Positions 1-64,000 of a DNA stretch of 64,000 bases are shown piece by piece. This stretch comes from Pedobacter sp. BMA (GTDB lineage Bacteria; Bacteroidota; Bacteroidia; Sphingobacteriales; Sphingobacteriaceae): contig NZ_LECU01000004.1 in the NCBI RefSeq assembly GCF_001027745.1, positions 248,001 through 312,000 on the forward strand, given 5' to 3'. Below the pieces are notes generated by a model, which did not search any database, had not been told where the DNA came from, and saw only the letters and a program-made list of their open reading frames with translations. The position numbers and the translations under genes are program-made. Positions within the stretch are counted from its first letter, which is position 1. Every line of letters begins with the position of its first letter.

Positions 1-1
1 T

Positions 2-505
2 AACCGGGATTCGAGTATCCTGGAACTGAGTCCAACCATCAGCGCCATTGTGCTTGCAGGTAAAATAGGATCAGCAATTTCATCAGAAATCGGATCAATG
101 CGTGTTACCGAGCAAATCGATGCATTGGAGATTATGGGCATCAATGCGCCGGGTTATCTTATTCTTCCAAAAGTGTTGGCAGGTATTACTATGGTACCCA
201 TGCTGGTTATTATTTCAATGTTTTTGAGCATTTCCGGAGGATACATCGGCGGATCTATTTCTGGTGCAGTTACGCCTGCTGAATACATACAGGGGATTAC
301 AACCGATTTTAACCCATATACCATTGTAGTTGCACTTGTTAAAGCCTTCGTATTTGGATTTATCATTACTACTGTACCCGCCTACGAAGGTTTTTATGTT
401 AGAGGTGGTGCTTTAGAGGTTTCTCAGGCAAGTACAAGAGCCGTTGTAATCAGTTGTATATCCATTTTGGTTTGCGATTATTTAGTTACCCAATTGTTAT
501 TATAA
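2..505 (+). CDS. MlaE/YrbE-family ABC transporter permease (3' part only)
   Basis: The reading frame is open from the window edge, so the N-terminus lies outside; 167 residues are visible. The text around residues 20-45 (GKIGSAISSEIGSMRVTEQI) matches the conserved core of MlaE/YrbE permeases, which is known to hold the coupling region facing the ATPase. Three or four hydrophobic segments follow. In the Mla family this inner-membrane permease moves phospholipids between inner and outer membrane together with an MlaF ATPase and an MCE-domain protein. The stop codon overlaps the start of the next gene by one base (TAATG), so the two are translationally coupled. No MCE-domain gene follows within the window; it may lie upstream or elsewhere. 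Confidence 0.9.
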   Translation, partial: NRDSSILELSPTISAIVLAGKIGSAISSEIGSMRVTEQIDALEIMGINAPGYLILPKVLAGITMVPMLVIISMFLSISGGYIGGSISGAVTPAEYIQGITTDFNPYTIVVALVKAFVFGFIITTVPAYEGFYVRGGALEVSQASTRAVVISCISILVCDYLVTQLLL

Positions 506-1257
506 TGATCGAGATTAAAGATATATACAAGTCATTTTCGGGAAATGAAGTTTTAAAGGGTATTTCCGGAAAGTTTGAAGAAGGGGTTACCAACTTGATC
601 ATTGGCGGCTCAGGGTCAGGAAAAACAACTTTGTTGAAATGTATGGTTGGTTTGCACCAGCCCGATTCAGGATCTGTGCTTTACGATGGACGCGATTTTA
701 CCCCTATGACTTACGAAGAGCGTATCGAAGTGCGTAAAGAAATAGGCATGCTTTTCCAGGGCTCAGCGTTGTTTGACAGCATGACCGTTGAGGACAATAT
801 TATGTTTCCTTTAAATATGTTCACCGATCAGAGCAGGAAAGAAAAAATTGAGAGGGTCAACTTTTGTCTGGAACGCGTTAATCTCGCCGGAAAAAACAAG
901 CTATTCCCGGCCGAGCTTTCAGGTGGAATGAAAAAGCGTGTGGGTATTGCCCGTGCCATTTCAATGAATCCAAAATATTTATTCTGTGATGAGCCTAACT
1001 CCGGTTTGGATCCTAAAACATCTATTGTGATCGATGAGTTGATTCAGGAACTTACAGAAGAGTTTAAAACTACCACGATAGTGGTAACACATGACATGAA
1101 CTCTGTAATGGGCATCGGAGATTACATTTTATTTTTGCACGAAGGAAAGAAATTCTGGGAAGGCAGTAATAAAGAAATCGCACATACCGATATCCAGGAA
1201 CTCAACGATTTTGTTTTCGCCAGTCGCTTCATGAAAGCTGCAAAAGACAAGTTTTAG
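505..1257 (+). CDS. ABC transporter ATP-binding protein, MlaF-like
   Basis: A 250-residue ABC ATPase. Walker A is GGSGSGKT at residues 34-41, the signature LSGGM at 138-142, Walker B ends in DEP at 162-164, and the switch histidine is in VVTHD near residue 196. It should power the permease encoded immediately upstream, in phospholipid or other hydrophobic-compound transport across the envelope. I chose the ATG that overlaps the permease stop, because translation from there begins with the usual MIEIKDIYKSF strand. An in-frame start 17 codons earlier would lie inside the permease gene and adds no conserved sequence. MlaF assignment follows from pairing with an MlaE permease; the ATPase alone could not be told from other importers. 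Confidence 0.9.
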   Translation: MIEIKDIYKSFSGNEVLKGISGKFEEGVTNLIIGGSGSGKTTLLKCMVGLHQPDSGSVLYDGRDFTPMTYEERIEVRKEIGMLFQGSALFDSMTVEDNIMFPLNMFTDQSRKEKIERVNFCLERVNLAGKNKLFPAELSGGMKKRVGIARAISMNPKYLFCDEPNSGLDPKTSIVIDELIQELTEEFKTTTIVVTHDMNSVMGIGDYILFLHEGKKFWEGSNKEIAHTDIQELNDFVFASRFMKAAKDKF

Positions 1258-1293
1258 ATAACAACCCTCCCTGCGGGGAACATAAAATAATAC

Positions 1294-2175
1294 ATGATAC
1301 AATTACTTGCCCCCACCCATTGGAAAGATTACGAACTGATTGATTGCGGGGATTTTGAGAAATTAGAACGCTTTGGAAATGTGACCCTGATCCGTCCTGA
1401 ACCTCAGGCAGTGTGGAAGAAAACATTGACAGAGCAAGAGTGGAAAAAAACAGCCAATATCACCTTCCGGGGCCGCTCAGCCACTTCTGGCGAATGGGTA
1501 AAGAAAAACCCGGCAACGCCCGACCGCTGGCATGTGGAATATAAAAATGATGATGTTTCCATCAAACTTCGCCTGGGTTTAACTTCATTTAAGCATGTGG
1601 GCGTTTTCCCGGAACAGGCGGTTAACTGGGATTATATATCATCGTCCATTAAGAAATTTAAAACTCCACAGCCTAAAGTACTCAATCTTTTTGCTTATAC
1701 CGGTGCAGCATCTATGGTTGCCAATGCTGCCGGTGCCGATACCACACATGTTGATTCGATCAAGCAGGTAGTGACCTGGGCCAATGAAAACCAGGAACTT
1801 TCTGGGTTGAAAGACACCCGCTGGATGGTAGAAGATGCTTTAAAGTTCGTAAAAAAAGAACTTAAGCGTGGTAAAAAATACAATGGAATTATCCTCGATC
1901 CACCGGCATATGGCCATGGCCCTAACGGAGAAAAATGGAAACTGGAAGATCACATTCAGGAAATGATGCAGGATGTTGTGCAGCTGCTAGATGAAAAGGA
2001 ACATTTTTTGATCCTGAATACCTATTCACTTGGCTTTTCTTCCGTAATTGTCGAAAATCTGATTCGTACCTCATTTCCAGGTGTTAAAAATTTGGAAACT
2101 GGTGAGTTATATTTACAAGCCACTGCCGGCATCAAATTACCACTAGGTGTATTTGGTAAATTCTGCAATGTGTAA
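1294..2175 (+). CDS. class I SAM-dependent methyltransferase, RlmI/RlmK-like
   Basis: A 293-residue protein with the fold of large-subunit rRNA cytosine/guanine methyltransferases of the COG1092 type. The SAM-binding motif NLFAYTGAASM is at residues 131-141 and the acidic ribose-binding residue is in THVDSIKQ near 151-158. The catalytic motif DPPAYGHG spans 202-209. The family methylates 23S rRNA. The protein is shorter than E. coli RlmI (about 400 residues) and I see no N-terminal PUA domain. The exact target base is therefore not assigned. It starts 36 bases after the ATPase gene and may be co-transcribed with it, though the functions are unrelated. Confidence 0.88.
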   Translation: MIQLLAPTHWKDYELIDCGDFEKLERFGNVTLIRPEPQAVWKKTLTEQEWKKTANITFRGRSATSGEWVKKNPATPDRWHVEYKNDDVSIKLRLGLTSFKHVGVFPEQAVNWDYISSSIKKFKTPQPKVLNLFAYTGAASMVANAAGADTTHVDSIKQVVTWANENQELSGLKDTRWMVEDALKFVKKELKRGKKYNGIILDPPAYGHGPNGEKWKLEDHIQEMMQDVVQLLDEKEHFLILNTYSLGFSSVIVENLIRTSFPGVKNLETGELYLQATAGIKLPLGVFGKFCNV

Positions 2176-2273
2176 ATGTTAATTACTTTATTTTAAACTA
2201 TACCATTTACTCCCTATTTTCATATCCATCAGATCCGGAAAAAAAATCTAAAATTTAATTCTATAATACATCT

Positions 2274-3323
2274 ATGAAATTACCTCAATTAGCTGGTACC
2301 CTTATACTGGGTTTTGCCGCCATCAGCCTGTTTGCCAACTGTAACTCCGACGGTAAAGGCAGTAACGGCGTAAGCAAAATCTTCTCATCAGACACCACTA
2401 AAAAGAAAACAGATTCAACAGTGAATGTAATGAAGCCCGTTGATCCGAAATTATATGATTCGCTTACAAAAAAACTTGCCAATGGCGATACTACGGGTAA
2501 ATGGCCGGTAAAAAACCAGCCATATCCTTTAGCAGGTGCAATTTTACCATTTAAACGTATCGTGGTTTACTATGGAAACCTTCACTCCAAAAAAATGGGG
2601 GCTTTGGGCGAATATGCGCCTAAAGAAATGTGGCAGCGTTTGAATGCCGAGGTTAAACATTGGGAAAAGGCCGATCCTTCCACACCTGTACAGCCAGGTT
2701 TACATTATATTGCTGCAGTGGCCAGCGGAACTCCTGGCAAAGATGGTAAGTACATTAACCGCATGGGAAACAAGCAGATTGATTCGGTATTGAAGATTGC
2801 GAAAATGCAACCAAACACAATTGTGTTTCTCGACCTTCAGGTTGCACTAAGCACGATTAAAGCTGAGCTTCCTCACATTGAAAAATATCTTGAGTTACCT
2901 TATGTACATTTGGGTATTGATCCGGAATTCTCTATGAAAGACGGCTCTTTGCCGGGTAGAAAAATCGGGACATATGATGCAGCAGATGTAAACTACGTTA
3001 CAGGATATTTAGCAGACATTGTTAAGAAGCATAACCTGCCTCCAAAAGTTTTTGTATTACACCGTTTTACAAAGAAAATGGTTACCAACTCACCAAACAT
3101 TAAATTACGCCCTGAAGTACAGGTTGTTGTACACATGGATGGATGGGGTGAACCAGAATTGAAAAAGGGTACCTATCGCCACTTTGTTTATGGTGAGCCC
3201 GTTCAGTTTACCGGCTTCAAGCTATTTTACAAGAATGACCTGAAGAAAGCACCAAATAAATTGCTAACTCCCGAGGAGCTACTTAAGCTTACTCCAAAAC
3301 CAATATATATTCAGTATCAGTAG
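2274..3323 (+). CDS. secreted lipoprotein of unknown function, possible TIM-barrel fold
   Basis: A 349-residue protein. A lipoprotein signal ends at LFANC with Cys23, followed by a Ser/Thr/Lys-rich linker to about residue 75. The remaining 270 residues form one domain starting KRIVVYYGNLHSKKMGALGE. It alternates short hydrophobic strands (TIVFLDLQV, YVHLGIDPEF, KVFVLHRF, VQVVVHMDG) with helical stretches. That pattern suggests a (beta/alpha)8 barrel; acidic residues at strand ends such as D in FLDLQ and D-E in GIDPEF would suit a glycosidase-like site, but this is inference. I do not recognise the family with certainty. The gene stands alone with its own terminator, and it follows the methyltransferase by about 100 bases. 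Confidence 0.8.
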   Translation: MKLPQLAGTLILGFAAISLFANCNSDGKGSNGVSKIFSSDTTKKKTDSTVNVMKPVDPKLYDSLTKKLANGDTTGKWPVKNQPYPLAGAILPFKRIVVYYGNLHSKKMGALGEYAPKEMWQRLNAEVKHWEKADPSTPVQPGLHYIAAVASGTPGKDGKYINRMGNKQIDSVLKIAKMQPNTIVFLDLQVALSTIKAELPHIEKYLELPYVHLGIDPEFSMKDGSLPGRKIGTYDAADVNYVTGYLADIVKKHNLPPKVFVLHRFTKKMVTNSPNIKLRPEVQVVVHMDGWGEPELKKGTYRHFVYGEPVQFTGFKLFYKNDLKKAPNKLLTPEELLKLTPKPIYIQYQ

Positions 3324-3329
3324 CATATT

Positions 3330-3358
3330 AAAAAGGGTGTCCTTGGGCACCCTTTTTG
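3330..3358 (+). terminator. intrinsic terminator of the lipoprotein gene
   Basis: AAAAGGGTG and CACCCTTTTT form a strong stem, extended by a CC/GG step, seven bases after the stop codon. The 3' arm runs straight into a T-rich tract. Confidence 0.85.
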
Positions 3359-3420
3359 TTTATAAAATCACCTAAATGCCTTGTTGGCTGAAATAAACAA
3401 ATTTACCTTTCATTTATTTC

Positions 3421-3731
3421 GTTGAGACATTTCTTCGGGTACTGTTCGGGAAGTGTTCGGGAAGGGTTCGGAAGGGTTCGGGAAGTGTTCGGGAAGGGTT
3501 CGGGAAGCGTTCGGGAAGCGTTTGGGAAGCGTTTGGGAAGCGTTTGGGAAAGCTTCGTCTCCTGATCGGGATTTCTCCCGGAAAAGTTCGTATAAACATC
3601 GCCTCAAATTCGGGAAGTGTTTGGCTTTTCTTTGGGTAAAAGCCGAACAACAGGCGAGCCCATCCCAAACATTACCCAAACTTTTCTAAACTTTGTCTCG
3701 GATTTGTCTCAGCCCAAACCCGATCAATTGC
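3421..3731. repeat. 11-bp tandem repeat array in an intergenic region
   Basis: From 3443 to 3551 there are ten consecutive copies of an 11-bp unit with consensus (T/G/C)GTT(C/T)GGGAAG. One copy (3465-3474) is a base short. The right side of the region keeps the same period with different bases: units beginning at 3664, 3675, 3686, 3697, 3708 and 3719 all start with C and are CCC- or CTC-rich. The array fills most of the 564-base gap between the lipoprotein gene and msrA. Open frames run through it only because 33 bases is a multiple of both 11 and 3, so they give an 11-residue repeat; I do not treat them as genes. A related element lies at 45985-46077. Nothing else is visible in this gap apart from the terminator and a promoter-like stretch before msrA. 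Confidence 0.85.
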
Positions 3732-3887
3732 CAAAAACTCTAAGATGCATTTCATAACAAACGCTATTAATGATACAAGCCTCCTGTAATATCCATAATG
3801 TAAAATGGATTTTTTAAACACACGGTTTTATTCAGCATTCCTTCCACCAGGAATCTACAATGGCATAACTTTCGTATAATAGCTATT

Positions 3888-4430
3888 ATGCAAACAGCAA
3901 TTTTTGGAGGTGGGTGCTTTTGGTGCACGGAAGCAATATTTCAAAGCCTGAAGGGTGTAGAAGAGGTAATTTCAGGTTATATGGGCGGTGAACTAAAGCA
4001 TCCAACCTATATGGAAATTTCAAATGGTGGTACAGGACATGCGGAGGTGGTTAAAATATCTTTTGACGACAAGCTTATCTCATTCAATGAGTTGCTATTG
4101 ATTTTTTTTAGAACCCACAATCCAACGCTGTTAAACAGGCAGGGGAATGATATCGGAACGCAATACCGATCCATAATTTTTTATGAGAATGAGGCCCAGA
4201 AAAACGAGGCAGAAAAACTCATAGTGGAATTAACCAGGGAACATGTTTTTGATAAGCCCATTATAACACAGATTGCGCCTGCCGAAGCGTTTTATGAGGC
4301 CGAAGACTATCACCAGAATTATTTCAATAAGAATCATGGCAAGCCTTACTGTGCTTTTGTTATTCAACCCAAGCTAAACAAACTGGCAGAACAATTCCGG
4401 CAGAAAATTAAACCTGAGCTATCCAGCTAA
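3888..4430 (+). CDS. msrA: peptide methionine-S-sulfoxide reductase MsrA
   Basis: A 180-residue protein of normal MsrA length. The signature GGGCFWCTE lies at residues 7-15, with catalytic Cys10 followed by Cys13. The conserved motifs GYMGG, GHAEVV, RTHNPT and GNDIGTQYRS follow in family order, and EDYHQNYF is near residue 145. It reduces the S epimer of methionine sulfoxide, in free form or in proteins, using thioredoxin. No MsrB domain is fused and no msrB gene is adjacent. There is no clear signal peptide, so it is probably cytoplasmic. The upstream stretch ATAACTTTCG resembles a Bacteroidota -7 box. Confidence 0.96.
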   Translation: MQTAIFGGGCFWCTEAIFQSLKGVEEVISGYMGGELKHPTYMEISNGGTGHAEVVKISFDDKLISFNELLLIFFRTHNPTLLNRQGNDIGTQYRSIIFYENEAQKNEAEKLIVELTREHVFDKPIITQIAPAEAFYEAEDYHQNYFNKNHGKPYCAFVIQPKLNKLAEQFRQKIKPELSS

Positions 4431-4456
4431 CAGGCTACAGCTTTTCCGGAAAACCG

Positions 4457-5542
4457 TTATTCGAACGTTAAAAGCGCATGCTGACTTGCAGTATGAATAT
4501 CTCTCCAAACGCGGTTTATTTCTGTTTCTTTTCTGGCGGCTTCAAGACCACAAAAAGGAAATAAAAAATCGCACGCGCTTCTGCAAGCATGCGCAAGCTT
4601 TCGGCTTGAGCGGCTCACTTCGTCCAGACTGGATACCGATATCGATTTACCAGATACCAACTGTTCCCAGGAATCGTCGAAACAACGGTAGAATGCTTTC
4701 TTCAGTTCCTTCACTTCGCTCTTGCACCGATTTAACTCATTTTCGAAATACCTGATCTGTTCCTCGTTATATCTTTTTAATCCTGACCTTGAGAAAAACG
4801 ACTGCTCCACCAACCTGATGAAGTGATTAGACATCCCCAAACTATTTACAGCCAGTGTGGTTTCTGCCAGCTGTAGAAAAGGATAATCAAATCCCTCGTC
4901 GGCAACCTCGATGGTATTGTTTATCCTGAATGTACGGTTAAGGGGTACTTCCAGGTTACTTACTTCAAAGGCATGACTTCCAGTAGCGATTAATCCAAAA
5001 TATGACCAGCCCGAAAGGATATTTACTTCATTTTTTTTCAAAATAAATGACATCACTTTCGGATTTCCATCTTCATCAAGTATATCGGTACCATCGGTGT
5101 TTTTAAGGCTGCAGTTTGCTGTAAATATGGTTGCATGCAATGCGCCGCTGGCATATTTCCAATGCCCGTTTATTAAATACCCATTAGTGGTTTCAATCGC
5201 TGTTCCGCCTATTGCTCCGCTCCCTGCAAAGCATACCGCTCTATCAGCAAACACTTCTTTTGCCAGATCGGGGTTTAAAAAACCAGCAAACCAGGCGGCA
5301 CCGGCACAAAGCGTAACCGTCCAGCCCAGGCTGCCATCAGCTTCTGCCAGCGCTTCTTCAAGTCTTAAAATTTCAGGAAGCTTTTTACCTGCCCCCCCAT
5401 AAACTTCAGGAACAAAAAGCTTAAACCAGTTTTCCTGATAGGCCAGTTCTAAAATTTCCGGATGTAATTCGCCCATTTGTTCTGATTCTGAAGCAAACTG
5501 AGCTACAGTTTCCTGCCAGGTTTTTGTGATGGTGTTTTGCAT
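4457..5542 (-). CDS. acyl-CoA dehydrogenase-fold flavoprotein
   Basis: A 361-residue protein with the order of the acyl-CoA dehydrogenase superfamily. An all-helical N-terminal domain (LFVPEVYGGAGK near 37-48, then a stretch ADGSLGWTV) is followed by a beta domain around 115-225 and a helical C-terminal domain. The end, RVWRDIHTASQHALL, resembles flavin monooxygenases of this fold (the HsaA/HpaB-like group D enzymes). I do not see the YxxYEGT-like segment with catalytic glutamate that typical short-chain dehydrogenases carry. The substrate is unknown. It sits 48 bases downstream of the riboswitch-controlled pnuT-like gene on the same strand with only a small hairpin between, so thiamine-dependent co-regulation is possible. 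Confidence 0.75.
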   Translation of the reverse strand: MQNTITKTWQETVAQFASESEQMGELHPEILELAYQENWFKLFVPEVYGGAGKKLPEILRLEEALAEADGSLGWTVTLCAGAAWFAGFLNPDLAKEVFADRAVCFAGSGAIGGTAIETTNGYLINGHWKYASGALHATIFTANCSLKNTDGTDILDEDGNPKVMSFILKKNEVNILSGWSYFGLIATGSHAFEVSNLEVPLNRTFRINNTIEVADEGFDYPFLQLAETTLAVNSLGMSNHFIRLVEQSFFSRSGLKRYNEEQIRYFENELNRCKSEVKELKKAFYRCFDDSWEQLVSGKSISVSSLDEVSRSSRKLAHACRSACDFLFPFCGLEAARKETEINRVWRDIHTASQHALLTFE

Positions 5543-5556
5543 ATGATCATCTTATA

Positions 5557-5570
5557 CCGCAGTGGTGCGG
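5557..5570 (-). other. short hairpin between pnuT-like gene and flavoprotein gene
   Basis: CCGCA and TGCGG form a 5-bp stem in the 48-base gap. No T-run follows on either strand, so it does not look like a complete intrinsic terminator; read-through from pnuT is plausible. Confidence 0.5.
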
Positions 5571-5590
5571 ATTAAAAAGCTATAGAAACG

Positions 5591-6214
5591 TTAATTAAAC
5601 TTTCGTAATTCTCTTGTACCTACAATCTTCTTCCAGTCTAAAAAGCCAAAAATGGCTACAATAAATAAAAATGTAGTCAGACAAGCCATTAGGGGAAGCT
5701 TTTTATGAAACAATAACGGAATGGCAACAATATTTGAAACATTCAGAAAAATCCAGTTTTCAATTTTACGTTTTGCAAGAAGCCACATACCTGCCCACGC
5801 TGTTGATGAAACGAACGCATCCAGTAGCGGTACATCAGAATCAGTATGGTTTCTGAGTACAAAGTAGAATACAAAAAAACCTATAACCGAGATCAATATC
5901 GCAATCAGCAGTTCATTATTTGTACTCCATGCTACCTGGTTTTCGCCGTCTAGCTTACGTTTCTTCCAGATTATCCAGCCGTAAACACTCATTACCAGAT
6001 AATAAATACTCAATAACATCTCTGCATAAAGTTTTACATTTAGCAGCAAAAACATAGATAATAGAATAGAAACAATTCCGGTAGGATATAACCAGATGCT
6101 GTTTTTCTTTGCCAGTAAAACCTCAGAAACGCCGAAGCCAACCGCCAGCCATTCTACCAGCGAGGTATGCAGAATTTGTTCCTTAAAAAGCCCGAACCAA
6201 TCTTGAAAATTCAT
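5591..6214 (-). CDS. pnuT: PnuC-family vitamin transporter, probably the thiamine carrier PnuT
   Basis: A 207-residue membrane protein with about seven hydrophobic segments, matching the PnuC family (SemiSWEET-like facilitators). Family hallmarks include NSIWLYPTGIVSILLSM near 39-55 and YLVMSVYGWIIWKKRK near 72-87. PnuC carries nicotinamide riboside, but this gene lies directly downstream of a TPP riboswitch on the same strand. In the PnuC family, TPP-riboswitch-controlled members are known as PnuT and carry thiamine. I therefore assign thiamine as the likely substrate; this rests on the regulatory context, not on substrate-specific residues. A flavoprotein gene follows and may be co-transcribed. 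No TonB receptor or thiamine pyrophosphokinase gene is adjacent, unlike several Bacteroidota thiamine loci. Confidence 0.85.
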   Translation of the reverse strand: MNFQDWFGLFKEQILHTSLVEWLAVGFGVSEVLLAKKNSIWLYPTGIVSILLSMFLLLNVKLYAEMLLSIYYLVMSVYGWIIWKKRKLDGENQVAWSTNNELLIAILISVIGFFVFYFVLRNHTDSDVPLLDAFVSSTAWAGMWLLAKRKIENWIFLNVSNIVAIPLLFHKKLPLMACLTTFLFIVAIFGFLDWKKIVGTRELRKFN

Positions 6215-6287
6215 TTACAATAAATACCTTAAAGCCAATAAAAAATAATTGAAACCTGCTTTCAGGGCGAAACAGTATTGTAAATTT

Positions 6288-6473
6288 AACCTCTTCCCTC
6301 CGCCGGCATTATCCGGATCAGGTGCATTCAAGGTTTAAAGAGGCAGATTTGTCGGGTGGAGAGGGAACCCTCTGCCATCCTAATGTTCTACATTTACCTT
6401 AAAATGGGTATAATCTCAGCCTTTCGATTGCAACAGAAATTGCGGATTTGAAAAGCACCCCTTTGAGTGAGGC
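6288..6473 (-). promoter_or_regulatory. TPP riboswitch (THI element)
   Basis: On the minus strand the hallmark ACCTGATCCGGATAATGCCG is at 6304-6323 (read backwards), followed by GCGGAGGGAA. The upstream half has GGGGTGC near 6455-6461, then GGCTGAGAT-ATACCC near 6404-6420. P2 pairs GGGGT with ACCC, P3 pairs CTTTT with GAAAG across a long loop, and P1 can pair CCTC with GAGG at the two ends. Between ATACCC and ACCTGATC there is an extra stem-loop (GGCAGA...TCTGCC) with an inner AGGGTTCCCT hairpin, so the aptamer is longer than the E. coli thiM type. The aptamer ends about 75 bases before the pnuT-like start codon. No strong terminator is visible in that interval, so control may be at translation. 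The remainder of the 6215-6597 gap, about 120 bases beyond the promoter, shows nothing else clear. Confidence 0.95.
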
Positions 6474-6480
6474 AAATATA
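6473..6480 (-). promoter_or_regulatory. Bacteroidota -7 promoter box upstream of the TPP riboswitch
   Basis: TATATTTG on the minus strand matches the TAnnTTTG consensus and lies right at the 5' edge of the aptamer, as expected for a start site near 6468. A clear -33 TTTG at the normal distance is not seen. Confidence 0.55.
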
Positions 6481-6597
6481 GTTTTTAAATTGAAAGATTT
6501 TAATTTTTATTCAAATTGATTGTCTTGCTATGGCACGGTGAGGCACAGTTCTGTTTCCAGATGGCTGGAACAAACGGTGTCTCACAATGCAAAGCTT

Positions 6598-9471
6598 TTA
6601 AAACAAGCCTAACTGACCTTTGTCATCAATCTCGATATCATCCGGATTGGTAATTTCAAAATCAACCTTCTTAACAACAGTATCGGCGGTTTTTGCTTTT
6701 GCCTCCTCTTTAGGAACTTCTTTTTTTACAGTTTTGGATACAGCTTCAGCTGCTGATTCTTGTTTCACCGGTAACTTGTCCTCTGGCAAAACTTCATTCT
6801 TACGTTCAAACTTAGGCTTTGACTTTTCTTCAACATGTACTTCGGTCTTCCCGGTGGCTATAGGAGCTTGAGGAGGCGCTTCGAGGTTTTCCTCCGTTCC
6901 GATACCATCTGCTTCATCTAAGGTGCCACTTTCTTCTCCGCCATCGTTACCTTCTACATCTCCTGTGTCTTCTATTTCCGGTTCCTCGAGTACAACCTTT
7001 TGTACGTCGTGAGGCGATAAACGGTTACCGTTTGCTTTCAAACCTTTCACATCAATCAGTTCAGCCAAAACGAGATCAAGCGTTTCAGGAGTTTGAGTTT
7101 TACCTTTTAATACATCAACTATCACTTTTGCCAAAGGATTGGCTGTTAGGAAAAGTAGTTTCGATTTAGCTTCTTCACTGATAAAAATCACCTTTTTACC
7201 GTTTGACTGAAGTTCAAAAACGAAGCGTTTAATAAAATAATTATGGGCTTTTCCGTCGAAATGAACTGCGGCAAAGGTTTTCTCGGGATCGAACTTCTGA
7301 ATCAGCAGTAAATTATCGTCAAAGTGATTGCTTAACTCAAATGAACTTAGTTCGTAGTAACCATCTTTATGAACCTGTAATATCCGGTCATCTCCATCAA
7401 ATTCACCAAGGTATTTACCTCGTCCATCAACATTCAGGCGCTTCAATAACTCATCATACCAGATTTTAAGTCCCGAAAGTGTAGATACACCTTTAGTCTT
7501 TAAGATAATTTTCTTCACCGGATACTTCGAAATGATATTACCCTGCGAACCGCGTCCCTTAATGGCAACTTCTGCAAAATCCTGGTCGAATTGCAGTTTA
7601 CGTAACTTCGAATGCGGTTTTAATGCCACATTTACCACTTCTGCCTCTCCATTTGGATTGGCAGTGAAGTATAGTACCTTGGAACCTTTAGATCCCTTAG
7701 TCAAGTCATATTCTTTGTCACGGGTTACTCCCACCACAGCAAAGCGTTTGATATAGGCTGTTCCGGAAGCGCCGTCTTTATAAATCATATTGTAAATGGT
7801 GCGCTCATCGTTTTTCTTAAATACCTGTGCGTGGATGATACCCTTACCTACAAAGGTTTTATCAGCTACTTTTGTAATCATGCATTTACCATCCTCGCGG
7901 AAAACAATTACCTCATCAATATCAGAGCAATCGGCAATGAATTCGTCTTTTCTCAACCCCGTTCCGATGAAACCATCTTCCCGGTTAACATATAGCTTAA
8001 CGTTTGCCAATGCCACTTTAGAAGCTTCAACCCTGTCAAATAGCCTGATCTCGGTTCTACGCTCTCTCCCCTTACCATATTTATCTTTCAGCTTCTGATA
8101 CCAGGCGATAGCATAATCCGTGAGATGCTTCAGGTGATTTTTCACTACCTTGATTTCATCTTCCAGGTTTTTCATTTGTTCATCAGCCTTCTTTACATCA
8201 AAGCGGGTAATGCTACTCATCGGCTTATCGATCAGTTTCTTGAAATCTTCAGGAAGTATTTCGCGATAGAGTGTTGGTTTAAAAGGTTCGAATAATAAAT
8301 GTAAAACCTCTACTACGGTATCGAAATTGGCTGAGTTTTCATATTCAGGATTTTTATACATTCCCTCCTGAATAAATATTTTTAAAAGGGAACTGAAGAA
8401 AATCTTTTCCTGTAACTCGTGTAAACGAATCTCCAGTTCTTTTTTTAATAATGCTTTGGTATGCTTTGTATTTTCAATCAGGATATCGTTCACACTCATA
8501 AAGTGTGGTTTATCGCCCTGGATAATACAAGTATTTGGAGAAATAGAAACCTCACAGGCTGTAAAAGCATACAAGGCATCGATGGTTACATCGGGCGAAA
8601 TACCTGGTGCCAGATGCACTATAATTTCGACACTTGCTGCAGTGCTATCCTCAATTTTTTTAATTTTGATTTTGCCCTTGTCGTTAGCAGCCAGAATGCT
8701 GTCGATAACAGAGCTGGTAGTGGTGCTATAAGGAACTTCTGTAATCACCAAAGTCTTTTTATCTTTTTCGGTGATTTTAGCACGAACACGGATTTTGCCT
8801 CCCCGCTGTCCCTCATTATAATTTGAGAAGTCGGCAGCGCCTCCGGTAAAGAAATCGGGTAAAATATTCGGGCGGCTGCCTTTTAGCACCTCAATCGACG
8901 CATCTAAAAGTTCTATAAAGTTATGGGGCATTACTTTCGTTGCCAAACCAACGGCAATACCCTCTGCTCCCTGCGCCAGTAATAGTGGAAACTTTACGGG
9001 TAAGGTAATTGGTTCATTATTCCGCCCGTCATAACTCAGCTGCCACTCTGTAGTATCAGGATTAAACACAACCTCATTTGCAAACTTTGATAAGCGGGCT
9101 TCAATATAACGTGGAGCAGCTGCACTGTCGCCAGTGATGGGATCGCCCCAGTTTCCCTGCATATCGATCAGCAAATCTTTCTGGCCTATCTGAACCATTG
9201 CATCCCCAATTGAAGCATCCCCATGTGGGTGGTACTTCATCGTATTACCAATCACGTTTGCTGCTTTGTTGAAACGGCCATCATCCATCTCTTTAAGCGA
9301 ATGCATAATCCTCCGCTGAACAGGCTTTAGTCCGTCATTAATGTGAGGAACGGCACGATCCAGAATTACATAAGACGCATAATCGAGGAACCAGTTTTCA
9401 TACAATCCATTGATAGGTGTGATAGTGTGCTTTTGTTCTCCGTTTAGGTTTTGGTCTATTTCTTCACTCAT
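6598..9471 (-). CDS. parC: DNA topoisomerase IV subunit A (GyrA/ParC family)
   Basis: A 957-residue type IIA topoisomerase A subunit. The N-terminal winged-helix/tower part starts near residue 20 (NGLYENWFLDYASYVILDRA). The DNA-cleaving tyrosine is Tyr122 in AAPRYIEARLS, at the same number as in E. coli GyrA. The C-terminal beta-pinwheel blades occupy roughly 490-810. The last 140 residues are rich in Glu, Lys, Ala and Pro and look disordered, ending in a short DDIEIDDKGQLGLF tail. No classical GyrA box (QRRGGKG) is seen, which supports topoisomerase IV over gyrase. With ParE, encoded about 11 kb away on the same strand, it decatenates daughter chromosomes. Confidence 0.92.
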   Translation of the reverse strand: MSEEIDQNLNGEQKHTITPINGLYENWFLDYASYVILDRAVPHINDGLKPVQRRIMHSLKEMDDGRFNKAANVIGNTMKYHPHGDASIGDAMVQIGQKDLLIDMQGNWGDPITGDSAAAPRYIEARLSKFANEVVFNPDTTEWQLSYDGRNNEPITLPVKFPLLLAQGAEGIAVGLATKVMPHNFIELLDASIEVLKGSRPNILPDFFTGGAADFSNYNEGQRGGKIRVRAKITEKDKKTLVITEVPYSTTTSSVIDSILAANDKGKIKIKKIEDSTAASVEIIVHLAPGISPDVTIDALYAFTACEVSISPNTCIIQGDKPHFMSVNDILIENTKHTKALLKKELEIRLHELQEKIFFSSLLKIFIQEGMYKNPEYENSANFDTVVEVLHLLFEPFKPTLYREILPEDFKKLIDKPMSSITRFDVKKADEQMKNLEDEIKVVKNHLKHLTDYAIAWYQKLKDKYGKGRERRTEIRLFDRVEASKVALANVKLYVNREDGFIGTGLRKDEFIADCSDIDEVIVFREDGKCMITKVADKTFVGKGIIHAQVFKKNDERTIYNMIYKDGASGTAYIKRFAVVGVTRDKEYDLTKGSKGSKVLYFTANPNGEAEVVNVALKPHSKLRKLQFDQDFAEVAIKGRGSQGNIISKYPVKKIILKTKGVSTLSGLKIWYDELLKRLNVDGRGKYLGEFDGDDRILQVHKDGYYELSSFELSNHFDDNLLLIQKFDPEKTFAAVHFDGKAHNYFIKRFVFELQSNGKKVIFISEEAKSKLLFLTANPLAKVIVDVLKGKTQTPETLDLVLAELIDVKGLKANGNRLSPHDVQKVVLEEPEIEDTGDVEGNDGGEESGTLDEADGIGTEENLEAPPQAPIATGKTEVHVEEKSKPKFERKNEVLPEDKLPVKQESAAEAVSKTVKKEVPKEEAKAKTADTVVKKVDFEITNPDDIEIDDKGQLGLF

Positions 9472-9563
9472 CTATTTACAAAAATTGGCAGCTGTAAATA
9501 TAATAAAAATGAAGCCACACTGTAAAAACAGGTTATTCACATTTAAACCCTAATAAATGATAT

Positions 9564-10052
9564 TTAACGCTCCAACCGATCTTCCACAAATGCAAACGGC
9601 AATAAACTTTTTACGCTGGGCACCTTTAAAATTTCTCCGTTCAGGCAATAAAAAATAACCTCAATTGGCGATGACTGCTTCCTTTCAAACTCGACCATTA
9701 CCTGCAAACAACCTCCGCAAGAGGTTACGGGCTTCAGAATTTCAAAATGATCTGTTTGTGCTGTAATGGCCATGCTTTCGATAATTGCTTCGGGATAAGT
9801 TGCGCCAATAGAAAAAAGCGCAACACGTTCGGCGCATAGGCCGGATGGATAGGCCAGATTTTCCTGATTACTTCCCAAAATGACTTGTCCTGATTTTAGC
9901 CGGATGGCCGTACCGACCCTAAACTTCGAATAAGGAGAGTAGGATCCTGACAAAGCCTGTTCAGATTGTTCGCATAGAGACCGGTCTTTGTCATTGAGTT
10001 CAGCTATATCATTATATTGTTCGAAGCTTATATTAAGATCTAATACTTTCAT
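9564..10052 (-). CDS. cdd: cytidine deaminase
   Basis: A 162-residue zinc enzyme of the homotetrameric cytidine deaminase type. The motif CAE with Cys73 and catalytic Glu75 is in PSGLCAERVALF, and the other zinc cysteines are Cys112 and Cys115 in SCGGCLQ. SPYSKFRVG near 39-47 is the substrate-binding segment. It converts cytidine and deoxycytidine to uridine and deoxyuridine in pyrimidine salvage in the cytoplasm. The protein is about 25 residues longer than the minimal family length, mostly at the N-terminus (residues 1-30). It lies 92 bases upstream of parC and is divergent from tamB. Confidence 0.94.
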   Translation of the reverse strand: MKVLDLNISFEQYNDIAELNDKDRSLCEQSEQALSGSYSPYSKFRVGTAIRLKSGQVILGSNQENLAYPSGLCAERVALFSIGATYPEAIIESMAITAQTDHFEILKPVTSCGGCLQVMVEFERKQSSPIEVIFYCLNGEILKVPSVKSLLPFAFVEDRLER

Positions 10053-10197
10053 TTTGAATATTTTCTAAAACCGCTAATGTTAAATTTTTATGGCGGGCGA
10101 ACAATTTAGGTTATTTTTTGTATTAATTATAAAATCTGCCCTAAAATTATTTAGTGGCATGCTTTTGGCATTTTACAACCACCAAACATGATCAGCT

Positions 10198-13100
10198 TTG
10201 AATAGATACGTACGTAAAGGTTTAAAAATTCTACTCTGGATTATCGCCTCCATCATCATCTTAGTAGTGGGTGTTGCCCTCTCATTGAACATTCCGGCAG
10301 TGCAAAACTTTGTTAAAAACAAAGCAATAAACTATCTTAAAACAAAAACTAAGACGGAAATAAGCCTGGAAAGCATCAAAATTGCCCTACCAAAAGACGT
10401 TGTCCTGAGTAAATTTTATATTGAAGATTTAAAGGGCGATACCCTGCTGTATGCAGAAAAACTCGCTGTAGACATTAGCCTGTTTAAGTTGCTTAAGAAT
10501 ACGGTTGAAGTTAACAATATTGAACTGAAAAACATCAGGGCAAATGTTAAGCGTATAAGTCCAGATACCACTTTCAACTTTTCTTTTCTCATGAACGCCT
10601 TTATGAGCGAACAGAAAAAGCCAGAAGAGAAAGTGGATAAGGATACTACCTCAACACTGAAATTTTCTATTGATAAAATATCCTTCGAAGACATAGGCCT
10701 CACCTACCGTGATGATGTAGCAGGCAACAATGTGAAGGTATACATTGGCGCCTTTAAAACTAAATTGAAAACATTTGATTTAGCAAATCAGCATTACGTG
10801 ATTAAGGAACTGGCATTAAACAACACCTCCCTTAAATATCTCCAGCAAAAGCCATTGGTAGAACTCGTTCAGCATGTTACTAACAGTGTAGACAGTAGCC
10901 AGAAAGAAACAGGCAAACTACCATTGATCGAAGTCGAGAACTTTGCGTTCAATAACGTGAAGGTTAATTACGATGATCAGGTTTCGACGACAAAAGCCAT
11001 TGCCGATGTAAATGAACTTGGTGTAGTAAACTTAAAAGTAGATTTAACCAACAGTAAATATACGGTTGATGACGCCAAGCTGAATAAATCAAATATTCTT
11101 TTTGCCTTTAAACCAGCACCCAGTAATGATTTAAAGAAAGTTAAGGATACAGTCGTTCCAGAACAGTCGCCTTTGGGATTAGTGATCAAAAACATCAGCC
11201 TGGCAGACAACAATGTGCAATTCGATAACCTTGGAGCAAAGGCTGCTCCAAAAGGAATGGATTTCAATCATTTAAAGATTACAGAACTGAACTTTGGTGC
11301 CGGGGATGTAAGTTATAGCGCTGCAGGAATAAAAGCGATGGTAAAAAATGGTTCACTTAAAGAAAAAAGTGGTTTTGCTTTGAATGAGTTAAAAGGAAAT
11401 GCCATTTATAATGATAAACAGATTAAGCTGACGAATTTCGCTTTAAAAACGCCAAATACAACTATAGAGAACGCTACAGAGCTGAATTTCACATCCATGG
11501 ATGATTTAACAAAACATCCTGAACGCGTAAAGCTTGCACTAAGTTTAAAAAACACTACGATAGGCTTGAAAGATGCAGGCTATTTTAGTGATGCCGTTCC
11601 GGCAAATTACCGAAATGAAAAGATTAAAATTAATGCAGAATTAAATGGGTATTTAAACAATCTGAACATCCCCCGTCTGCAAATCAACGGATTAAAAAAT
11701 ACGCAGATCGACATTAGTGGTACGGCAAAAGGTTTGCCTGACGTCAATAAGACTTTCCTCGATCTGAACATTAAAAAACTCTACGTTACCAAAAGCGATA
11801 TTCTGGTGGCTGTGCCCAGGAAATCATTACCGCCAAGCATTGAACTTCCTAATGTAATTAACGCAAAAGGAAAGTTTAAAGGCTCAATGACCGATTTCAA
11901 TACCAACATGAATATTCAGACGGATATGGGTGGAGCTGTTTTAAATGCTGCAATGAAAGGTCCGAAAGGTAAAGAAAGCTACAAAGCAGACGTAACTTTG
12001 AATAATTTCAACGTTGGCCGGTTATTGAAAATGCAGCCGAAGTTAGGCCGTATATCTGTTAAAGCCAACGTCGCAGGAACGGGTCTGGATCCGAAGAAAA
12101 TAAATGCCAAATTCAATGCACGGGTTTTGAGTGCATACTACAATAAATACACTTACCGGAATTTAAACCTTTCCGGTACTTATGCCAACCAGAATGTTGC
12201 CATCAAAGGTAACATGCCAGATAGCAATGCAAATTTCAGTCTAGATGCCAAAGCCAGTCTCGCCGGTAAATACCCTGCAGTTAAAGCCGATTTAAACCTG
12301 AAACAACTGAATTTGCAAGCCTTAAATTTTAGCCCCACTGTTTTAAGTGCGGCAGGGGTAATAAAGGCTGACTTAACAACTGCTGATGCTGATTATCTGA
12401 ATGGTTCAGTTGATATTACAGGCTTGCAATTGGTGAAAGATGCCCAGAGAATAAATGTGGATACCATCTCTGTACGCGCAAAATCGACTGCTACTGAAAA
12501 TGAACTCACCTTAAAATCAGAAATTCTATCTGCTAAAATTGATGGTAAATATCAGTTAACGAAAGTTGGAAGTGCCATCATCAACGAAATTAATAAGTAT
12601 TATGCCTTTGGAACGGTAGAAAAGATTCCAGATCAGCGAATGAGGTTCTTTGTACAGGTGTATGATTCAAAATTGCTGAAACAATTTGTGCCTGAATTAA
12701 CTGTTTTTAAATCATCACAATTTTACGGGTTAATCGACACACAAAAAGACAGCCTGCAGATTAAAGGTAATTTCCCACAGGTGGTTTACGGAGATTTTAA
12801 AGTAGATACCACTGTTTTGAATATCAACAATGATAACAACAAGCTTGCTTACGGGCTAACCGTTAAAAGTTTGCAGAGCCCTTCCATTGCGCTGTTTAAT
12901 ACAGAGATTAGTGGTGATGCGGCCAACAATGTATTGGGTGTGAATGTTTTTCTTCGCGATAGACAACGTAAGGACAAATACGTTATTGGCGGTACATTCC
13001 AATCTATAAACAAAGATTTTAAGTTTAGCCTGGATCCGCAGAAACTTCTGCTTGATTATCAGAAATGGGTAGTTTCACAGGATAACTATATTCAGTTTGG

Positions 13101-15195
13101 GCAATCCGGAATACTGGTAAATCAGTTCCAGATCAGTAACAGCGGTCAGTCTCTGTCCGTCAACAGTAATCCTTCGCAACCCAATGCACCTTTAAGCGTT
13201 GAGTTTAAGGATTTTCAACTGGAAACGTTAACGAAGTTTGCGGAAACAGATACAACCCTGGTTGGGGGCCGTTTAAATGGTACTGCCAATGTTAAAGATC
13301 TGGCTAGCACACCAAAGTTTGAAGCCAATTTGACCATTGATCAGCTCCGCTACCAGAAAGATCAACTGGGCACTTTACGCGTGGCCGTTAATAACAATAC
13401 CGAAAATGCTTTCGAGGTAAATGTTGCGCTAAGTGGTGTACACGAATTGAGGGTAAATGGGTTTTACTATACTGCACCGCAAAGTGCACTTGATTTGACA
13501 GTCAATATTGACAAAATCGAGATGAAAAATATCGAGAGCCTGTCGCAGGGTCAACTTAAAAACGGTACGGGCACCCTTACGGGAGCTTTGAGTGTGAAAG
13601 GTGCTTTGACTGCACCGAAAATATTGGGCGACCTGACTTTCAATAACGCAGGTATTAAAGTGGCCTACGTAAACTCATACTTCCGGATGCCAAACGAGAA
13701 AATTTCATTTACCAATGAGGGAATCAGTTTTAATAATTTCACTTTAATTGACTCTTTAAATCAAAAAGCTACCATCAATGGCAAGGTTTACACTACTGAT
13801 TTTAAAAACTACCGCTTTGGGCTGGATGTCAACATGAATAATTTCCGGGCGATAAACTCTACTGCTGCAGACAATGAAATGATCTACGGAACGGTGTTTT
13901 TAACCAGTAACATCAAAGTTAGGGGAGATTTGAACCAGCCGGATGTGAATATGAGCATCAATGTGAATAAAGGAACGAAGTTTTTCTTTGCCTTGCCAGC
14001 GAATGATCCGGCGGTGATTGATCAGGAAGGAATTGTTCAGTTTATTGATGCAGATGCACCTCCGTTTAATGGCCAGAAGGCGCTAAAAGTTGACAGTATC
14101 AGTAAGTCACCTGTTAAAGGAATCAATCTGGTAGCAGCTGTAAAAATCGATCCTGAAGCTGAATTAAATGTAGTGGTAGATCCTGCTAATGGTGATGCAT
14201 TGAACATCAAGGGGGATGCAGACCTGAATGCTACGATGGATCCAAGCGGGAAGATCAGTTTAACAGGTCGCTACGAAGTGGTTGATGGCTCGTATAACCT
14301 GTCTGTTGGTCCGCTAGGTAAAAAGGCATTCAAAATTGTAAAAGGTAGTAAGATTATCTGGACAGGTGAACCTACAGAAGCTAATGTAAACCTATCGGCA
14401 ATGTATGAGGTTAACGCTGCGCCTATCGACTTACTCAACCAACCAGATCTTGTACAGGCAAAAACAAAAATGCCATTTCAGGTATACCTGATGATGAAAG
14501 GCGAATTGCTAAAACCAATTATTTCTTTTAAAATAGATTTACCGGAAAACGAAAGGGCTACAGAGATCGGAAGTTTGGCCTATACCCGCTTACAAAATGT
14601 TAACCGTGATGAAAGTGAACTGAACAAGCAGGTGTTTGCTTTATTAGCTTTAAACCGCTTCATTGCCAATAACCCATTCGAAAGCTTATCCGGAGGTGGC
14701 GGAGGCGTTTCGACACTCGCCCGTTCAAGTGTGAGTAAGTTATTGACTGAACAGCTCAATAACCTCACCTCAGATTTAATCCAGGGTGTTGACCTTAACT
14801 TTGGTGTGAATTCATCTGAAGATTACTCTACCGGATCATTACAGCAAAAAACAGATCTTGAAGTTGGTTTATCTAAAAAACTGTTGAATGACAGGCTAAC
14901 TGTGACAGTGGGAAGCTCATTTGCTTTAGAAGGCCCACAGGCTCCCGGCGAGAAATCGACTGATATTGCCGGAAATGTAAATGTAGAATATGCATTATCA
15001 TCTGACGGCAGGTACCGGTTGAGGGCCTACAGGAGAAACCAAAACGACGTAATTGTACAGGGACAAATTATCGAAACCGGTTTAGGATTTACCCTCGTTG
15101 TAGATTACAACAAATTCAGAGAGATATTCCAGAAAAAACGAAACAGAAGAACGAGAAACATTGAACAGAAAGCACAAAATGAGAAAACTAATTAG
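10198..15195 (+). CDS. tamB: TamB-like translocation and assembly module protein (DUF490/AsmA-like)
   Basis: A 1665-residue protein anchored by one N-terminal transmembrane segment (about residues 9-31, LLWIIASIIILVVGVALSL). A very long periplasmic region of repeated beta-strand motifs follows, typical of the bridge-like AsmA/TamB superfamily. The C-terminal 350 residues match the TamB/DUF490 domain (PIDLLNQPDLVQAKTKMPF, then ERATEIGSLAYTRLQ). TamB proteins span the periplasm and work with a TamA/BamA-type barrel in outer-membrane assembly and lipid transport. The start is a TTG; no in-frame ATG lies before the membrane segment. The gene overlaps the following barrel gene by 17 bases, so the two partners are coupled. 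Confidence 0.92.
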   Translation: MNRYVRKGLKILLWIIASIIILVVGVALSLNIPAVQNFVKNKAINYLKTKTKTEISLESIKIALPKDVVLSKFYIEDLKGDTLLYAEKLAVDISLFKLLKNTVEVNNIELKNIRANVKRISPDTTFNFSFLMNAFMSEQKKPEEKVDKDTTSTLKFSIDKISFEDIGLTYRDDVAGNNVKVYIGAFKTKLKTFDLANQHYVIKELALNNTSLKYLQQKPLVELVQHVTNSVDSSQKETGKLPLIEVENFAFNNVKVNYDDQVSTTKAIADVNELGVVNLKVDLTNSKYTVDDAKLNKSNILFAFKPAPSNDLKKVKDTVVPEQSPLGLVIKNISLADNNVQFDNLGAKAAPKGMDFNHLKITELNFGAGDVSYSAAGIKAMVKNGSLKEKSGFALNELKGNAIYNDKQIKLTNFALKTPNTTIENATELNFTSMDDLTKHPERVKLALSLKNTTIGLKDAGYFSDAVPANYRNEKIKINAELNGYLNNLNIPRLQINGLKNTQIDISGTAKGLPDVNKTFLDLNIKKLYVTKSDILVAVPRKSLPPSIELPNVINAKGKFKGSMTDFNTNMNIQTDMGGAVLNAAMKGPKGKESYKADVTLNNFNVGRLLKMQPKLGRISVKANVAGTGLDPKKINAKFNARVLSAYYNKYTYRNLNLSGTYANQNVAIKGNMPDSNANFSLDAKASLAGKYPAVKADLNLKQLNLQALNFSPTVLSAAGVIKADLTTADADYLNGSVDITGLQLVKDAQRINVDTISVRAKSTATENELTLKSEILSAKIDGKYQLTKVGSAIINEINKYYAFGTVEKIPDQRMRFFVQVYDSKLLKQFVPELTVFKSSQFYGLIDTQKDSLQIKGNFPQVVYGDFKVDTTVLNINNDNNKLAYGLTVKSLQSPSIALFNTEISGDAANNVLGVNVFLRDRQRKDKYVIGGTFQSINKDFKFSLDPQKLLLDYQKWVVSQDNYIQFGQSGILVNQFQISNSGQSLSVNSNPSQPNAPLSVEFKDFQLETLTKFAETDTTLVGGRLNGTANVKDLASTPKFEANLTIDQLRYQKDQLGTLRVAVNNNTENAFEVNVALSGVHELRVNGFYYTAPQSALDLTVNIDKIEMKNIESLSQGQLKNGTGTLTGALSVKGALTAPKILGDLTFNNAGIKVAYVNSYFRMPNEKISFTNEGISFNNFTLIDSLNQKATINGKVYTTDFKNYRFGLDVNMNNFRAINSTAADNEMIYGTVFLTSNIKVRGDLNQPDVNMSINVNKGTKFFFALPANDPAVIDQEGIVQFIDADAPPFNGQKALKVDSISKSPVKGINLVAAVKIDPEAELNVVVDPANGDALNIKGDADLNATMDPSGKISLTGRYEVVDGSYNLSVGPLGKKAFKIVKGSKIIWTGEPTEANVNLSAMYEVNAAPIDLLNQPDLVQAKTKMPFQVYLMMKGELLKPIISFKIDLPENERATEIGSLAYTRLQNVNRDESELNKQVFALLALNRFIANNPFESLSGGGGGVSTLARSSVSKLLTEQLNNLTSDLIQGVDLNFGVNSSEDYSTGSLQQKTDLEVGLSKKLLNDRLTVTVGSSFALEGPQAPGEKSTDIAGNVNVEYALSSDGRYRLRAYRRNQNDVIVQGQIIETGLGFTLVVDYNKFREIFQKKRNRRTRNIEQKAQNEKTN

Positions 15196-17479
15196 ACCTA
15201 TTTTATTTGTATTGGCCTGTTTAGTTTACGCGGGCTGTAGCAGTACGAAATCCCTGAAACCAGGGCAAATATTGTACACCGGCGCTGAGGTTAAAATTAA
15301 TCCCGACTCTTCGGGTAAAATTGATGATGAGAAACAAGTTAAAGCTGATTTGAAAAGCAAAACCAGGCCTCGCCCCAACAATAAACTGAAGCTGGCCATT
15401 TACAACTTTGCCGGAGAACCTAAAAAACCAAAAGGTTTGAGGAACTGGATCAGGAAAAAAGGTGAAGCCCCTGTGCTTTTAAGTGAAGTGAAACTGAAGT
15501 ATAACAATGACGTGCTGACCAGCTATCTGCTTAGTGAGGGTTATCTGCAGGCTGTGGTAACTGGCGATACGGTAGTGAAGGACAAGAAAGGTAAAGCCAT
15601 ATACACGGCTGTTACCGGCGAAAGATATAAAATCAATAAGGTAACCTTCCCACCCGATTCAGGTGTATTAACCCGGATCATCAATACCAATAAAGATAAA
15701 ACCTTATTAAAGGTGGGCGATTTTTACGATCTGGACGTTTATAAAAATGAGCGGATCAGGATTGATAATGATTTAAAAGAAAGCGGATACTTTTATTTCA
15801 GCCCTGATTATTTAATTATGCAGGTTGACAGTACGATTGGTAAAAATCTGGTAAATGTGACCATCAAAGTCAAAGACATTGCTCCTGATGCAGGATTGAA
15901 GCCTTACACCATCAAAAATATCAATATCTACCCCAACTATTCCATTAGAAGGGATAGTGTACTCCGTGGACTGAAACCATTAGCGTATAATGATTTCAAC
16001 ATCTACGATGACCACAATACTTTTAAACCGAGACTATTCGACCGCCTGGTTTTCTTCCAAAAAGGAGAACTATATAACCGTAAAGACCACAACCAATCCC
16101 TAAACAGAATGGTAAACGTGGGCGCCTTTCAGGATGTACGGGCAGAATTCTTACCCGTTGACAGTTTCAGGAACAATCAACTCGATCTAAATATCTACCT
16201 CACACCTTTAAAAAAGAACTCGCTTACTTTCTCGGTTACCGGAACCAGCAAGTCGAATAATTTTGTAGGTTCGGAAGTTAAAGTAACTCAAACCACCAGA
16301 AATCTTTTTAGGGGAGCCGAACAACTGGACGTAAGTGTTAGCGGCGGTTTTGAAACACAAACCAGGGGTACCTCTTTGGGTAAAAACTCTCTTTCGTTAA
16401 CGGCAGAAGGAAAGCTGACTTTCCCTAGGTTTATTGTTCCATTCTACAAGCCAAACAGCACAAATGCATTTATACCCAAAACAATTGCATCACTATCCTA
16501 CCAAATGCTGAATAGGGGTTCAGAGTACACCTTGCATGCTTTTAAAGGAGAGTTTGGATATAACTTCAAAGAAAACCAGTATAAAGAGCATAATTTCAAC
16601 CCGATTTCGGTAAGTTATGTTTCGACAACGTTTCCATCTGATACTACAAAAACAAGATTGTTTACAGAGAATCCACTTTTAAGAACAACTTTAGAAAATC
16701 AGTTTATCATTGGTAGTAGCTATAACTTTACCTATACCAACCAAATGGAAACCAATCGCAGAAACAACACTTACTTCTATGGTGCGGTTGAAACTGGTGG
16801 AAATTTATGGGGTACGTTTGTGCCAAAGGATGATAATGGTCAAAAGTCTATCTTCAATGTTCCCTTATCACAGTTTGTACGACTGGAAGCGGACTTAAGA
16901 GATTACTATAAAATTACCAGAAATGTAACCTGGGCCAACCGCTTAAACCTTGGCTATGGCTACGCCTATGGAAACAGTACCTCACTACCATTTGTAAGGC
17001 AGTTCTTTGCAGGGGGAAGTAATGATATCCGTGCCTTTCCGGCGAGGACATTAGGCCCGGGGACGTATAAAGTACCAGACGATGCTATTTTTGCCGATCA
17101 GGGAGGAGATATCAAACTGATGCTCAACTCCGAATTACGATTCAAAATAGTAAGTATTTTATACGGCGCATTATTTGTTGACGCTGGAAACGTTTGGTTG
17201 CGTAAAGAAGATACTGGCATCCCAGGTACTACTAACACAGGCAGACCTGGTTCCGAATTTAAGTTAAAAAATGCTTTGAACGAACTGGCAGTTGGTACAG
17301 GAGCGGGTGTACGTGTTGATGCCACCATTTTTGTGATCCGTTTAGATGTTGCGTTCCCTGTGCGTAAGCCCTATTTAGCTGAAGGACAACGTTGGGTATT
17401 CGATAGTATTGCTTTCGGTAATAAAGACTGGAGAAAAGAGAATTTAATTTTTAATATCGGTATTGGATACCCTTTCTAA
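15179..17479 (+). CDS. tamL: TamL: BamA/TamA-family outer-membrane barrel lipoprotein
   Basis: A 766-residue outer-membrane protein. The N-terminus from the ATG at 15179 is a clear lipoprotein signal ending at LVYAGC with Cys20. A TTG 18 bases earlier is in frame but would only lengthen the signal. POTRA-like domains occupy roughly residues 40-370, for example YKINKVTFPPDSGVL and YTIKNINIYPNYSIRR. The C-terminal half is a 16-strand barrel typical of Omp85 proteins, with FFAGGSNDIRAFPARTLGPG in the region of the conserved barrel motif and a terminal phenylalanine. Bacteroidota are known to have such lipid-anchored TamA homologues (TamL). Overlap with tamB supports a TAM complex. Confidence 0.92.
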   Translation: MRKLIRPILFVLACLVYAGCSSTKSLKPGQILYTGAEVKINPDSSGKIDDEKQVKADLKSKTRPRPNNKLKLAIYNFAGEPKKPKGLRNWIRKKGEAPVLLSEVKLKYNNDVLTSYLLSEGYLQAVVTGDTVVKDKKGKAIYTAVTGERYKINKVTFPPDSGVLTRIINTNKDKTLLKVGDFYDLDVYKNERIRIDNDLKESGYFYFSPDYLIMQVDSTIGKNLVNVTIKVKDIAPDAGLKPYTIKNINIYPNYSIRRDSVLRGLKPLAYNDFNIYDDHNTFKPRLFDRLVFFQKGELYNRKDHNQSLNRMVNVGAFQDVRAEFLPVDSFRNNQLDLNIYLTPLKKNSLTFSVTGTSKSNNFVGSEVKVTQTTRNLFRGAEQLDVSVSGGFETQTRGTSLGKNSLSLTAEGKLTFPRFIVPFYKPNSTNAFIPKTIASLSYQMLNRGSEYTLHAFKGEFGYNFKENQYKEHNFNPISVSYVSTTFPSDTTKTRLFTENPLLRTTLENQFIIGSSYNFTYTNQMETNRRNNTYFYGAVETGGNLWGTFVPKDDNGQKSIFNVPLSQFVRLEADLRDYYKITRNVTWANRLNLGYGYAYGNSTSLPFVRQFFAGGSNDIRAFPARTLGPGTYKVPDDAIFADQGGDIKLMLNSELRFKIVSILYGALFVDAGNVWLRKEDTGIPGTTNTGRPGSEFKLKNALNELAVGTGAGVRVDATIFVIRLDVAFPVRKPYLAEGQRWVFDSIAFGNKDWRKENLIFNIGIGYPF

Positions 17480-17487
17480 ATTAGTTA

Positions 17488-18516
17488 ATGAAATTAATCA
17501 ACAAGATCAAAAGTTTCTTTATAGCCCTTTACCACCTCTTTTTAGCGGCTGGTAAAGGCTTTGCCGAAGACAGGATTACAAAACTCAGTGCTTCACTTGC
17601 TTACTATACCATTTTCTCGCTTACGCCACTCATCGTAATTGTTTTATCAGCCGCCACATTGTTTTTCGGAGATAAGATGAATCATGATACAAGAAACAAA
17701 TTTTTTGCTCAGGTAAATGATATGGTGGGTCCGGATGCCACCACTCAACTTCAGGGATTTGTAGACCATGCCAACAAATCCGGTCAGTCAACTATCGGTT
17801 TAATTATCGGTATTGCAACACTGATTATCGGATCTACCGCCATATTTATTGAAATTCAGGACAGTATCAACATGATCTGGAAAGTTAAGGCGATTCCTAA
17901 AAAAGGCTGGTTGAAAATGTTAACCAACCGGCTTCTATCCTTTTCCCTTATCGTTTCAATGGGCTTTTTGTTACTGGTTTCGCTTGTGGTCAATAGCCTT
18001 GTGGTAGGCTTAGGCGATAAACTGATAGCACTTTTATCAAAAACTGAAATCGATAAGGTCGTCCCGGTGGCCGACGATACAATGGCCCTGATTATCTATA
18101 TTCTAAATAACGTCATTACCCTCGCTGCAGTTACCGCTGTATTTACCGTCATTTTTAAAGTATTACCTGATGTAAATATCAAATGGAAATCAGCAATCCT
18201 GGGCGCGCTTTTCACTGCTGTACTATTTAGTCTGGGCAAGTACCTGATTGGAATTTATATCGAAAAGGGCAATCCGGGGTCTGCATTTGGAGCCGCCAGC
18301 TCAATCATCGTGATTCTCCTGTGGATTTATTATACCTCCATTATTCTATACTTTGGAGCGGAATTTACACAGGCATATGCTGAAAAATACGATGGAGGCA
18401 TATCTCCAAGCAAATATGCTGTGTTTACTAAGATCACCATTGTAGAAAAAAAGGTAGATGTACTACCACCTCAACATCCGGAAGATACTATTCATGCACC
18501 TAAAGGTGAAGCATAA
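17488..18516 (+). CDS. YihY/virulence factor BrkB family membrane protein
   Basis: A 342-residue inner-membrane protein with about six transmembrane segments. The family signature AEDRITKLSASLAYYTIFSL lies near residues 26-45. LIIGIATLIIGSTAIFIEIQ and a C-terminal LLWIYYTSIILYFGAEFTQAYA segment follow. The family was once called ribonuclease BN in error; its biochemical role is unsettled. It begins only eight bases after tamL and is probably in the tam operon, which would fit an envelope-related role (inference). A paralogue of similar length lies at 44927-45901. Confidence 0.9.
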   Translation: MKLINKIKSFFIALYHLFLAAGKGFAEDRITKLSASLAYYTIFSLTPLIVIVLSAATLFFGDKMNHDTRNKFFAQVNDMVGPDATTQLQGFVDHANKSGQSTIGLIIGIATLIIGSTAIFIEIQDSINMIWKVKAIPKKGWLKMLTNRLLSFSLIVSMGFLLLVSLVVNSLVVGLGDKLIALLSKTEIDKVVPVADDTMALIIYILNNVITLAAVTAVFTVIFKVLPDVNIKWKSAILGALFTAVLFSLGKYLIGIYIEKGNPGSAFGAASSIIVILLWIYYTSIILYFGAEFTQAYAEKYDGGISPSKYAVFTKITIVEKKVDVLPPQHPEDTIHAPKGEA

Positions 18517-18557
18517 ATTATTGGCAGAAATTAATAAAAGCAACTCCCGTAATGTTT

Positions 18558-20699
18558 TTACATTATAAACCGTGATATCTTTTCTAAGAGTTCTTGTTCA
18601 AGGAATGGCTTTAGCACCAGCTCATTCATTCCTGATGCCAGATACCTTTCCCGGTCTTCCTGCATTACATTGGCGGTAACACCCAGAACCGGGACATTCC
18701 GTTTAGCCAACTTAGCAGAATTCCGGATTTTTTGAGTCAACTCCATTCCACCCATCTCCGGCATCTGGATATCCGTAAGGACCAGATCATATTCATTTTC
18801 GTTGAAAAGATCCAGCGCTTCTTTTCCATTATAGGCAACATCGAAAGCAATTTTATGTTTCTTCAGAATGGTGCTTGCCAGTAAAATATTTAGTGCATTG
18901 TCATCTGCCAGGAGAATCTTTTTGCCAGCTAAAATTTGTTCCTCATCACCTGTCTTTAGAGCACCTGATTGTTCGGTTTCCGGTTTCTTCGTCTTCTGAT
19001 AAGTGACTTCAAAAGAAAATATAGATCCTTTTTTTTCAGCACTTTTAACACTAATGTTTCCCCCTTGAAATTCGATAATTTTTTTACAAATCGCCAGACC
19101 GAGCCCCGTCCCCTGCTGTTTCTCTTTGGTGGAAGAGTAGTAAACCTGTGCAAACTCATCAAAAATAATCCGCTGATCTAATGGGTTTATACCAATGCCG
19201 GTGTCAGCAATACTTACTTTAAGTTGTGCCTCGTTGTATTCGTTTAAAAATAAACGGCCGCTAAGACTTATGCTGCCTTTGCCCGTAAACTTGATTGCGT
19301 TGCTCAAAAGATTCATCACCACTTGCTTAAGCCTGAGCGGGTCTCCGATAACATAAACGTCACTATCTATGTCCAGATTAATGGTGAACTCTATTTTTTT
19401 CTTAACAGCCTGTATCCTCATGCTATCAAAAACATCCTTAATGGCGTGGTAAGGAGAAAATGGAATTTGCTCCAGAATAACCTTCCCCGTTTCATATTTC
19501 GAAAAGTCGAGAATATCGTTTACTACATCGAGCAGCATGACAGATGAATTCCTAATGGCGCCTACCTGCTCCTTTTGTACAGCTTTCAGCTCTGTTTGCG
19601 TTAGCTGTTCTGAGAACCCGACAATTGAATTTAATGGTGTGCGTATTTCGTGGCTCATATTCGCGAGAAATCTGCTTTTCGAAAGTGCATACAGTGCAGC
19701 CTTATTGCTATAATTCACGAGGGCTTTTTCGTTCCTGTACAGATGAAACACCATATAAAATACGAAAGCGAGTAAACCAACACCCAGGGCCAGTAATGCC
19801 AGCGTAAACCGGTCAAGGTTTTCAACAGTACCGTAGGTATTTTCGTTAATGAGTTGCTGAATGGTGGAATAGTATTCTTGCTCATTTAACCTGTACTGTT
19901 TGAGGCCATTTACAATGGAGGTGATGAGGCGATGATTTACATCAAGCAATTCTTTTTCTTTATCCTTGAGCTGTTGATTGAGTTTGTAGAGCCTTAGATA
20001 GTAAGCATTGATGGTTTTGAGCTGTAAATTATTGTAAGCCACATTCAAAGACGAGGTATCGGCAGAAATAGCTGTCTTGACCAGAGTTGACCTCGAACTG
20101 TCTACTCCTTTTACATCCCTGGCATTAATGGCATCAAAAATCCTGGCGAAAATCTTCTTTCGGGCCTGTCCGGCTTTGCCGGCCTTAATGGTATCGATTT
20201 TAACAATGCTCTTAAATTGTCTTGCGGTAAATATTCTTCCCTTTGGCTCTGTTTTACTTACATCCTGATTAATATGGGCAGAAAAGTTAATCAGGCTATC
20301 CGATAACTTCCTTAAAAATATGAACTGGGCTGTCCTGATTTTCTTCTGTTTGATCAGTGCAGCAAAGTTGTCTGGAGAAAGAGCACTTTCCTTTAGATTA
20401 TCATGTTCAATTGAATCCATAATCAAAGACACTGCTCTGATCTCATCAATAAACTGATTATAGTAAATCCTCTTTGCACTTACCACATACATTCTGCAGC
20501 TATTCTCTGCGTTATAAAGTTTAAAAATGCAGCTGTCAAGTCTGGTAAAGTCATTCTGAACATGGACAATCCTGGTTGCTGATTTTAATATTGGTATTTT
20601 AGAGAAGTTAATGAATAACCCTGCGGTTATTCCAAAGGTGGCCAATATTAAAAATACGATCAGTAAATACTTTGCTGCAGAACTTTTTGTGGATTTCAA
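18558..20699 (-). CDS. membrane-bound hybrid sensor histidine kinase/response regulator
   Basis: A 713-residue hybrid kinase. The first transmembrane segment is about residues 11-30 and the second about 302-324, enclosing a periplasmic helical sensor of about 270 residues with no family I recognise. The HisKA domain has the phospho-accepting His350 in ANMSHEIRTPLNS. The HATPase domain follows (DPLRLKQVVMNLLSNAIKF, ADTGIGI, GTGLGLAICKKI). The C-terminal receiver has acceptor Asp643 in LVLTDIQMPEMGG. There is no DNA-binding output domain, so signalling probably goes on by phosphotransfer. The start is TTG; an upstream stop excludes any longer form. The stop lies 41 bases from the tam-operon gene end, converging. 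Confidence 0.9.
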   Translation of the reverse strand: MKSTKSSAAKYLLIVFLILATFGITAGLFINFSKIPILKSATRIVHVQNDFTRLDSCIFKLYNAENSCRMYVVSAKRIYYNQFIDEIRAVSLIMDSIEHDNLKESALSPDNFAALIKQKKIRTAQFIFLRKLSDSLINFSAHINQDVSKTEPKGRIFTARQFKSIVKIDTIKAGKAGQARKKIFARIFDAINARDVKGVDSSRSTLVKTAISADTSSLNVAYNNLQLKTINAYYLRLYKLNQQLKDKEKELLDVNHRLITSIVNGLKQYRLNEQEYYSTIQQLINENTYGTVENLDRFTLALLALGVGLLAFVFYMVFHLYRNEKALVNYSNKAALYALSKSRFLANMSHEIRTPLNSIVGFSEQLTQTELKAVQKEQVGAIRNSSVMLLDVVNDILDFSKYETGKVILEQIPFSPYHAIKDVFDSMRIQAVKKKIEFTINLDIDSDVYVIGDPLRLKQVVMNLLSNAIKFTGKGSISLSGRLFLNEYNEAQLKVSIADTGIGINPLDQRIIFDEFAQVYYSSTKEKQQGTGLGLAICKKIIEFQGGNISVKSAEKKGSIFSFEVTYQKTKKPETEQSGALKTGDEEQILAGKKILLADDNALNILLASTILKKHKIAFDVAYNGKEALDLFNENEYDLVLTDIQMPEMGGMELTQKIRNSAKLAKRNVPVLGVTANVMQEDRERYLASGMNELVLKPFLEQELLEKISRFIM

Positions 20700-20739
20700 A
20701 GGTGTTGATTTAATTTTCGGATTACATCAACGCCGGATT

Positions 20740-22608
20740 TTAGGCTACTTCATCAATAATTTTAGGTTCTTCATTCACTTCGTCTTTTTCAATTCGGAGG
20801 TTTTTGATAATGTGCTGCTGTCTGTCGGGTGTGTTTTTTCCCATATAGTATTCCAGCAAACCTTTAATGGTCTGATCTTTTAAAATAACAGGATCGAGCC
20901 TGATATCTTTTCCGATAAACAAACCAAATTCATCCGGAGATATTTCCCCTAACCCCTTAAAACGAGTAATTTCAGGTTTGTTTCCTAATTTCTCGATAGC
21001 ATTCCGGCGTTCTTCATCACTATAACAATAAATGGTTTCTTTCTTATTTCTAACCCTGAATAAGGGTGTTTGTAAAATGTAAACATGTCCTGCTTTTACT
21101 AAATCAGGAAAAAACTGCAGAAAGAATGTCATCATCAGCAATCTAATGTGCATCCCATCAACGTCTGCATCCGTCGCAATCACAATGTTATTGTAATGCA
21201 GGCCATCCAGGCCATCTTCGATGTTTAATGCATGTTGTAAAAGGTTAAATTCTTCGTTTTCATACACCACCTTTTTAGTAAGTTCATAACAGTTAAGCGG
21301 CTTACCCTTTAAGCTGAAAACTGCCTGGCAATCTACATCACGTGATTTTGTAATGGAACCAGATGCAGAATCACCTTCAGTAATAAACAAAGTTGTTTCA
21401 TAACGTTTCTCGTGGGTAGAATTGAAATGAACTTTACAGTCGCGCAGCTTTTTGTTATGCAACGATGCCTTTTTTGCCCTGTCGTTAGCCAGTTTTTTAA
21501 TGCCGGCAATATCTTTACGCTCACGCTCGGATTGCATGATCCTTTTTAACAGTGCATCTGCAACATCAGGGTTTTTATGCAGGTAATCATCAAGTTCTTT
21601 CTTCACGAAATCATTGATAAACGTGGCAACTGACGGCCCGTCCGGACCCATATTCTGGGAGCCGAGCTTGGTTTTGGTCTGCGATTCAAATACAGGTTCC
21701 TGAACGCGAACTGAGATCGCTGCGATGATGGATGAACGTACATCCGAAGCATCAAACTCCTTCTTAAAAAATTCGCGTACAGTTTTTACCACTGCAGCCC
21801 TGAACGCTGCCTGGTGAGTTCCTCCCTGGGTGGTATGCTGTCCGTTAACAAATGAGTGGTAGTCTTCACCGTATTGCTGACCGTGAGTCATGGCAATTTC
21901 AATGTCACTACCAATCATGTGTATGATCGGGTAACGAATTTCTTCAGGCTTGTTAAATTTGGAAAGCAGGTCGTATAAACCCCTTTCCGAGAAATATTTC
22001 TGGTTATTAAAATTTACGGTCAGTCCGGTATTCAGGAAAACATAATTCCACACCATACTTTCTACAAAATCCGGAATGTAATGGTAGTTTCTGAAAATCG
22101 TTTCGTCGGGATAAAAAGTAATGGCTGTACCATTTCGCTGTGTAGTATCAATAACAGGTTGCTCATTTACAATCTCTCCTTTTGAAAACTCTACCTTTTT
22201 TGTTTTACCATCACGATAAGATTGTACAGTAAAACTGGTAGACAATGCATTTACTGCTTTGGTACCCACACCGTTTAATCCAACAGATTTCTGAAAGGCG
22301 TTACTATCGTATTTACCACCTGTATTTATTTTACTTACGCAATCAATAACTTTTCCTAAAGGTATCCCGCGACCATAATCGCGAACATTTATCTTTTGTT
22401 CAGAAACAGTAATTTCGATGGTTTTTCCAGTGCCCATCACAAACTCATCGATAGAGTTATCTACAATTTCCTTTAACAAAACATAAATACCATCATCCTG
22501 GGCCGACCCATCACCAAGTTTACCGATATACATACCGGGACGTAGTCTGATGTGTTCTTTCCAGTCTAATGATCGAATACTGTCGTCGTTATAAATTACT
22601 TCTGCCAT
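20740..22608 (-). CDS. parE: DNA topoisomerase IV subunit B
   Basis: A 622-residue type IIA topoisomerase B subunit. The GHKL ATPase has [10 protein letters not shown] near residues 47-56, DYGRGIPLG near 77-85 and [14 protein letters not shown] near 109-122. The TOPRIM part has [11 protein letters not shown] and the metal-binding [10 protein letters not shown]. The length and the family text fit ParE more than GyrB. It supplies ATP hydrolysis for the ParC subunit encoded at 6598-9471. It lies just upstream of the histidine kinase gene on the same strand (40-base gap), so the two may be co-transcribed. Confidence 0.93.
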
Positions 22609-22935
22609 AAATTGTGTTATTTGCTGTCAGGTTGATTGAACTCCGGTTTTCACACAAAGCAGCTGTACCGAGGGATGTTCGGGGAAAGCTTTAACGATCA
22701 ACATGACAAGTATTTAGGGATGATTTGTTATTGAAAATCCAGAAAACATTTAAATTATAATCCGAATTACCTAATAGCAAAAAATTATTATACAATAATA
22801 GATTTATTCTGCGAGGCTAGCAAATGAAAATTTCAACAAAAATGAACCGTTAACAAATTCCAGATGGAAGCACAGCAGCATCTCACATTTTCTATATTTT
22901 AGCTATCTTCAACCTTTATTTGAAATTCACGTTTA
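22609..22935. other. divergent intergenic region, no further element recognised
   Basis: The 327 bases between parE and the APC permease are AT-rich. They must hold both outward promoters. A TATATTTTAG stretch near 22892-22901 resembles a -7 box for the permease, but no complete promoter, riboswitch or repeat stands out. Confidence 0.5.
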
Positions 22936-24273
22936 ATGCAACAGAAAAAGCAACTTTCGCTATTTGATTTGTCTATGATTGTAGTTAGCCTGGTCATTGG
23001 AATGGGTATATTCCGCACTCCGGTTAATGTGGCTGCAAAAGCACAAATCCCTGAGTTGTTTTATCTGGCCTGGTTCATCGGTGGGTTTGTTGCATTTTGT
23101 GGCGCACTTACTTATGCTGAAATTGGCTCGCGTTACCCGGTCACCGGTGGATACTATAAAATTTTCTCAAAGGCCTACCACCCTTCTATCGCTTTTGCGA
23201 TCAATTGTATCGTTCTAATTTCAAGTGCAGCATCAGTCGCCGCCATCTCAATCATCGGTGCAGAATACCTTAGTAAAATTATTCTTCCGGCAGCAATGCA
23301 GAATGAGACCTATCGAGTCGTCATAGCCATTTCAACTATTCTGATCTTTTATTTCATCAACCTGCTGGGATTAAAGGCCAGTTCGAAAACACAGAATGTG
23401 CTCACCATCATTAAAATTGTCCTGATATTAACGTTGATCTGTGCAGTATTTTTCGCGCGACAGGTTCAGTCAGACACCCCTGTCTTTAAAACCACAAACG
23501 GTTTATTGCCGGGATGGGCCGATTATGGAAAAGCCCTGGGCTTATGTTTAATTGCCGTTTCATTCTCTTATGCCGGCTACGCCCAAACCATTAACTTTGG
23601 CGGAGAAGTTAAAGAAGCTAAGAAGGTTATTCCACGTTCCATTATTATCGGACTTAACATTATCGTAGCGCTATACATGGTACTTAATTATGTGTATGTA
23701 AAGGTAATTGGCTTCGAAGAGTTGAAAACTGCCGAAAGCATTGCGGCGATTCTCGCCTCAAAAATCTTCGGTCCCGCCGGGTTTAACATGCTTTCGGTCA
23801 TCATCTTCATTTCAGTGATGGGATACGTAAATGTTAATCTGCTAAGTAACCCCAGGGCGATGTTCGCCATGGGTGAAGAAGGAGCGCTTCCGAAAATCTT
23901 CAGTAAAATGAACACAAAAACCGAGGTGATTACCTGGAGTTTAACCGTTTTTGCAATCGTAGCCGTAGTTATCATTTTCTTTGCCAAAACCTTTGACAAG
24001 ATTTTGAACTACACTATTTTCCTCGAAAGCATTAGCATGGCAAGTTCGGCAGCAACTATTTTCATTTTGAGAAAAGGCACTGCCCATCTTGATAAAAAAA
24101 CAATTTATACGGTTCCGTTATACCCTATATTGCCAATCATATTTATTGCTGCCTACACTTTTGTTGCTTTTAGTATTTATGCCGATGACCCAAATGCAGC
24201 ATTAAATGGATTATATATATTTATTGGGTTTCTGTTAATCTATTTCATTGCGAAATTGTTTAAAAAGAAATAA
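22936..24273 (+). CDS. APC-family amino acid permease
   Basis: A 445-residue protein with about twelve transmembrane segments. The N-terminal half has the APC-superfamily pattern: LSLFDLSMIVVSLVIGMGIF with the unwound-helix GMGIF near residues 23-27. GALTYAEIGSRYPVTGGYY is near 56-74. This is the amino acid-polyamine-organocation family of secondary carriers in the inner membrane. The specific substrate cannot be read from the sequence. It stands as a single gene, followed about 70 bases later by the GPH-type transporter on the same strand. Confidence 0.9.
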   Translation: MQQKKQLSLFDLSMIVVSLVIGMGIFRTPVNVAAKAQIPELFYLAWFIGGFVAFCGALTYAEIGSRYPVTGGYYKIFSKAYHPSIAFAINCIVLISSAASVAAISIIGAEYLSKIILPAAMQNETYRVVIAISTILIFYFINLLGLKASSKTQNVLTIIKIVLILTLICAVFFARQVQSDTPVFKTTNGLLPGWADYGKALGLCLIAVSFSYAGYAQTINFGGEVKEAKKVIPRSIIIGLNIIVALYMVLNYVYVKVIGFEELKTAESIAAILASKIFGPAGFNMLSVIIFISVMGYVNVNLLSNPRAMFAMGEEGALPKIFSKMNTKTEVITWSLTVFAIVAVVIIFFAKTFDKILNYTIFLESISMASSAATIFILRKGTAHLDKKTIYTVPLYPILPIIFIAAYTFVAFSIYADDPNAALNGLYIFIGFLLIYFIAKLFKKK

Positions 24274-24342
24274 TTTAAAGACTGAAAAGCAACACTATAC
24301 TTTATGGTGTAATGCTTTTTAGTTTAATTAGTGAGATCATCA

Positions 24343-25677
24343 ATGAACAAAACACTCTCAGGAAAACAAAAGATCGCTTACGCCGCAGGAATGATGGGCT
24401 GGAGTATCATGACGAATATTATCATCGTGATGTTACCCTATTTCTACCTGCCGCCAAACAATTCCGGCCTAACTCCACTTGTACCACAACTTTTGTTATT
24501 TGGTGCTTTCAACTTACTCTCTATTATTGCTGCTTCAGGAAGGCTTATTGATGCGATATACGATCCGTTTATTGCTTCAGTAAGTGATAGAAGTAATAAT
24601 CCCAAAGGAAGACGTTTCCCTATTATGAAGTGGGCGATTCTGCCTGCAGTGGTGTGCTGCTGCCTGGTATTCCATCCCTGGGTAAAGGGCGAAAGTGTAC
24701 ATAATGCCTGGTGGCTTACAGTGGCCCTGGCAGGCTTTTTCATATCAGTTACGACCTATATTATCCCTTACAATGCATTGCTGGCTGAACTAACACATAC
24801 AACCGAAGAAAAAGTAAAGCTTTCGACTCTGCAACAGGTGGGCTTTGTAATGGGGATGATCCTGGGTGCCCTGATCAATAACTTCGCGGATTTGATTCAA
24901 AGTGGATTTCATGTGGCCAGTCGCTTCCAGGCCTTGCAATACACCATCATCGCCTTAAGCGTTTTCTCAGGCTTAGTGATGATTATGCCAATTTTATTTA
25001 TCAGTGAGCGGGAGTATGTAAAAACTAAACCTTCACATATTCCGTTGTTACCAGCCATAAAAAGCACTTTTCGCAACTCGAATTTTAAATATTACCTGAT
25101 TTCGGATTTTACGTACTACACCGCATTAAGCATCATGTCGAGCGGACTTTTATATTTTGTAACCGTACTGCTTGGCTTACCCGATTCTGACGGGGGTAAA
25201 TTTATGGGCTTAATGGTTTTATTGTCGCTTTTATTTTATCCTTTTATCAATTACGGCTCAAAGAAATTTGGTAAAAAGCGACTTGTACTTTTCGCCTTCG
25301 GAATATTAAGTCTGATTTTCGTGACCATATTCTTTTTAGGCAAATTACCTTTCGCACCTGCTAACCAGATGTATATTCTGGTTGTCTTCGCTTCGTTTCC
25401 GTTAGCGGCACTCGGTATTCTTCCCAATGCGATTTTAGCTGATATTGCACAAAAAGACACTTTAGAAAGTGGAGAAAACCACGAGGGAATGTTTTTCGCA
25501 GTCAAATATTTGTTCGTGAAACTAGGTCAAACAATTGGCATAGCTGTTTTTGCCATGCTCACCATTTATGGTAAAGATCCGGGAAACGATTATGGTTTAA
25601 GGCTAAACGGCATCGTGGGTTTTTCACTCTGCATCATAGCCCTTTTATTTTTCAGCAGATTTAAAGAAGAGCAATAA
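24343..25677 (+). CDS. GPH/MelB-type sugar:cation symporter (MFS)
   Basis: A 444-residue protein with twelve predicted transmembrane segments. The text GKQKIAYAAGMMGWSI at the N-terminus, then GRLIDAIYDPFIASVSDRS with the loop 2-3 MFS motif (DRSNNPKGRRFP), is typical of the glycoside-pentoside-hexuronide symporters related to MelB. It probably carries a sugar or glycoside with Na+ or H+ into the cytoplasm. I start at the ATG at 24343; a GTG four codons earlier is possible. It converges on the SusD gene, which would fit a carbohydrate-related neighbourhood, but no enzyme links them. Confidence 0.85.
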   Translation: MNKTLSGKQKIAYAAGMMGWSIMTNIIIVMLPYFYLPPNNSGLTPLVPQLLLFGAFNLLSIIAASGRLIDAIYDPFIASVSDRSNNPKGRRFPIMKWAILPAVVCCCLVFHPWVKGESVHNAWWLTVALAGFFISVTTYIIPYNALLAELTHTTEEKVKLSTLQQVGFVMGMILGALINNFADLIQSGFHVASRFQALQYTIIALSVFSGLVMIMPILFISEREYVKTKPSHIPLLPAIKSTFRNSNFKYYLISDFTYYTALSIMSSGLLYFVTVLLGLPDSDGGKFMGLMVLLSLLFYPFINYGSKKFGKKRLVLFAFGILSLIFVTIFFLGKLPFAPANQMYILVVFASFPLAALGILPNAILADIAQKDTLESGENHEGMFFAVKYLFVKLGQTIGIAVFAMLTIYGKDPGNDYGLRLNGIVGFSLCIIALLFFSRFKEEQ

Positions 25678-25708
25678 AAAAGGCAGAACCCGTAAAGGTT
25701 CTGCCTGA
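25675..25708 (-). terminator. intrinsic terminator of the first susCD pair
   Basis: AGGCAGAACC and GGTTCTGCCT make a perfect 10-bp stem with a six-base loop. On the minus strand it is followed by TTTTTTATT, just past the susD stop. It may also stop plus-strand transcription of the transporter gene. Confidence 0.85.
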
Positions 25709-25725
25709 TTAACATCATGGTTGAT

Positions 25726-27441
25726 TTAGTAGCCCGGACTTTGTTTTAAAGTTCCGTTACTCCTGTCAATCTGATCCTGAGGAAGCGGAAAATGTTCATC
25801 TCTCGTTTCGATAACAAGTCCCTTCAGGTAGTCAAAATAATTACCTTCAAATCCAAAGTAGCTTTCAAGTGTTTGTTTAGCCACACCCCAACGTACTAAG
25901 TCAAAAAAGCGGTGTCCTTCCATAGCCAGCTCCAGCCTACGCTCAAAACGAACAGCGGTACGTGCATAGTCGGCATTTGGAAAAGAGGGATAAGGGCTTA
26001 CTTTATATGCCGCTGCAGGAGTTCCGTTAATCGTTGCCGGGGTTATTTTTGCGGCACGCTGCCGAACGGCATTCACCAGGGTTAAGGCCCTTGGCAAATC
26101 ACCTGTTTCCACCGCGCATTCCGCAGCCATCAGGTAAATATCACCCAGGCGTATCAGGTTAACATTTAATCCGGTAACATTCGTCATTCCCGGTCCTGTA
26201 CCCGAGGCAATCTGTGCCGCCTCAATAGAATTTTTAACCGCCACAAACGGACCTCCGCTACTCACATCTCTGATCCAGCTGTCTCCAGCCATGATTCCCC
26301 AGTCGCGGTAAGGGACACCCCGTCTGCCGATGGTTGATTCAATCCTGGGATCAAACGCCAAAGTTTTGTCGACCTGATAGTTTGTTTTTTGTGTAGCTGT
26401 TAAACCAAAATCAGAAAGATAAGGGTTGGTACGGTAGCTGCCGTCTAGTAACGGAAGCCCCGCAGCATTAACTTTAAATGCATTGGCTAAGTCGATTGTA
26501 GGCTGAAAAAATCCGCAGCAGTTGATTGGTGTAACGCTTCCATAAGGAAAGTTTAACATATCGCCCACATTTCCGTTTTCACCCCCGGTACCATCGGTAC
26601 CAACAGAGTGCTCCACTACTACAATAGATTCCGGACCGTCTTCTTTAGTGATGTCGAAATTATCGCTATAGGGCAGCGTTGTCAGATCTGGTTTAGCCAG
26701 AATTACTGCATTCAGTAGAGTATAGGCTTCTGCATAACGCTTCTGATAAAGCAGCACTTTTCCCAGATAGGCCTGGGCTGCATATTTATCCATACGCCCT
26801 TTTTGATTCTTCGGTTTGGTTGTACTCAGGTTGGCAACGGCAAACTGTAAATCTTCAATGATGTTCGGATAAATATCTTTGTCATTTGGGACAAAGGTAC
26901 CTGCAGTGGCTTCTGTAACATAAGGAACCACCTTAAATACCCTAACCAGAAAAAAATAATAATGTGCCCGTAGCAACCTCGCTTCTCCCTGTATCTCTTT
27001 TGCCCTTGCATCGGCAAATTTGCTCCCACCCTTGCCAGATTGTAAGTCGGCCAGGATTTTAAGGGTATTGTTGCAACGTTGAACCCCTTCAAAACATCTG
27101 TTGTAGAGATTGGAAAGGTTATCATTTGTACTGGTTGGGGAATGCTGCTCGATAGCATTCATATTGGGCTGATCACCTACGCTACTGCCCTTATGCGCAT
27201 TATCCGAAGCCACCTCACCGAAAAGCCATTGACTTGGTGCAGCGCCGTAGTTACCCCAGGTGCCATTAATATTGCCATTGAGCAATCCGTATGCACCAAC
27301 CAGTAAGCCCTCTACCCCATCCTGGGTAGTCAATTGCTCTGCTGTGAGTTCGGCTTGCGGGTTGAGCGAAAGGAAATCTTTCTTGCAGGATACAAAGCTC
27401 AGTATCAGCAGGAACAGGAAAGTATTTTTGATATGTTTCAT
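25726..27441 (-). CDS. susD: SusD/RagB-family outer-membrane lipoprotein
   Basis: A 571-residue surface lipoprotein. I start at the ATG at 27441, which gives a clean signal MKHIKNTFLFLLILSFVSC with lipid-bearing Cys19. The longer frame begins inside the susC end. The SusD-like N-terminal domain follows (QLTTQDGVEGLLVGAYGLLN). The C-terminal part has the family text VNLIRLGDIYLMAAECAVE and RFERRLELAMEGHRFFDLVRWG. It should form a lid on the SusC-like channel encoded 13 bases upstream and bind the oligomer before import. The ligand is unknown, as no glycoside hydrolase or regulator gene accompanies the pair. Confidence 0.94.
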   Translation of the reverse strand: MKHIKNTFLFLLILSFVSCKKDFLSLNPQAELTAEQLTTQDGVEGLLVGAYGLLNGNINGTWGNYGAAPSQWLFGEVASDNAHKGSSVGDQPNMNAIEQHSPTSTNDNLSNLYNRCFEGVQRCNNTLKILADLQSGKGGSKFADARAKEIQGEARLLRAHYYFFLVRVFKVVPYVTEATAGTFVPNDKDIYPNIIEDLQFAVANLSTTKPKNQKGRMDKYAAQAYLGKVLLYQKRYAEAYTLLNAVILAKPDLTTLPYSDNFDITKEDGPESIVVVEHSVGTDGTGGENGNVGDMLNFPYGSVTPINCCGFFQPTIDLANAFKVNAAGLPLLDGSYRTNPYLSDFGLTATQKTNYQVDKTLAFDPRIESTIGRRGVPYRDWGIMAGDSWIRDVSSGGPFVAVKNSIEAAQIASGTGPGMTNVTGLNVNLIRLGDIYLMAAECAVETGDLPRALTLVNAVRQRAAKITPATINGTPAAAYKVSPYPSFPNADYARTAVRFERRLELAMEGHRFFDLVRWGVAKQTLESYFGFEGNYFDYLKGLVIETRDEHFPLPQDQIDRSNGTLKQSPGY

Positions 27442-27454
27442 CTTGTCTCTTTGA

Positions 27455-30400
27455 TTAAAATCCAACATTAATACCTAATAAAAATTGTCTCGGCGATGGA
27501 TATACGCCCTGATCAACACCAGGAGCGGTGAAAGTATCTGTGATTTGTGTAACTTCAGGATCTAAGCCGGTATATTTTGTGATGGTAAATAAGTTACTGG
27601 CAGAAGCATAAATTCTGAAACGGCTTATTCCTGATTTTGTTCCAAAAACTTTAGACGGGATCGTGTAGCCTAACTGTACATTTTTAAGCCTCACGAAACT
27701 GCCATTCTGAATATAGTAGCTTGAAGAAGCAAACTCCACATCAGAAGCACCAGCATAGGCAGATGGGATATTACTGGATCTGTTGGTAGGGCTCCATGCC
27801 TCTAACAAGCGGGTACTCTTTGCACCATCAAAGGACGGAAAGTCGGTGAAATAACGTGTCGCCTCGAATATGTCATTACCCTGTACACCATATATAAATG
27901 CCGAGATATCGAAATTTTTATAAGATGCGTTGAGGTTAACCCCATAATTAAAGTCGGGATTCGGGTCGCCAATAATCGTTCGGTCTTTAGGATCAATGAT
28001 ACCATCTCCGTTAACATCCAGGTAGCGTAATCCACCTACACGGGCACCAGCATAAGACGGCCCGGCCTGAACTTCTGCTGTACTTTGATAAATGCCGTTC
28101 GTTTTATACCCGTAGAAAGAACCGAAAGCTGCTCCTTCCTGTAATACACTCGTTTGTAAACTTCTGTAGTTACCATATACCTGATTAAAGATACCGGGTG
28201 CAAGTCTGTCGATTTTATTAATGTTCCTTGAAAAATTTAAACCTACATCAAATTTCAAGGGTGAATCTGCTTTACGTCCGTGATGATAAGCGACATTAAA
28301 TTCAATCCCCTTGTTACTCATGTCGCCAATATTTACAAAGGGTGCACTGCCACCGCCAACAACACTTACCGGCAGAGGGAGATTATATAGCATGTCTGTT
28401 GTTTTTTTACTATACGCATCGATTGATCCATCAAATCTGCCATCAAGAATAGTGAAATCCAAACCAACATTTAATGCCTTTAAAGATTCCCATTTTACGT
28501 CAGCATTTTGATAGGCATTTTGCCAAACCCCCGTGGTTAAGGTGTTTCCTCCGCCAACTGCATAGGCGGCATTAATGATGGAACTCTGATATCTGTTGAT
28601 ATATTGATAAGGTGGTATTCGCTGGTTTCCGGTTTGGCCATAGCCTACACGAAGTTTCAAATCACTCACCCATTTGGCGTTTTTCAGAAAGGCTTCCTCA
28701 GAAAGTCTCCAGGCTACACTTCCAGCAGGATAGAATCCATATTTATTTGATGGGCCAAAGTTTGAGGAACCATCTCTACGGAGCGTAAAACTGGCCAGGT
28801 AGCGATCGTTAAACGAGTAATCTACCTTTGTAAACAGCGAGAAAAGAGAACCTATCGAGCCGGTACTGGAATTACTGATATTCGAAGAACCTGTATTCAG
28901 GTAGTAGTAATCCAGATCACCCAGTAAAAAGAAATCATTTCTTGCTGCATTCAGTTGTCTCGACCTCGAGCGGATGGCCTCGGTACCAGCTAATACGGTT
29001 AAACGATGTTTTTCAGCAAATGTAGCGGTATAGTTTAGTGTATTTGTCCATGTCCACTCTGTATTGTAACCCTGGTATTCGCTGAGGTTATTTGAATTAT
29101 TTCCTTCGGAAAATTCGAGATTCGGATAACGCATCGATAAACCGTTATAGTTTTCGTACCGTATCCCGAAATTTGTTCTCAATACGAGGCCTTTTATAAT
29201 GTCACCTTCGGCAAAAATATTGCCGAAAAAAAAATTATTCTTATTCACATTGTCTTTAGCCCGGTACAGTACCGCCAGTGGATTCTCCGCATTACCCAGC
29301 TGGCTTCCCCGGCTGCCTGCGAAATTTCCATTAATGTCGTAAACAGGTATAATGGTCGGTATACGATAAGCCCAGCCAAGTGCACTACCCTGATCCTGGT
29401 AACTTCCAGGTGTGTTTGGATTTACTCCAAAACCGTAACCTTCTGAATAGCTGTACTGTGCATTTTCTCCAAACCGTACGCGTTTATTGAAAGCGTTGAC
29501 AGTTGTATTTGACCTGAAGTTATATCGTTTAAAGCCAGTATATTCGATTGTACCTTTCTGGTTAAGATAACCAGCCGAAAGGGAGTAGGTGGCATTATCA
29601 GATCCGCCGGTAGCACCCAGCTGATAATTTTGAATCGGTGCAGCTTTGGTAATCTCATCGAACCAGTTGGTTCCTGCTTTATTGGCCCGGGTGATCTGGT
29701 AAAATAAAGAAGGGTCTCTGCTATAGTTATATTTAGAAGGATCGGCATCTGCGGCAGTAACATCCTGGCCCAAAACTGAACCCGCAACCAGGTACTCTGG
29801 CAATACCGGAGTTGTTCCTGAACCATAATTACGTCCCGCTGCAATTGCTTTACCTGCATTGGTATAACTATCAAAAACATACTGGGCGTATTGTTGTGGA
29901 TTCATCATTTCCGGGAAGCTACCTTTGCGCGGCGCTTGAGTGCCATAATATGAATCAACCGAAATTTTCGGAACACCTGAAATTCCTTTTTTGGTTGTAA
30001 TGATCACTACACCATTATTTGCCCGCGAGCCATATATTGATGCCGAAGAAGCATCTTTCAGCACTTGCAAACTTTCAATATCATTCTGGTTGAGCCAGGA
30101 AAGTTTGCCTTCAAATGGAACCCCATCAATCACGTAAAGTGGCTCATTATTGTTAATGGTACTCGTTCCACGAATCCTGATTTGGGGGGTGGATCCTGGG
30201 GCACCATCATTTATGATGGAAACACCTGTAGCTTTCCCCTGCAAGGCTTCAACGGCACTCGCTGCTGGTTGTGCTTTTAATAAGCCCATATCCACCACAG
30301 CAACCGCACCCGTTAAATCCTTTTTGCGTTGTGAAGAATAACCGGTAACAACGATTTCCGTTAAATCGTTATTCTCTGCATTCAAAACAATGGCAAGGTT

Positions 30401-30682
30401 GGTCTGGTTGCCTACAGTTACTTCTTTAGCGGTATAGCCAATGAAAGATACGACGAGCACATCACTGGATTTCGCACTCAATGTAAAGCTTCCGTTTGCA
30501 TCGGTGCTGGTTCCCCCCACTCCGTTTTTGATTTTAATAGTCGCTCCGACAACAGGCTGTTTATCGTCGCTTGCAATTACCTTACCCGTGATTTTGGTCT
30601 GGGCATTGGCACCGACCGCAAACAGCACGGCCAGTAGCCAGAGGAAAAGTCTCCTCTGAACAAAAGATTGGTTTTGTTTCAT
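27455..30682 (-). CDS. susC: SusC/RagA-family TonB-linked outer-membrane protein
   Basis: A 1075-residue protein of normal SusC length. A signal peptide ends near residue 27 (GANA-QT). A carboxypeptidase-regulatory-like domain lies at about 29-105 (TGKVIASDDKQPVVGATI). The TonB-box region EIVVTGYSSQRKKDLTGAV comes next, then the plug with ALQGKATGV, YVIDGVPF and DASSASIYGSRANNGV. A 22-strand barrel follows, ending in a terminal phenylalanine. It imports a glycan or peptide with TonB energy, in partnership with the SusD protein just downstream. No anti-sigma, SusR-type or enzyme gene is adjacent. Confidence 0.95.
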   Translation of the reverse strand: MKQNQSFVQRRLFLWLLAVLFAVGANAQTKITGKVIASDDKQPVVGATIKIKNGVGGTSTDANGSFTLSAKSSDVLVVSFIGYTAKEVTVGNQTNLAIVLNAENNDLTEIVVTGYSSQRKKDLTGAVAVVDMGLLKAQPAASAVEALQGKATGVSIINDGAPGSTPQIRIRGTSTINNNEPLYVIDGVPFEGKLSWLNQNDIESLQVLKDASSASIYGSRANNGVVIITTKKGISGVPKISVDSYYGTQAPRKGSFPEMMNPQQYAQYVFDSYTNAGKAIAAGRNYGSGTTPVLPEYLVAGSVLGQDVTAADADPSKYNYSRDPSLFYQITRANKAGTNWFDEITKAAPIQNYQLGATGGSDNATYSLSAGYLNQKGTIEYTGFKRYNFRSNTTVNAFNKRVRFGENAQYSYSEGYGFGVNPNTPGSYQDQGSALGWAYRIPTIIPVYDINGNFAGSRGSQLGNAENPLAVLYRAKDNVNKNNFFFGNIFAEGDIIKGLVLRTNFGIRYENYNGLSMRYPNLEFSEGNNSNNLSEYQGYNTEWTWTNTLNYTATFAEKHRLTVLAGTEAIRSRSRQLNAARNDFFLLGDLDYYYLNTGSSNISNSSTGSIGSLFSLFTKVDYSFNDRYLASFTLRRDGSSNFGPSNKYGFYPAGSVAWRLSEEAFLKNAKWVSDLKLRVGYGQTGNQRIPPYQYINRYQSSIINAAYAVGGGNTLTTGVWQNAYQNADVKWESLKALNVGLDFTILDGRFDGSIDAYSKKTTDMLYNLPLPVSVVGGGSAPFVNIGDMSNKGIEFNVAYHHGRKADSPLKFDVGLNFSRNINKIDRLAPGIFNQVYGNYRSLQTSVLQEGAAFGSFYGYKTNGIYQSTAEVQAGPSYAGARVGGLRYLDVNGDGIIDPKDRTIIGDPNPDFNYGVNLNASYKNFDISAFIYGVQGNDIFEATRYFTDFPSFDGAKSTRLLEAWSPTNRSSNIPSAYAGASDVEFASSSYYIQNGSFVRLKNVQLGYTIPSKVFGTKSGISRFRIYASASNLFTITKYTGLDPEVTQITDTFTAPGVDQGVYPSPRQFLLGINVGF

Positions 30683-31173
30683 AAGATTAATTGATTAGTT
30701 AAGGAAATAGAGCTGGTTACAAAACCTGCAACCAATGTTTATTTTTCCGGTTTAGCATAAATCAGGGACAGCCGCTCAGCGCGTGAGGCTTCAGCTTGCT
30801 AAACAACCGTACATTTTTCAGGGAAATATTTAAGAAATAGGAAAGAAAGCCTACAAGGATAAGTAGATTATTTTTCATAACAGGAAGTGTATATTTGGTT
30901 AGATTAATACAATTACAAATTAAACCTACAAAATAATATGGTAAAATCCTACACAAAAAATAAAATTGTATCGGGCTATACGGGTTGGAGCCCCGTAGTG
31001 TGCAAATATCACTCAAACCCGTACAATATTTTTTTGTTCCCTTAATAAAGCTTACCTTTGCACCGAAGCAGGAATAAGGGCTTGTCATTCTGAATGGCAT
31101 ATTCTCTCCGCAAGTTAGTCCTTCAACAATTGATTGTTCTAGCTTCTTCGATAAATATTACAAAGAAAAATAC
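30683..31173. other. 491-base intergenic region with a hairpin and a promoter
   Basis: Between susC and the helicase gene, ACGGGTT at 30980-30986 and AACCCGT at 31016-31022 form a stem, and TATTTTTTTG follows on the plus strand like a terminator tail. The helicase promoter lies just beyond. A 38-codon frame at 30762-30878 on the minus strand (starting MKNNLLILVGFL) has a hydrophobic start but no other support. The rest shows nothing I recognise. Confidence 0.5.
31033..31060 (+). promoter_or_regulatory. Bacteroidota-type promoter for the DEAD-box helicase
   Basis: TTTG at 31033-31036 and TACCTTTG at 31053-31060 match the -33 and -7 boxes, with a 16-base spacer. Transcription would begin near 31065 and leave a leader of about 110 bases before the ATG at 31174. 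Confidence 0.65.
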
Positions 31174-32481
31174 ATGTTATTCAAAGAATTAAACCTCATT
31201 GAGCCTATATTAAAGGCCCTTGAGAATGAAGGTTATACACAACCAACACCCATACAGGAGCAATCCATCCCCACAATATTAAAAGGAAAAGATTTATTGG
31301 GCTGCGCGCAAACAGGAACGGGTAAAACTGCTGCCTTTGCCATCCCGATGTTGCAGTTATTACACGAGAAACACATTAACACTAAAGCTAATAAAAACAT
31401 CAAGGCCTTGGTTTTAACGCCAACCCGCGAGCTTGCCATTCAAATCGAAGAAAGCTTTAAAGCTTATGGCCGTCATTTAAACCTGCGTCATCTGGTAATT
31501 TTTGGTGGAGTGAACCAACACTCACAGGTTGAAGCCCTGAAAAAAGGGGTCGATATCCTGGTAGCCACCCCGGGGCGTTTACTGGATCTAATGAACCAGG
31601 GCTTTATCAATTTAAATACCATTGAGCTTTTTGTTCTGGATGAAGCAGACAGGATGCTGGATATGGGATTTATCCACGACGTAAAAAGAACGGTAGCGAA
31701 ACTACCTGCTATCCGTCAAACCTTGTTTTTCTCGGCTACCATGCCAGATGAAATCCAGAAACTAGCAAATACAATTCTTTCCAATCCAACAAAAGTTGAG
31801 GTTACACCAATTTCCTCAACCGCAGAAACCATCGTGCAGTCGGTTTATTTTGTTGATAAGCCGGATAAAAAGAAACTTTTAATCCACTTGCTGGAGGATA
31901 AAGATATCCAGACCGCTTTGGTATTTACGCGCACGAAGCATGGCGCAGACAGAATTGTGAAGGATTTAGCTCACGCTGGCATTAAAGCGGCGGCTATTCA
32001 CGGAAATAAATCCCAAAATGCCCGCCAACGCGCCTTAACTGATTTTAAAGACCGTAAAATCCGTGTGCTGGTGGCTACAGATATTGCTGCCCGCGGTATT
32101 GATATAGACCAGTTATCACACGTATTCAATTACGAGTTGCCAAACATTCCTGAATCTTATGTACACAGGATTGGCCGTACGGGTCGTGCGGGTGCAAACG
32201 GAATAGCTATTTCCTTTTGCGATGCGGAAGAAAATGAATATTTACTGGATATCCAGAAACTGATCAAAATTACTTTACCTGTGGTTGATGATCATCCTTA
32301 CCCGTTAACCTGGGAAAGCATGCTGGCAAAAAATCAGGTTAAACGCAAACCTCAGGCACAATCGAAAGGCGGTGGTGGAGGCAGAAAAGGAGGCGGCGAT
32401 GGAAACATGAGCGGAAAACCCCGTAATGCCAGCAACAACAGAAGGTTTGGTGGAAACAGAAGTAAAGCTAAGAAAGCATAA
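31174..32481 (+). CDS. DEAD-box ATP-dependent RNA helicase, RhlE-like
   Basis: A 435-residue helicase. The Q motif is at about 22-30 (TQPTPIQEQ), Walker A AQTGTGKT at 45-52, DEAD at 156-159, SAT at 187-189, and the arginine-finger motif HRIGRTGR in the second RecA domain. From about residue 390 the tail is rich in Gly, Arg and Lys, as in RhlE/CsdA-type helicases that bind RNA through a basic extension. Such enzymes unwind short RNA duplexes in ribosome assembly, RNA decay and cold adaptation. The 110-base leader is consistent with post-transcriptional control, as in cold-shock genes, but this is inference. Confidence 0.94.
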   Translation: MLFKELNLIEPILKALENEGYTQPTPIQEQSIPTILKGKDLLGCAQTGTGKTAAFAIPMLQLLHEKHINTKANKNIKALVLTPTRELAIQIEESFKAYGRHLNLRHLVIFGGVNQHSQVEALKKGVDILVATPGRLLDLMNQGFINLNTIELFVLDEADRMLDMGFIHDVKRTVAKLPAIRQTLFFSATMPDEIQKLANTILSNPTKVEVTPISSTAETIVQSVYFVDKPDKKKLLIHLLEDKDIQTALVFTRTKHGADRIVKDLAHAGIKAAAIHGNKSQNARQRALTDFKDRKIRVLVATDIAARGIDIDQLSHVFNYELPNIPESYVHRIGRTGRAGANGIAISFCDAEENEYLLDIQKLIKITLPVVDDHPYPLTWESMLAKNQVKRKPQAQSKGGGGGRKGGGDGNMSGKPRNASNNRRFGGNRSKAKKA

Positions 32482-32519
32482 AAACTAAAGCAGTAACAAT
32501 AAACATCTGCTGTAAATAG

Positions 32520-32556
32520 CAAAAACCGGGTTGTTGAGACAACCCGGTTTTTTTGT
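32520..32556. terminator. bidirectional terminator between helicase gene and leuS
   Basis: AAAAACCGGGTTGT and ACAACCCGGTTTTT form a long stem with T-tracts on both strands, between converging genes. Confidence 0.92.
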
Positions 32557-32564
32557 GCTCAGCA

Positions 32565-35351
32565 TTAAATTACAACGTTTATAATCTTACCTTTTACGAA
32601 AATAATTTTCTTGGCTGGTTTACCATCCAGGAACTTATTAAAGTGTTCATCAGCAAGTAAAATTGCTTCTACTTCTGGTTGAGATAGGTTTAAGCTGAGG
32701 TTTAAATTCATTTTCATTTTTCCATTGATGGAAACAGGGTATGCGAACTCATCTTCTACCAGGTGCTCAGGATTGAAAACAGGGAAGGCTGTATAAGATA
32801 AAGTTCCGGCTTGATTACCCAGCTGAACCCAAAGTTCCTCGCAAATATGTGGCGCATATGGAGAAAGGATAATGACCATATCCTGTAAAATACTGCGTTT
32901 ATTGCATTTCAAATCTGTTAGTTCATTCACTGCGATCATAAAGCTCGAAACAGATGTATTGAATGAGAAACGCTCAATATCATCCTGCACTTTTTTAATG
33001 ATTTTGTGCAGTGCCTTCAATTCTGCCTTAGTTGGTTCCGCGTCAGACACGTTGAATTCCCAGGCTTCGTTGTGGAATAATCGCCAGAATTTACGCAAAA
33101 ACTTAAACACCCCCTCAATACCATTGGTATTCCATGGTTTGCTTTGCTCCAGCGGCCCTAAAAACATTTCATACATACGAAGGGTATCCGCACCATATCG
33201 CTCAATCAAATCATCCGGATTAACCACGTTAAACTTTGATTTCGACATTTTTTCTACCTCAACACCACAAATGTATTTTCCACCCTCAAGAATAAATTCG
33301 GCAGTGGCAAACTCTTCTCTCCACGCCTTAAATTTATTAATGTCTAATGTATCGTTTTCAACAATATTTACATCCACGTGTAATGCCGATGTTTTATATT
33401 CTTTCCTTAAACCCGCGGAAACATAGGTATTTGTAGGCTTGCCATCGGCATCATTGATTCTATAAACGAAATTACTTCTGCCCTGAATCATTCCCTGATT
33501 AATCAGTTTTTTGAAAGGTTCCTCTTCTTTGGTGTATCCCAAATCTTTCAAAAATTTATTCCAGAAACGACTGTATAATAAGTGGCCGGTTGCGTGTTCA
33601 GAACCACCAATATACAAATCCACATCTTTCCAATATTCAATAGCTTCCGGAGAAGCAAATTCAGCATTGTTGTTTGCATCCATATAGCGGTACCAGTACC
33701 AGCTACTGCCGGCCCAGCCCGGCATAGTGCTAAGCTCGTATGTCCCGCCTTCCTTTGGCGCCCAGTTTTCAGCTCTTGCTAAAGGTGGCTCTCCGGTTTC
33801 GGTAGGTAAATATTTATCAATTTCTGGCAGTATCAACGGCAATTCCTCCTCTTTCACCAAATAAGGCAATCCATCTTTAAAGTATACCGGAATGGGCTCT
33901 CCCCAGTAACGCTGGCGGCCAAAAATCGCATCCCGCTGACGGAAGTTAACTTTTGCTTTACCCACTTTTTCTACTTCAAGCCAGTTATTCAGAAAATCTA
34001 CTGCTTCTTTATACGTCAATCCGTTGATGAACCCGGAATTGATGTATCTACCTTCCTTGGTTGGATCAGCCTGTATTTCGATGTCTTTCTGACCGTCCAG
34101 AATCTGGATAATCGGCAAATTGAAATGCGTTGCGAACAACCAGTCGCGCTGGTCGCCACTTGGCACACCCATTACCGCACCAGTTCCATATCCCGCAAGC
34201 ACGTAATCAGCAATCCACAACGGAACACGCTCACCACTTACCGGGTTAATAAAATAGGTACCTGTAAAGGCACCTGAAACGGTTTTGGTATCCGCCATGC
34301 GGTCTAATTCCGATTTCTTTTTAGTTTGTGAGATGTAATTGCTGATATCCTGCTCTTGTTCTGTTGTAGTCAATTCTGCCACCCATTCGTGCTCAGGTGC
34401 CAATACAAGATAGGACACTCCGAAGATTGTATCTACACGGGTAGTGAACACTTCAATTTGTTTGTCGCTTCCTTCTACCTGAAACTTAACTGATGCACCA
34501 ACACTTTTACCTATCCAGTTGCGCTGCATTTCCTTAATCGGCTCCGGCCAGTCGATGGTATCTAAACCTTGCAAAAGCCTGTCGGAATATGCAGTAATTC
34601 TCATGCTCCACTGCATCATTTTCTTCTGTTCAACCGGAAATCCACCACGCTCAGAAAAACCATCCTTTACCTCATCATTTGCCAGTACTGTTCCTAAGGC
34701 AGGACACCAGTTTACGGTACTTTCCCGAAGGTAAGTCATCCGGTATTTCAATAATTCTACCTGTTTTTCCTCATCAGAAAAAGTTGCCCAATCACTTGGA
34801 AGAAAAGATTTCACATCCTCATCGCAAACAGCCTTAACGTCTGCCGTACCAGATGCGTTAAATTTCTCAATTAAGGTGGTAATGTCTTCTGCCCTGTCGT
34901 TTTCTATATTATACCATGAATTAAATAATTGCATGAAAATCCATTGAGTCCATTTGTAGTAAGATGACTCACTGGTACGCACTTCACGGCTCCAGTCGAA
35001 AGAAAAACCAATCTGATCCAACTGGCGGCGGTATGTTGCAATGTTAGCCTCGGTAGTAATAGCCGGATGCTGCCCGGTTTGAATAGCATATTGCTCTGCA
35101 GGTAAACCGAAGGAATCATATCCCATTGGATGCAGAACGTTGAATCCCTTAAGACGTTTATATCTCGAAAAAATATCGGATGCAATATAACCCAGTGGAT
35201 GACCAACATGTAAACCTGCGCCTGATGGATAAGGAAACATGTCTAATACATAATATTTTGGTTTTTCAGAATTACTTTCGGCTTTAAATGTTTGATTGTC
35301 GGCCCAAAACTTCTGCCACTTTTGCTCTATTTCTTTGAATTGGTAATCCAT
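32565..35351 (-). CDS. leuS: leucyl-tRNA synthetase
   Basis: A 928-residue class I synthetase of bacterial LeuRS length. The HIGH motif appears as HVGH at 48-51 in YPSGAGLHVGHPLGY. The editing (CP1) domain lies at roughly 240-440 and has TRVDTIFGVSYLVLAPEH and GTGAVMGVPSGDQRDW. The KMSKS motif is intact in VEKMSKSKFNVVNPDDL. An anticodon-binding helical domain and a small C-terminal domain ending in FVKGKIINVVI follow. It charges tRNA-Leu and edits mischarged tRNA. There is an insertion relative to E. coli near residues 150-190 (AEDITTLIEKFNASGTADVK), also common in Bacteroidota as far as I can judge. Confidence 0.97.
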   Translation of the reverse strand: MDYQFKEIEQKWQKFWADNQTFKAESNSEKPKYYVLDMFPYPSGAGLHVGHPLGYIASDIFSRYKRLKGFNVLHPMGYDSFGLPAEQYAIQTGQHPAITTEANIATYRRQLDQIGFSFDWSREVRTSESSYYKWTQWIFMQLFNSWYNIENDRAEDITTLIEKFNASGTADVKAVCDEDVKSFLPSDWATFSDEEKQVELLKYRMTYLRESTVNWCPALGTVLANDEVKDGFSERGGFPVEQKKMMQWSMRITAYSDRLLQGLDTIDWPEPIKEMQRNWIGKSVGASVKFQVEGSDKQIEVFTTRVDTIFGVSYLVLAPEHEWVAELTTTEQEQDISNYISQTKKKSELDRMADTKTVSGAFTGTYFINPVSGERVPLWIADYVLAGYGTGAVMGVPSGDQRDWLFATHFNLPIIQILDGQKDIEIQADPTKEGRYINSGFINGLTYKEAVDFLNNWLEVEKVGKAKVNFRQRDAIFGRQRYWGEPIPVYFKDGLPYLVKEEELPLILPEIDKYLPTETGEPPLARAENWAPKEGGTYELSTMPGWAGSSWYWYRYMDANNNAEFASPEAIEYWKDVDLYIGGSEHATGHLLYSRFWNKFLKDLGYTKEEEPFKKLINQGMIQGRSNFVYRINDADGKPTNTYVSAGLRKEYKTSALHVDVNIVENDTLDINKFKAWREEFATAEFILEGGKYICGVEVEKMSKSKFNVVNPDDLIERYGADTLRMYEMFLGPLEQSKPWNTNGIEGVFKFLRKFWRLFHNEAWEFNVSDAEPTKAELKALHKIIKKVQDDIERFSFNTSVSSFMIAVNELTDLKCNKRSILQDMVIILSPYAPHICEELWVQLGNQAGTLSYTAFPVFNPEHLVEDEFAYPVSINGKMKMNLNLSLNLSQPEVEAILLADEHFNKFLDGKPAKKIIFVKGKIINVVI

Positions 35352-35412
35352 TGCAGGTTATAATTTTTTAAAGCAGCGAAATTACGGAAATTAAGGGGTT
35401 TAGTGAAACTTA

Positions 35413-35450
35413 TAAAAAAAAGCGCCATTGGTCATTAACCAATGGCGTTT
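35413..35450 (-). terminator. intrinsic terminator of the small lipoprotein gene
   Basis: CGCCATTGGT and ACCAATGGCG pair perfectly. On the minus strand a run of eight T follows. It separates this gene from leuS. Confidence 0.88.
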
Positions 35451-35473
35451 AGCAATAAACTGAAATAATACTT

Positions 35474-35899
35474 TTATTTAGTCAGGTAATACACTTTTTT
35501 AATTCGGTTATTAATGGTTGAGGTAAACTGAAACTGAGTAGTGGTAATGCTGTTTACTGCAGCATAGTTTAGTCCGTCGTTTAGATCCATAGTAAACTGA
35601 TCCTCATAAGTGATGGTATAAGTACCGATAGTACGGTTTCCTTTTAAGCTCAGTTCAACCTGATCATCGTTATTAGATTTGAAGTCGATATAATCTGCAG
35701 TTGATCCATATGTCACAGTTCCATTCAATTTTGTTGGGTCATTAAGTGTTTCAGCAGCAGTGTAGCCTGTGGTTTCGATTTTACTGATCATCCATTTGCC
35801 CATCATACGGGCTTTCAATGAAGTTGTATCTTTTTTGCATGAAATAATTGTCGTCGCGACTAAAAAAAGAAGGCTCAGTAATGTAATTCGTTTTTTCAT
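35474..35899 (-). CDS. small lipoprotein, lipocalin-like
   Basis: A 141-residue protein with a lipoprotein signal ending at TTIISC (Cys21) and the Lys-Lys after it that is common in Bacteroidota surface lipoproteins. The mature part begins LKARMMGKWMISKIETTGY, a lipocalin-type GxW motif, and is made of short beta strands. It resembles the many lipocalin-like Bacteroidota lipoproteins whose function is unknown. It is a single gene with its own terminator, divergent from ftsX. Confidence 0.75.
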   Translation of the reverse strand: MKKRITLLSLLFLVATTIISCKKDTTSLKARMMGKWMISKIETTGYTAAETLNDPTKLNGTVTYGSTADYIDFKSNNDDQVELSLKGNRTIGTYTITYEDQFTMDLNDGLNYAAVNSITTTQFQFTSTINNRIKKVYYLTK

Positions 35900-36091
35900 A
35901 GTAAATTTTAGTTATAGGATATCATCATTAACGGCGTTTTAACAAATTTCGTACCGTATTTTTACAAAAGACAGATTTTCCAAAACAATTTCCACACTAA
36001 ACTAATTGTTTACATCTTACGTTAAAGACCATTTAAGCTGGATGATTATTGGAGTTTATCAGGTATAATTTATATTTTCGCAGAAACAAAA

Positions 36092-36979
36092 ATGAAATAC
36101 ATGGAAGAATTTGAGGTAAGTGACGCATCTAAAAAAACCAAAACCGTATATATTTCTACTATTATCAGTATTGCATTGGTTTTGTTAATGCTGGGTCTGC
36201 TTGGTTTGGTGCTTGTACACGCCAAAAACCTTTCCAACTATGTGAAGGAAAATATCGTTTTAAATATCATTGTTGATGAGGGCGCGAAAGAAACGGACGT
36301 TTTAGCTTTCCAAAAAGAGTTGAATAACAACCCTGCCGTTAAACAAACACAATACGTAAATAAGGAACTTGCAGCAAGAAACCTGACTCAGGATTTAGGC
36401 GAAGATTTTGTTAACTTTTTAGGATATAACCCTTTGACATCTACGTTCGATGTGTACCTGAAAGCAGAATATGCGAATAATAAAAGTATCGATGCGCTGA
36501 AAGCAAGCATTTCTAAAAATCCTGTTGTTAAGGAAGTGGTTTATCAAAGTTCCCTGATTGACATGGTAAACAAGAACATCAGCACCATCAGCCTGATTAT
36601 TCTGGCATTTGCAGCGCTACTTTTGATTATATCCATTGCACTGATAAACAACACTATACGCTTAGCCATTTACTCTCAGCGTTTTTTAATTAAAAGTATG
36701 CAGCTTGTTGGTGCAACGAAAAATTTTATCCGACGTCCTTTCTTACTGTATGCCGCATTACATGGTTTAATTGCAGCCTTTATTGCGATCATTATTTTGC
36801 TGGCTACATTAATTTATGCGCGTAAAGAAGTTCCTGAAATTATTATTCTGAATAATTACAAAGAATTTGGATTTGTATTTATCAGCCTGATCATCATTGG
36901 CATTTTTATTACAGGCATTAGTACCTGGTTCGCGGTAAGCAGATATTTACGTTTAAAATCTTATCATCTATACAGATAA
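36092..36979 (+). CDS. ftsX: cell division protein FtsX
   Basis: A 295-residue membrane protein with the FtsX arrangement: a short cytosolic N-terminus, membrane segment 1 at about 20-43, a periplasmic domain to about 165, and three more membrane segments at about 168-190, 215-240 and 260-282. The conserved segment KSMQLVGATKNFIRRPFLL is at about 207-225. With the ATPase FtsE, FtsX activates cell-wall hydrolases at the septum. ftsE is not adjacent. The gene starts a tightly packed cluster: it overlaps the next gene by one base. An ATG three codons later is an alternative start. A TATATTTTCGC stretch at 36070-36080 may be its -7 box. Confidence 0.93.
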   Translation: MKYMEEFEVSDASKKTKTVYISTIISIALVLLMLGLLGLVLVHAKNLSNYVKENIVLNIIVDEGAKETDVLAFQKELNNNPAVKQTQYVNKELAARNLTQDLGEDFVNFLGYNPLTSTFDVYLKAEYANNKSIDALKASISKNPVVKEVVYQSSLIDMVNKNISTISLIILAFAALLLIISIALINNTIRLAIYSQRFLIKSMQLVGATKNFIRRPFLLYAALHGLIAAFIAIIILLATLIYARKEVPEIIILNNYKEFGFVFISLIIIGIFITGISTWFAVSRYLRLKSYHLYR

Positions 36980-37209
36980 TGGCATTAGAAAAGAAAACAA
37001 GTCCGGTTGCAAAGGACGTTAAAAGTGAATTGGTTTTCACCAGAAAAAACTATCAGTTGTTATTAATCAGCATAGCTATTGTAGCTGTTGGATTCATCCT
37101 GATGATGGGCACAACTGGCGATATTTACGATTTTAGAAGAACATTACTGGCGCCCCTGGTGGTCCTTTCCGGTTTTGCCTTTGGAGTTTATGCCATTCTA
37201 AAAAAATAA
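36979..37209 (+). CDS. DUF3098 small membrane protein
   Basis: A 76-residue protein with two transmembrane segments (about 27-45 and 53-72), separated by the conserved GTTGDIYDFRRTLLAPLVV segment. It matches the DUF3098 family, which I know only from Bacteroidota and which typically follows ftsX. The function is unknown. The start codon overlaps the ftsX stop (TAATGG). The conserved neighbourhood with ftsX and uppP suggests a cell-wall or division role (inference). Confidence 0.9.
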   Translation: MALEKKTSPVAKDVKSELVFTRKNYQLLLISIAIVAVGFILMMGTTGDIYDFRRTLLAPLVVLSGFAFGVYAILKK

Positions 37210-37225
37210 TTTTTCCGTAAAGGAT

Positions 37226-37233
37226 TATCTTTG
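37226..37233 (+). promoter_or_regulatory. -7 promoter box before uppP
   Basis: TATCTTTG matches TAnnTTTG and lies 51 bases before the uppP ATG. A hairpin begins right after it, so the transcript would start with that structure. Confidence 0.5.
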
Positions 37234-37234
37234 G

Positions 37235-37263
37235 AAACGCCTGATTTACAACCGGGCGTTTTT
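37235..37263 (+). terminator. hairpin between DUF3098 gene and uppP, terminator-like
   Basis: AAACGCC and GGCGTTT pair and are followed by TTTTT. It could end the ftsX transcript. It could also sit in the uppP leader, since a promoter box lies just before it. Confidence 0.6.
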
Positions 37264-37283
37264 GCTATTTACCATCAAAAAAT

Positions 37284-38078
37284 ATGAATTATTTTGAAGC
37301 GTTAATCCTTGCTATTATCGAGGGCTTAACTGAATTTTTACCAGTGTCAAGCACTGGGCACATGATTATAGGTTCTTCCTTTATGGGCATCGCCAGTGAT
37401 CCTTTCGTTAAACTTTTTACCGTCGCTATCCAGCTCGGGGCCATCTTATCGGTGGTGGTTTTATATTTTAAAAGATTTTTTAAGACGATAAATTTTTACA
37501 TCAAACTACTCGTTGCATTTGTTCCTGCAGCAGTTTTCGGATTATTGTTAAGCAAAAAAATTGATGAGCTTTTGGAAAGTCCCTTAGCCGTTGGCGTATC
37601 GCTCCTCGTTGGAGGAATTATACTATTATTTGTTGATAAGTGGTTTAATCAACCTACAATAGATGAAGAGGAAAATGTAAGTTACCTGACTGCACTAAAA
37701 ATCGGTTTATTTCAATGTATTGCGATGATTCCGGGAGTATCCCGTTCCGGCGCTACCATTGTTGGCGGTATGAGCCAGAAATTAAGCAGAAAGGTGGCTG
37801 CCGAATTCTCATTCTTTTTAGCGGTACCAACCATGTTTGCCGCAACTGCAAAAAAACTTTACGATTTCTATAAGGAAGGTAATACCATTACCCACGAACA
37901 GGTTAACCTTTTGGTAGTTGGTAATGTAGTGGCTTTTGTTGTTGCATTGTTGGCGATTAAAAGCTTTATTGGTTTTCTGAACAAACATGGATTTAAAGCC
38001 TTCGGATGGTATAGAATCGCAGCAGGACTAATCATCATCATCTTATTAGCAAGCGGCCATAACTTACAAATTATATAA
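37284..38078 (+). CDS. uppP: undecaprenyl-diphosphatase
   Basis: A 264-residue inner-membrane enzyme of the UppP (BacA) family. Both catalytic motifs are present: [14 protein letters not shown] at 13-26 and PGVSRSGAT at 150-158. It removes one phosphate from undecaprenyl diphosphate to recycle the lipid carrier of peptidoglycan and other envelope polymers. High expression is known to give bacitracin resistance. The gene lies in the ftsX-DUF3098-uppP-truB cluster. About eight hydrophobic segments are visible. Confidence 0.96.
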
Positions 38079-38082
38079 TCTG

Positions 38083-38090
38083 TATCTTTG
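38083..38090 (+). promoter_or_regulatory. -7 promoter box before truB
   Basis: TATCTTTG followed by CAC lies five bases after the uppP stop and 15 bases before the GTG start of truB. The leader would be very short, about ten bases. Confidence 0.5.
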
Positions 38091-38104
38091 CACAAAAAAG
38101 ATTT

Positions 38105-38836
38105 GTGAGTACAGAAAATTCAAAATTTAAAGATTTCAACTTTGCAGAAGGTGAATTGCTGCTGATTAACAAGCCCTATAAATGGACATCATTTGATGTG
38201 GTTGGAAAAATCCGCAATTCGTTAAAGCCTTTAAAACTTAAAGTAGGCCACGCGGGTACGCTTGATCCGCTTGCAACAGGCTTACTCATTATTTGCACCG
38301 GAAAGCTCACCAAGCAGATCGACACTTTTCAGGCTGAAGAGAAAGAATATACAGGCACCATGATTCTGGGGGCCACTACCCCATCATTCGATATGGAGAC
38401 GGAAGTAGATGAAACTTTCGACATCAGCCAGGTTTCAAATGATCAGATCTATGCCGCTACTGCCCAATTTACCGGAGATATTGAACAGTACCCTCCTGCT
38501 CATTCTGCGGTAAAAATAAATGGCGAGCGACTATATGTTAAGGCCCGTTTAGGAGAAGAAGTTGAACTTCGTAAACGCTTCGTAACCGTTCCTGAATTTG
38601 AAATCACCAGAATTGAACTCCCAGAGATTGATTTCAGAATCGTTTGTAGTAAAGGAACATATATCCGTTCGCTGGTATCAGATTTTGGTAAGGCATTGAA
38701 TAGTGGTGCTTATCTTTCTAAACTGACCAGAACCAGAAGCGGAAACTTTTTGCTCGCTAATTCGTTTGAGGTTTTAGAGCTTGTTAATTATATTCGTAGC
38801 AAGAAAGAAGAAGCTAAATCACAAAGTGAAGCATGA
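38105..38836 (+). CDS. truB: tRNA pseudouridine(55) synthase TruB
   Basis: A 243-residue pseudouridine synthase. The catalytic motif GHAGTLDPLATGL is at 48-60 with the nucleophile Asp54. KINGERLYVKARLGEEV and KGTYIRSLVSDFGKAL are the other family motifs. It makes pseudouridine 55 in the T-loop of tRNAs. It is shorter than E. coli TruB (314 residues) and lacks the C-terminal PUA domain, as is usual in this phylum to my knowledge. The start is GTG; no ATG precedes the conserved region in frame. The stop overlaps the next start (ATGA). Confidence 0.95.
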   Translation: MSTENSKFKDFNFAEGELLLINKPYKWTSFDVVGKIRNSLKPLKLKVGHAGTLDPLATGLLIICTGKLTKQIDTFQAEEKEYTGTMILGATTPSFDMETEVDETFDISQVSNDQIYAATAQFTGDIEQYPPAHSAVKINGERLYVKARLGEEVELRKRFVTVPEFEITRIELPEIDFRIVCSKGTYIRSLVSDFGKALNSGAYLSKLTRTRSGNFLLANSFEVLELVNYIRSKKEEAKSQSEA

Positions 38837-39693
38837 ACTACCTGAAAAACAAGAACAGCCGTTTAATAAAAGAAATATTTCTTATTGTTTGCGGGGTAAC
38901 TTCTGCTTGTTTTGGTTTAAAAAGTTTTTTAATGCCCAGTCATTTCATTGATGGTGGTGTTACAGGAATTTCACTTCTGGTAAGTACACTTACAGGCTGG
39001 AACCTTTCGTATCTCATAGCGATTATCAATATCCCTTTCGTAATTCTGGGATTCAGGCAAATCGGTAAAGGCTTTGCACTAAGGACTGCGGTAGCCATTG
39101 CCGCGCTTTCCGTAGCGTTGGTTATTTTACCCTTTCAACCCATTACCCATGATAAGTTACTCATCGCCTTTTTTGGTGGTTTGTTTTTAGGCGGTGGAAT
39201 TGGACTGGCGATGCGCGGTGGTTGCGTGATTGATGGAACCGAGGTATTGGCACTGTACATTAGCAAAAACAGTATACTCACCGTGGGAAACATTATCCTG
39301 ATTTTAAATATCATTATTTTTGCATTTGCTGCGTATTTCTTAAACATCGAAACAGCACTTTATGCCATACTTACTTACCTTTCCGCCTCCTACACCATCG
39401 ATTTCATTGTAAATGGTATTGAGCAATATACAGGTGTAACCGTCATTTCCGAACATCAGGAAGCCATAAAAGACTTTATCATCAGAGAAATGAAACGGGG
39501 AGTTACCATTTACAAAGGCGAAGGTGGCTACGGGGAGAAGAAAGATATCGACATCATATTCACCGTAGTGACCAAACTTGAAATGAGCAAGCTGCAAACT
39601 GCTATCAGGCAGATAGATGCAGATGCTTTTGTGATACAACAACAAATTGCTGATTTAAAAGGCGGCGTGGTTAAACGCCACGCATTACATTAA
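38833..39693 (+). CDS. YitT family membrane protein (DUF161-DUF2179)
   Basis: A 286-residue protein. Five or six transmembrane segments make up residues 10-195, with SHFIDGGVTGISLL and RGGCVIDGTEVLALY as family motifs (the YitT repeat). A soluble C-terminal DUF2179 domain of about 80 residues follows (GVTIYKGEGGYGEKKDID). The function of YitT proteins is unsettled; they are often listed as transporters. Its ATG overlaps the truB stop by four bases, and ribF follows 11 bases later, so it is part of this operon. Confidence 0.88.
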   Translation: MNYLKNKNSRLIKEIFLIVCGVTSACFGLKSFLMPSHFIDGGVTGISLLVSTLTGWNLSYLIAIINIPFVILGFRQIGKGFALRTAVAIAALSVALVILPFQPITHDKLLIAFFGGLFLGGGIGLAMRGGCVIDGTEVLALYISKNSILTVGNIILILNIIIFAFAAYFLNIETALYAILTYLSASYTIDFIVNGIEQYTGVTVISEHQEAIKDFIIREMKRGVTIYKGEGGYGEKKDIDIIFTVVTKLEMSKLQTAIRQIDADAFVIQQQIADLKGGVVKRHALH

Positions 39694-39704
39694 TACCCTG
39701 TCAC

Positions 39705-40697
39705 TTGAAAATATATAATCATCTTTCAGAATTTTCGAAATTAGAAAACGCCGTTGTTACTATAGGCACCTTCGACGGGGTGCATTTTGGTCACCAGAAA
39801 ATTATCAAACAGCTTGTAGAAAAAGCTAAACAAGATGGAGGGGAAAGTGTAATCTTAACCTTTTTTCCACACCCCAGAATGATTATCGACCCTGAAAATC
39901 AGGATTTGAAAATGATCAACACCATCAATGAAAAAGCTGAAATCTTAAAAGCACTGGGTGTAGATCATCTGATCATCACCCCATTTACACGCGATTTCTC
40001 TAATCAACTCCCTGACGACTACATCAGTAATACACTGGTGGACAACATTGGTACCAGGCATATTATTATTGGCTACGATCATCGTTTTGGAAAGGACCGT
40101 ACGGGAAACCTGTCGGATTTAAAAGCTGCCGGACTTCATTATGGCTTTACTGTGGAAGAAATTATGGAACAGGACATTCACGATGTAGCGGTGAGTTCCA
40201 CTAAAATAAGAGAAGCGCTTCTGGCTGGCGATGTTGGCTTGGCTTCAGATTATCTGGGTTACCCGTTTTCCATTTTCGGAAGAGTTATTAAAGGTGATAA
40301 AATAGGAAGGACAATCGGCTTCCCAACAGCAAACATCTTCGTGGAGGAAACTTATAAACTGATTCCCGGTGATGGTATTTATGCCGTCACTGTAGACATG
40401 GACCCTGCGTTTGAAACCGATCAGGAACTGGCACCTGAAAACCATACCACAGATTCCGGTATTCGGACTTATCAAGGGATGGCCTACATCGGTCAGCGAC
40501 CAACCATAAACGGAATGACACGCAACATCGAGGTCAATATCTTTAATTTTGATCAGGAAATATATGGCCAGGATATCAAAATGAATTTCTTAAAGTTTTT
40601 ACGTCACGATGTAAAGTTTACCGGATTAGAGGCCCTTACCGTACAGCTTCAAAAAGATAAAGAAGCCACCCTGGAATATTTTCAATCCATTTTATAA
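39705..40697 (+). CDS. ribF: bifunctional riboflavin kinase/FAD synthetase
   Basis: A 330-residue bifunctional enzyme. The FAD synthetase domain has GTFDGVHFGHQKII at 21-34 and the SSTKIREAL stretch near 164-172. The riboflavin kinase domain starts near 184 with GRTIGFPTAN at 201-210, the flavin/ATP loop. It converts riboflavin to FMN and then FAD. Residues 231-255 form an acidic, Pro/Thr-containing insertion in the kinase domain that looks unlike the usual short loop between DGIYAV and YQGMAYIG. The start is TTG. It is the last gene before a terminator. Confidence 0.95.
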   Translation: MKIYNHLSEFSKLENAVVTIGTFDGVHFGHQKIIKQLVEKAKQDGGESVILTFFPHPRMIIDPENQDLKMINTINEKAEILKALGVDHLIITPFTRDFSNQLPDDYISNTLVDNIGTRHIIIGYDHRFGKDRTGNLSDLKAAGLHYGFTVEEIMEQDIHDVAVSSTKIREALLAGDVGLASDYLGYPFSIFGRVIKGDKIGRTIGFPTANIFVEETYKLIPGDGIYAVTVDMDPAFETDQELAPENHTTDSGIRTYQGMAYIGQRPTINGMTRNIEVNIFNFDQEIYGQDIKMNFLKFLRHDVKFTGLEALTVQLQKDKEATLEYFQSIL

Positions 40698-40723
40698 ACA
40701 ACTTTATTGGTGTTTTCCCTTTC

Positions 40724-40768
40724 AAAAAAGCCTTATTTTCGTTATATTGGCGGCAATGAGGCTTTTTT
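40724..40768 (+). terminator. intrinsic terminator of the truB-yitT-ribF operon
   Basis: AAAAAAGCCT and AGGCTTTTTT pair in a 10-bp stem, extended by ATT/AAT, 26 bases after the ribF stop. The 3' arm overlaps the first codons of the next small ORF. Confidence 0.8.
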
Positions 40769-41109
40769 ACATCATCATTTTTACTATATTCTCTGTTAGT
40801 TTTGCTTGCCATTCTTCGCAGCGGAAAAATGATATTGCCTCTGAAAAAAGTTTCAAAATCAGTTTTATATCCGGCAAAAAACAAACGAAATTTCTTTCAG
40901 ATTTTGGCCAGGACAGTGAAAGCCTGCAAAGGGATTTTATTTCCAGTCCACTAGTCAAAACCTTTTGCAGCACATTTTTATTGCTGGTATTATTCTACTG
41001 TTGCCTACTGAAAATAAGTATCCCCGATAAAAAAGCCAGGATAAACAGGTTAAGGCTTAACTACTGCTGCCTGTTTAAACAACTTTATTTGAAACACATT
41101 TTCTGGTAA
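40756..41109 (+). CDS. small hypothetical membrane or lipoprotein
   Basis: A 117-codon frame starting at an ATG inside the 3' arm of the preceding terminator. The N-terminus MRLFYIIIFTIFSVSFAC looks like a lipoprotein signal with Cys at 18, and a second hydrophobic stretch (TFCSTFLLLVLFYCCLLKI) lies near residues 75-93, followed by a basic tail. I recognise no family. Against it: the start sits in a strong hairpin, and no promoter is visible. A start further downstream would lose the signal. It could be a real small envelope protein or a chance frame. Confidence 0.4.
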   Translation: MRLFYIIIFTIFSVSFACHSSQRKNDIASEKSFKISFISGKKQTKFLSDFGQDSESLQRDFISSPLVKTFCSTFLLLVLFYCCLLKISIPDKKARINRLRLNYCCLFKQLYLKHIFW

Positions 41110-41207
41110 GTAACAGATGATACCGCAGAGATGCGGGCAATTCTGGATTTCTTTTCATAGCCTAGGCTATACATTTTGTATATTTTACTATTACCAATTT
41201 TTCATAG

Positions 41208-43421
41208 ATGCATTTACCTGACTTAATTGCCGATTTAGGGTTAATCCTTGCAGCAGCAGGGATTACCACACTTATATTTAAAAAGATAAAGCAACCCCTG
41301 GTTCTGGGCTACATTTTAGCCGGGCTATTGGTTGGCTCCCACCTCAGTTTTTTCCCTTCCGTTACCGATACAAAAAGTATTAACATCTGGGGAGAAATAG
41401 GTGTGATTTTCCTTCTTTTCAGTCTGGGGCTGGAGTTTAGTTTCAAAAAGCTGGTCAAAGTTGGCGGCTCTGCTTCAATTACAGCAATTGTAAAAGTGGT
41501 TTTTATCATCCTTGCTGGTTATCTCGTAGGAAGGGCAATGGGTTGGTCGAGTATGGATAGCCTGTTTTTTGGTGGGATATTATCCATTTCATCGACCATG
41601 ATAACGATTAAGGCCTTCGAAGAACTTGGTTTGAAACATAAAAAGTTTGCCGGACTTGTTTTCGGGGTTTTGATTGTTGAAGATCTGGTTGCCATTTTAA
41701 TACTGGTACTCTTTTCAACCCTCGCTGTAAGTCAGCAATCGGCAGGTACAGAGATGCTTTTATCCATCCTGAAGCTGGCATTCTTCCTTGTACTCTGGTT
41801 TTTAGGGGGAATATTTTTAATCCCATCCTTCCTGAAAGCGACCAAAAAATTAATGAATGATGAAACCATGCTGGTGGTGTCGCTGGCACTTTGCCTGGTG
41901 ATGGTTTTGCTGGCAGATAAGGTAGGCTTCTCGCCTGCCCTTGGTGCCTTTATTATGGGTTCTATCCTGGCAGAAACGACGCAAGCAGAACGAATAGAAC
42001 ACCTTACCAAATCGGTAAAGGATTTATTTGCCGCAGTTTTCTTTGTTTCTGTAGGCATGCTGATCGACCCATCGATGCTGGTGAAGTATGCTGTTCCAAT
42101 TCTTATCTCTACCTTTGTGATCATCGTTGGAAAAATACTGTTTACAATTCTAGGCGCATTACTATCCGGGCAGCCTTTAAAAACATCTGTGCAATCGGGT
42201 ATGAGTCTGGCTCAGATTGGTGAATTCTCATTCATTATTGCCTCTCTGGGTTTAACGTTAAAAGTTACCAGCGATTTCCTTTATCCCATAGCAGTTGCAG
42301 CAGCGGCCATTACTACTTTCACCACGCCATACCTGATTAAGCTATCTGAGCCCTTTTATCAGCTTCTTAAGCGGAAACTACCACAGCGATGGTTAGATGG
42401 CATAGAAAGGTACAGTTCAAGTACTGCAGGCATTACAACATTAAGCGACTGGAAAATTCTTTTGCGCTCCTATATTTTCAACACGATTATACACTCCGTC
42501 ATTATCATTGCCATCATCTTTCTGGCTTACCGGTATGTACAGCCGTTCATCGTTAAAAATATTGCCAACAGTCTGACCTCAATTATCATCAGTGTTGTGG
42601 TATCATTTATTCTGATGTCTCCATTTTTATGGGCACTGTCTATCCGCAGAATCCAGAGAACGGCCTACTCGCATCTTTGGTTAAACAAAAAGTATACCCG
42701 AGGTCCGCTGATTGCCATTGAGGTATTCAGGATTGCGCTGGGAATTTTCTTTGTTGGATTTCTGATGTACGAATTTTTCGATACCTGGGTTGCTGCAGGA
42801 ATTGCACTGGGCTTAATTGTATTAGGGATGATCATATTTGCCCGGAGACTGCAGTCTTTCTATGATAAGCTGGAAAAGCGGTTCATGCTGAACCTGAATG
42901 CCCGCGAAAATCAAAAGCCTGCCATTTTACCCTGGGATACCCACCTGGCAGAATTAACAGTATCGCCTGAATCGGAAGTTGTTGGAATGACACTGGCCAG
43001 TTTAATGATCCGGGAAAAGTATGGTGTAAATATTGCGATGATTGAGCGTGGGCGAAATAACATTCCTACCCCTGGACGTGATGAGCGATTATATCCCAAC
43101 GATAAACTTTTGCTAATCGGTGCAGATGACCAGCTGGCCGCTGTAAAATCTATTCTGGAGGTTGATATTCCCGAGACCGAGCAGGAGAAGAGTTTCCCGG
43201 ACAAGGAGATGACCTTACAAAAAGTGGTAGTTAACACAGAATCTCCCGTTTATGGCCTGAGTATCAGAAATGCAGGAATACGGGAAAAGGCACAGGCACT
43301 GATTGTAGGCATTGAACGCGGAACCGACAAAATCTTAAACCCCTCCTCAGATTTTATATTCGACAATGGAGATGTGATCTGGATTGTAGGAAATAATAAG
43401 AAGATAAAGGAGGTGATATAA
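41208..43421 (+). CDS. CPA2-family cation:proton antiporter, Kef/YbaL-like, with two TrkA-C domains
   Basis: A 737-residue protein. The first 390 residues are a Na+/H+-exchanger-type membrane domain with about twelve segments (FSLGLEFSFKKLVKVGG, VEDLVAILIL, SPALGAFIMGSILAE). A second membrane region of four or five helices follows to about 560. The C-terminal part has two TrkA-C-like domains, about 590-665 and 675-737 (SPESEVVGMTLASLMIREKYG; SPVYGLSIRNAGIREKAQAL). I see no Rossmann TrkA-N domain, unlike KefB/KefC. It probably exchanges K+ or Na+ for protons, gated by a ligand on the TrkA-C domains. It is a separate transcription unit. Confidence 0.88.
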   Translation: MHLPDLIADLGLILAAAGITTLIFKKIKQPLVLGYILAGLLVGSHLSFFPSVTDTKSINIWGEIGVIFLLFSLGLEFSFKKLVKVGGSASITAIVKVVFIILAGYLVGRAMGWSSMDSLFFGGILSISSTMITIKAFEELGLKHKKFAGLVFGVLIVEDLVAILILVLFSTLAVSQQSAGTEMLLSILKLAFFLVLWFLGGIFLIPSFLKATKKLMNDETMLVVSLALCLVMVLLADKVGFSPALGAFIMGSILAETTQAERIEHLTKSVKDLFAAVFFVSVGMLIDPSMLVKYAVPILISTFVIIVGKILFTILGALLSGQPLKTSVQSGMSLAQIGEFSFIIASLGLTLKVTSDFLYPIAVAAAAITTFTTPYLIKLSEPFYQLLKRKLPQRWLDGIERYSSSTAGITTLSDWKILLRSYIFNTIIHSVIIIAIIFLAYRYVQPFIVKNIANSLTSIIISVVVSFILMSPFLWALSIRRIQRTAYSHLWLNKKYTRGPLIAIEVFRIALGIFFVGFLMYEFFDTWVAAGIALGLIVLGMIIFARRLQSFYDKLEKRFMLNLNARENQKPAILPWDTHLAELTVSPESEVVGMTLASLMIREKYGVNIAMIERGRNNIPTPGRDERLYPNDKLLLIGADDQLAAVKSILEVDIPETEQEKSFPDKEMTLQKVVVNTESPVYGLSIRNAGIREKAQALIVGIERGTDKILNPSSDFIFDNGDVIWIVGNNKKIKEVI

Positions 43422-43463
43422 AGATCCTTCTCATTTTTTATATCTTCGTATACAACCCAAACT

Positions 43464-44498
43464 ATGAAAGTTGACAGAGAAAAGAGTGAGTTTCTTGATG
43501 ACATGATTGAGCAGTGGCAAAATGACGGCTTAATTAACGAAGAAACAGGCAACAAACTTCGCAAAAGCTATGAAGCCAAAAATTTCGATTGGCTACGTTT
43601 GGCGCAGTATGCTTTCTGGGTTGCCCTGGCCTGCGGATTTATAGCATTAGGATCCCTTTTAATAGACAACTCCATTCTGGATTACCTGAAGCGTGTTTAC
43701 AACACCCCTAATATCGTGATTGCAATTGTTTCCGGTATAATTGCAGGATGGCTATACATTCTGGGATTCCGCAGAAAGAAAAAGCTTTCACATTTGAAGT
43801 TTAGTAATGAAGCCATCATTTTTTCTGCAATACTTTTAACCGCAAATGCGATCGCCTATTTTGGAAAAGCCTTTGATAATGGATCCGGAAATTTTTCCAT
43901 CCTGATCCTTATCTCTGTTTTCATTTATGGTGGGCTAGCCTATGTTTTCAACTCGAGGCTGATCTGGATTTTTGCGCTGATCTCATTGGGTGCCTGGTTT
44001 GGGACTGAAACCGGCTACTTAAGCCGCTGGAACTACTACTTCCTGGGTATGAATTACCCGTTAAGATTTGTTGTATTTGGATCTGTTTTGACAGCAGCAT
44101 CGTTCGGTATGAAGGTAATTCCTAAAACAAAACACTTCTTTCAGGTCACCTATATTGCCGGAATGGTATACCTCTTCATATCACTGTGGGCGCTATCTGT
44201 TTTCGGGAATTTTGCGAGTCTGGAGGAGTGGTACACGGTGAGGCAGCTGAGTTTATTTTACTGGGCATTAATCTCTGCAACTATATGTGTAATCAGCACT
44301 GTTTTCGGGTTGAAATACCATGACGATATTGCCCGCGAGTTTGGTATTACATTTTTATTCATCAATCTTTACACTCGTTATTTCGAGTATTTTTGGGATA
44401 GCTGGCACAAAGCACTGTTCTTTTCTGTTCTGGCTGCCTCGTTTTGGCTAATTGGCCGGAAAGCGGAAAAGATCTGGAACGTAGAGTTTTTAAAGTAA
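43464..44498 (+). CDS. DUF2157-like membrane protein
   Basis: A 344-residue protein. The soluble N-terminal 45 residues (FLDDMIEQWQNDGLINEETGNKLRKSYE, given here in part) form helices typical of DUF2157 N-termini. About nine or ten transmembrane segments follow (LAQYAFWVALACGFIALGSL and onward). No catalytic motif is visible and the role is unknown. The next gene starts one base after its stop, so it is co-transcribed with yjbQ. Confidence 0.7.
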   Translation: MKVDREKSEFLDDMIEQWQNDGLINEETGNKLRKSYEAKNFDWLRLAQYAFWVALACGFIALGSLLIDNSILDYLKRVYNTPNIVIAIVSGIIAGWLYILGFRRKKKLSHLKFSNEAIIFSAILLTANAIAYFGKAFDNGSGNFSILILISVFIYGGLAYVFNSRLIWIFALISLGAWFGTETGYLSRWNYYFLGMNYPLRFVVFGSVLTAASFGMKVIPKTKHFFQVTYIAGMVYLFISLWALSVFGNFASLEEWYTVRQLSLFYWALISATICVISTVFGLKYHDDIAREFGITFLFINLYTRYFEYFWDSWHKALFFSVLAASFWLIGRKAEKIWNVEFLK

Positions 44499-44499
44499 C

Positions 44500-44922
44500 A
44501 TGAAAATATTTCAACAGGCACTTACATTAAGAGCAAAGAGACGGGGTTTTCACCTCATCACCGACGACATCGAGATAGCGTTACCCCAAATTGAGGAAAT
44601 TGAAACCGGTATTTGCCAGGTTTTTATCCAGCATACTTCTGCTTCATTAACCATAAATGAAAATGCCGACCCAACGGTTCGGATGGATTTCGAGATGTTT
44701 TTTAATAAAACAGTTAAAGAAAACGATCCGGCTTATGAACATGATTATGAAGGATCAGACGATATGCCCGCACATTTAAAATCATCCATTTTAGGAAGTT
44801 CAGTAACGATACCTATCTGTGATGGAAGATTGGCACTAGGCACCTGGCAAGGCATATACTTGTGTGAGCACCGTAATAATGGTGGTAACCGCAGACTGAT
44901 TGTAACTGCCTGGGGCGAGTAA
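44500..44922 (+). CDS. yjbQ: YjbQ/UPF0047 family protein
   Basis: A 140-residue protein matching the YjbQ (UPF0047) family. Motifs are GICQVFIQHTSASLTINENADP near 36-57, GSDDMPAHLKSSILG near 86-100, and the end GTWQGIYLCEHRNNGGNRRL. His45, His93 and His124-like residues probably form the metal/phosphate site. The family has been linked to a weak thiamine-phosphate synthase activity in E. coli; its native role is unsettled. It is coupled to the DUF2157 gene and not to the TPP-riboswitch locus in this window. Confidence 0.9.
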   Translation: MKIFQQALTLRAKRRGFHLITDDIEIALPQIEEIETGICQVFIQHTSASLTINENADPTVRMDFEMFFNKTVKENDPAYEHDYEGSDDMPAHLKSSILGSSVTIPICDGRLALGTWQGIYLCEHRNNGGNRRLIVTAWGE

Positions 44923-44926
44923 CAAA

Positions 44927-45901
44927 TTATTTCTCTGCTTCTTTCACGGTTTCTTTAATTTCCGGATGATTATCCTGGATAGATGCCGAACCCGATTCTA
45001 CTTCAACCTCTTTGGTAACAACGGCATAATGTGAAGGGTAAATTTCTGAGCCGTAAGCAACGGCGTAGGCCTTTGTAAACTCAGCTCCAAAGTATAGAAT
45101 AATCGACGAATAGTAGGTCCATAATAAAACGACTACAAGTGAACCTGTCGCCCCGTAAGTGCCGCCTACATCGCTTTGTCCGATATATATGGATATTGCA
45201 AATTTACCAATCATAAAAAGCACTGCAGTAACGATCGCACCCAGGGCAACGTCTTTCCATTTAATGATGGCATCCGGAAGTACTTTAAATATTACCCCAA
45301 AAATCAAAGATATGACCGCAAGGGTAACCACCTGATTGATGATATAGAAGACAACGACTGAAACCTCTGCGAATCGAAGCTGTAAATTCTTGCTGAATGT
45401 ATCTAAAACCGCAGTAACAGCTAAGGAAACCAGTAGCACAAAACCTAAACTAATGATTACGGAGAACGAGAGAAAACGATTTTGAAGAAGCTTAACCCAT
45501 CCGCGCTTAGGCTTTGGTTTTAGCCCCCAGATGGTATTAATCGAGTCCTGAATATCGCCAAAAATCGTGGTAGATCCGATAAGGAGGGTAACTATACCAA
45601 TGATCAGGGCGATGGTACTTTTGTCTTCCAGATAGGCATTTTTAATTAATTCCTGCAGTGAAGTTGCCGACTCCCGCCCTAAAAAACCTTCGAGTTGGGC
45701 ATATACCTGCCCTTCGGCAATTTCCCTTCCTAAAAAGATACCGCAAAGGGAAATGATCACCACCAGTAGTGGCGCCATTGAAAACACAGTATAATAGGCA
45801 AGCGAACCACTGAGCTTAGTAACCTTATGATCAGAAAAACCTGTAAACGATGCTTTTAATACACCCCAAATTCCCTTAAATGTTATCTTCTGCTTTGCCA
45901 T
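44927..45901 (-). CDS. YihY/BrkB family membrane protein (second copy)
   Basis: A 324-residue inner-membrane protein, paralogous to the one at 17488-18516. It has the same signature (HKVTKLSGSLAYYTVFSMAPL, here 21 residues with the first His ignored), GSTTIFGDIQDSINTIWGLK, and the C-terminal LLWTYYSSIILYFGAEFTKA segment. It converges with yjbQ, four bases from its stop. The two paralogues differ mainly in the N-terminus and acidic C-terminal tail. The function is unknown. Confidence 0.9.
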   Translation of the reverse strand: MAKQKITFKGIWGVLKASFTGFSDHKVTKLSGSLAYYTVFSMAPLLVVIISLCGIFLGREIAEGQVYAQLEGFLGRESATSLQELIKNAYLEDKSTIALIIGIVTLLIGSTTIFGDIQDSINTIWGLKPKPKRGWVKLLQNRFLSFSVIISLGFVLLVSLAVTAVLDTFSKNLQLRFAEVSVVVFYIINQVVTLAVISLIFGVIFKVLPDAIIKWKDVALGAIVTAVLFMIGKFAISIYIGQSDVGGTYGATGSLVVVLLWTYYSSIILYFGAEFTKAYAVAYGSEIYPSHYAVVTKEVEVESGSASIQDNHPEIKETVKEAEK

Positions 45902-45984
45902 ATCGATTGTTTAGTATCCTTCTTTTAAACCCCTTGTAGCTCTAATTGTTTTGGAAGTATCAAGTTTACCTGGTTCGAGGTTCC

Positions 45985-46077
45985 GTGACAGTTTGTATAC
46001 ACTTTGGTCGCACTTTGGTCGGCTGCAATTGTCACAAGCCCGACCAATCCCCGACCAAAGCCCGACTGAACAGTGAC
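45985..46077. repeat. 11-bp periodic inverted-repeat element
   Basis: Two copies of CACTTTGGTCG (46000-46010, 46011-46021) face three units CCCGACCAATC, CCCGACCAAAG and CCCGACTGAAC (46039-46071), all 11 bases long and in phase within each arm. The arms are reverse complements over CGACCAAAG. GTGACA at 45985 faces TGTCAC at 46030, and another GTGAC ends the element at 46073-46077. It is the same class of structure as the array at 3421-3731. It occupies the gap before the hydrolase terminator; nothing else is seen there. Confidence 0.75.
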
Positions 46078-46122
46078 TTAACTACGAAATTCACTCGAAA
46101 TCAAAGGGGGGATATACTAAAC

Positions 46123-46158
46123 GAAAAAGAGGGTGGCCATTTCTTTGTCCACCCTCTC
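46123..46158 (-). terminator. intrinsic terminator of the hydrolase gene
   Basis: On the minus strand GAGGGTGG and CCACCCTC form the stem and TTTTT follows. It lies 19 bases past the stop codon. Confidence 0.88.
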
Positions 46159-46176
46159 CAACAGGAAATTTATGAA

Positions 46177-47496
46177 TTATTTACCTTTTATCCATGCAGC
46201 GACATCATCGACCAAAGTTTCTGAAACGCTTACAGGAAGCTGGTATTGATTTGTAGTACCTTTTACCATTTGCGGGCTGAGGAGGTGATTCAGATCGGGA
46301 TAAAATTTCAGTTTTACGTTCTTCTTCTGGCTTAATGCCGAATTCCAAAGATCATAGTCTGTTTTACTCACCTGGAAATCATTACCACCCTGAACCACAA
46401 AGATCCGTTGTTTTACCAAACCCTTTGCCACGGTAACCTGATTATATGCATTAAGATCTGCCCAGTATTTTGCCGGCAAGCCCAATATTACCGAATCAGG
46501 CTTAATCGTTGTGCCCAGTTGCGAAATTCTGCTTTTATTGATCTCGGTAACTGCAGCTGCAAGTTGCTGCTTCATCACCGCTGTTGTATCACCAGATAAC
46601 TCAAACATGTATTTATTCTGATCTATGATAATATCAGTCAGCTTTCTCGCAGGCGCGGCAGCTAATATTAATCCTGCAAGGTCAGGAGATGTTAAGGCCA
46701 TTTTTGGTGCTAGCATTCCACCAAGGCTATGTCCAAAAACAAATATATTCTTAGGATCGGCCCCTACCACAGTTCTTGCCAATGCAATTGCTGCTGTGGC
46801 GTCGTCAAGAACTTCTTCTTTTACTGTATAAGGCGTAGCAAATTCATTTGGGTAAACCAGCGTACGTTTAACGTACCTGATGGATCCGATGCCTTTAGAC
46901 GCTAAACCGGCGGCGATATCTTTAAATGGTTTGTTTGCACCCACAGTTTCATCCATATCACCCGGGCCCGAACCGTGCACAAATACCACTATTGGAAAGT
47001 TTTTGGTGTTTTTCGGTGAAGTGATAATTGCCGCGAGCTGCCTTTTAGGCGGGCCTATGTAAGTAGACTTTTCTGTATACGAGCTGGTATCTACGTAAGC
47101 GGGTTTAATGTAAGCATTGGCTTTTTTCACCTGACCGAGATATATACCGACGATTTTTTGTGCTTTATTAAAACCGAGGATAAAATTCTGATCACCTTTT
47201 TCGAAATGCCCTTCAACAGTCACAGCAAAAAATTCACCCTGCGCCTTACTCTGGATGGCATCGAGGGATTCGGCCTTACCAAATTTTTCACCAATATCGC
47301 CCCATAGTTTTTTGAGGGCATCTTGAGAAAGCTTGGATTTTAAGGTATCATCAAAAAAGGCGTGTGCTTCGGTATACTTACCATCTTGCAAAAACTTAAA
47401 AAAATCGTTTGCGCCATTGAATAGTTGAACTACATTCTGAGAAAATGCAGTGGTTGTAAATAGCAATGCAACTATAATTAAAATACTTTTTTTCAT
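46177..47496 (-). CDS. secreted alpha/beta hydrolase with N-terminal DUF3887-like domain
   Basis: A 439-residue protein with a signal peptide ending near residue 20 (TTAFSQ). A DUF3887-like domain (about 21-125) is followed by an alpha/beta hydrolase. The oxyanion stretch HGSGPGD is at 174-180, the nucleophile elbow GHSLGG at 255-260 with Ser257, and a likely catalytic His is in PDLNHLLSP near the C-terminus. The family includes esterases and dienelactone-hydrolase-like peptidases; the substrate is unknown. It should act in the periplasm. It has its own terminator and no coupled neighbour. Confidence 0.88.
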   Translation of the reverse strand: MKKSILIIVALLFTTTAFSQNVVQLFNGANDFFKFLQDGKYTEAHAFFDDTLKSKLSQDALKKLWGDIGEKFGKAESLDAIQSKAQGEFFAVTVEGHFEKGDQNFILGFNKAQKIVGIYLGQVKKANAYIKPAYVDTSSYTEKSTYIGPPKRQLAAIITSPKNTKNFPIVVFVHGSGPGDMDETVGANKPFKDIAAGLASKGIGSIRYVKRTLVYPNEFATPYTVKEEVLDDATAAIALARTVVGADPKNIFVFGHSLGGMLAPKMALTSPDLAGLILAAAPARKLTDIIIDQNKYMFELSGDTTAVMKQQLAAAVTEINKSRISQLGTTIKPDSVILGLPAKYWADLNAYNQVTVAKGLVKQRIFVVQGGNDFQVSKTDYDLWNSALSQKKNVKLKFYPDLNHLLSPQMVKGTTNQYQLPVSVSETLVDDVAAWIKGK

Positions 47497-47674
47497 TTAA
47501 GGATGTTTGGTTGTTCTTTAAAACCAAAGTTAACATTATTTGCCACTCAAAATATCTTAAATGAACGGTCTTTTTAGTTTTAACTATTTTTAACAATTGA
47601 ATCGTTGGAGTTTTCAGGTCCGCTGATCATTAACACCGATTGAATACGGGAACCGGGGTTCTGGTTCGCCAAGT

Positions 47675-47702
47675 TTTGAAAAAAAATGAGCCTGCGTATA
47701 AT
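47675..47702 (+). promoter_or_regulatory. candidate promoter of the first hairpin element
   Basis: TTTG at 47675-47678 and TATAAT at 47697-47702, with an 18-base spacer, precede the conserved block that starts at 47709. This would place the RNA 5' end almost exactly at that block. No gene on the plus strand lies nearby. Confidence 0.45.
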
Positions 47703-47708
47703 AAATCT

Positions 47709-47790
47709 GGTTTTTAGCGTTTATGAATATGAGAGCGTTAATTTAGATGACGGGGATGCTGCCAAAAGGCGGAATCCCCGTTTCTTTTTT
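47709..47790 (+). ncRNA. candidate small RNA or mini-gene with terminator hairpin, copy 1
   Basis: A conserved block with two AGCGTT repeats is followed by the stem CGGGGAT (47751-47757) and ATCCCCG (47774-47780), with an inner GCC/GGC pair, and then TTTCTTTTTT. A 7-codon frame runs from 47723 to 47746 (MNMRALI). The stem lies between two minus-strand genes, so it ends no known plus-strand gene. A second copy is at 49182-49261 with nearly identical sequence. Confidence 0.6.
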
Positions 47791-47796
47791 ACATAG

Positions 47797-47831
47797 AAAA
47801 AAGGGATATCTCTTAAAAAATATCCCTTTTT
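47797..47831. terminator. terminator of the LiaF-like gene, bidirectional
   Basis: AAAAAGGGATAT and ATATCCCTTTTT form a long stem with T-tracts on both sides. It lies 25 bases past the minus-strand stop at 47856. Confidence 0.88.
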
Positions 47832-47855
47832 GTATATATGATGGAGGTGCGGATT

Positions 47856-48239
47856 TTATTTATTTAAGTCTGAAAAGTCTGCTGTCTTTTCTGCTTTATA
47901 CTGATCAAAGGCGGTAATCTTCTTCGGCTTCAAGATCAGATATAATCCCACGGCTATCAATGCCACTGCGCCTGTAACTCTTGAGAAATCAAAAAACACC
48001 AAATCTTTGAATGTGAAAATTCCGCCGATGATGGTTAATGCCAGCCAACCGCTTCCCTGAAAGTTTTTGCGGTAGCCTAACCAGATTCCTGCGCCTAACA
48101 TAATCGTATGCCAGCTTAAAATCCAGTGAGGGATCGCTAATCCTGAATTTCTCAATAAGAATACGGAGCCGATGACTACGATTAAAATACCTAAACCTAA
48201 TTGTTTATCTGACTGATTGTTTTTGATGAAATTTTCCAT
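47856..48239 (-). CDS. LiaF-type/DUF5668 transmembrane domain protein
   Basis: A 127-residue protein with four hydrophobic segments (about 15-31, 40-56, 65-80 and 88-107). The text LGLGILIVVIGSVFLLRNSG and ILSWHTIMLGAGIWLGYRK is typical of the LiaI/LiaF-like transmembrane domain (DUF5668). In Firmicutes LiaF-type proteins damp an envelope-stress two-component system, but this stand-alone Bacteroidota form has no such known partner. It is a single gene. The about 170 bases between it and rpiA hold nothing I recognise. Confidence 0.8.
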   Translation of the reverse strand: MENFIKNNQSDKQLGLGILIVVIGSVFLLRNSGLAIPHWILSWHTIMLGAGIWLGYRKNFQGSGWLALTIIGGIFTFKDLVFFDFSRVTGAVALIAVGLYLILKPKKITAFDQYKAEKTADFSDLNK

Positions 48240-48408
48240 GACCGTTTGTTTTTATATTCAAATGTATCACGAAAACAAAGGCTAAAGAATGGTTCTTCCC
48301 TGAGTAACTTTATTTTATCGGTGAGTGAATTGATTTCATCGGTAAAATATCTCCAGAATGAAATGACCGGTCAAAATCCCGGTGAAAGATTCAGAGATTC
48401 AGATGCTA

Positions 48409-49098
48409 TCATTCAAAAATAATGATGTCGTTACCCTGGCTCATGATTACTTTAGACGTAATCCCAACGAACAGTCCGCTCGTTAGCACACCATTAATCT
48501 GGTTTAAAGAAAAATTTAACTCGCCAGGGTTTTCAATCAATCCAAAGTCTGCATCAATAATATAATTTCCATTATCGGTAATGTATTGTTTTGATGCTGC
48601 TTTTCTTAAAACACCTTTTCCGCCAAGTTTTGAAATTTCATTGTAAACGTATTGATAAGCGAGCGGGATCACTTCCACTGGTACGGTAAATGCGCCTAAT
48701 TTTTTCACTTTCTTGGAAGCATCAGTAACGATGATGGTGTTTTTGCTGAGGGTAGCCATAATCTTTTCCCGAAACAAAGCTCCTCCTCCACCTTTTATCA
48801 GATCTAGAGATTCTGTGAACTCGTCTGCCCCGTCGATACTAATGTCAATTGAACTTAAGCTTCCCGGATCGAGAACTTCAATCCCGAATGACTTTGCCAA
48901 CTGTTCTGTGCGGACCGAACTGGCTACGGCTTTAATTTTTAGACCTTCCCTTACCTTTTTTCCGAGTTGCTCAATTGCAATGGTAGCGGTAGACCCGGTG
49001 CCCAGGCCAACAATATCGCCATCATTAACGAATTTTACCGCAGCGAGTGCGGCAGCTAATTTTTCAGCATTTTGAAGGGTTAGATCTATTGAAGCCAT
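48409..49098 (-). CDS. rpiA: ribose-5-phosphate isomerase A
   Basis: A 229-residue protein of normal RpiA length. It has the phosphate-binding GLGTGSTA at 31-38, DGADEFTESL, and KGGGGALFREKI, the segment with the catalytic glutamate. It interconverts ribose 5-phosphate and ribulose 5-phosphate in the non-oxidative pentose phosphate pathway, in the cytoplasm. It is a single gene on the minus strand, and the second hairpin element lies upstream of it on the opposite strand. Confidence 0.96.
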   Translation of the reverse strand: MASIDLTLQNAEKLAAALAAVKFVNDGDIVGLGTGSTATIAIEQLGKKVREGLKIKAVASSVRTEQLAKSFGIEVLDPGSLSSIDISIDGADEFTESLDLIKGGGGALFREKIMATLSKNTIIVTDASKKVKKLGAFTVPVEVIPLAYQYVYNEISKLGGKGVLRKAASKQYITDNGNYIIDADFGLIENPGELNFSLNQINGVLTSGLFVGITSKVIMSQGNDIIIFE

Positions 49099-49181
49099 AA
49101 AGTAAAATTAAAGCTAAAATAAGTGAAGAGCGAATGATCATCAGAAAAAAAGAAAAAAAATAACCAGCAGCACAATAATTA

Positions 49182-49261
49182 GGTTTTACAGCGTTTATGT
49201 TTATGAGAGCGTTAATTTAGATGATGGGGATTCTGCACTAGTGGAATCCCCATTTCTTTTT
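49182..49261 (+). ncRNA. candidate small RNA or mini-gene with terminator hairpin, copy 2
   Basis: The conserved block and the stem are as in copy 1, but the outer C-G pair is T-A here (T49225 with A49252), and the stem TGGGGATTC/GAATCCCCA is a perfect nine base pairs. TTTCTTTTTA follows. The 7-codon frame is at 49197-49220 (MFMRALI). The element ends nine bases before the minus-strand TonB-receptor stop at 49270. No clear -33 box is seen upstream, unlike copy 1. Confidence 0.6.
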
Positions 49262-49269
49262 AAGGTCGA

Positions 49270-51618
49270 TTAGAATTTGCCTGTCAAGCTTACTCCATAG
49301 GTCTTTGGATTCCCTAAGTGAGCTGCCCCAAAATCATATGCATAGTCGATATATGTTTTGTTGGCAAGGTTTCTTCCCCAGAGAAATAAATCAAATCTTT
49401 TTTGAGTTAAACCAATTTTAGCATTATAAACGTTAAAGCCTTTTTGCTGAATCTGGTTACTTAAATCAAAAAACTGATTTCCGGTAAATAACCATTCACC
49501 CCGGGCAAGGGCATTTAGCCCTGAGCTTTGATCGACCTTATGGCTGTACTGCAACGCGAGCATCGAGGTTGTTTCAGGCGTGTAAATCTGTCTTTTACCA
49601 TTTAATCCAATGGTTTCCGATCCATTGTCTGTTGATGAAGTTTTGTATTTGGCGTGTGTGTATCCGAAATTATAGTCGACACTCAAACCTTTTACCGGGA
49701 TGGCAGCAAGTTCAAATTCCAATCCTTTACTGCTTAATTTGCCTGCATTTCGTGTGCTGGTTAATGCATCTGGCAATATTAAAACCGGAACCTGTGCATC
49801 TGTAATATTCACGTAAAACGCGGCGAAATTCACACTTAAACGCTGGTTTAAAAAGGTGTTTTTTGAACCTATTTCAAAGTTGTTACTATACTCTGGCTTG
49901 TAAGCATCGAGCGGCTTAGCTGTAGGATCGGAAGCTAGCTGGGTAATCCCTCCGGCCCTATAACCACGGCTATAAGATGCATAAACACTATTCTCATCAG
50001 CAAGTTTATAGGCTAAACTTATCTTTGGCGACAGGGCATTAAAATTAGCTTTCCCGATAGTATCAGCCTGTGTAATTATTGGTTCGTAGCCAGGAATAAG
50101 ATACTCACCACTTGCACTGACTTTCTTGTGTTCATAATCGTACCTCAATCCGGCGGTTGCTTCCAGACGATCAGCGATGGCGTAAGAAATCTGACCAAAA
50201 GCAGCCCATCCCAAACCCTTTCCATTGTTCACATTTACGGCTGTTGTATTGGGTACTGCGCCATACAAATCGCCGTTGGCACCGAAATAAGTACCTTGCT
50301 TAACCGGATTTTTCTGATAGAAGCTGTATAAACCTACAAGCCATTTAAGTTTAGATAACCGGTTTGCCGGTGAACTGAATTTAATTTCCTGAGTAAAAAC
50401 CTGGACTTTATTCCAGTCGTTCCCATAATTGTTTACAATGGAAACCATATCCAGGGGTGAAAAATCACCGTCGATAGGTTGTTTATAATAGCGATAATTT
50501 GACTGGTAGGCGGTTTGAAAGGTGAAGTTGAAATCGTTACCTGAATAATTTCCGGATAAAGATGCATTGAACAAGTTGTCGGCCATCTCGGCTACCGAAT
50601 TCTGATTCAGTTTAAAAGGATTAATTAGAGCTTCCTCAACTGAACCAGCCAAAGGAAAGGTTCCGTTGTTTCTGTTTTCATTATGCTTCACGTTTAGCGT
50701 TAGTGCAAAGTTAGCTGTTGCTAAGAACTTCAGATAATAATTGCCAAGATATCCATTAAGCTTATCAAAGCTACTGTTATTAAATTCATTGGAATAAAAA
50801 CCATCCTGTTTGTTGAACAGGCCGGCAGCACCAAAAAACAGTTTATTTTTAACCAGTGCTGTTCGGATACCAGCACTATAGCGTTGCTGACCAAAATTAC
50901 CTATATCAACGCCTGCGAAACCTGTGGTGGTATTTCCTGGTTGTTTCGTAATGATATTAATTACCCCTCCCATTGCATTTCTGCCATACAGTGTTCCCTG
51001 CGGGCCACGTAAAACTTCAATACGTTCTATATCGAATAAGGATGCGATGTAAGTATCCAACCCGAATTGATTTACGCCATCTATATATGTGGCTACTGCC
51101 GGATCATAAGATGTGGTACCTATCCCGCGAATACTGGTTACATTTCTGCCGTCTCCAGGATTACTGCTATATAGGTTGGGAACGACTGTTGCCAGGTCCT
51201 TTAAATTTTGAATGCGGAAATCGTTAACTTTTGATGCTGAAAAAGCCGTTATAGCTATTGGTATCTCCAGTAAACGCTCATCCCTTTTCTGTGCCGAAAC
51301 TGTTACATCATCCAAAGCATTGTTTTTATTCTTTAACGTAATGTGGATTTTATCACCGCCTGCAAGCACTTTAATTTCTGTGGCAAAACCCATGGCGGAT
51401 ACCATAAGGCTTATTTTTCCCTGCCTCATATTTTTTATCTCGAAATATCCTTCCTCATCTGTTTTGGTTACCAGATTGGTATTTAACACCTGTACTGTTG
51501 CACCGGCAATTACTGTATTTTCATTTGCTTTAACTGTTCCTGAAATGTTGTTCTGCTGTGCATGCAAAGCAAAAGTGGCTAACAGGAAAAAGTTGATCAG
51601 CAGTGTAACTTTCTTCAT
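49270..51618 (-). CDS. TonB-dependent receptor, FecA-like
   Basis: A 782-residue outer-membrane receptor. The signal peptide ends near residue 20 (FALHAQQ). A carboxypeptidase-regulatory-like domain lies at about 23-100. The plug begins DDVTVSAQKRDERLLEIPI, with VTSIRGIGT and EVLRGPQGTLYGRNAMGGVI, and a barrel ends in phenylalanine. It has no SusD partner, so it is the classical type, for siderophores, vitamins or small oligosaccharides; the ligand is unknown. A hairpin at 51643-51672 separates it from the cytochrome gene upstream, so it may have its own promoter. Confidence 0.93.
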   Translation of the reverse strand: MKKVTLLINFFLLATFALHAQQNNISGTVKANENTVIAGATVQVLNTNLVTKTDEEGYFEIKNMRQGKISLMVSAMGFATEIKVLAGGDKIHITLKNKNNALDDVTVSAQKRDERLLEIPIAITAFSASKVNDFRIQNLKDLATVVPNLYSSNPGDGRNVTSIRGIGTTSYDPAVATYIDGVNQFGLDTYIASLFDIERIEVLRGPQGTLYGRNAMGGVINIITKQPGNTTTGFAGVDIGNFGQQRYSAGIRTALVKNKLFFGAAGLFNKQDGFYSNEFNNSSFDKLNGYLGNYYLKFLATANFALTLNVKHNENRNNGTFPLAGSVEEALINPFKLNQNSVAEMADNLFNASLSGNYSGNDFNFTFQTAYQSNYRYYKQPIDGDFSPLDMVSIVNNYGNDWNKVQVFTQEIKFSSPANRLSKLKWLVGLYSFYQKNPVKQGTYFGANGDLYGAVPNTTAVNVNNGKGLGWAAFGQISYAIADRLEATAGLRYDYEHKKVSASGEYLIPGYEPIITQADTIGKANFNALSPKISLAYKLADENSVYASYSRGYRAGGITQLASDPTAKPLDAYKPEYSNNFEIGSKNTFLNQRLSVNFAAFYVNITDAQVPVLILPDALTSTRNAGKLSSKGLEFELAAIPVKGLSVDYNFGYTHAKYKTSSTDNGSETIGLNGKRQIYTPETTSMLALQYSHKVDQSSGLNALARGEWLFTGNQFFDLSNQIQQKGFNVYNAKIGLTQKRFDLFLWGRNLANKTYIDYAYDFGAAHLGNPKTYGVSLTGKF

Positions 51619-51642
51619 TTATAGATTATAATTTATGTAAAT

Positions 51643-51672
51643 AAAGCGGCTGGTGCTGCCACCAGCCGCTTT
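51643..51672 (-). terminator. hairpin after the cytochrome gene, terminator-like
   Basis: AAAGCGGCTGGTG and CACCAGCCGCTTT form a perfect 13-bp stem with a four-base loop. It lies just past the stop at 51684. The tail on the minus strand (ATTTACAT) is only partly T-rich. Confidence 0.7.
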
Positions 51673-51683
51673 ACCTAGTAGCC

Positions 51684-53651
51684 TTATTTATTCAGTGAGT
51701 TGATCCAGGCTGCAATTTTCAGTGCTTCGGCTTTGGTAACCTGAGGCATTGGTGGCATTTCGGTTGAATAGCCAGGCCAGTTTTGAGGCTGTGGGTTATG
51801 AATAAGCTGGAAAATTTTTTCGGCTGAATATTTACGTTTTGCGATCTCAACAAACGGCGGACCGATCTGTCGTTTAGTTTGGTTGTGGCAGGCCAGGCAG
51901 GTATTTTTGGTTAACAAACCTTCCACTTCTTTAAATGTAGGGACTTTAGCGGGAATTGCAGCAGCGGGTTTGGCTGCTGCTGGGGCTCCTTTTGATTCAG
52001 GCATTTTACCAGCCCCTGCTTTTGGTATAGCCGTTTTTTTAACTGGTGTTGCCGCCGCAACTTCAGAATTTCTCCTGCTTACTTCGCTTAATGATAGTTT
52101 ATTTCCATCCGGAATCTGATTCAGGGTGTAATAAGCTACCGGATGAATCAAAGAATAAAATCCTTGCTGCGATCTGATTCCATCGAGCGTTAGCGTATGG
52201 ATATAATACTGACGCAGATTGGGAACAATAATCCTGGCTCTTAAACCATCGGCAGAAACCTTAACCCCTGATATTTTTAATTTTTCTGTATTTACAGGAG
52301 GTGAGCCATAAACAGGCTGATATTTATAGATGAAGCTTTCTGCATTGTATGATGCCAGGTCTTCAGCTGATTTACGGTCGACCGGCATGGTAAATTCAAT
52401 TTCAAAACCATCAGGCATTGCCCTTACGGCTTTCATTTCGAAAGGTGTTTTGTTATTGTAGACTAACCTTTCCAAACCTTCATTTGCATCTCCTGCTGAT
52501 CCCCAGCCACGATTGGTTTCACCCACAAATAAAGAACCATCTGTTCCCCAGGCCAACCTCAGTACACCTGAACGGAAACCCTTGCGGAAGAGGAAGGCTG
52601 CCCCTTGTTCTTCGCCTTTGACCGTTTCCATGAAAATCCTCGAAATGATACTCATTCCCTGATCACCAACTAAAATCTGGCCTTCAAACGGGCCGAAGGT
52701 ATTGACTGGAATTTTAACCGGTTCTGCGGAAGATATTCCGAGAATACCATAAGGCAACCAAACTGATGGCAATTTTAACTCCGGAAAGGTTTTTTTCATA
52801 TCGAACAGCGTTTTAAAAGTTTCGTTCACCCTGTTCTCTGGTTTAATATACCTGCCTTCATCATTTTTGATCCTTCTCTCGTCCATTTTCGAATAAAAGA
52901 AATCTGATTGAAGTTTGACGGGAGAGTTAGGCATGTTCGTCCACCTTAAACTTGCCGGATGGCCCATAAAATCGCCTTTATTCACTTTCCATAAACCCCC
53001 TGAGCCTACCCAGTCGCCCTGATTTTCGGTGAAGTAAAACTGTCCGTCTATTGTTCCAATTCCTGCAGGCGAACGAAATCCCGCAGCATAAGGCATCATT
53101 TTACCATCTTCGGTAATGTTCATTGCCCAACCGCGCATGGGTACGCGACTTTCTGCACGCCACCATTCTTCATCGCCAAAAGCTACGTTGCCGGTAACCA
53201 TAAATGTCCCGTCGGGCATTAATTTGGGGCCGAAGCTATATTCGTGATAGTGACCGCTCAAAGGCCAGGCGTAAACTGTTTCATAAACATCGGCTTTGCC
53301 ATCCTGATCTTTGTCGGTTAGTTTGGTTAACTCGCCACGTTGGGCAACATATAGTGCGCCGTTTTTGTACACGATACCCAAAATTTCATGCAGGCCATAG
53401 GCAAACCTGCGCCAGTAGGGCCTGGCGCTTGTAGGATTTTCAACAATAAAAACCTCACCTCTTCTGGTGGAGACGGCCAGATCGCCATTTGGCATGGTCA
53501 CCAGTCCGCCCACTTCTAATATCGGGCCTTCGGGCACGCGTACTTTATTTATCCTGAAAAAGTCTTCTTCTTTCGGTGTTTCCTGTGCAAAAGCTGCAGA
53601 AAAGCTAAAACCTAACGCCAGTATTGCTAATTTTTTTAATGTGTTTCTCAT
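51684..53651 (-). CDS. periplasmic propeller dehydrogenase-like protein fused to cytochrome c
   Basis: A 655-residue protein with a signal peptide ending near residue 22 (AAFAQ). A beta-propeller of the glucose/sorbosone dehydrogenase type follows, with repeated VGGLVTMPNGDLAVST, MPDGTFMVTGN and SPAGIGTIDGQFYFTENQ motifs. A beta-rich domain near 410-510 and a low-complexity Ala/Lys/Pro linker (about 535-570) follow. The C-terminal cytochrome c domain has heme motif CLACH at 585-589, with a candidate Met ligand in TEMPPMP near 632-635. Such fusions are thought to oxidise sugars or polyols and pass electrons to heme. It is 11 bases from the DUF1080 gene upstream, so the two are co-transcribed. 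Confidence 0.88.
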   Translation of the reverse strand: MRNTLKKLAILALGFSFSAAFAQETPKEEDFFRINKVRVPEGPILEVGGLVTMPNGDLAVSTRRGEVFIVENPTSARPYWRRFAYGLHEILGIVYKNGALYVAQRGELTKLTDKDQDGKADVYETVYAWPLSGHYHEYSFGPKLMPDGTFMVTGNVAFGDEEWWRAESRVPMRGWAMNITEDGKMMPYAAGFRSPAGIGTIDGQFYFTENQGDWVGSGGLWKVNKGDFMGHPASLRWTNMPNSPVKLQSDFFYSKMDERRIKNDEGRYIKPENRVNETFKTLFDMKKTFPELKLPSVWLPYGILGISSAEPVKIPVNTFGPFEGQILVGDQGMSIISRIFMETVKGEEQGAAFLFRKGFRSGVLRLAWGTDGSLFVGETNRGWGSAGDANEGLERLVYNNKTPFEMKAVRAMPDGFEIEFTMPVDRKSAEDLASYNAESFIYKYQPVYGSPPVNTEKLKISGVKVSADGLRARIIVPNLRQYYIHTLTLDGIRSQQGFYSLIHPVAYYTLNQIPDGNKLSLSEVSRRNSEVAAATPVKKTAIPKAGAGKMPESKGAPAAAKPAAAIPAKVPTFKEVEGLLTKNTCLACHNQTKRQIGPPFVEIAKRKYSAEKIFQLIHNPQPQNWPGYSTEMPPMPQVTKAEALKIAAWINSLNK

Positions 53652-53662
53652 CGTTAATTTAA

Positions 53663-55072
53663 TTAAAACAAAATGGTATAGTTTAAAGTGTCATCTAAGG
53701 CAACCAAAAGCTGCCATTGCCCATCAACCTCTCTCACCAAAGGTTTAGGCGTTCCATCGGCAAGTTTTACATAGTAGGATTTATCACGTATCAGATATAA
53801 CCCTTTGGAAACTTCTTCCAGATTTGGAGCACTTGCCAGTAAAAAATAAAGATCTTTTGAAGGTTTGTCTAAGGTAATTGTTCTGGTTAATCCCTGTCCG
53901 CTTTCCATTACCTTAATGGCGTCTGTCACTTTCGCACCATAAATCTGATATTTGAATTCGGGGCGATCCTGTTTATCCACAATGTACCCCTTTGTTTTAA
54001 AATCTGTTCCTGCTGTATCAGTTAGCCATTTATTCTGGCCGGTTATCAATTTTCCGATTGCCAATACCGGTTTTGCTGTAAAAAGAGTTACACTACCTAA
54101 CGGGCGTGAAGTACCGTTACCGCGACCATCCCACATTGGGGTCGCATCAATAAAATCTCCATGCCAGCCTTGCAATAGCGTTCCGTTGTCTAAATCATAG
54201 CTGAAACCGATTTTCTCAGGTCCGCCAACTGATATGGCATGTACAGAACGAACGCCGGGGGCTACATCAACGAAACTCCTGATCATATTATTGCTGTTTG
54301 CATCGATGTAGATTGGATCTGCCCCACCATTTTGGCCGGGCTTGGGAACTTCTGTAAGTGGGGTAATGCTGATGTTCCTGAACGCTACCGATCCATGGTC
54401 GCCCTGTAAACGTAAGGGGCCTTTCGCTTTTTCGGCACTTGCCGCACCCCTTGTAGGTCCGAATAGTTCTACATTTTCATGGATAGTAACGCCATTTAGC
54501 ACGATACTTACCATACGGGCATTGTCTGTTTTGTTTCCTGATGCATCGAATTTTGGTGCCTGAAAAACAATTTTGATGTGTTGCCATAATCCCGGAGCTT
54601 TACTTACATTTTGTCGGGGAGCAATACCTCCAAAGCCTTTTTCATTTTCGGGTTTTGAATCGTCCCAACGCTGATAAATACCTCCATTATTGGATGAGCT
54701 TGCGCTTCTTAACCCCCATGCATCGTCAATTTGTATTTCATAGTTCCCCTGTAAGTAGATACCGGAGTTGGTTCCTTTTGCCGTAAGATAGTCTAGTTCA
54801 ACTGAAACATCTCCATACTCAGAAAGGGTATATAAGTCGGAACCTGCTTTTTTAGCAGTGGATTGATTGACTAGAATACCGGTTCCTTTAGCTGTTTTTA
54901 AAACATTTTCTACGTTGAGATCTGCCATGACATTCGCAGCCAGCGACCACGAATTTGCAGGGTTTTTAAAAGCAGAAAGATCAGTTAGATTAATTTGTTG
55001 GCCGTGGGCCAGCAAGGCTCCGCTTAGCCAGAGTATGGCCGCAAAACCCGCCTTTAAAGCGTTAGGTTTCAT
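53663..55072 (-). CDS. DUF1080 (3-keto-disaccharide hydrolase-like) protein
   Basis: A 469-residue secreted protein; the signal peptide ends near residue 24 (LLAHGQQ). The N-terminal half is a DUF1080 beta-sandwich: YTLSEYGDVSVELDY, then GTNSGIYLQGNYEIQIDD, then GPLRLQGDHGSVAFRNI. This family is now annotated as 3-keto-disaccharide hydrolase. The C-terminal 220 residues form a second domain I do not recognise (GFSYDLDNGTLLQGWHGDFI). The gene is followed 11 bases later by the propeller-cytochrome gene and follows the GH92 gene. A role in keto-sugar processing in the periplasm is inference from the family. Confidence 0.85.
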   Translation of the reverse strand: MKPNALKAGFAAILWLSGALLAHGQQINLTDLSAFKNPANSWSLAANVMADLNVENVLKTAKGTGILVNQSTAKKAGSDLYTLSEYGDVSVELDYLTAKGTNSGIYLQGNYEIQIDDAWGLRSASSSNNGGIYQRWDDSKPENEKGFGGIAPRQNVSKAPGLWQHIKIVFQAPKFDASGNKTDNARMVSIVLNGVTIHENVELFGPTRGAASAEKAKGPLRLQGDHGSVAFRNISITPLTEVPKPGQNGGADPIYIDANSNNMIRSFVDVAPGVRSVHAISVGGPEKIGFSYDLDNGTLLQGWHGDFIDATPMWDGRGNGTSRPLGSVTLFTAKPVLAIGKLITGQNKWLTDTAGTDFKTKGYIVDKQDRPEFKYQIYGAKVTDAIKVMESGQGLTRTITLDKPSKDLYFLLASAPNLEEVSKGLYLIRDKSYYVKLADGTPKPLVREVDGQWQLLVALDDTLNYTILF

Positions 55073-55112
55073 ATTTGGTTTTTTGTTTGGCCGGTTAAGC
55101 CTGTATTTTTAT

Positions 55113-55143
55113 TACCGGTTGAGCATTTTTTGCCCAACCGGTA
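55113..55143 (-). other. hairpin between GH92 gene and DUF1080 gene
   Basis: TACCGGTTG and CAACCGGTA pair across a 12-base loop. The base of the stem is followed by A-rich rather than T-rich sequence on the minus strand. It may be a processing or stabilising structure, or a partial terminator reducing GH92 expression. Confidence 0.5.
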
Positions 55144-55151
55144 AATAGTTA

Positions 55152-57440
55152 TTATTTTTCAGTTGATAACGAGTAAGGGAAATCAACAGGGTTTGAACCT
55201 CTGGTTTTGTTTGGCATTGCACTCATGTTAAAGTTTAATACCGCACCTTTTTGTAAACCGCTATGGCTGATCCAGTTTTTAGAATACGGTTTCCCATTCA
55301 TTGACAATGACTGCACGTAACGGTTGTTATCGCTATTAGCAGGAGCATTGATGGCAACAGTTTTACCGTTTTCCAGAGTAATGGTTACCTTTTTAAATAA
55401 TGGCGCACCCAGTACGTATTGATCTACTGCCGGTGTAACCGGGTAGAATCCCATTGCTGAAAATACATACCATGCTGAGGTTTGTCCATTATCTTCATCA
55501 CCACAATAGCCATCAGGTGTTGCCTTATACATCCTGTTCATGGTTTCCCTTACCCAATACTGAGTTTTATAAGGTGCGCCACCATAGTTATATAAATAAA
55601 TCATGTGTTGAATAGGCTGATTTCCATGGGCATACTGACCCATATTGGCAATTTGCATTTCACGAATTTCATGAATTACGCCACCATAAGCACTTTCATC
55701 AAATACCGGAGGCATAGAGAATACTGAATCCAGTTTGGTTACAAACTTATCATGGCCCCCCATTAATTTTGCTAAACCATCTACATCCTGAAATACTGAC
55801 CAGGTGTAGTGCCAGCTGTTACCTTCAGTAAACGCTCCACCCCATTTAAATGGACTGAACGGACTTTGAAAGGTACCATCCTGATTTTTACCACGCATTA
55901 AACCAGATGCCGGATCGAAAAGATTTTTATAATTCATGGCTCTTTTCTTGTAGATATCGATTTCTGACGCTGGTTTACCTAAGGCCCTGCCTAACTGGTA
56001 AATGGTAAAATCATCATATGAATATTCTAAAGTTTTGGCAGCATTTTCGTTTTTCTTTACATCAAACGGAACATAACCCAGTTCATTATAGTATTTAACC
56101 CCATCACGGCCAACTGCTTCCATCGGACCTTCGTTGTTGGCTCCATGTTTCAAAGCTTCCCATAAAGTCTGGATATCGTAACCACGCATTCCTTTAATGT
56201 AGGCATCAGATACTACCGAAGCGGAATTGTTACCCACCATAATATTAGCATAACCCGGGCTGCTCCACTCTGGTAACCAACCGCCTTCTTTATAGTCATT
56301 GATTAAGCCTTGCTGCATTTCTTTGTTTATAGAAGGATAAACTAAGTTCAGGAAAGGATAAAGCGCTCTGAAAGTATCCCAGAATCCTGTTCCTGCAAAC
56401 ATGTAACCTGGTAAAACCTGTCCGTTATATGGGCTGTAGTGAACGACCTGATTTTGCGCATCCAACTCATACAGTTTATTAGGGAAAAACAGCGTGCGGT
56501 ACAAGCAAGAATAGAAAGTGCGGGTTTGATCAATAGATCCGCCTTCAACTGCAATTTTGCTCAGGGTTTTGTTCCAAACCGCTCTGCCTTTTGCTTTTGT
56601 TGCATCGAAGCCATCGTTGGCTAACTCTCTTTTTAAGTTAAGGTCGGCCTGTTCGAAACTGATGAATGAAGAAGCTACTTTAGCCACTACCTGTTCGCCC
56701 TTTTGTGTGGCAAAACCAATTACAGCACCGGTATGGTCAGCAGTAAGTTCCAGTTCATTATCGTTAAGTTTTTTATCGTCCCAGGTTTTAGCCAGCTTGA
56801 AATCTTTGTTGAAATAGATAACAAAATAATTCTTGAAATTTTTAGGGAGTGGTCCGCGGGCATATTTTGAAGTATATCCGATGATCTTCCTCTCCGCAGG
56901 GATTATTTTAATATATGAGCCTCTGTTCTGAGCATCTACAACTACAAAAGAGCTATCTGTTTTTGGAAAGGTAAACCTAAACTGAGCTGCACGTTCTGTA
57001 GGCGTGATTTCAGTAGTCACATCAGCGTCTGCCAGGTATACACTATAGTAATATGGCTTGGAAACTTCTGCTTTATGGCTAAACCAGCTTGCGCGGTTTT
57101 CGTCCTTATATCTCAGTTTACCTGTAACGGGCATGATTGAAAAAGCGCCATAGTCATTCATCCATGGGGATGGCTGGTGCGTTTGCTTAAAACCACGGAT
57201 TTTGTCGGCATCATAAACATATGCCCATCCATCACCGTTTTTTCCTGTTTGTGGCGACCACATGTTCATTCCCCATGGCAAACCAATTGCCGGGTAAGTA
57301 TTTCCATTTGAAAGATCTGGCTTGGATTGCGTTCCCATCAGGGGGTTTATCCAGTCGACCGGATCGGTGATTTTGCCTACTGTTTGTGCAAAGCTGGTTG
57401 AGGCTGCAACACTCAGTAGGGCGATAAATAGTTTTTTCAT
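55152..57440 (-). CDS. GH92 alpha-mannosidase
   Basis: A 762-residue secreted glycosidase with signal peptide ending near residue 18 (STSFAQ). GH92 hallmarks are GNTYPAIGLPWGMNMWSPQT near 44-63, TFYSCLYRTLFFPN near 300, GTGFWDTFRALYP near 350, and DGYCGDEDNGQTSAWYVFSA in the C-terminal catalytic domain. GH92 enzymes are calcium-dependent exo-alpha-mannosidases; most attack alpha-1,2/1,3 or 1,6 mannose on N-glycans or yeast mannan. The linkage is not decided here. It starts 20 bases after the upstream BSP-like gene, placing it in the same operon. Confidence 0.95.
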   Translation of the reverse strand: MKKLFIALLSVAASTSFAQTVGKITDPVDWINPLMGTQSKPDLSNGNTYPAIGLPWGMNMWSPQTGKNGDGWAYVYDADKIRGFKQTHQPSPWMNDYGAFSIMPVTGKLRYKDENRASWFSHKAEVSKPYYYSVYLADADVTTEITPTERAAQFRFTFPKTDSSFVVVDAQNRGSYIKIIPAERKIIGYTSKYARGPLPKNFKNYFVIYFNKDFKLAKTWDDKKLNDNELELTADHTGAVIGFATQKGEQVVAKVASSFISFEQADLNLKRELANDGFDATKAKGRAVWNKTLSKIAVEGGSIDQTRTFYSCLYRTLFFPNKLYELDAQNQVVHYSPYNGQVLPGYMFAGTGFWDTFRALYPFLNLVYPSINKEMQQGLINDYKEGGWLPEWSSPGYANIMVGNNSASVVSDAYIKGMRGYDIQTLWEALKHGANNEGPMEAVGRDGVKYYNELGYVPFDVKKNENAAKTLEYSYDDFTIYQLGRALGKPASEIDIYKKRAMNYKNLFDPASGLMRGKNQDGTFQSPFSPFKWGGAFTEGNSWHYTWSVFQDVDGLAKLMGGHDKFVTKLDSVFSMPPVFDESAYGGVIHEIREMQIANMGQYAHGNQPIQHMIYLYNYGGAPYKTQYWVRETMNRMYKATPDGYCGDEDNGQTSAWYVFSAMGFYPVTPAVDQYVLGAPLFKKVTITLENGKTVAINAPANSDNNRYVQSLSMNGKPYSKNWISHSGLQKGAVLNFNMSAMPNKTRGSNPVDFPYSLSTEK

Positions 57441-57460
57441 TTGTGTGTTTATTATGATTT

Positions 57461-58129
57461 CTAAATTTCAGGATTCTTAACGTAATCACTCCAAAGTGCA
57501 TCCAAATCTTTACCTGTTAGCCTTGTCCAGATTGCAGGTGTATAGGTGTGATCTCTCAATGAAGCATCTACAGTTTTGATAGTACCTGGTTTAGATTTTT
57601 CTAACCATGCAAAAAACCTGGCCGTAATTCTGTAGCTGTTTTTATAGGAGTGTTCGGGCTTTAGAGCTGGCAATATCCATTTTGCTCCTGCATTATCAAC
57701 ACCAAATTTATAACGGGCATAATCGGCTATTCCTTCCGTTAACCATCCTGGACCTACACTCCTTCCGTAATCCTGAACGATATGCATGACTTCGTGGGTA
57801 ACTACATCGATATCTTCAGGATGTTTAACCATCCATATCGAGCTATAGGTTACTTTACCATCTGCGGTTGCGGCGACACCATCGTAAGTTGTATCGACAA
57901 AAAACTTTACGTTCTTTAGGGTAGACGGATTGTATTCCTTCGCCAGTTTCGGGTATACTTCGAAGAATGTCTTGATAAGCCGTTTTTTTAATGCAGGGTC
58001 AAGTGCCGGAAAGTTGCTTTCGAACGATAGTGTATATCCGTTCTTTTTGATCACTTCCTGCGCCGAAAGCTTACTGTTGAAGATTAAACAGATTACTGCA
58101 AAGACAAGAAAAATAGATTTTTTATTCAT
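57461..58129 (-). CDS. basic secretory protein (BSP) family putative zinc peptidase
   Basis: A 222-residue protein. The signal peptide ends near residue 23 (KLSAQE). The zinc-site motif HEVMH is at 112-116 in DVVTHEVMHIVQDYG, and TEGIADYARYKFG at 131-143 supplies a likely third ligand. The end is KNSYRITARFFAWLE and LTGKDLDALWSDYV. It matches the plant/bacterial basic secretory protein family, thought to be metallopeptidases (gluzincin-like by motif). Catalysis is not proven. It is the first gene of the GH92 operon, and a TAAAACGTTTTA palindrome lies 60 bases upstream. Confidence 0.88.
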   Translation of the reverse strand: MNKKSIFLVFAVICLIFNSKLSAQEVIKKNGYTLSFESNFPALDPALKKRLIKTFFEVYPKLAKEYNPSTLKNVKFFVDTTYDGVAATADGKVTYSSIWMVKHPEDIDVVTHEVMHIVQDYGRSVGPGWLTEGIADYARYKFGVDNAGAKWILPALKPEHSYKNSYRITARFFAWLEKSKPGTIKTVDASLRDHTYTPAIWTRLTGKDLDALWSDYVKNPEI

Positions 58130-58189
58130 TTGATTATTAATAGGTGATTTTGGTTAGCATGATTAGCAGTGCAAAATAAAAATAATATG

Positions 58190-58201
58190 TAAAACGTTTT
58201 A
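58190..58201 (-). promoter_or_regulatory. 12-bp palindrome with central CG, candidate operator
   Basis: TAAAACGTTTTA is a perfect palindrome 60 bases before the BSP-like start codon. On the minus strand a TTATTTTGCAC stretch, similar to a -7 box, follows at about 58167-58178. This places the palindrome near the -33 element. LacI-family operators often have an AT-rich palindrome with a central CG. No LacI gene is in the window. Confidence 0.5.
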
Positions 58202-58294
58202 GTAAATCATCAAAATTTTACGATAAATATTTATTTTTTATTTCTGGCATCATATTTCCAGACGCTTAAGGCGACCACCTCTATTTCTCAAACA

Positions 58295-59275
58295 CTATTT
58301 ACTGCTATATTTAAGGGCTAACTGATCTGGATTTTTGCTGTAATCACCCCAAAGCTGATCGATATTTTTTCCTGTCAGTTCAACCCATGACTCCTCGGTG
58401 TATTTATGTGCACGGAGTTGGGAATCGAGCTGGGCGATTAAACCCTCCTTTACATTTTGTTCTAACCAGGCAAAAAACCTTGCAGTGATTCTATAGCTGT
58501 TTTTATAGCTTTGTTTTTCGTTGAATGCGGGCAAGCTCCATTTCGAACCTACATTATCAACCCCGTATTTATACCGAACATAATCGGCAATACCTTCTGT
58601 TAGCCATACCGGACCAGCACTGTAACCATATCCCTGAACGATATGCATCGTTTCGTGCGTGACTACATCGATATCCGTTGGATGTGCTTTCATATAGCCG
58701 GCGCTGAATAATATTCTGTTTCCACTGGCTTCGGCTACTGCTTTATAGGCCGTATCTACCACAAATAGAACATTATGTGTAGACTTATTATTAAACGTTT
58801 TCACTAACGTAGGATATATTTCAAAATAGGTATCAATCAAATTCTGGCGAACCTTTGGATCCAGGTTTGGGTCTTTACTGATGAAGGTTAGTGAGTATCC
58901 TTTTTTCTTATCCTGACTATAGAAGGACCAGTTTTTAGTAAATGCGGTGCGGAGCTCTTTTTCTATTTTGCGCTGTGACTTTCCTTGTAGCCAGGAATTG
59001 TTAATTTTTATTTCTCCAGCTTTGGCTTTGATTGTTGTGTTTTCATTTCCATCGAGCGTTACTATTGCTTCACGTTTCGTTCGGTAACCATCCGCGGATG
59101 CGAAAAAGGGGTACGTATTGTAGAAAGCTGCGGTGATTTTGTTTTTTGTTTCCTGATTTAACTGGTTGGAAGGATCATTGAATGAAACCTGATAGCCTTT
59201 CCGTTTTTCATTTTGTCCGTAAGTGTTAAATGCAAAAAGTAGTGCTATAATGACGATTAAAAAATTTCTGTTCAT
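58295..59275 (-). CDS. basic secretory protein (BSP) family, with duplicated N-terminal part
   Basis: A 326-residue protein. I start at the ATG at 59275, which gives a signal peptide MNRNFLIVIIALLFAFNTYG; the longer frame begins inside the previous gene. Residues 27-60 and 125-160 are alike (KGYQVSFND...FYNTYP versus KGYSLTFIS...YFEIYP), so the N-terminal subdomain occurs twice; only the second copy continues into the zinc motif HETMH at 207-211 and TEGIADYVRYKYG. The first copy lacks any HExxH. It follows the HExxH lipoprotein gene by 71 bases, so both probably share a transcript. Confidence 0.87.
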   Translation of the reverse strand: MNRNFLIVIIALLFAFNTYGQNEKRKGYQVSFNDPSNQLNQETKNKITAAFYNTYPFFASADGYRTKREAIVTLDGNENTTIKAKAGEIKINNSWLQGKSQRKIEKELRTAFTKNWSFYSQDKKKGYSLTFISKDPNLDPKVRQNLIDTYFEIYPTLVKTFNNKSTHNVLFVVDTAYKAVAEASGNRILFSAGYMKAHPTDIDVVTHETMHIVQGYGYSAGPVWLTEGIADYVRYKYGVDNVGSKWSLPAFNEKQSYKNSYRITARFFAWLEQNVKEGLIAQLDSQLRAHKYTEESWVELTGKNIDQLWGDYSKNPDQLALKYSSK

Positions 59276-59346
59276 GGTTTTGTGTACAAAATAAAAATGA
59301 TTTTGCCGAACGCAAAACCATTTGGTAAAGTATATTAAGGATATCG

Positions 59347-60318
59347 TTAATAAGTAATTGCTGGGAAGTCGGTTTTTGCTTTTGTCAGCATTGGTGCCCA
59401 ATCCGCTCCTTTTTCGTCTTTCGGACCAAATGCTGTTAGGGCAAGAGTGGAAAGATCAGCCTTTGCGGCACCACTCCAAAAGTGTATAAATTCTCCGAAG
59501 TTCATTTTTCTGGTGTATTGCTGGTAAGTTTTGCCTTGTACTGAAATTGACTGTTTTGGAAAATGCTGGGATAATAAAGTAAAGAATCCATTTAAAACTT
59601 TCGCTTTACCATAATTTTCATAAATAGGAAGAAACCAGTTCTTAAACCATTGTGTACCTGCTTTTGGATAGGTATCTGTTGTGGTCATCATTTTTGCTGA
59701 CCAGCGTTGAGCATCGGCAGTTCTGTTGAGTCCCAAATAGACATCATACTGATAAATTTCCATCCATTTACTATCATGCCAGATATCAAATGCGGGAGAT
59801 TCTTTAACTCCTTTGGAAGCGCCTTCAACAATATGACCAATTTCATGGGTTGACAAATCAATATCATTATCAATACCCGTGGTCCATGCATCAAGGCTGC
59901 TTGCTCCGCAGTCTGTTACATTTCTGTAATCATGGCCGGCATCAAGATACGTGCCGGGGTGACCACCACTGTATTTACCAGCATGATAAATGACAAACAA
60001 CCGGCTATCATCACCAAATTTACCGTACGTTCTTTTCGTATAATTCCAGGCTTCGGCCATGTATGTTTTAGGCCATACGACGGTTGGCTTTACATCGCCA
60101 TCGTAATAAACTACTACACTTGTATCGTAGGAAATACGATTAAGCAACTGTACGTGTTCGAACCAATGTTCCTTCCAGGTTTTTGATGGCGCATTAGGGG
60201 GGTCTACAGCCTCCACTAAGGGTGGTGCAGGGCTAACCGTTTCAACTGGCGATTTCTTCCCATTACAAGCTAGCAAAGTGAATAATGAAATGACAGATAA
60301 AGAGAGTATGTTTTTCAT
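59347..60318 (-). CDS. secreted lipoprotein with HEIGH putative zinc-peptidase motif
   Basis: A 323-residue protein. The lipoprotein signal ends at LLAC with Cys18, then a Pro/Val-rich linker to about 45. The motif HEIGH is at 158-162 in DLSTHEIGHIVEGASKG, so a zinc metallopeptidase is likely. Residues 119-135 (GHPGTYLDAGHDYRNV) are conserved-looking and rich in His and Asp. I cannot place it in a named peptidase family. It comes directly after the susD terminator and before the BSP genes, suggesting work on the peptide part of a glycoprotein at the cell surface (inference). Confidence 0.78.
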   Translation of the reverse strand: MKNILSLSVISLFTLLACNGKKSPVETVSPAPPLVEAVDPPNAPSKTWKEHWFEHVQLLNRISYDTSVVVYYDGDVKPTVVWPKTYMAEAWNYTKRTYGKFGDDSRLFVIYHAGKYSGGHPGTYLDAGHDYRNVTDCGASSLDAWTTGIDNDIDLSTHEIGHIVEGASKGVKESPAFDIWHDSKWMEIYQYDVYLGLNRTADAQRWSAKMMTTTDTYPKAGTQWFKNWFLPIYENYGKAKVLNGFFTLLSQHFPKQSISVQGKTYQQYTRKMNFGEFIHFWSGAAKADLSTLALTAFGPKDEKGADWAPMLTKAKTDFPAITY

Positions 60319-60338
60319 GGTTTAAATAACTTGGTTTT

Positions 60339-60369
60339 AAAAAAAAGCACCGGGCTTCAACCCGGTGCC
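60339..60369 (-). terminator. intrinsic terminator after the second susD
   Basis: GCACCGGG and CCCGGTGC form a perfect stem with a six-base loop and eight T on the minus strand. It lies between susD and the HEIGH gene, so the peptidase genes need read-through or a promoter of their own. Confidence 0.9.
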
Positions 60370-60377
60370 AAACAATT

Positions 60378-62213
60378 TTACCAGCCTGTATTTTGAACAA
60401 TTACAGGCACTTTTTGGATTTCTCCGTTTGGAATAGGCCACAAATAGTGTTTCTTTTGAAAAACCCTATTTTCGATTACTACCGGAGTATAAAAACCTGG
60501 TGCATTTTGAGTGATATTTAAACCACGAATTTGAGTATCCGTAGTTTCTGCAATTTTCCACTCTCTTGTGTAAAAATAACGATCTAATTCGAAAGCTAAC
60601 TCAACACGGCGTTCGCGACGGATTGCATCTCTCATGTTGGATGGCACTGCAATACCTCCGCTTCCATAAACCGGGATGCCTGCTCTACTTCTGATGCGAT
60701 TTAAGTATATTAAAATATCCGGGTCTGATGGATTAGATTCCTGAAGTGCTTCGATATAATCTAAATAAATTTCTGCTAATCTGATCATAGTAAAAATAGA
60801 CCGGCCAGCTGACCATCCTGCAACAGTCAGATGCTTTCTGGACGTGTATCCTGTTTTAGAATAATCGGTGTTTGAAATGGCAGATTTACCTGCGTTTCCG
60901 TTAAATTCGAAACTAGTGACGATATTTGATGAAGTGTTGATCCATTTACGGCCTGAGTAAGTAATATTCGCATAAAACCGAGGTTCTCTGTTTACATACA
61001 TGTTGCTGATGGACCTTGGAGTACCCTGATCATTTGGGTCAGGCGCCTGATAATTTGATGTTCCAGAGGCTGAATAGGTCGGGTCATTTTCTATAGGTAA
61101 GCCATTAGCAGTGAAGTAAGCATCTACCAGTTGTTGAGAAGGCGATAAAAATGAGCCCCCTTTATCCCCACCTGTGGCACCATTGTGATTGGGAGCCAAG
61201 GAATATTGATAAAAGGTAACATCACCACCCCTCCCGAAAATAATTTCAGAATTCCATCCATTTAAAAACACATCCCTCGTAGCAATAAAGGCCCTGTTAA
61301 ATGGTGTATTTGGTGTAACAGGGTTACTGGTTGGAACTGAAGATACGGTGTACAGGGCGTAGTTGGCATAATTTGGGTTATTTAAAAATGCTTTGGCCGC
61401 GGTAGCTAATCTGGTCCATTTTGCTACACTGTAAGTCTGGTTGATAAGCTGCTTGCCATCGCTATTTTTAAGGGCCGCATAGTCTGTATTTCCATTGAAT
61501 AATGGACGCGCAGCAGTTAATAAGGTCTTAATTTTATAGGCTTCTGCAACGGAGGCATTGATGTGACCATAGTCTTCACTAGCCTGCGGTGTAGCTGGAA
61601 GCTTTGCAATCACCGCATCTAATTCTGAAACGATATAATCGACACACTCATCCATTGAGCTACGAGGTTTACTTATTGCTTCAAGTGGAGCATCAGATGC
61701 GATTGGATCATTACCTAATAAAACCACCGGACCATATTGCCTGATTAGATAGTAATAATAAATAGCTCTTAGTGCTTTAGCTTCATTATAATACCGGTTT
61801 ATGATGTCTATACCACCAATATTACAATCTGTACATCTTGTCACATTAGCCATAAATGAACTCGCTGCCTGAATACCCCTGTAATAATTTTGCCAATGGT
61901 AGTTTACCTGTCCGGTAGTAGCATCCCATGCTCCTGTATTTACACTTTCTGTGAAGTTGGGTAGCGTATAATCAGCTTCATCGGAAGCAGCTGTCCATGG
62001 ACCAATATTACCAAGCCCTGAAGCAGAGCGATCATAGTTTTGGTCTGGCAGGGTTGAGTAAATATTTGCTAACGCCTGATCAACTGTTGACTTCCTCTCG
62101 TACATCTGATCAAAAGTTAGTCTGTCGTCAGGTACCTGATTCAAGAATTTTTTACAACCGTTATTGCCCATTAATAGCAATACGCCAGCTGTATATATCA
62201 ATAATTTTTTCAT
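60378..62213 (-). CDS. susD: SusD/RagB-family outer-membrane lipoprotein
   Basis: A 611-residue surface lipoprotein; the signal ends at GNNGC with Cys20. The family layout is clear: DRLTFDQMYERKSTVDQALA at the N-terminus, TPR-like helices through the middle, and the C-terminal MIRLAEIYLDYIEAL and RDAIRRERRVELAFELDRYFY motifs. It should bind the substrate for the SusC partner, whose stop lies only ten bases upstream. Together with GH92 and the peptidase-like genes downstream, the ligand may be a mannose-rich glycopeptide, but this is inference. Confidence 0.95.
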   Translation of the reverse strand: MKKLLIYTAGVLLLMGNNGCKKFLNQVPDDRLTFDQMYERKSTVDQALANIYSTLPDQNYDRSASGLGNIGPWTAASDEADYTLPNFTESVNTGAWDATTGQVNYHWQNYYRGIQAASSFMANVTRCTDCNIGGIDIINRYYNEAKALRAIYYYYLIRQYGPVVLLGNDPIASDAPLEAISKPRSSMDECVDYIVSELDAVIAKLPATPQASEDYGHINASVAEAYKIKTLLTAARPLFNGNTDYAALKNSDGKQLINQTYSVAKWTRLATAAKAFLNNPNYANYALYTVSSVPTSNPVTPNTPFNRAFIATRDVFLNGWNSEIIFGRGGDVTFYQYSLAPNHNGATGGDKGGSFLSPSQQLVDAYFTANGLPIENDPTYSASGTSNYQAPDPNDQGTPRSISNMYVNREPRFYANITYSGRKWINTSSNIVTSFEFNGNAGKSAISNTDYSKTGYTSRKHLTVAGWSAGRSIFTMIRLAEIYLDYIEALQESNPSDPDILIYLNRIRSRAGIPVYGSGGIAVPSNMRDAIRRERRVELAFELDRYFYTREWKIAETTDTQIRGLNITQNAPGFYTPVVIENRVFQKKHYLWPIPNGEIQKVPVIVQNTGW

Positions 62214-62223
62214 GCTTTTAATT

Positions 62224-64000
62224 TTAGAAATTAGCTGTAAGACCTAAAGAATAGTTAGAGGTTAATGGGTATCTGGTACCATTGGTAGTTAGCAATTCCG
62301 GATCCCAAAGCTTAAATTTACTGATGGTAAATACGTTATAACCAGTTCCATAAATTCTCAATCGTTTAATGCCTAGTTTTTTGATACCTTCTTTTAACGT
62401 GTAACCTAAATCGGCATTTTTCAACCTTAAAAAGCTGACGTCGCGTGTCCACCAAGTACTGGTTTGATAATTATTGTTGTTGGTACCACCATATGATAAT
62501 CGAGGATAAACAGCATCCTGACGTGGATTTGCAACCGTCCAGCGGTTAGCAGCTACCGCTAACATATTTCCTAAACCGCCGGAATTAGCAAAAGACGGAA
62601 TATTTATATTGATATCTGCATTATCCTGTCCCTGGAAGAACATGCCAAAATCGAAGTTTTTATAGGTCAATGAAAACCCGAAACCATATGTTGTGCTTGG
62701 AATATCTCCTCTACCAATCACCGTTTGGTCAAACGAATCGATTTTACCATCACCATTTAAATCCTTGTATTTAATATCTCCGGGCATTAACGTCCCAAAT
62801 TGTGTTGGGCTTGCATTAATTTCTGCCTGGGTATCAAATAATTTTTCAGCTACATATCCAAAACGAGATAAAATATTAAGCCCTCTACGCTCCAACCAAG
62901 GATAGGCTTTTGGTGCTTCATCATTTTCAATAACCTTGTCTTTGTTATAGGTAAAGTTAGCTCTTAAATTCAGCGACCAATCCTTGCTCAACTGTGCATC
63001 ATATTGAATAGTACCATCGATACCTTTATTTTCCACAATACCAAGGTTTCCGATAGGTGTGTTGGCTAAGCCGATATAGTTCGGTACAGTTCCTCGGGTT
63101 ATGAATTGATTTTTTCTTCTTTCTTTAAAAAAATCAACAATTAATGAGAGATTATTATTTAGGGTTTTCATCTCAAAGCCCAAATCCTGTTTGCGTGTTT
63201 CCGCCCAGGTAACATCTACTCCATAGGCTGTTACACCTAAACCACCAACGCCGGCATTACCATTTAAACCGTATGTGTAACCACTGGCGCTGCCTACTTT
63301 TGTTAAATAATAAAAACGTTCACCCTCTGTTTGGACATAACCATTACCACCACTACCGCCGCTGCCAACAATACCATCAGAATACCTGAATTTAACCATT
63401 TGAATAGCATCCTTTAACGGTTCAAAGAACTTCTCGCTCGATAATAAATAACCTATACCAATAGCAGGGAAGAAACCATACCGTTTATCAGGTGCAAAGT
63501 TTTCTGAACCATTATAACCCATGTTAAATTCGAAGAAATATTTATTGTCATATGCATAGGTTGCACGACTGGCGATACCCTGTAATCTATAAGGCAAAGA
63601 TTGCGTTAAATTTGGAGCAAACGATGTAGAGTTGTCGTTTTGGTTATAAAGTAATAATCCACTTACCGCATGCTTACCAAAAGTGCGATTATAATTTATT
63701 GCTGCCTCAAAATACATTTTCTTGTCACCGCCATTTGCACTTCCGAAGTTTAAAAAGTCTTGACCTTGTAGCACCAAGCCATATTTATAACCTGAGGCAG
63801 GGTTGCCGGCCACATTGTAAGGGTTAAGGGGATCAATTCTATATAAACTTTCTCTCTTGGTTCTGAAAATTGCACTGTTATTGTTGATGTCAAAAGAGTA
63901 CATGGAAGTAACCGATAAACCTGGCGTAACTTCTTTCAAGTCTTGTGTTAAACGTAAGTTTGAATACAATTGAGTACTGTAACCAATTCTATACCCATTT
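62224..64000 (-). CDS. susC: SusC/RagA-family TonB-linked protein, C-terminal part
   Basis: The frame is open through the right edge of the window, so about 591 residues of the C-terminal barrel are visible and the plug and N-terminal domain are outside. Typical SusC text is present: NMGYNGSENFAPDKRYGFFP, YKDLNGDGKIDSFDQTVIG, SLTYKNFDFGMFFQGQ, and the closing YPLTSNYSLGLTANF ending in phenylalanine. It partners the SusD gene ten bases downstream and opens the GH92 locus. No start or regulator can be seen. Confidence 0.95.
   Translation of the reverse strand, partial: NGYRIGYSTQLYSNLRLTQDLKEVTPGLSVTSMYSFDINNNSAIFRTKRESLYRIDPLNPYNVAGNPASGYKYGLVLQGQDFLNFGSANGGDKKMYFEAAINYNRTFGKHAVSGLLLYNQNDNSTSFAPNLTQSLPYRLQGIASRATYAYDNKYFFEFNMGYNGSENFAPDKRYGFFPAIGIGYLLSSEKFFEPLKDAIQMVKFRYSDGIVGSGGSGGNGYVQTEGERFYYLTKVGSASGYTYGLNGNAGVGGLGVTAYGVDVTWAETRKQDLGFEMKTLNNNLSLIVDFFKERRKNQFITRGTVPNYIGLANTPIGNLGIVENKGIDGTIQYDAQLSKDWSLNLRANFTYNKDKVIENDEAPKAYPWLERRGLNILSRFGYVAEKLFDTQAEINASPTQFGTLMPGDIKYKDLNGDGKIDSFDQTVIGRGDIPSTTYGFGFSLTYKNFDFGMFFQGQDNADININIPSFANSGGLGNMLAVAANRWTVANPRQDAVYPRLSYGGTNNNNYQTSTWWTRDVSFLRLKNADLGYTLKEGIKKLGIKRLRIYGTGYNVFTISKFKLWDPELLTTNGTRYPLTSNYSLGLTANF

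Follow-up and report, generated by a model that had tools for sequence, protein, structure and literature searches.

The two small elements that flank rpiA in the window (the whole 64,000-nt stretch of DNA analysed, C4:248001–312000 of the 5.04-Mb genome G000 of Pedobacter sp. BMA) are two of about fifteen copies, in that genome, of a small-RNA gene family of Pedobacter and its relatives that is apparently undescribed. As judged from sequence, the family has a constant design, an 18-nt 5′ core (GAGAGCGUUAAUUUAGAU) followed directly by a covarying terminator hairpin. We put a probability of about 0.7 on the reading that the copies are independent genes for trans-acting sRNAs of about 60 nt, driven by several promoters, similar to the FopS RNAs of Bacteroides thetaiotaomicron and exploited by phages.

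Both window copies lie on the + strand at the positions given in the initial annotation, and a 34-nt pattern taken from their shared block had two matches in the window and none in 100 shuffles. The promoter-like boxes of copy 1 span 47697–47724 and comprise TATAATAAAT (about −34 to −25) and CGTTTAT (−13 to −7), which places the copy in class I below. Its constant 18-nt core, GAGAGCGTTAATTTAGAT, sits at 47731–47748, and the terminator hairpin with T-run, the end of the predicted RNA of about 60 nt, at 47749–47790. In copy 2 the boxes (ACAATAAT and CGTTTAT) are located at 49172–49198, the core at 49205–49222 and the hairpin with T-run at 49223–49262. Our covariance model R2 (see below) matched copy 1 at G000:C4:295731–295790, equivalent to 47731–47790 of the window, and copy 2 at G000:C4:297205–297262. 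A promoter ending ahead of the conserved block had been proposed; the CGTTTAT box is in fact inside the block, at 47718–47724 and 49192–49198. The reported exchange of the outer stem pair, C–G in one copy for T–A in the other, was reproduced. All flanking gene-like ORFs are indeed on the − strand and encode an alpha/beta hydrolase, a LiaF-TM protein, RpiA and a TonB-dependent receptor; the LiaF-TM domain protein (47856–48239, −) and ribose 5-phosphate isomerase A (rpiA; 48409–49098, −) lie between the copies.

Few-mismatch searches collected 198 distinct elements, a subset of those existing. The exact 18-mer is present in 187 and the remaining 11 are one base off, the maximum allowed. A GC-rich stem followed by a T-run, as in intrinsic terminators, comes after the core; all 198 pass a permissive stem-plus-T-run test (run with no control set), weakly in L041, L086 and L111. 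Five elements (L027, L041, L059, L086 and L111) were removed by hand for a weak or odd hairpin or as likely chance matches, leaving 193; L086 was later recognised as a prophage copy. One further copy with an N upstream was excluded from the promoter count (n = 192). A pyrimidine (C or T) occupies −1 in 187 of the 193 copies, and conservation falls at both edges of the core, where the flanking positions are mostly free of search selection.

RNAalifold found zero base pairs on a first alignment of 49 sequences, and R1, the covariance model made first, contained none either, the alignment having blurred the stems. R1 was replaced by R2, built from 24 sequences in the same register, copy 2 among them. 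Here both-sided changes are observed in 13 of 14 stem pairs. The pairing cells of this alignment are filled in 91.6%, vs 66.8% when shuffled and 41–52% when slid, a comparison that is not a blind test since the 24 sequences were chosen for having a stem. The predicted unpaired probability of core positions 1–14 is 0.88–0.96 in the 193 host copies and 0.61–0.96, thus less open, in 31 phage copies. Host positions 15–17 are predicted to be only 0.21–0.45 unpaired, perhaps through modelled pairing with the T-run. Comparison with Rfam 15, suggested by the initial annotation, gave no match that reached the gathering score at the element in the window, in 13 host-family loci or in 7 viral loci. The sole match over the 13 host loci at E ≤ 1 was L20-leader at the L292 element (E 0.1; 28.6 bits vs a gathering score of 58.7), and only two tRNAs in the 7 viral loci were above the gathering threshold. 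The genus-wide copies, the covariation, the fixed spacing of the promoter-like boxes and the lack of a gathering-score Rfam match lend good support to the early suggestion of a possible new small RNA.

The notion of only two copies did not survive searches of the whole genome and of Sphingobacteriaceae, which located paralogs throughout the genus and also in sister genera. In the window's own genome R2 gave 16 matches. Fifteen are full-length and score at least 41 bits, and the other is partial, with 24.8 bits; in two of the 15 (C4:17307 and C5:165638) just the beginning of the core is kept. The core itself, at up to one mismatch, occurs at 12 sites there (reversed control 0). A loose 24-nt pattern at up to three mismatches matched in 143 of 145 genus genomes, with no reversed-control match in any of them. 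At up to one mismatch the 18-mer has 3–15 copies per genome in all 25 genus genomes sampled, across which its reversed control matched once, in G054. Of three named records that contain the core, two are from Pedobacter nyackensis.

At family level R2 matches 117 of 151 genomes at E ≤ 0.01, hairpin-only matches included. Twenty-seven sister-genus elements came from 26 re-examined family genomes and one more is L288; these 28, across nine sister genera, keep the design, and 23 have the exact 18-mer, with slight deviations in L303, L306, L308, L311 and L320. Among the 26 genomes a clear core is absent in G539 (genus g3) and G528 (genus g2), and the g2 and g3 matches of R2 appear hairpin-only in both loci inspected (L316 and L317). 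A 17-mer, GAGAGCGTNAATTTAGA, matched 5 of 392 phylum genomes, every one within the family. At one mismatch, five of 295 genomes sampled from the class matched, and the sole one from outside the family was G160, whose match looks like chance given a poor hairpin and a reversed control that matched four genomes. The R2 matches beyond the family score 22.9–29.9 bits and are mostly hairpin-only; the few that span the model may be chance or distant relatives. Among these is a terminator from another family of the class (L336; G285, about 1501–1557), which starts GAGAGCG and scores 27 bits. Querying plasmids with copy 1 gave no match. The best-ranked literature on Pedobacter sRNAs, multicopy sRNAs and phage-encoded sRNAs, mostly outside subscription journals, does not describe the family, and the core string is absent from the similarly composed literature that was searched for it.

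Promoter-like boxes occur at fixed distances ahead of the core. In 93 of 192 copies CGT begins at −15 to −13 (at most 16 in other windows), and in 112 [CT]AATA begins at −33 to −31 (at most 10 elsewhere); an AAC-type −35 pattern gives a weak peak at −33 to −31, in 31 of 192 copies vs at most 15 elsewhere. The 192 copies divide into class I (CGT-type, 133), class II (TAnnTTTG, 21), class III (14) and 24 that belong to none of the three. Class III consists of a 5′ hairpin with loop GGTGAGAG. We note that the class III loop sequence GGUGAGAG repeats part of the start of the core, in host and phage copies alike (L042, L054, L056, L158 and L386). The TAnnTTTG box ends 3–5 nt ahead of the core in 22 of the 198 elements, which for class II would put the start at the first G of the core or one base off; the fixed distances of the boxes suggest the core's first G as the start of transcription more generally. 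The 28 rows from sister genera, representing 26 distinct elements, show an AAC/ACC-like box ahead of G-T-A at −12 to −10, with C preceding G-T-A only in a minority. In Flavobacterium psychrophilum, one study reads a CGT −10 box (SM6) as ECF-type and describes a housekeeping TAnnTTTG box at −12 to −5 (PMC9723704). By that analogy the CGT-type promoter of most Pedobacter copies looks like an ECF-sigma promoter, and our use of the ECF label is borrowed from that reading. The pattern CAATA-N14/15-CGTNTAT had 9 matches, one a family copy, vs 11 for the control; thus no regulon was found.

A copy adjoins rpiA in 18 other genus genomes and flanks it on both sides in at least eight, counts that give no rate since the loci were sampled because they hold copies. 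The initial annotation regarded the element as a possible mobile unit. In support, the copies are scattered and a prophage contains one of them; the window pair itself sits at the conserved rpiA locus, and its synteny around rpiA makes a transposon reading of that pair less likely. Mobile elements may carry some Pedobacter copies, as certain neighbours, named by eye, suggest: copies are seen just after a frame resembling a tyrosine-integrase C-terminus or an ORF6N-like gene near tRNA-like sequence (L005:1–200 and L006:430–1215). In the 28 sister-genus rows the nearest upstream co-directional gene encodes a predicted lipoprotein of about 460 aa, with no Pfam match, in 18 and ComF in 8; counted by the 26 distinct elements the numbers are 17 and 7, the same core having been read twice in two locus pairs. 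The copy at C8:2662 in the window's genome has a relative of this lipoprotein upstream and a convergent SHMT gene downstream and is, on these grounds, probably the founder copy. Mechanical ORF calling places an ORF of at least 60 aa over 25 of 193 copies. Where no ORF overlaps and both neighbours are known, a co-directional gene precedes 104 of 166 copies but not the other 62.

Among IMG/VR contigs, 31 also contain the exact 18-mer, and none contains it reversed. All 31 score with R2 (30–58 bits, part of which comes from the core alone), and a hairpin follows the core in each, weakly in L359 and L367. A 17-nt pattern added ten contigs, of which L390, L394, L395 and L398 have the design and six, judged by eye, do not. 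By a loose tblastx rule the 35 contigs form clusters of 14, 6, 3 and 3 plus nine singletons, a count of groups that is possibly too high since some of the stretches compared are short. Three contigs are microvirus-like, at 4.5–5.6 kb; L364, L371 and L383 make up one cluster, and for the gene starts flanking the L364 copy the matches are to a major head protein and to a replication initiator. Of the other viral-contig gene starts checked, those taken from L361 and L376 had a head protease and a portal protein as their matches, and two more had no match. L377 is identical to the genus genome G137 over 2643 bp, an identity that links one phage with a Pedobacter host; the hosts of the remaining contigs are putative. 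A co-directional ORF starts within 100 nt in 10 of the 31 contigs, and a leader role is possible there. In the INPHARED phages, two short queries gave weak partial matches only (E ≥ 0.2) and the L377 stretch gave no match.

From these features we infer transcription, its start and sigma type, action in trans by base pairing and a protein partner, as follows. Each copy would be an independent gene whose RNA, of about 55–65 nt, starts at or beside the first G of the core and stops at the hairpin. Most copies would use the CGT-type, ECF-like −10 box and others the housekeeping TAnnTTTG box. The constant and mostly unpaired 5′ end, GAGAGCGUUAAUUU, would be the functional part and act in trans, most likely by pairing with short sites in several mRNAs and possibly with the help of an RRM-type RNA-binding protein; one RRM_1 protein match is present in the window's genome. 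With several promoters and one seed, different signals could drive one regulator. An ancestral single gene would have multiplied in Pedobacter, and the phage copies would share its 5′ end.

The closest known systems are FopS, a family of paralogous sRNAs, and GibS, both of B. thetaiotaomicron, together with RbpB; FopS is reported in Bacteroidaceae (PMC11697453, PMC7366714). FopS represses SusC mRNAs, and one phage copy was reported (PMC11697453). FopS and the Pedobacter family are both multicopy (14 there, 15 here), both join a constant 5′ region to a variable part and terminator, and both combine a phage copy with an RRM protein in the genome; multiple short paralogs with a constant 5′ end and terminator, as in FopS, are what we observe. 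The FopS bands are about 65 and 70 nt, the predicted Pedobacter RNAs about 55–65 nt. The likeness is one of design and copy number. The promoters are housekeeping in FopS and here TAnnTTTG in 21 of 192 copies vs CGT-type in 133. The number of phage copies differs, one reported for FopS and many here. The targets also appear to differ: FopS acts on SusC, whereas the Pedobacter family has no excess pairing at SusC start regions. Of 56 susC genes found, 30 had their start regions tested, and none pairs below −12 kcal/mol (average of 60 shuffled seeds, 1.8); FopS-like SusC targeting was rejected accordingly.

General start-region targeting fared no better. The scan covered 377 and then 708 genes, about 17% of the genome; the 708 start regions contain 10 sites below −15 kcal/mol vs 4.6 ± 3.6 for 40 shuffled seeds, and signal-peptide genes are not enriched (22 in the top 60 vs 26.6 ± 4.4). 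With no clear excess and no target class emerging, this candidate was set aside. In view of the failed SusC prediction and the want of another target class, the most likely reading, by analogy, is that the family resembles FopS in its form of action, with different targets or with action via a protein. The search for exact 11-nt complements of the core gave 16 matches in the genome, 14 of them family copies and the other two, the only ones outside the family, coding sites (reversed control 0). One of the latter (L205:1501–1511; C7:357383) lies in signal-peptide-like codons of a large protein; it could be a target or chance.

The absence of a target class is also what would be expected if the 18-nt 5′ end were a protein-binding handle, with the RNAs titrating or activating an RNA-binding protein (e.g. 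the RRM protein) that phages hijack. The 5′ end is nearly unchanged across ten genera and many viral groups, beyond the need of a multi-target seed, and the genome has its one RRM_1 match. Yet the RRM link is only by analogy with RbpB, and known titrating RNAs carry many sites each, whereas each RNA has one site here; we regard this explanation as rather unlikely. The phage copies might instead reflect conflict, the host RNAs belonging to a defence or toxin system, or serving as its antidote, and the phage version silencing that system. That the exact 18-mer is kept in 31 viral contigs, three of them microvirus-like and with little room in their 4.5–5.6 kb, would fit. The founder locus, however, lies between the lipoprotein/ComF genes and SHMT/hybrid kinase with no toxin or defence gene seen among the neighbours, and the RNA is near-universal in the genus, as most defence systems are not, making such a module improbable.

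Two further readings deny the element a regulatory RNA of its own. It might be a terminator-linked repeat (a 3′UTR or stability element, or a DNA repeat) that is not itself transcribed. Where a co-directional gene precedes, 55 of 105 copies sit 41–60 nt from it, a spacing at which the hairpin can end that gene too. Against this, most copies have promoter-like boxes at a fixed distance, and the upstream gene is on the opposite strand in both window copies and in 62 of the 166 copies that no ORF overlaps; there is little likelihood that the repeat reading is correct. The initial annotation had also noted a 7-codon ORF, M(N/F)MRALI, as a possible mini-gene. The frame, ATGAGAGCGTTAATTTAG, is open in both window copies, and an ATG, TTG or GTG is available in 111 of 193 copies. 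ATG precedes GAGAGCG in just 59, however, with TTG or GTG in a further 52 and no start codon in 82; both window ATGs occur together in 19. All the start codons are upstream of the inferred transcription start, so that the frame reads the −10 region and the presumed 5′ end of the RNA, and the window has no downstream gene for a leader peptide to serve. The mini-ORF was rejected, and a translated mini-gene or leader peptide is very improbable.

We return to the preferred reading, that of independent trans-acting sRNA genes. RybB and MicA of enterics are Sigma-E-dependent sRNAs, single copy and Hfq-bound; the Pedobacter RNAs would resemble them in an envelope-type sigma promoter and a 5′-end seed and differ in copy number, and no outer-membrane target emerged in Pedobacter. 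Rfp18 of F. psychrophilum is likewise a conserved Bacteroidota sRNA, predicted to pair via its third stem-loop, unlike the 5′ core here (PMC9723704), and it is not known to be multicopy. The Pedo-repair motif (RF01715) is likewise an RNA motif of Pedobacter (PMC2864571); it is absent among the Rfam matches to the 13 loci at E ≤ 1.

More tentatively, and at clearly less than even odds, the family may form an RNA hub specific to the Sphingobacteriaceae lineage, in which a near-invariant 5′ end, produced by as many as about 18 host genes (the count of model matches in a single genome) with several promoters, is recognised by a central host factor, making a circuit that unrelated phages, down to microviruses of about 5 kb, enter or block by independently carrying the same 18-nt end. 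That a 5-kb phage spares 55 bases suggests the RNA matters in infection. To our knowledge Bacteroidota sRNAs outside Bacteroides and Flavobacterium have been little studied. The present family is defined, genus-wide and testable, with possible stress-sigma input and phage genes apparently copying it, and the single 18-mer makes a simple probe for sRNA control in the phylum.

Some phage copies are closely associated with tRNAs or with each other. A tRNA ends on the base immediately before the core in L375:2802–2893, and in L373:913–1080 the copy lies shortly ahead of a tRNA. In L378:2436–2515 two cores are 62 nt apart with a hairpin-like stretch before each, an arrangement that may point to processing of the RNAs out of a longer transcript.
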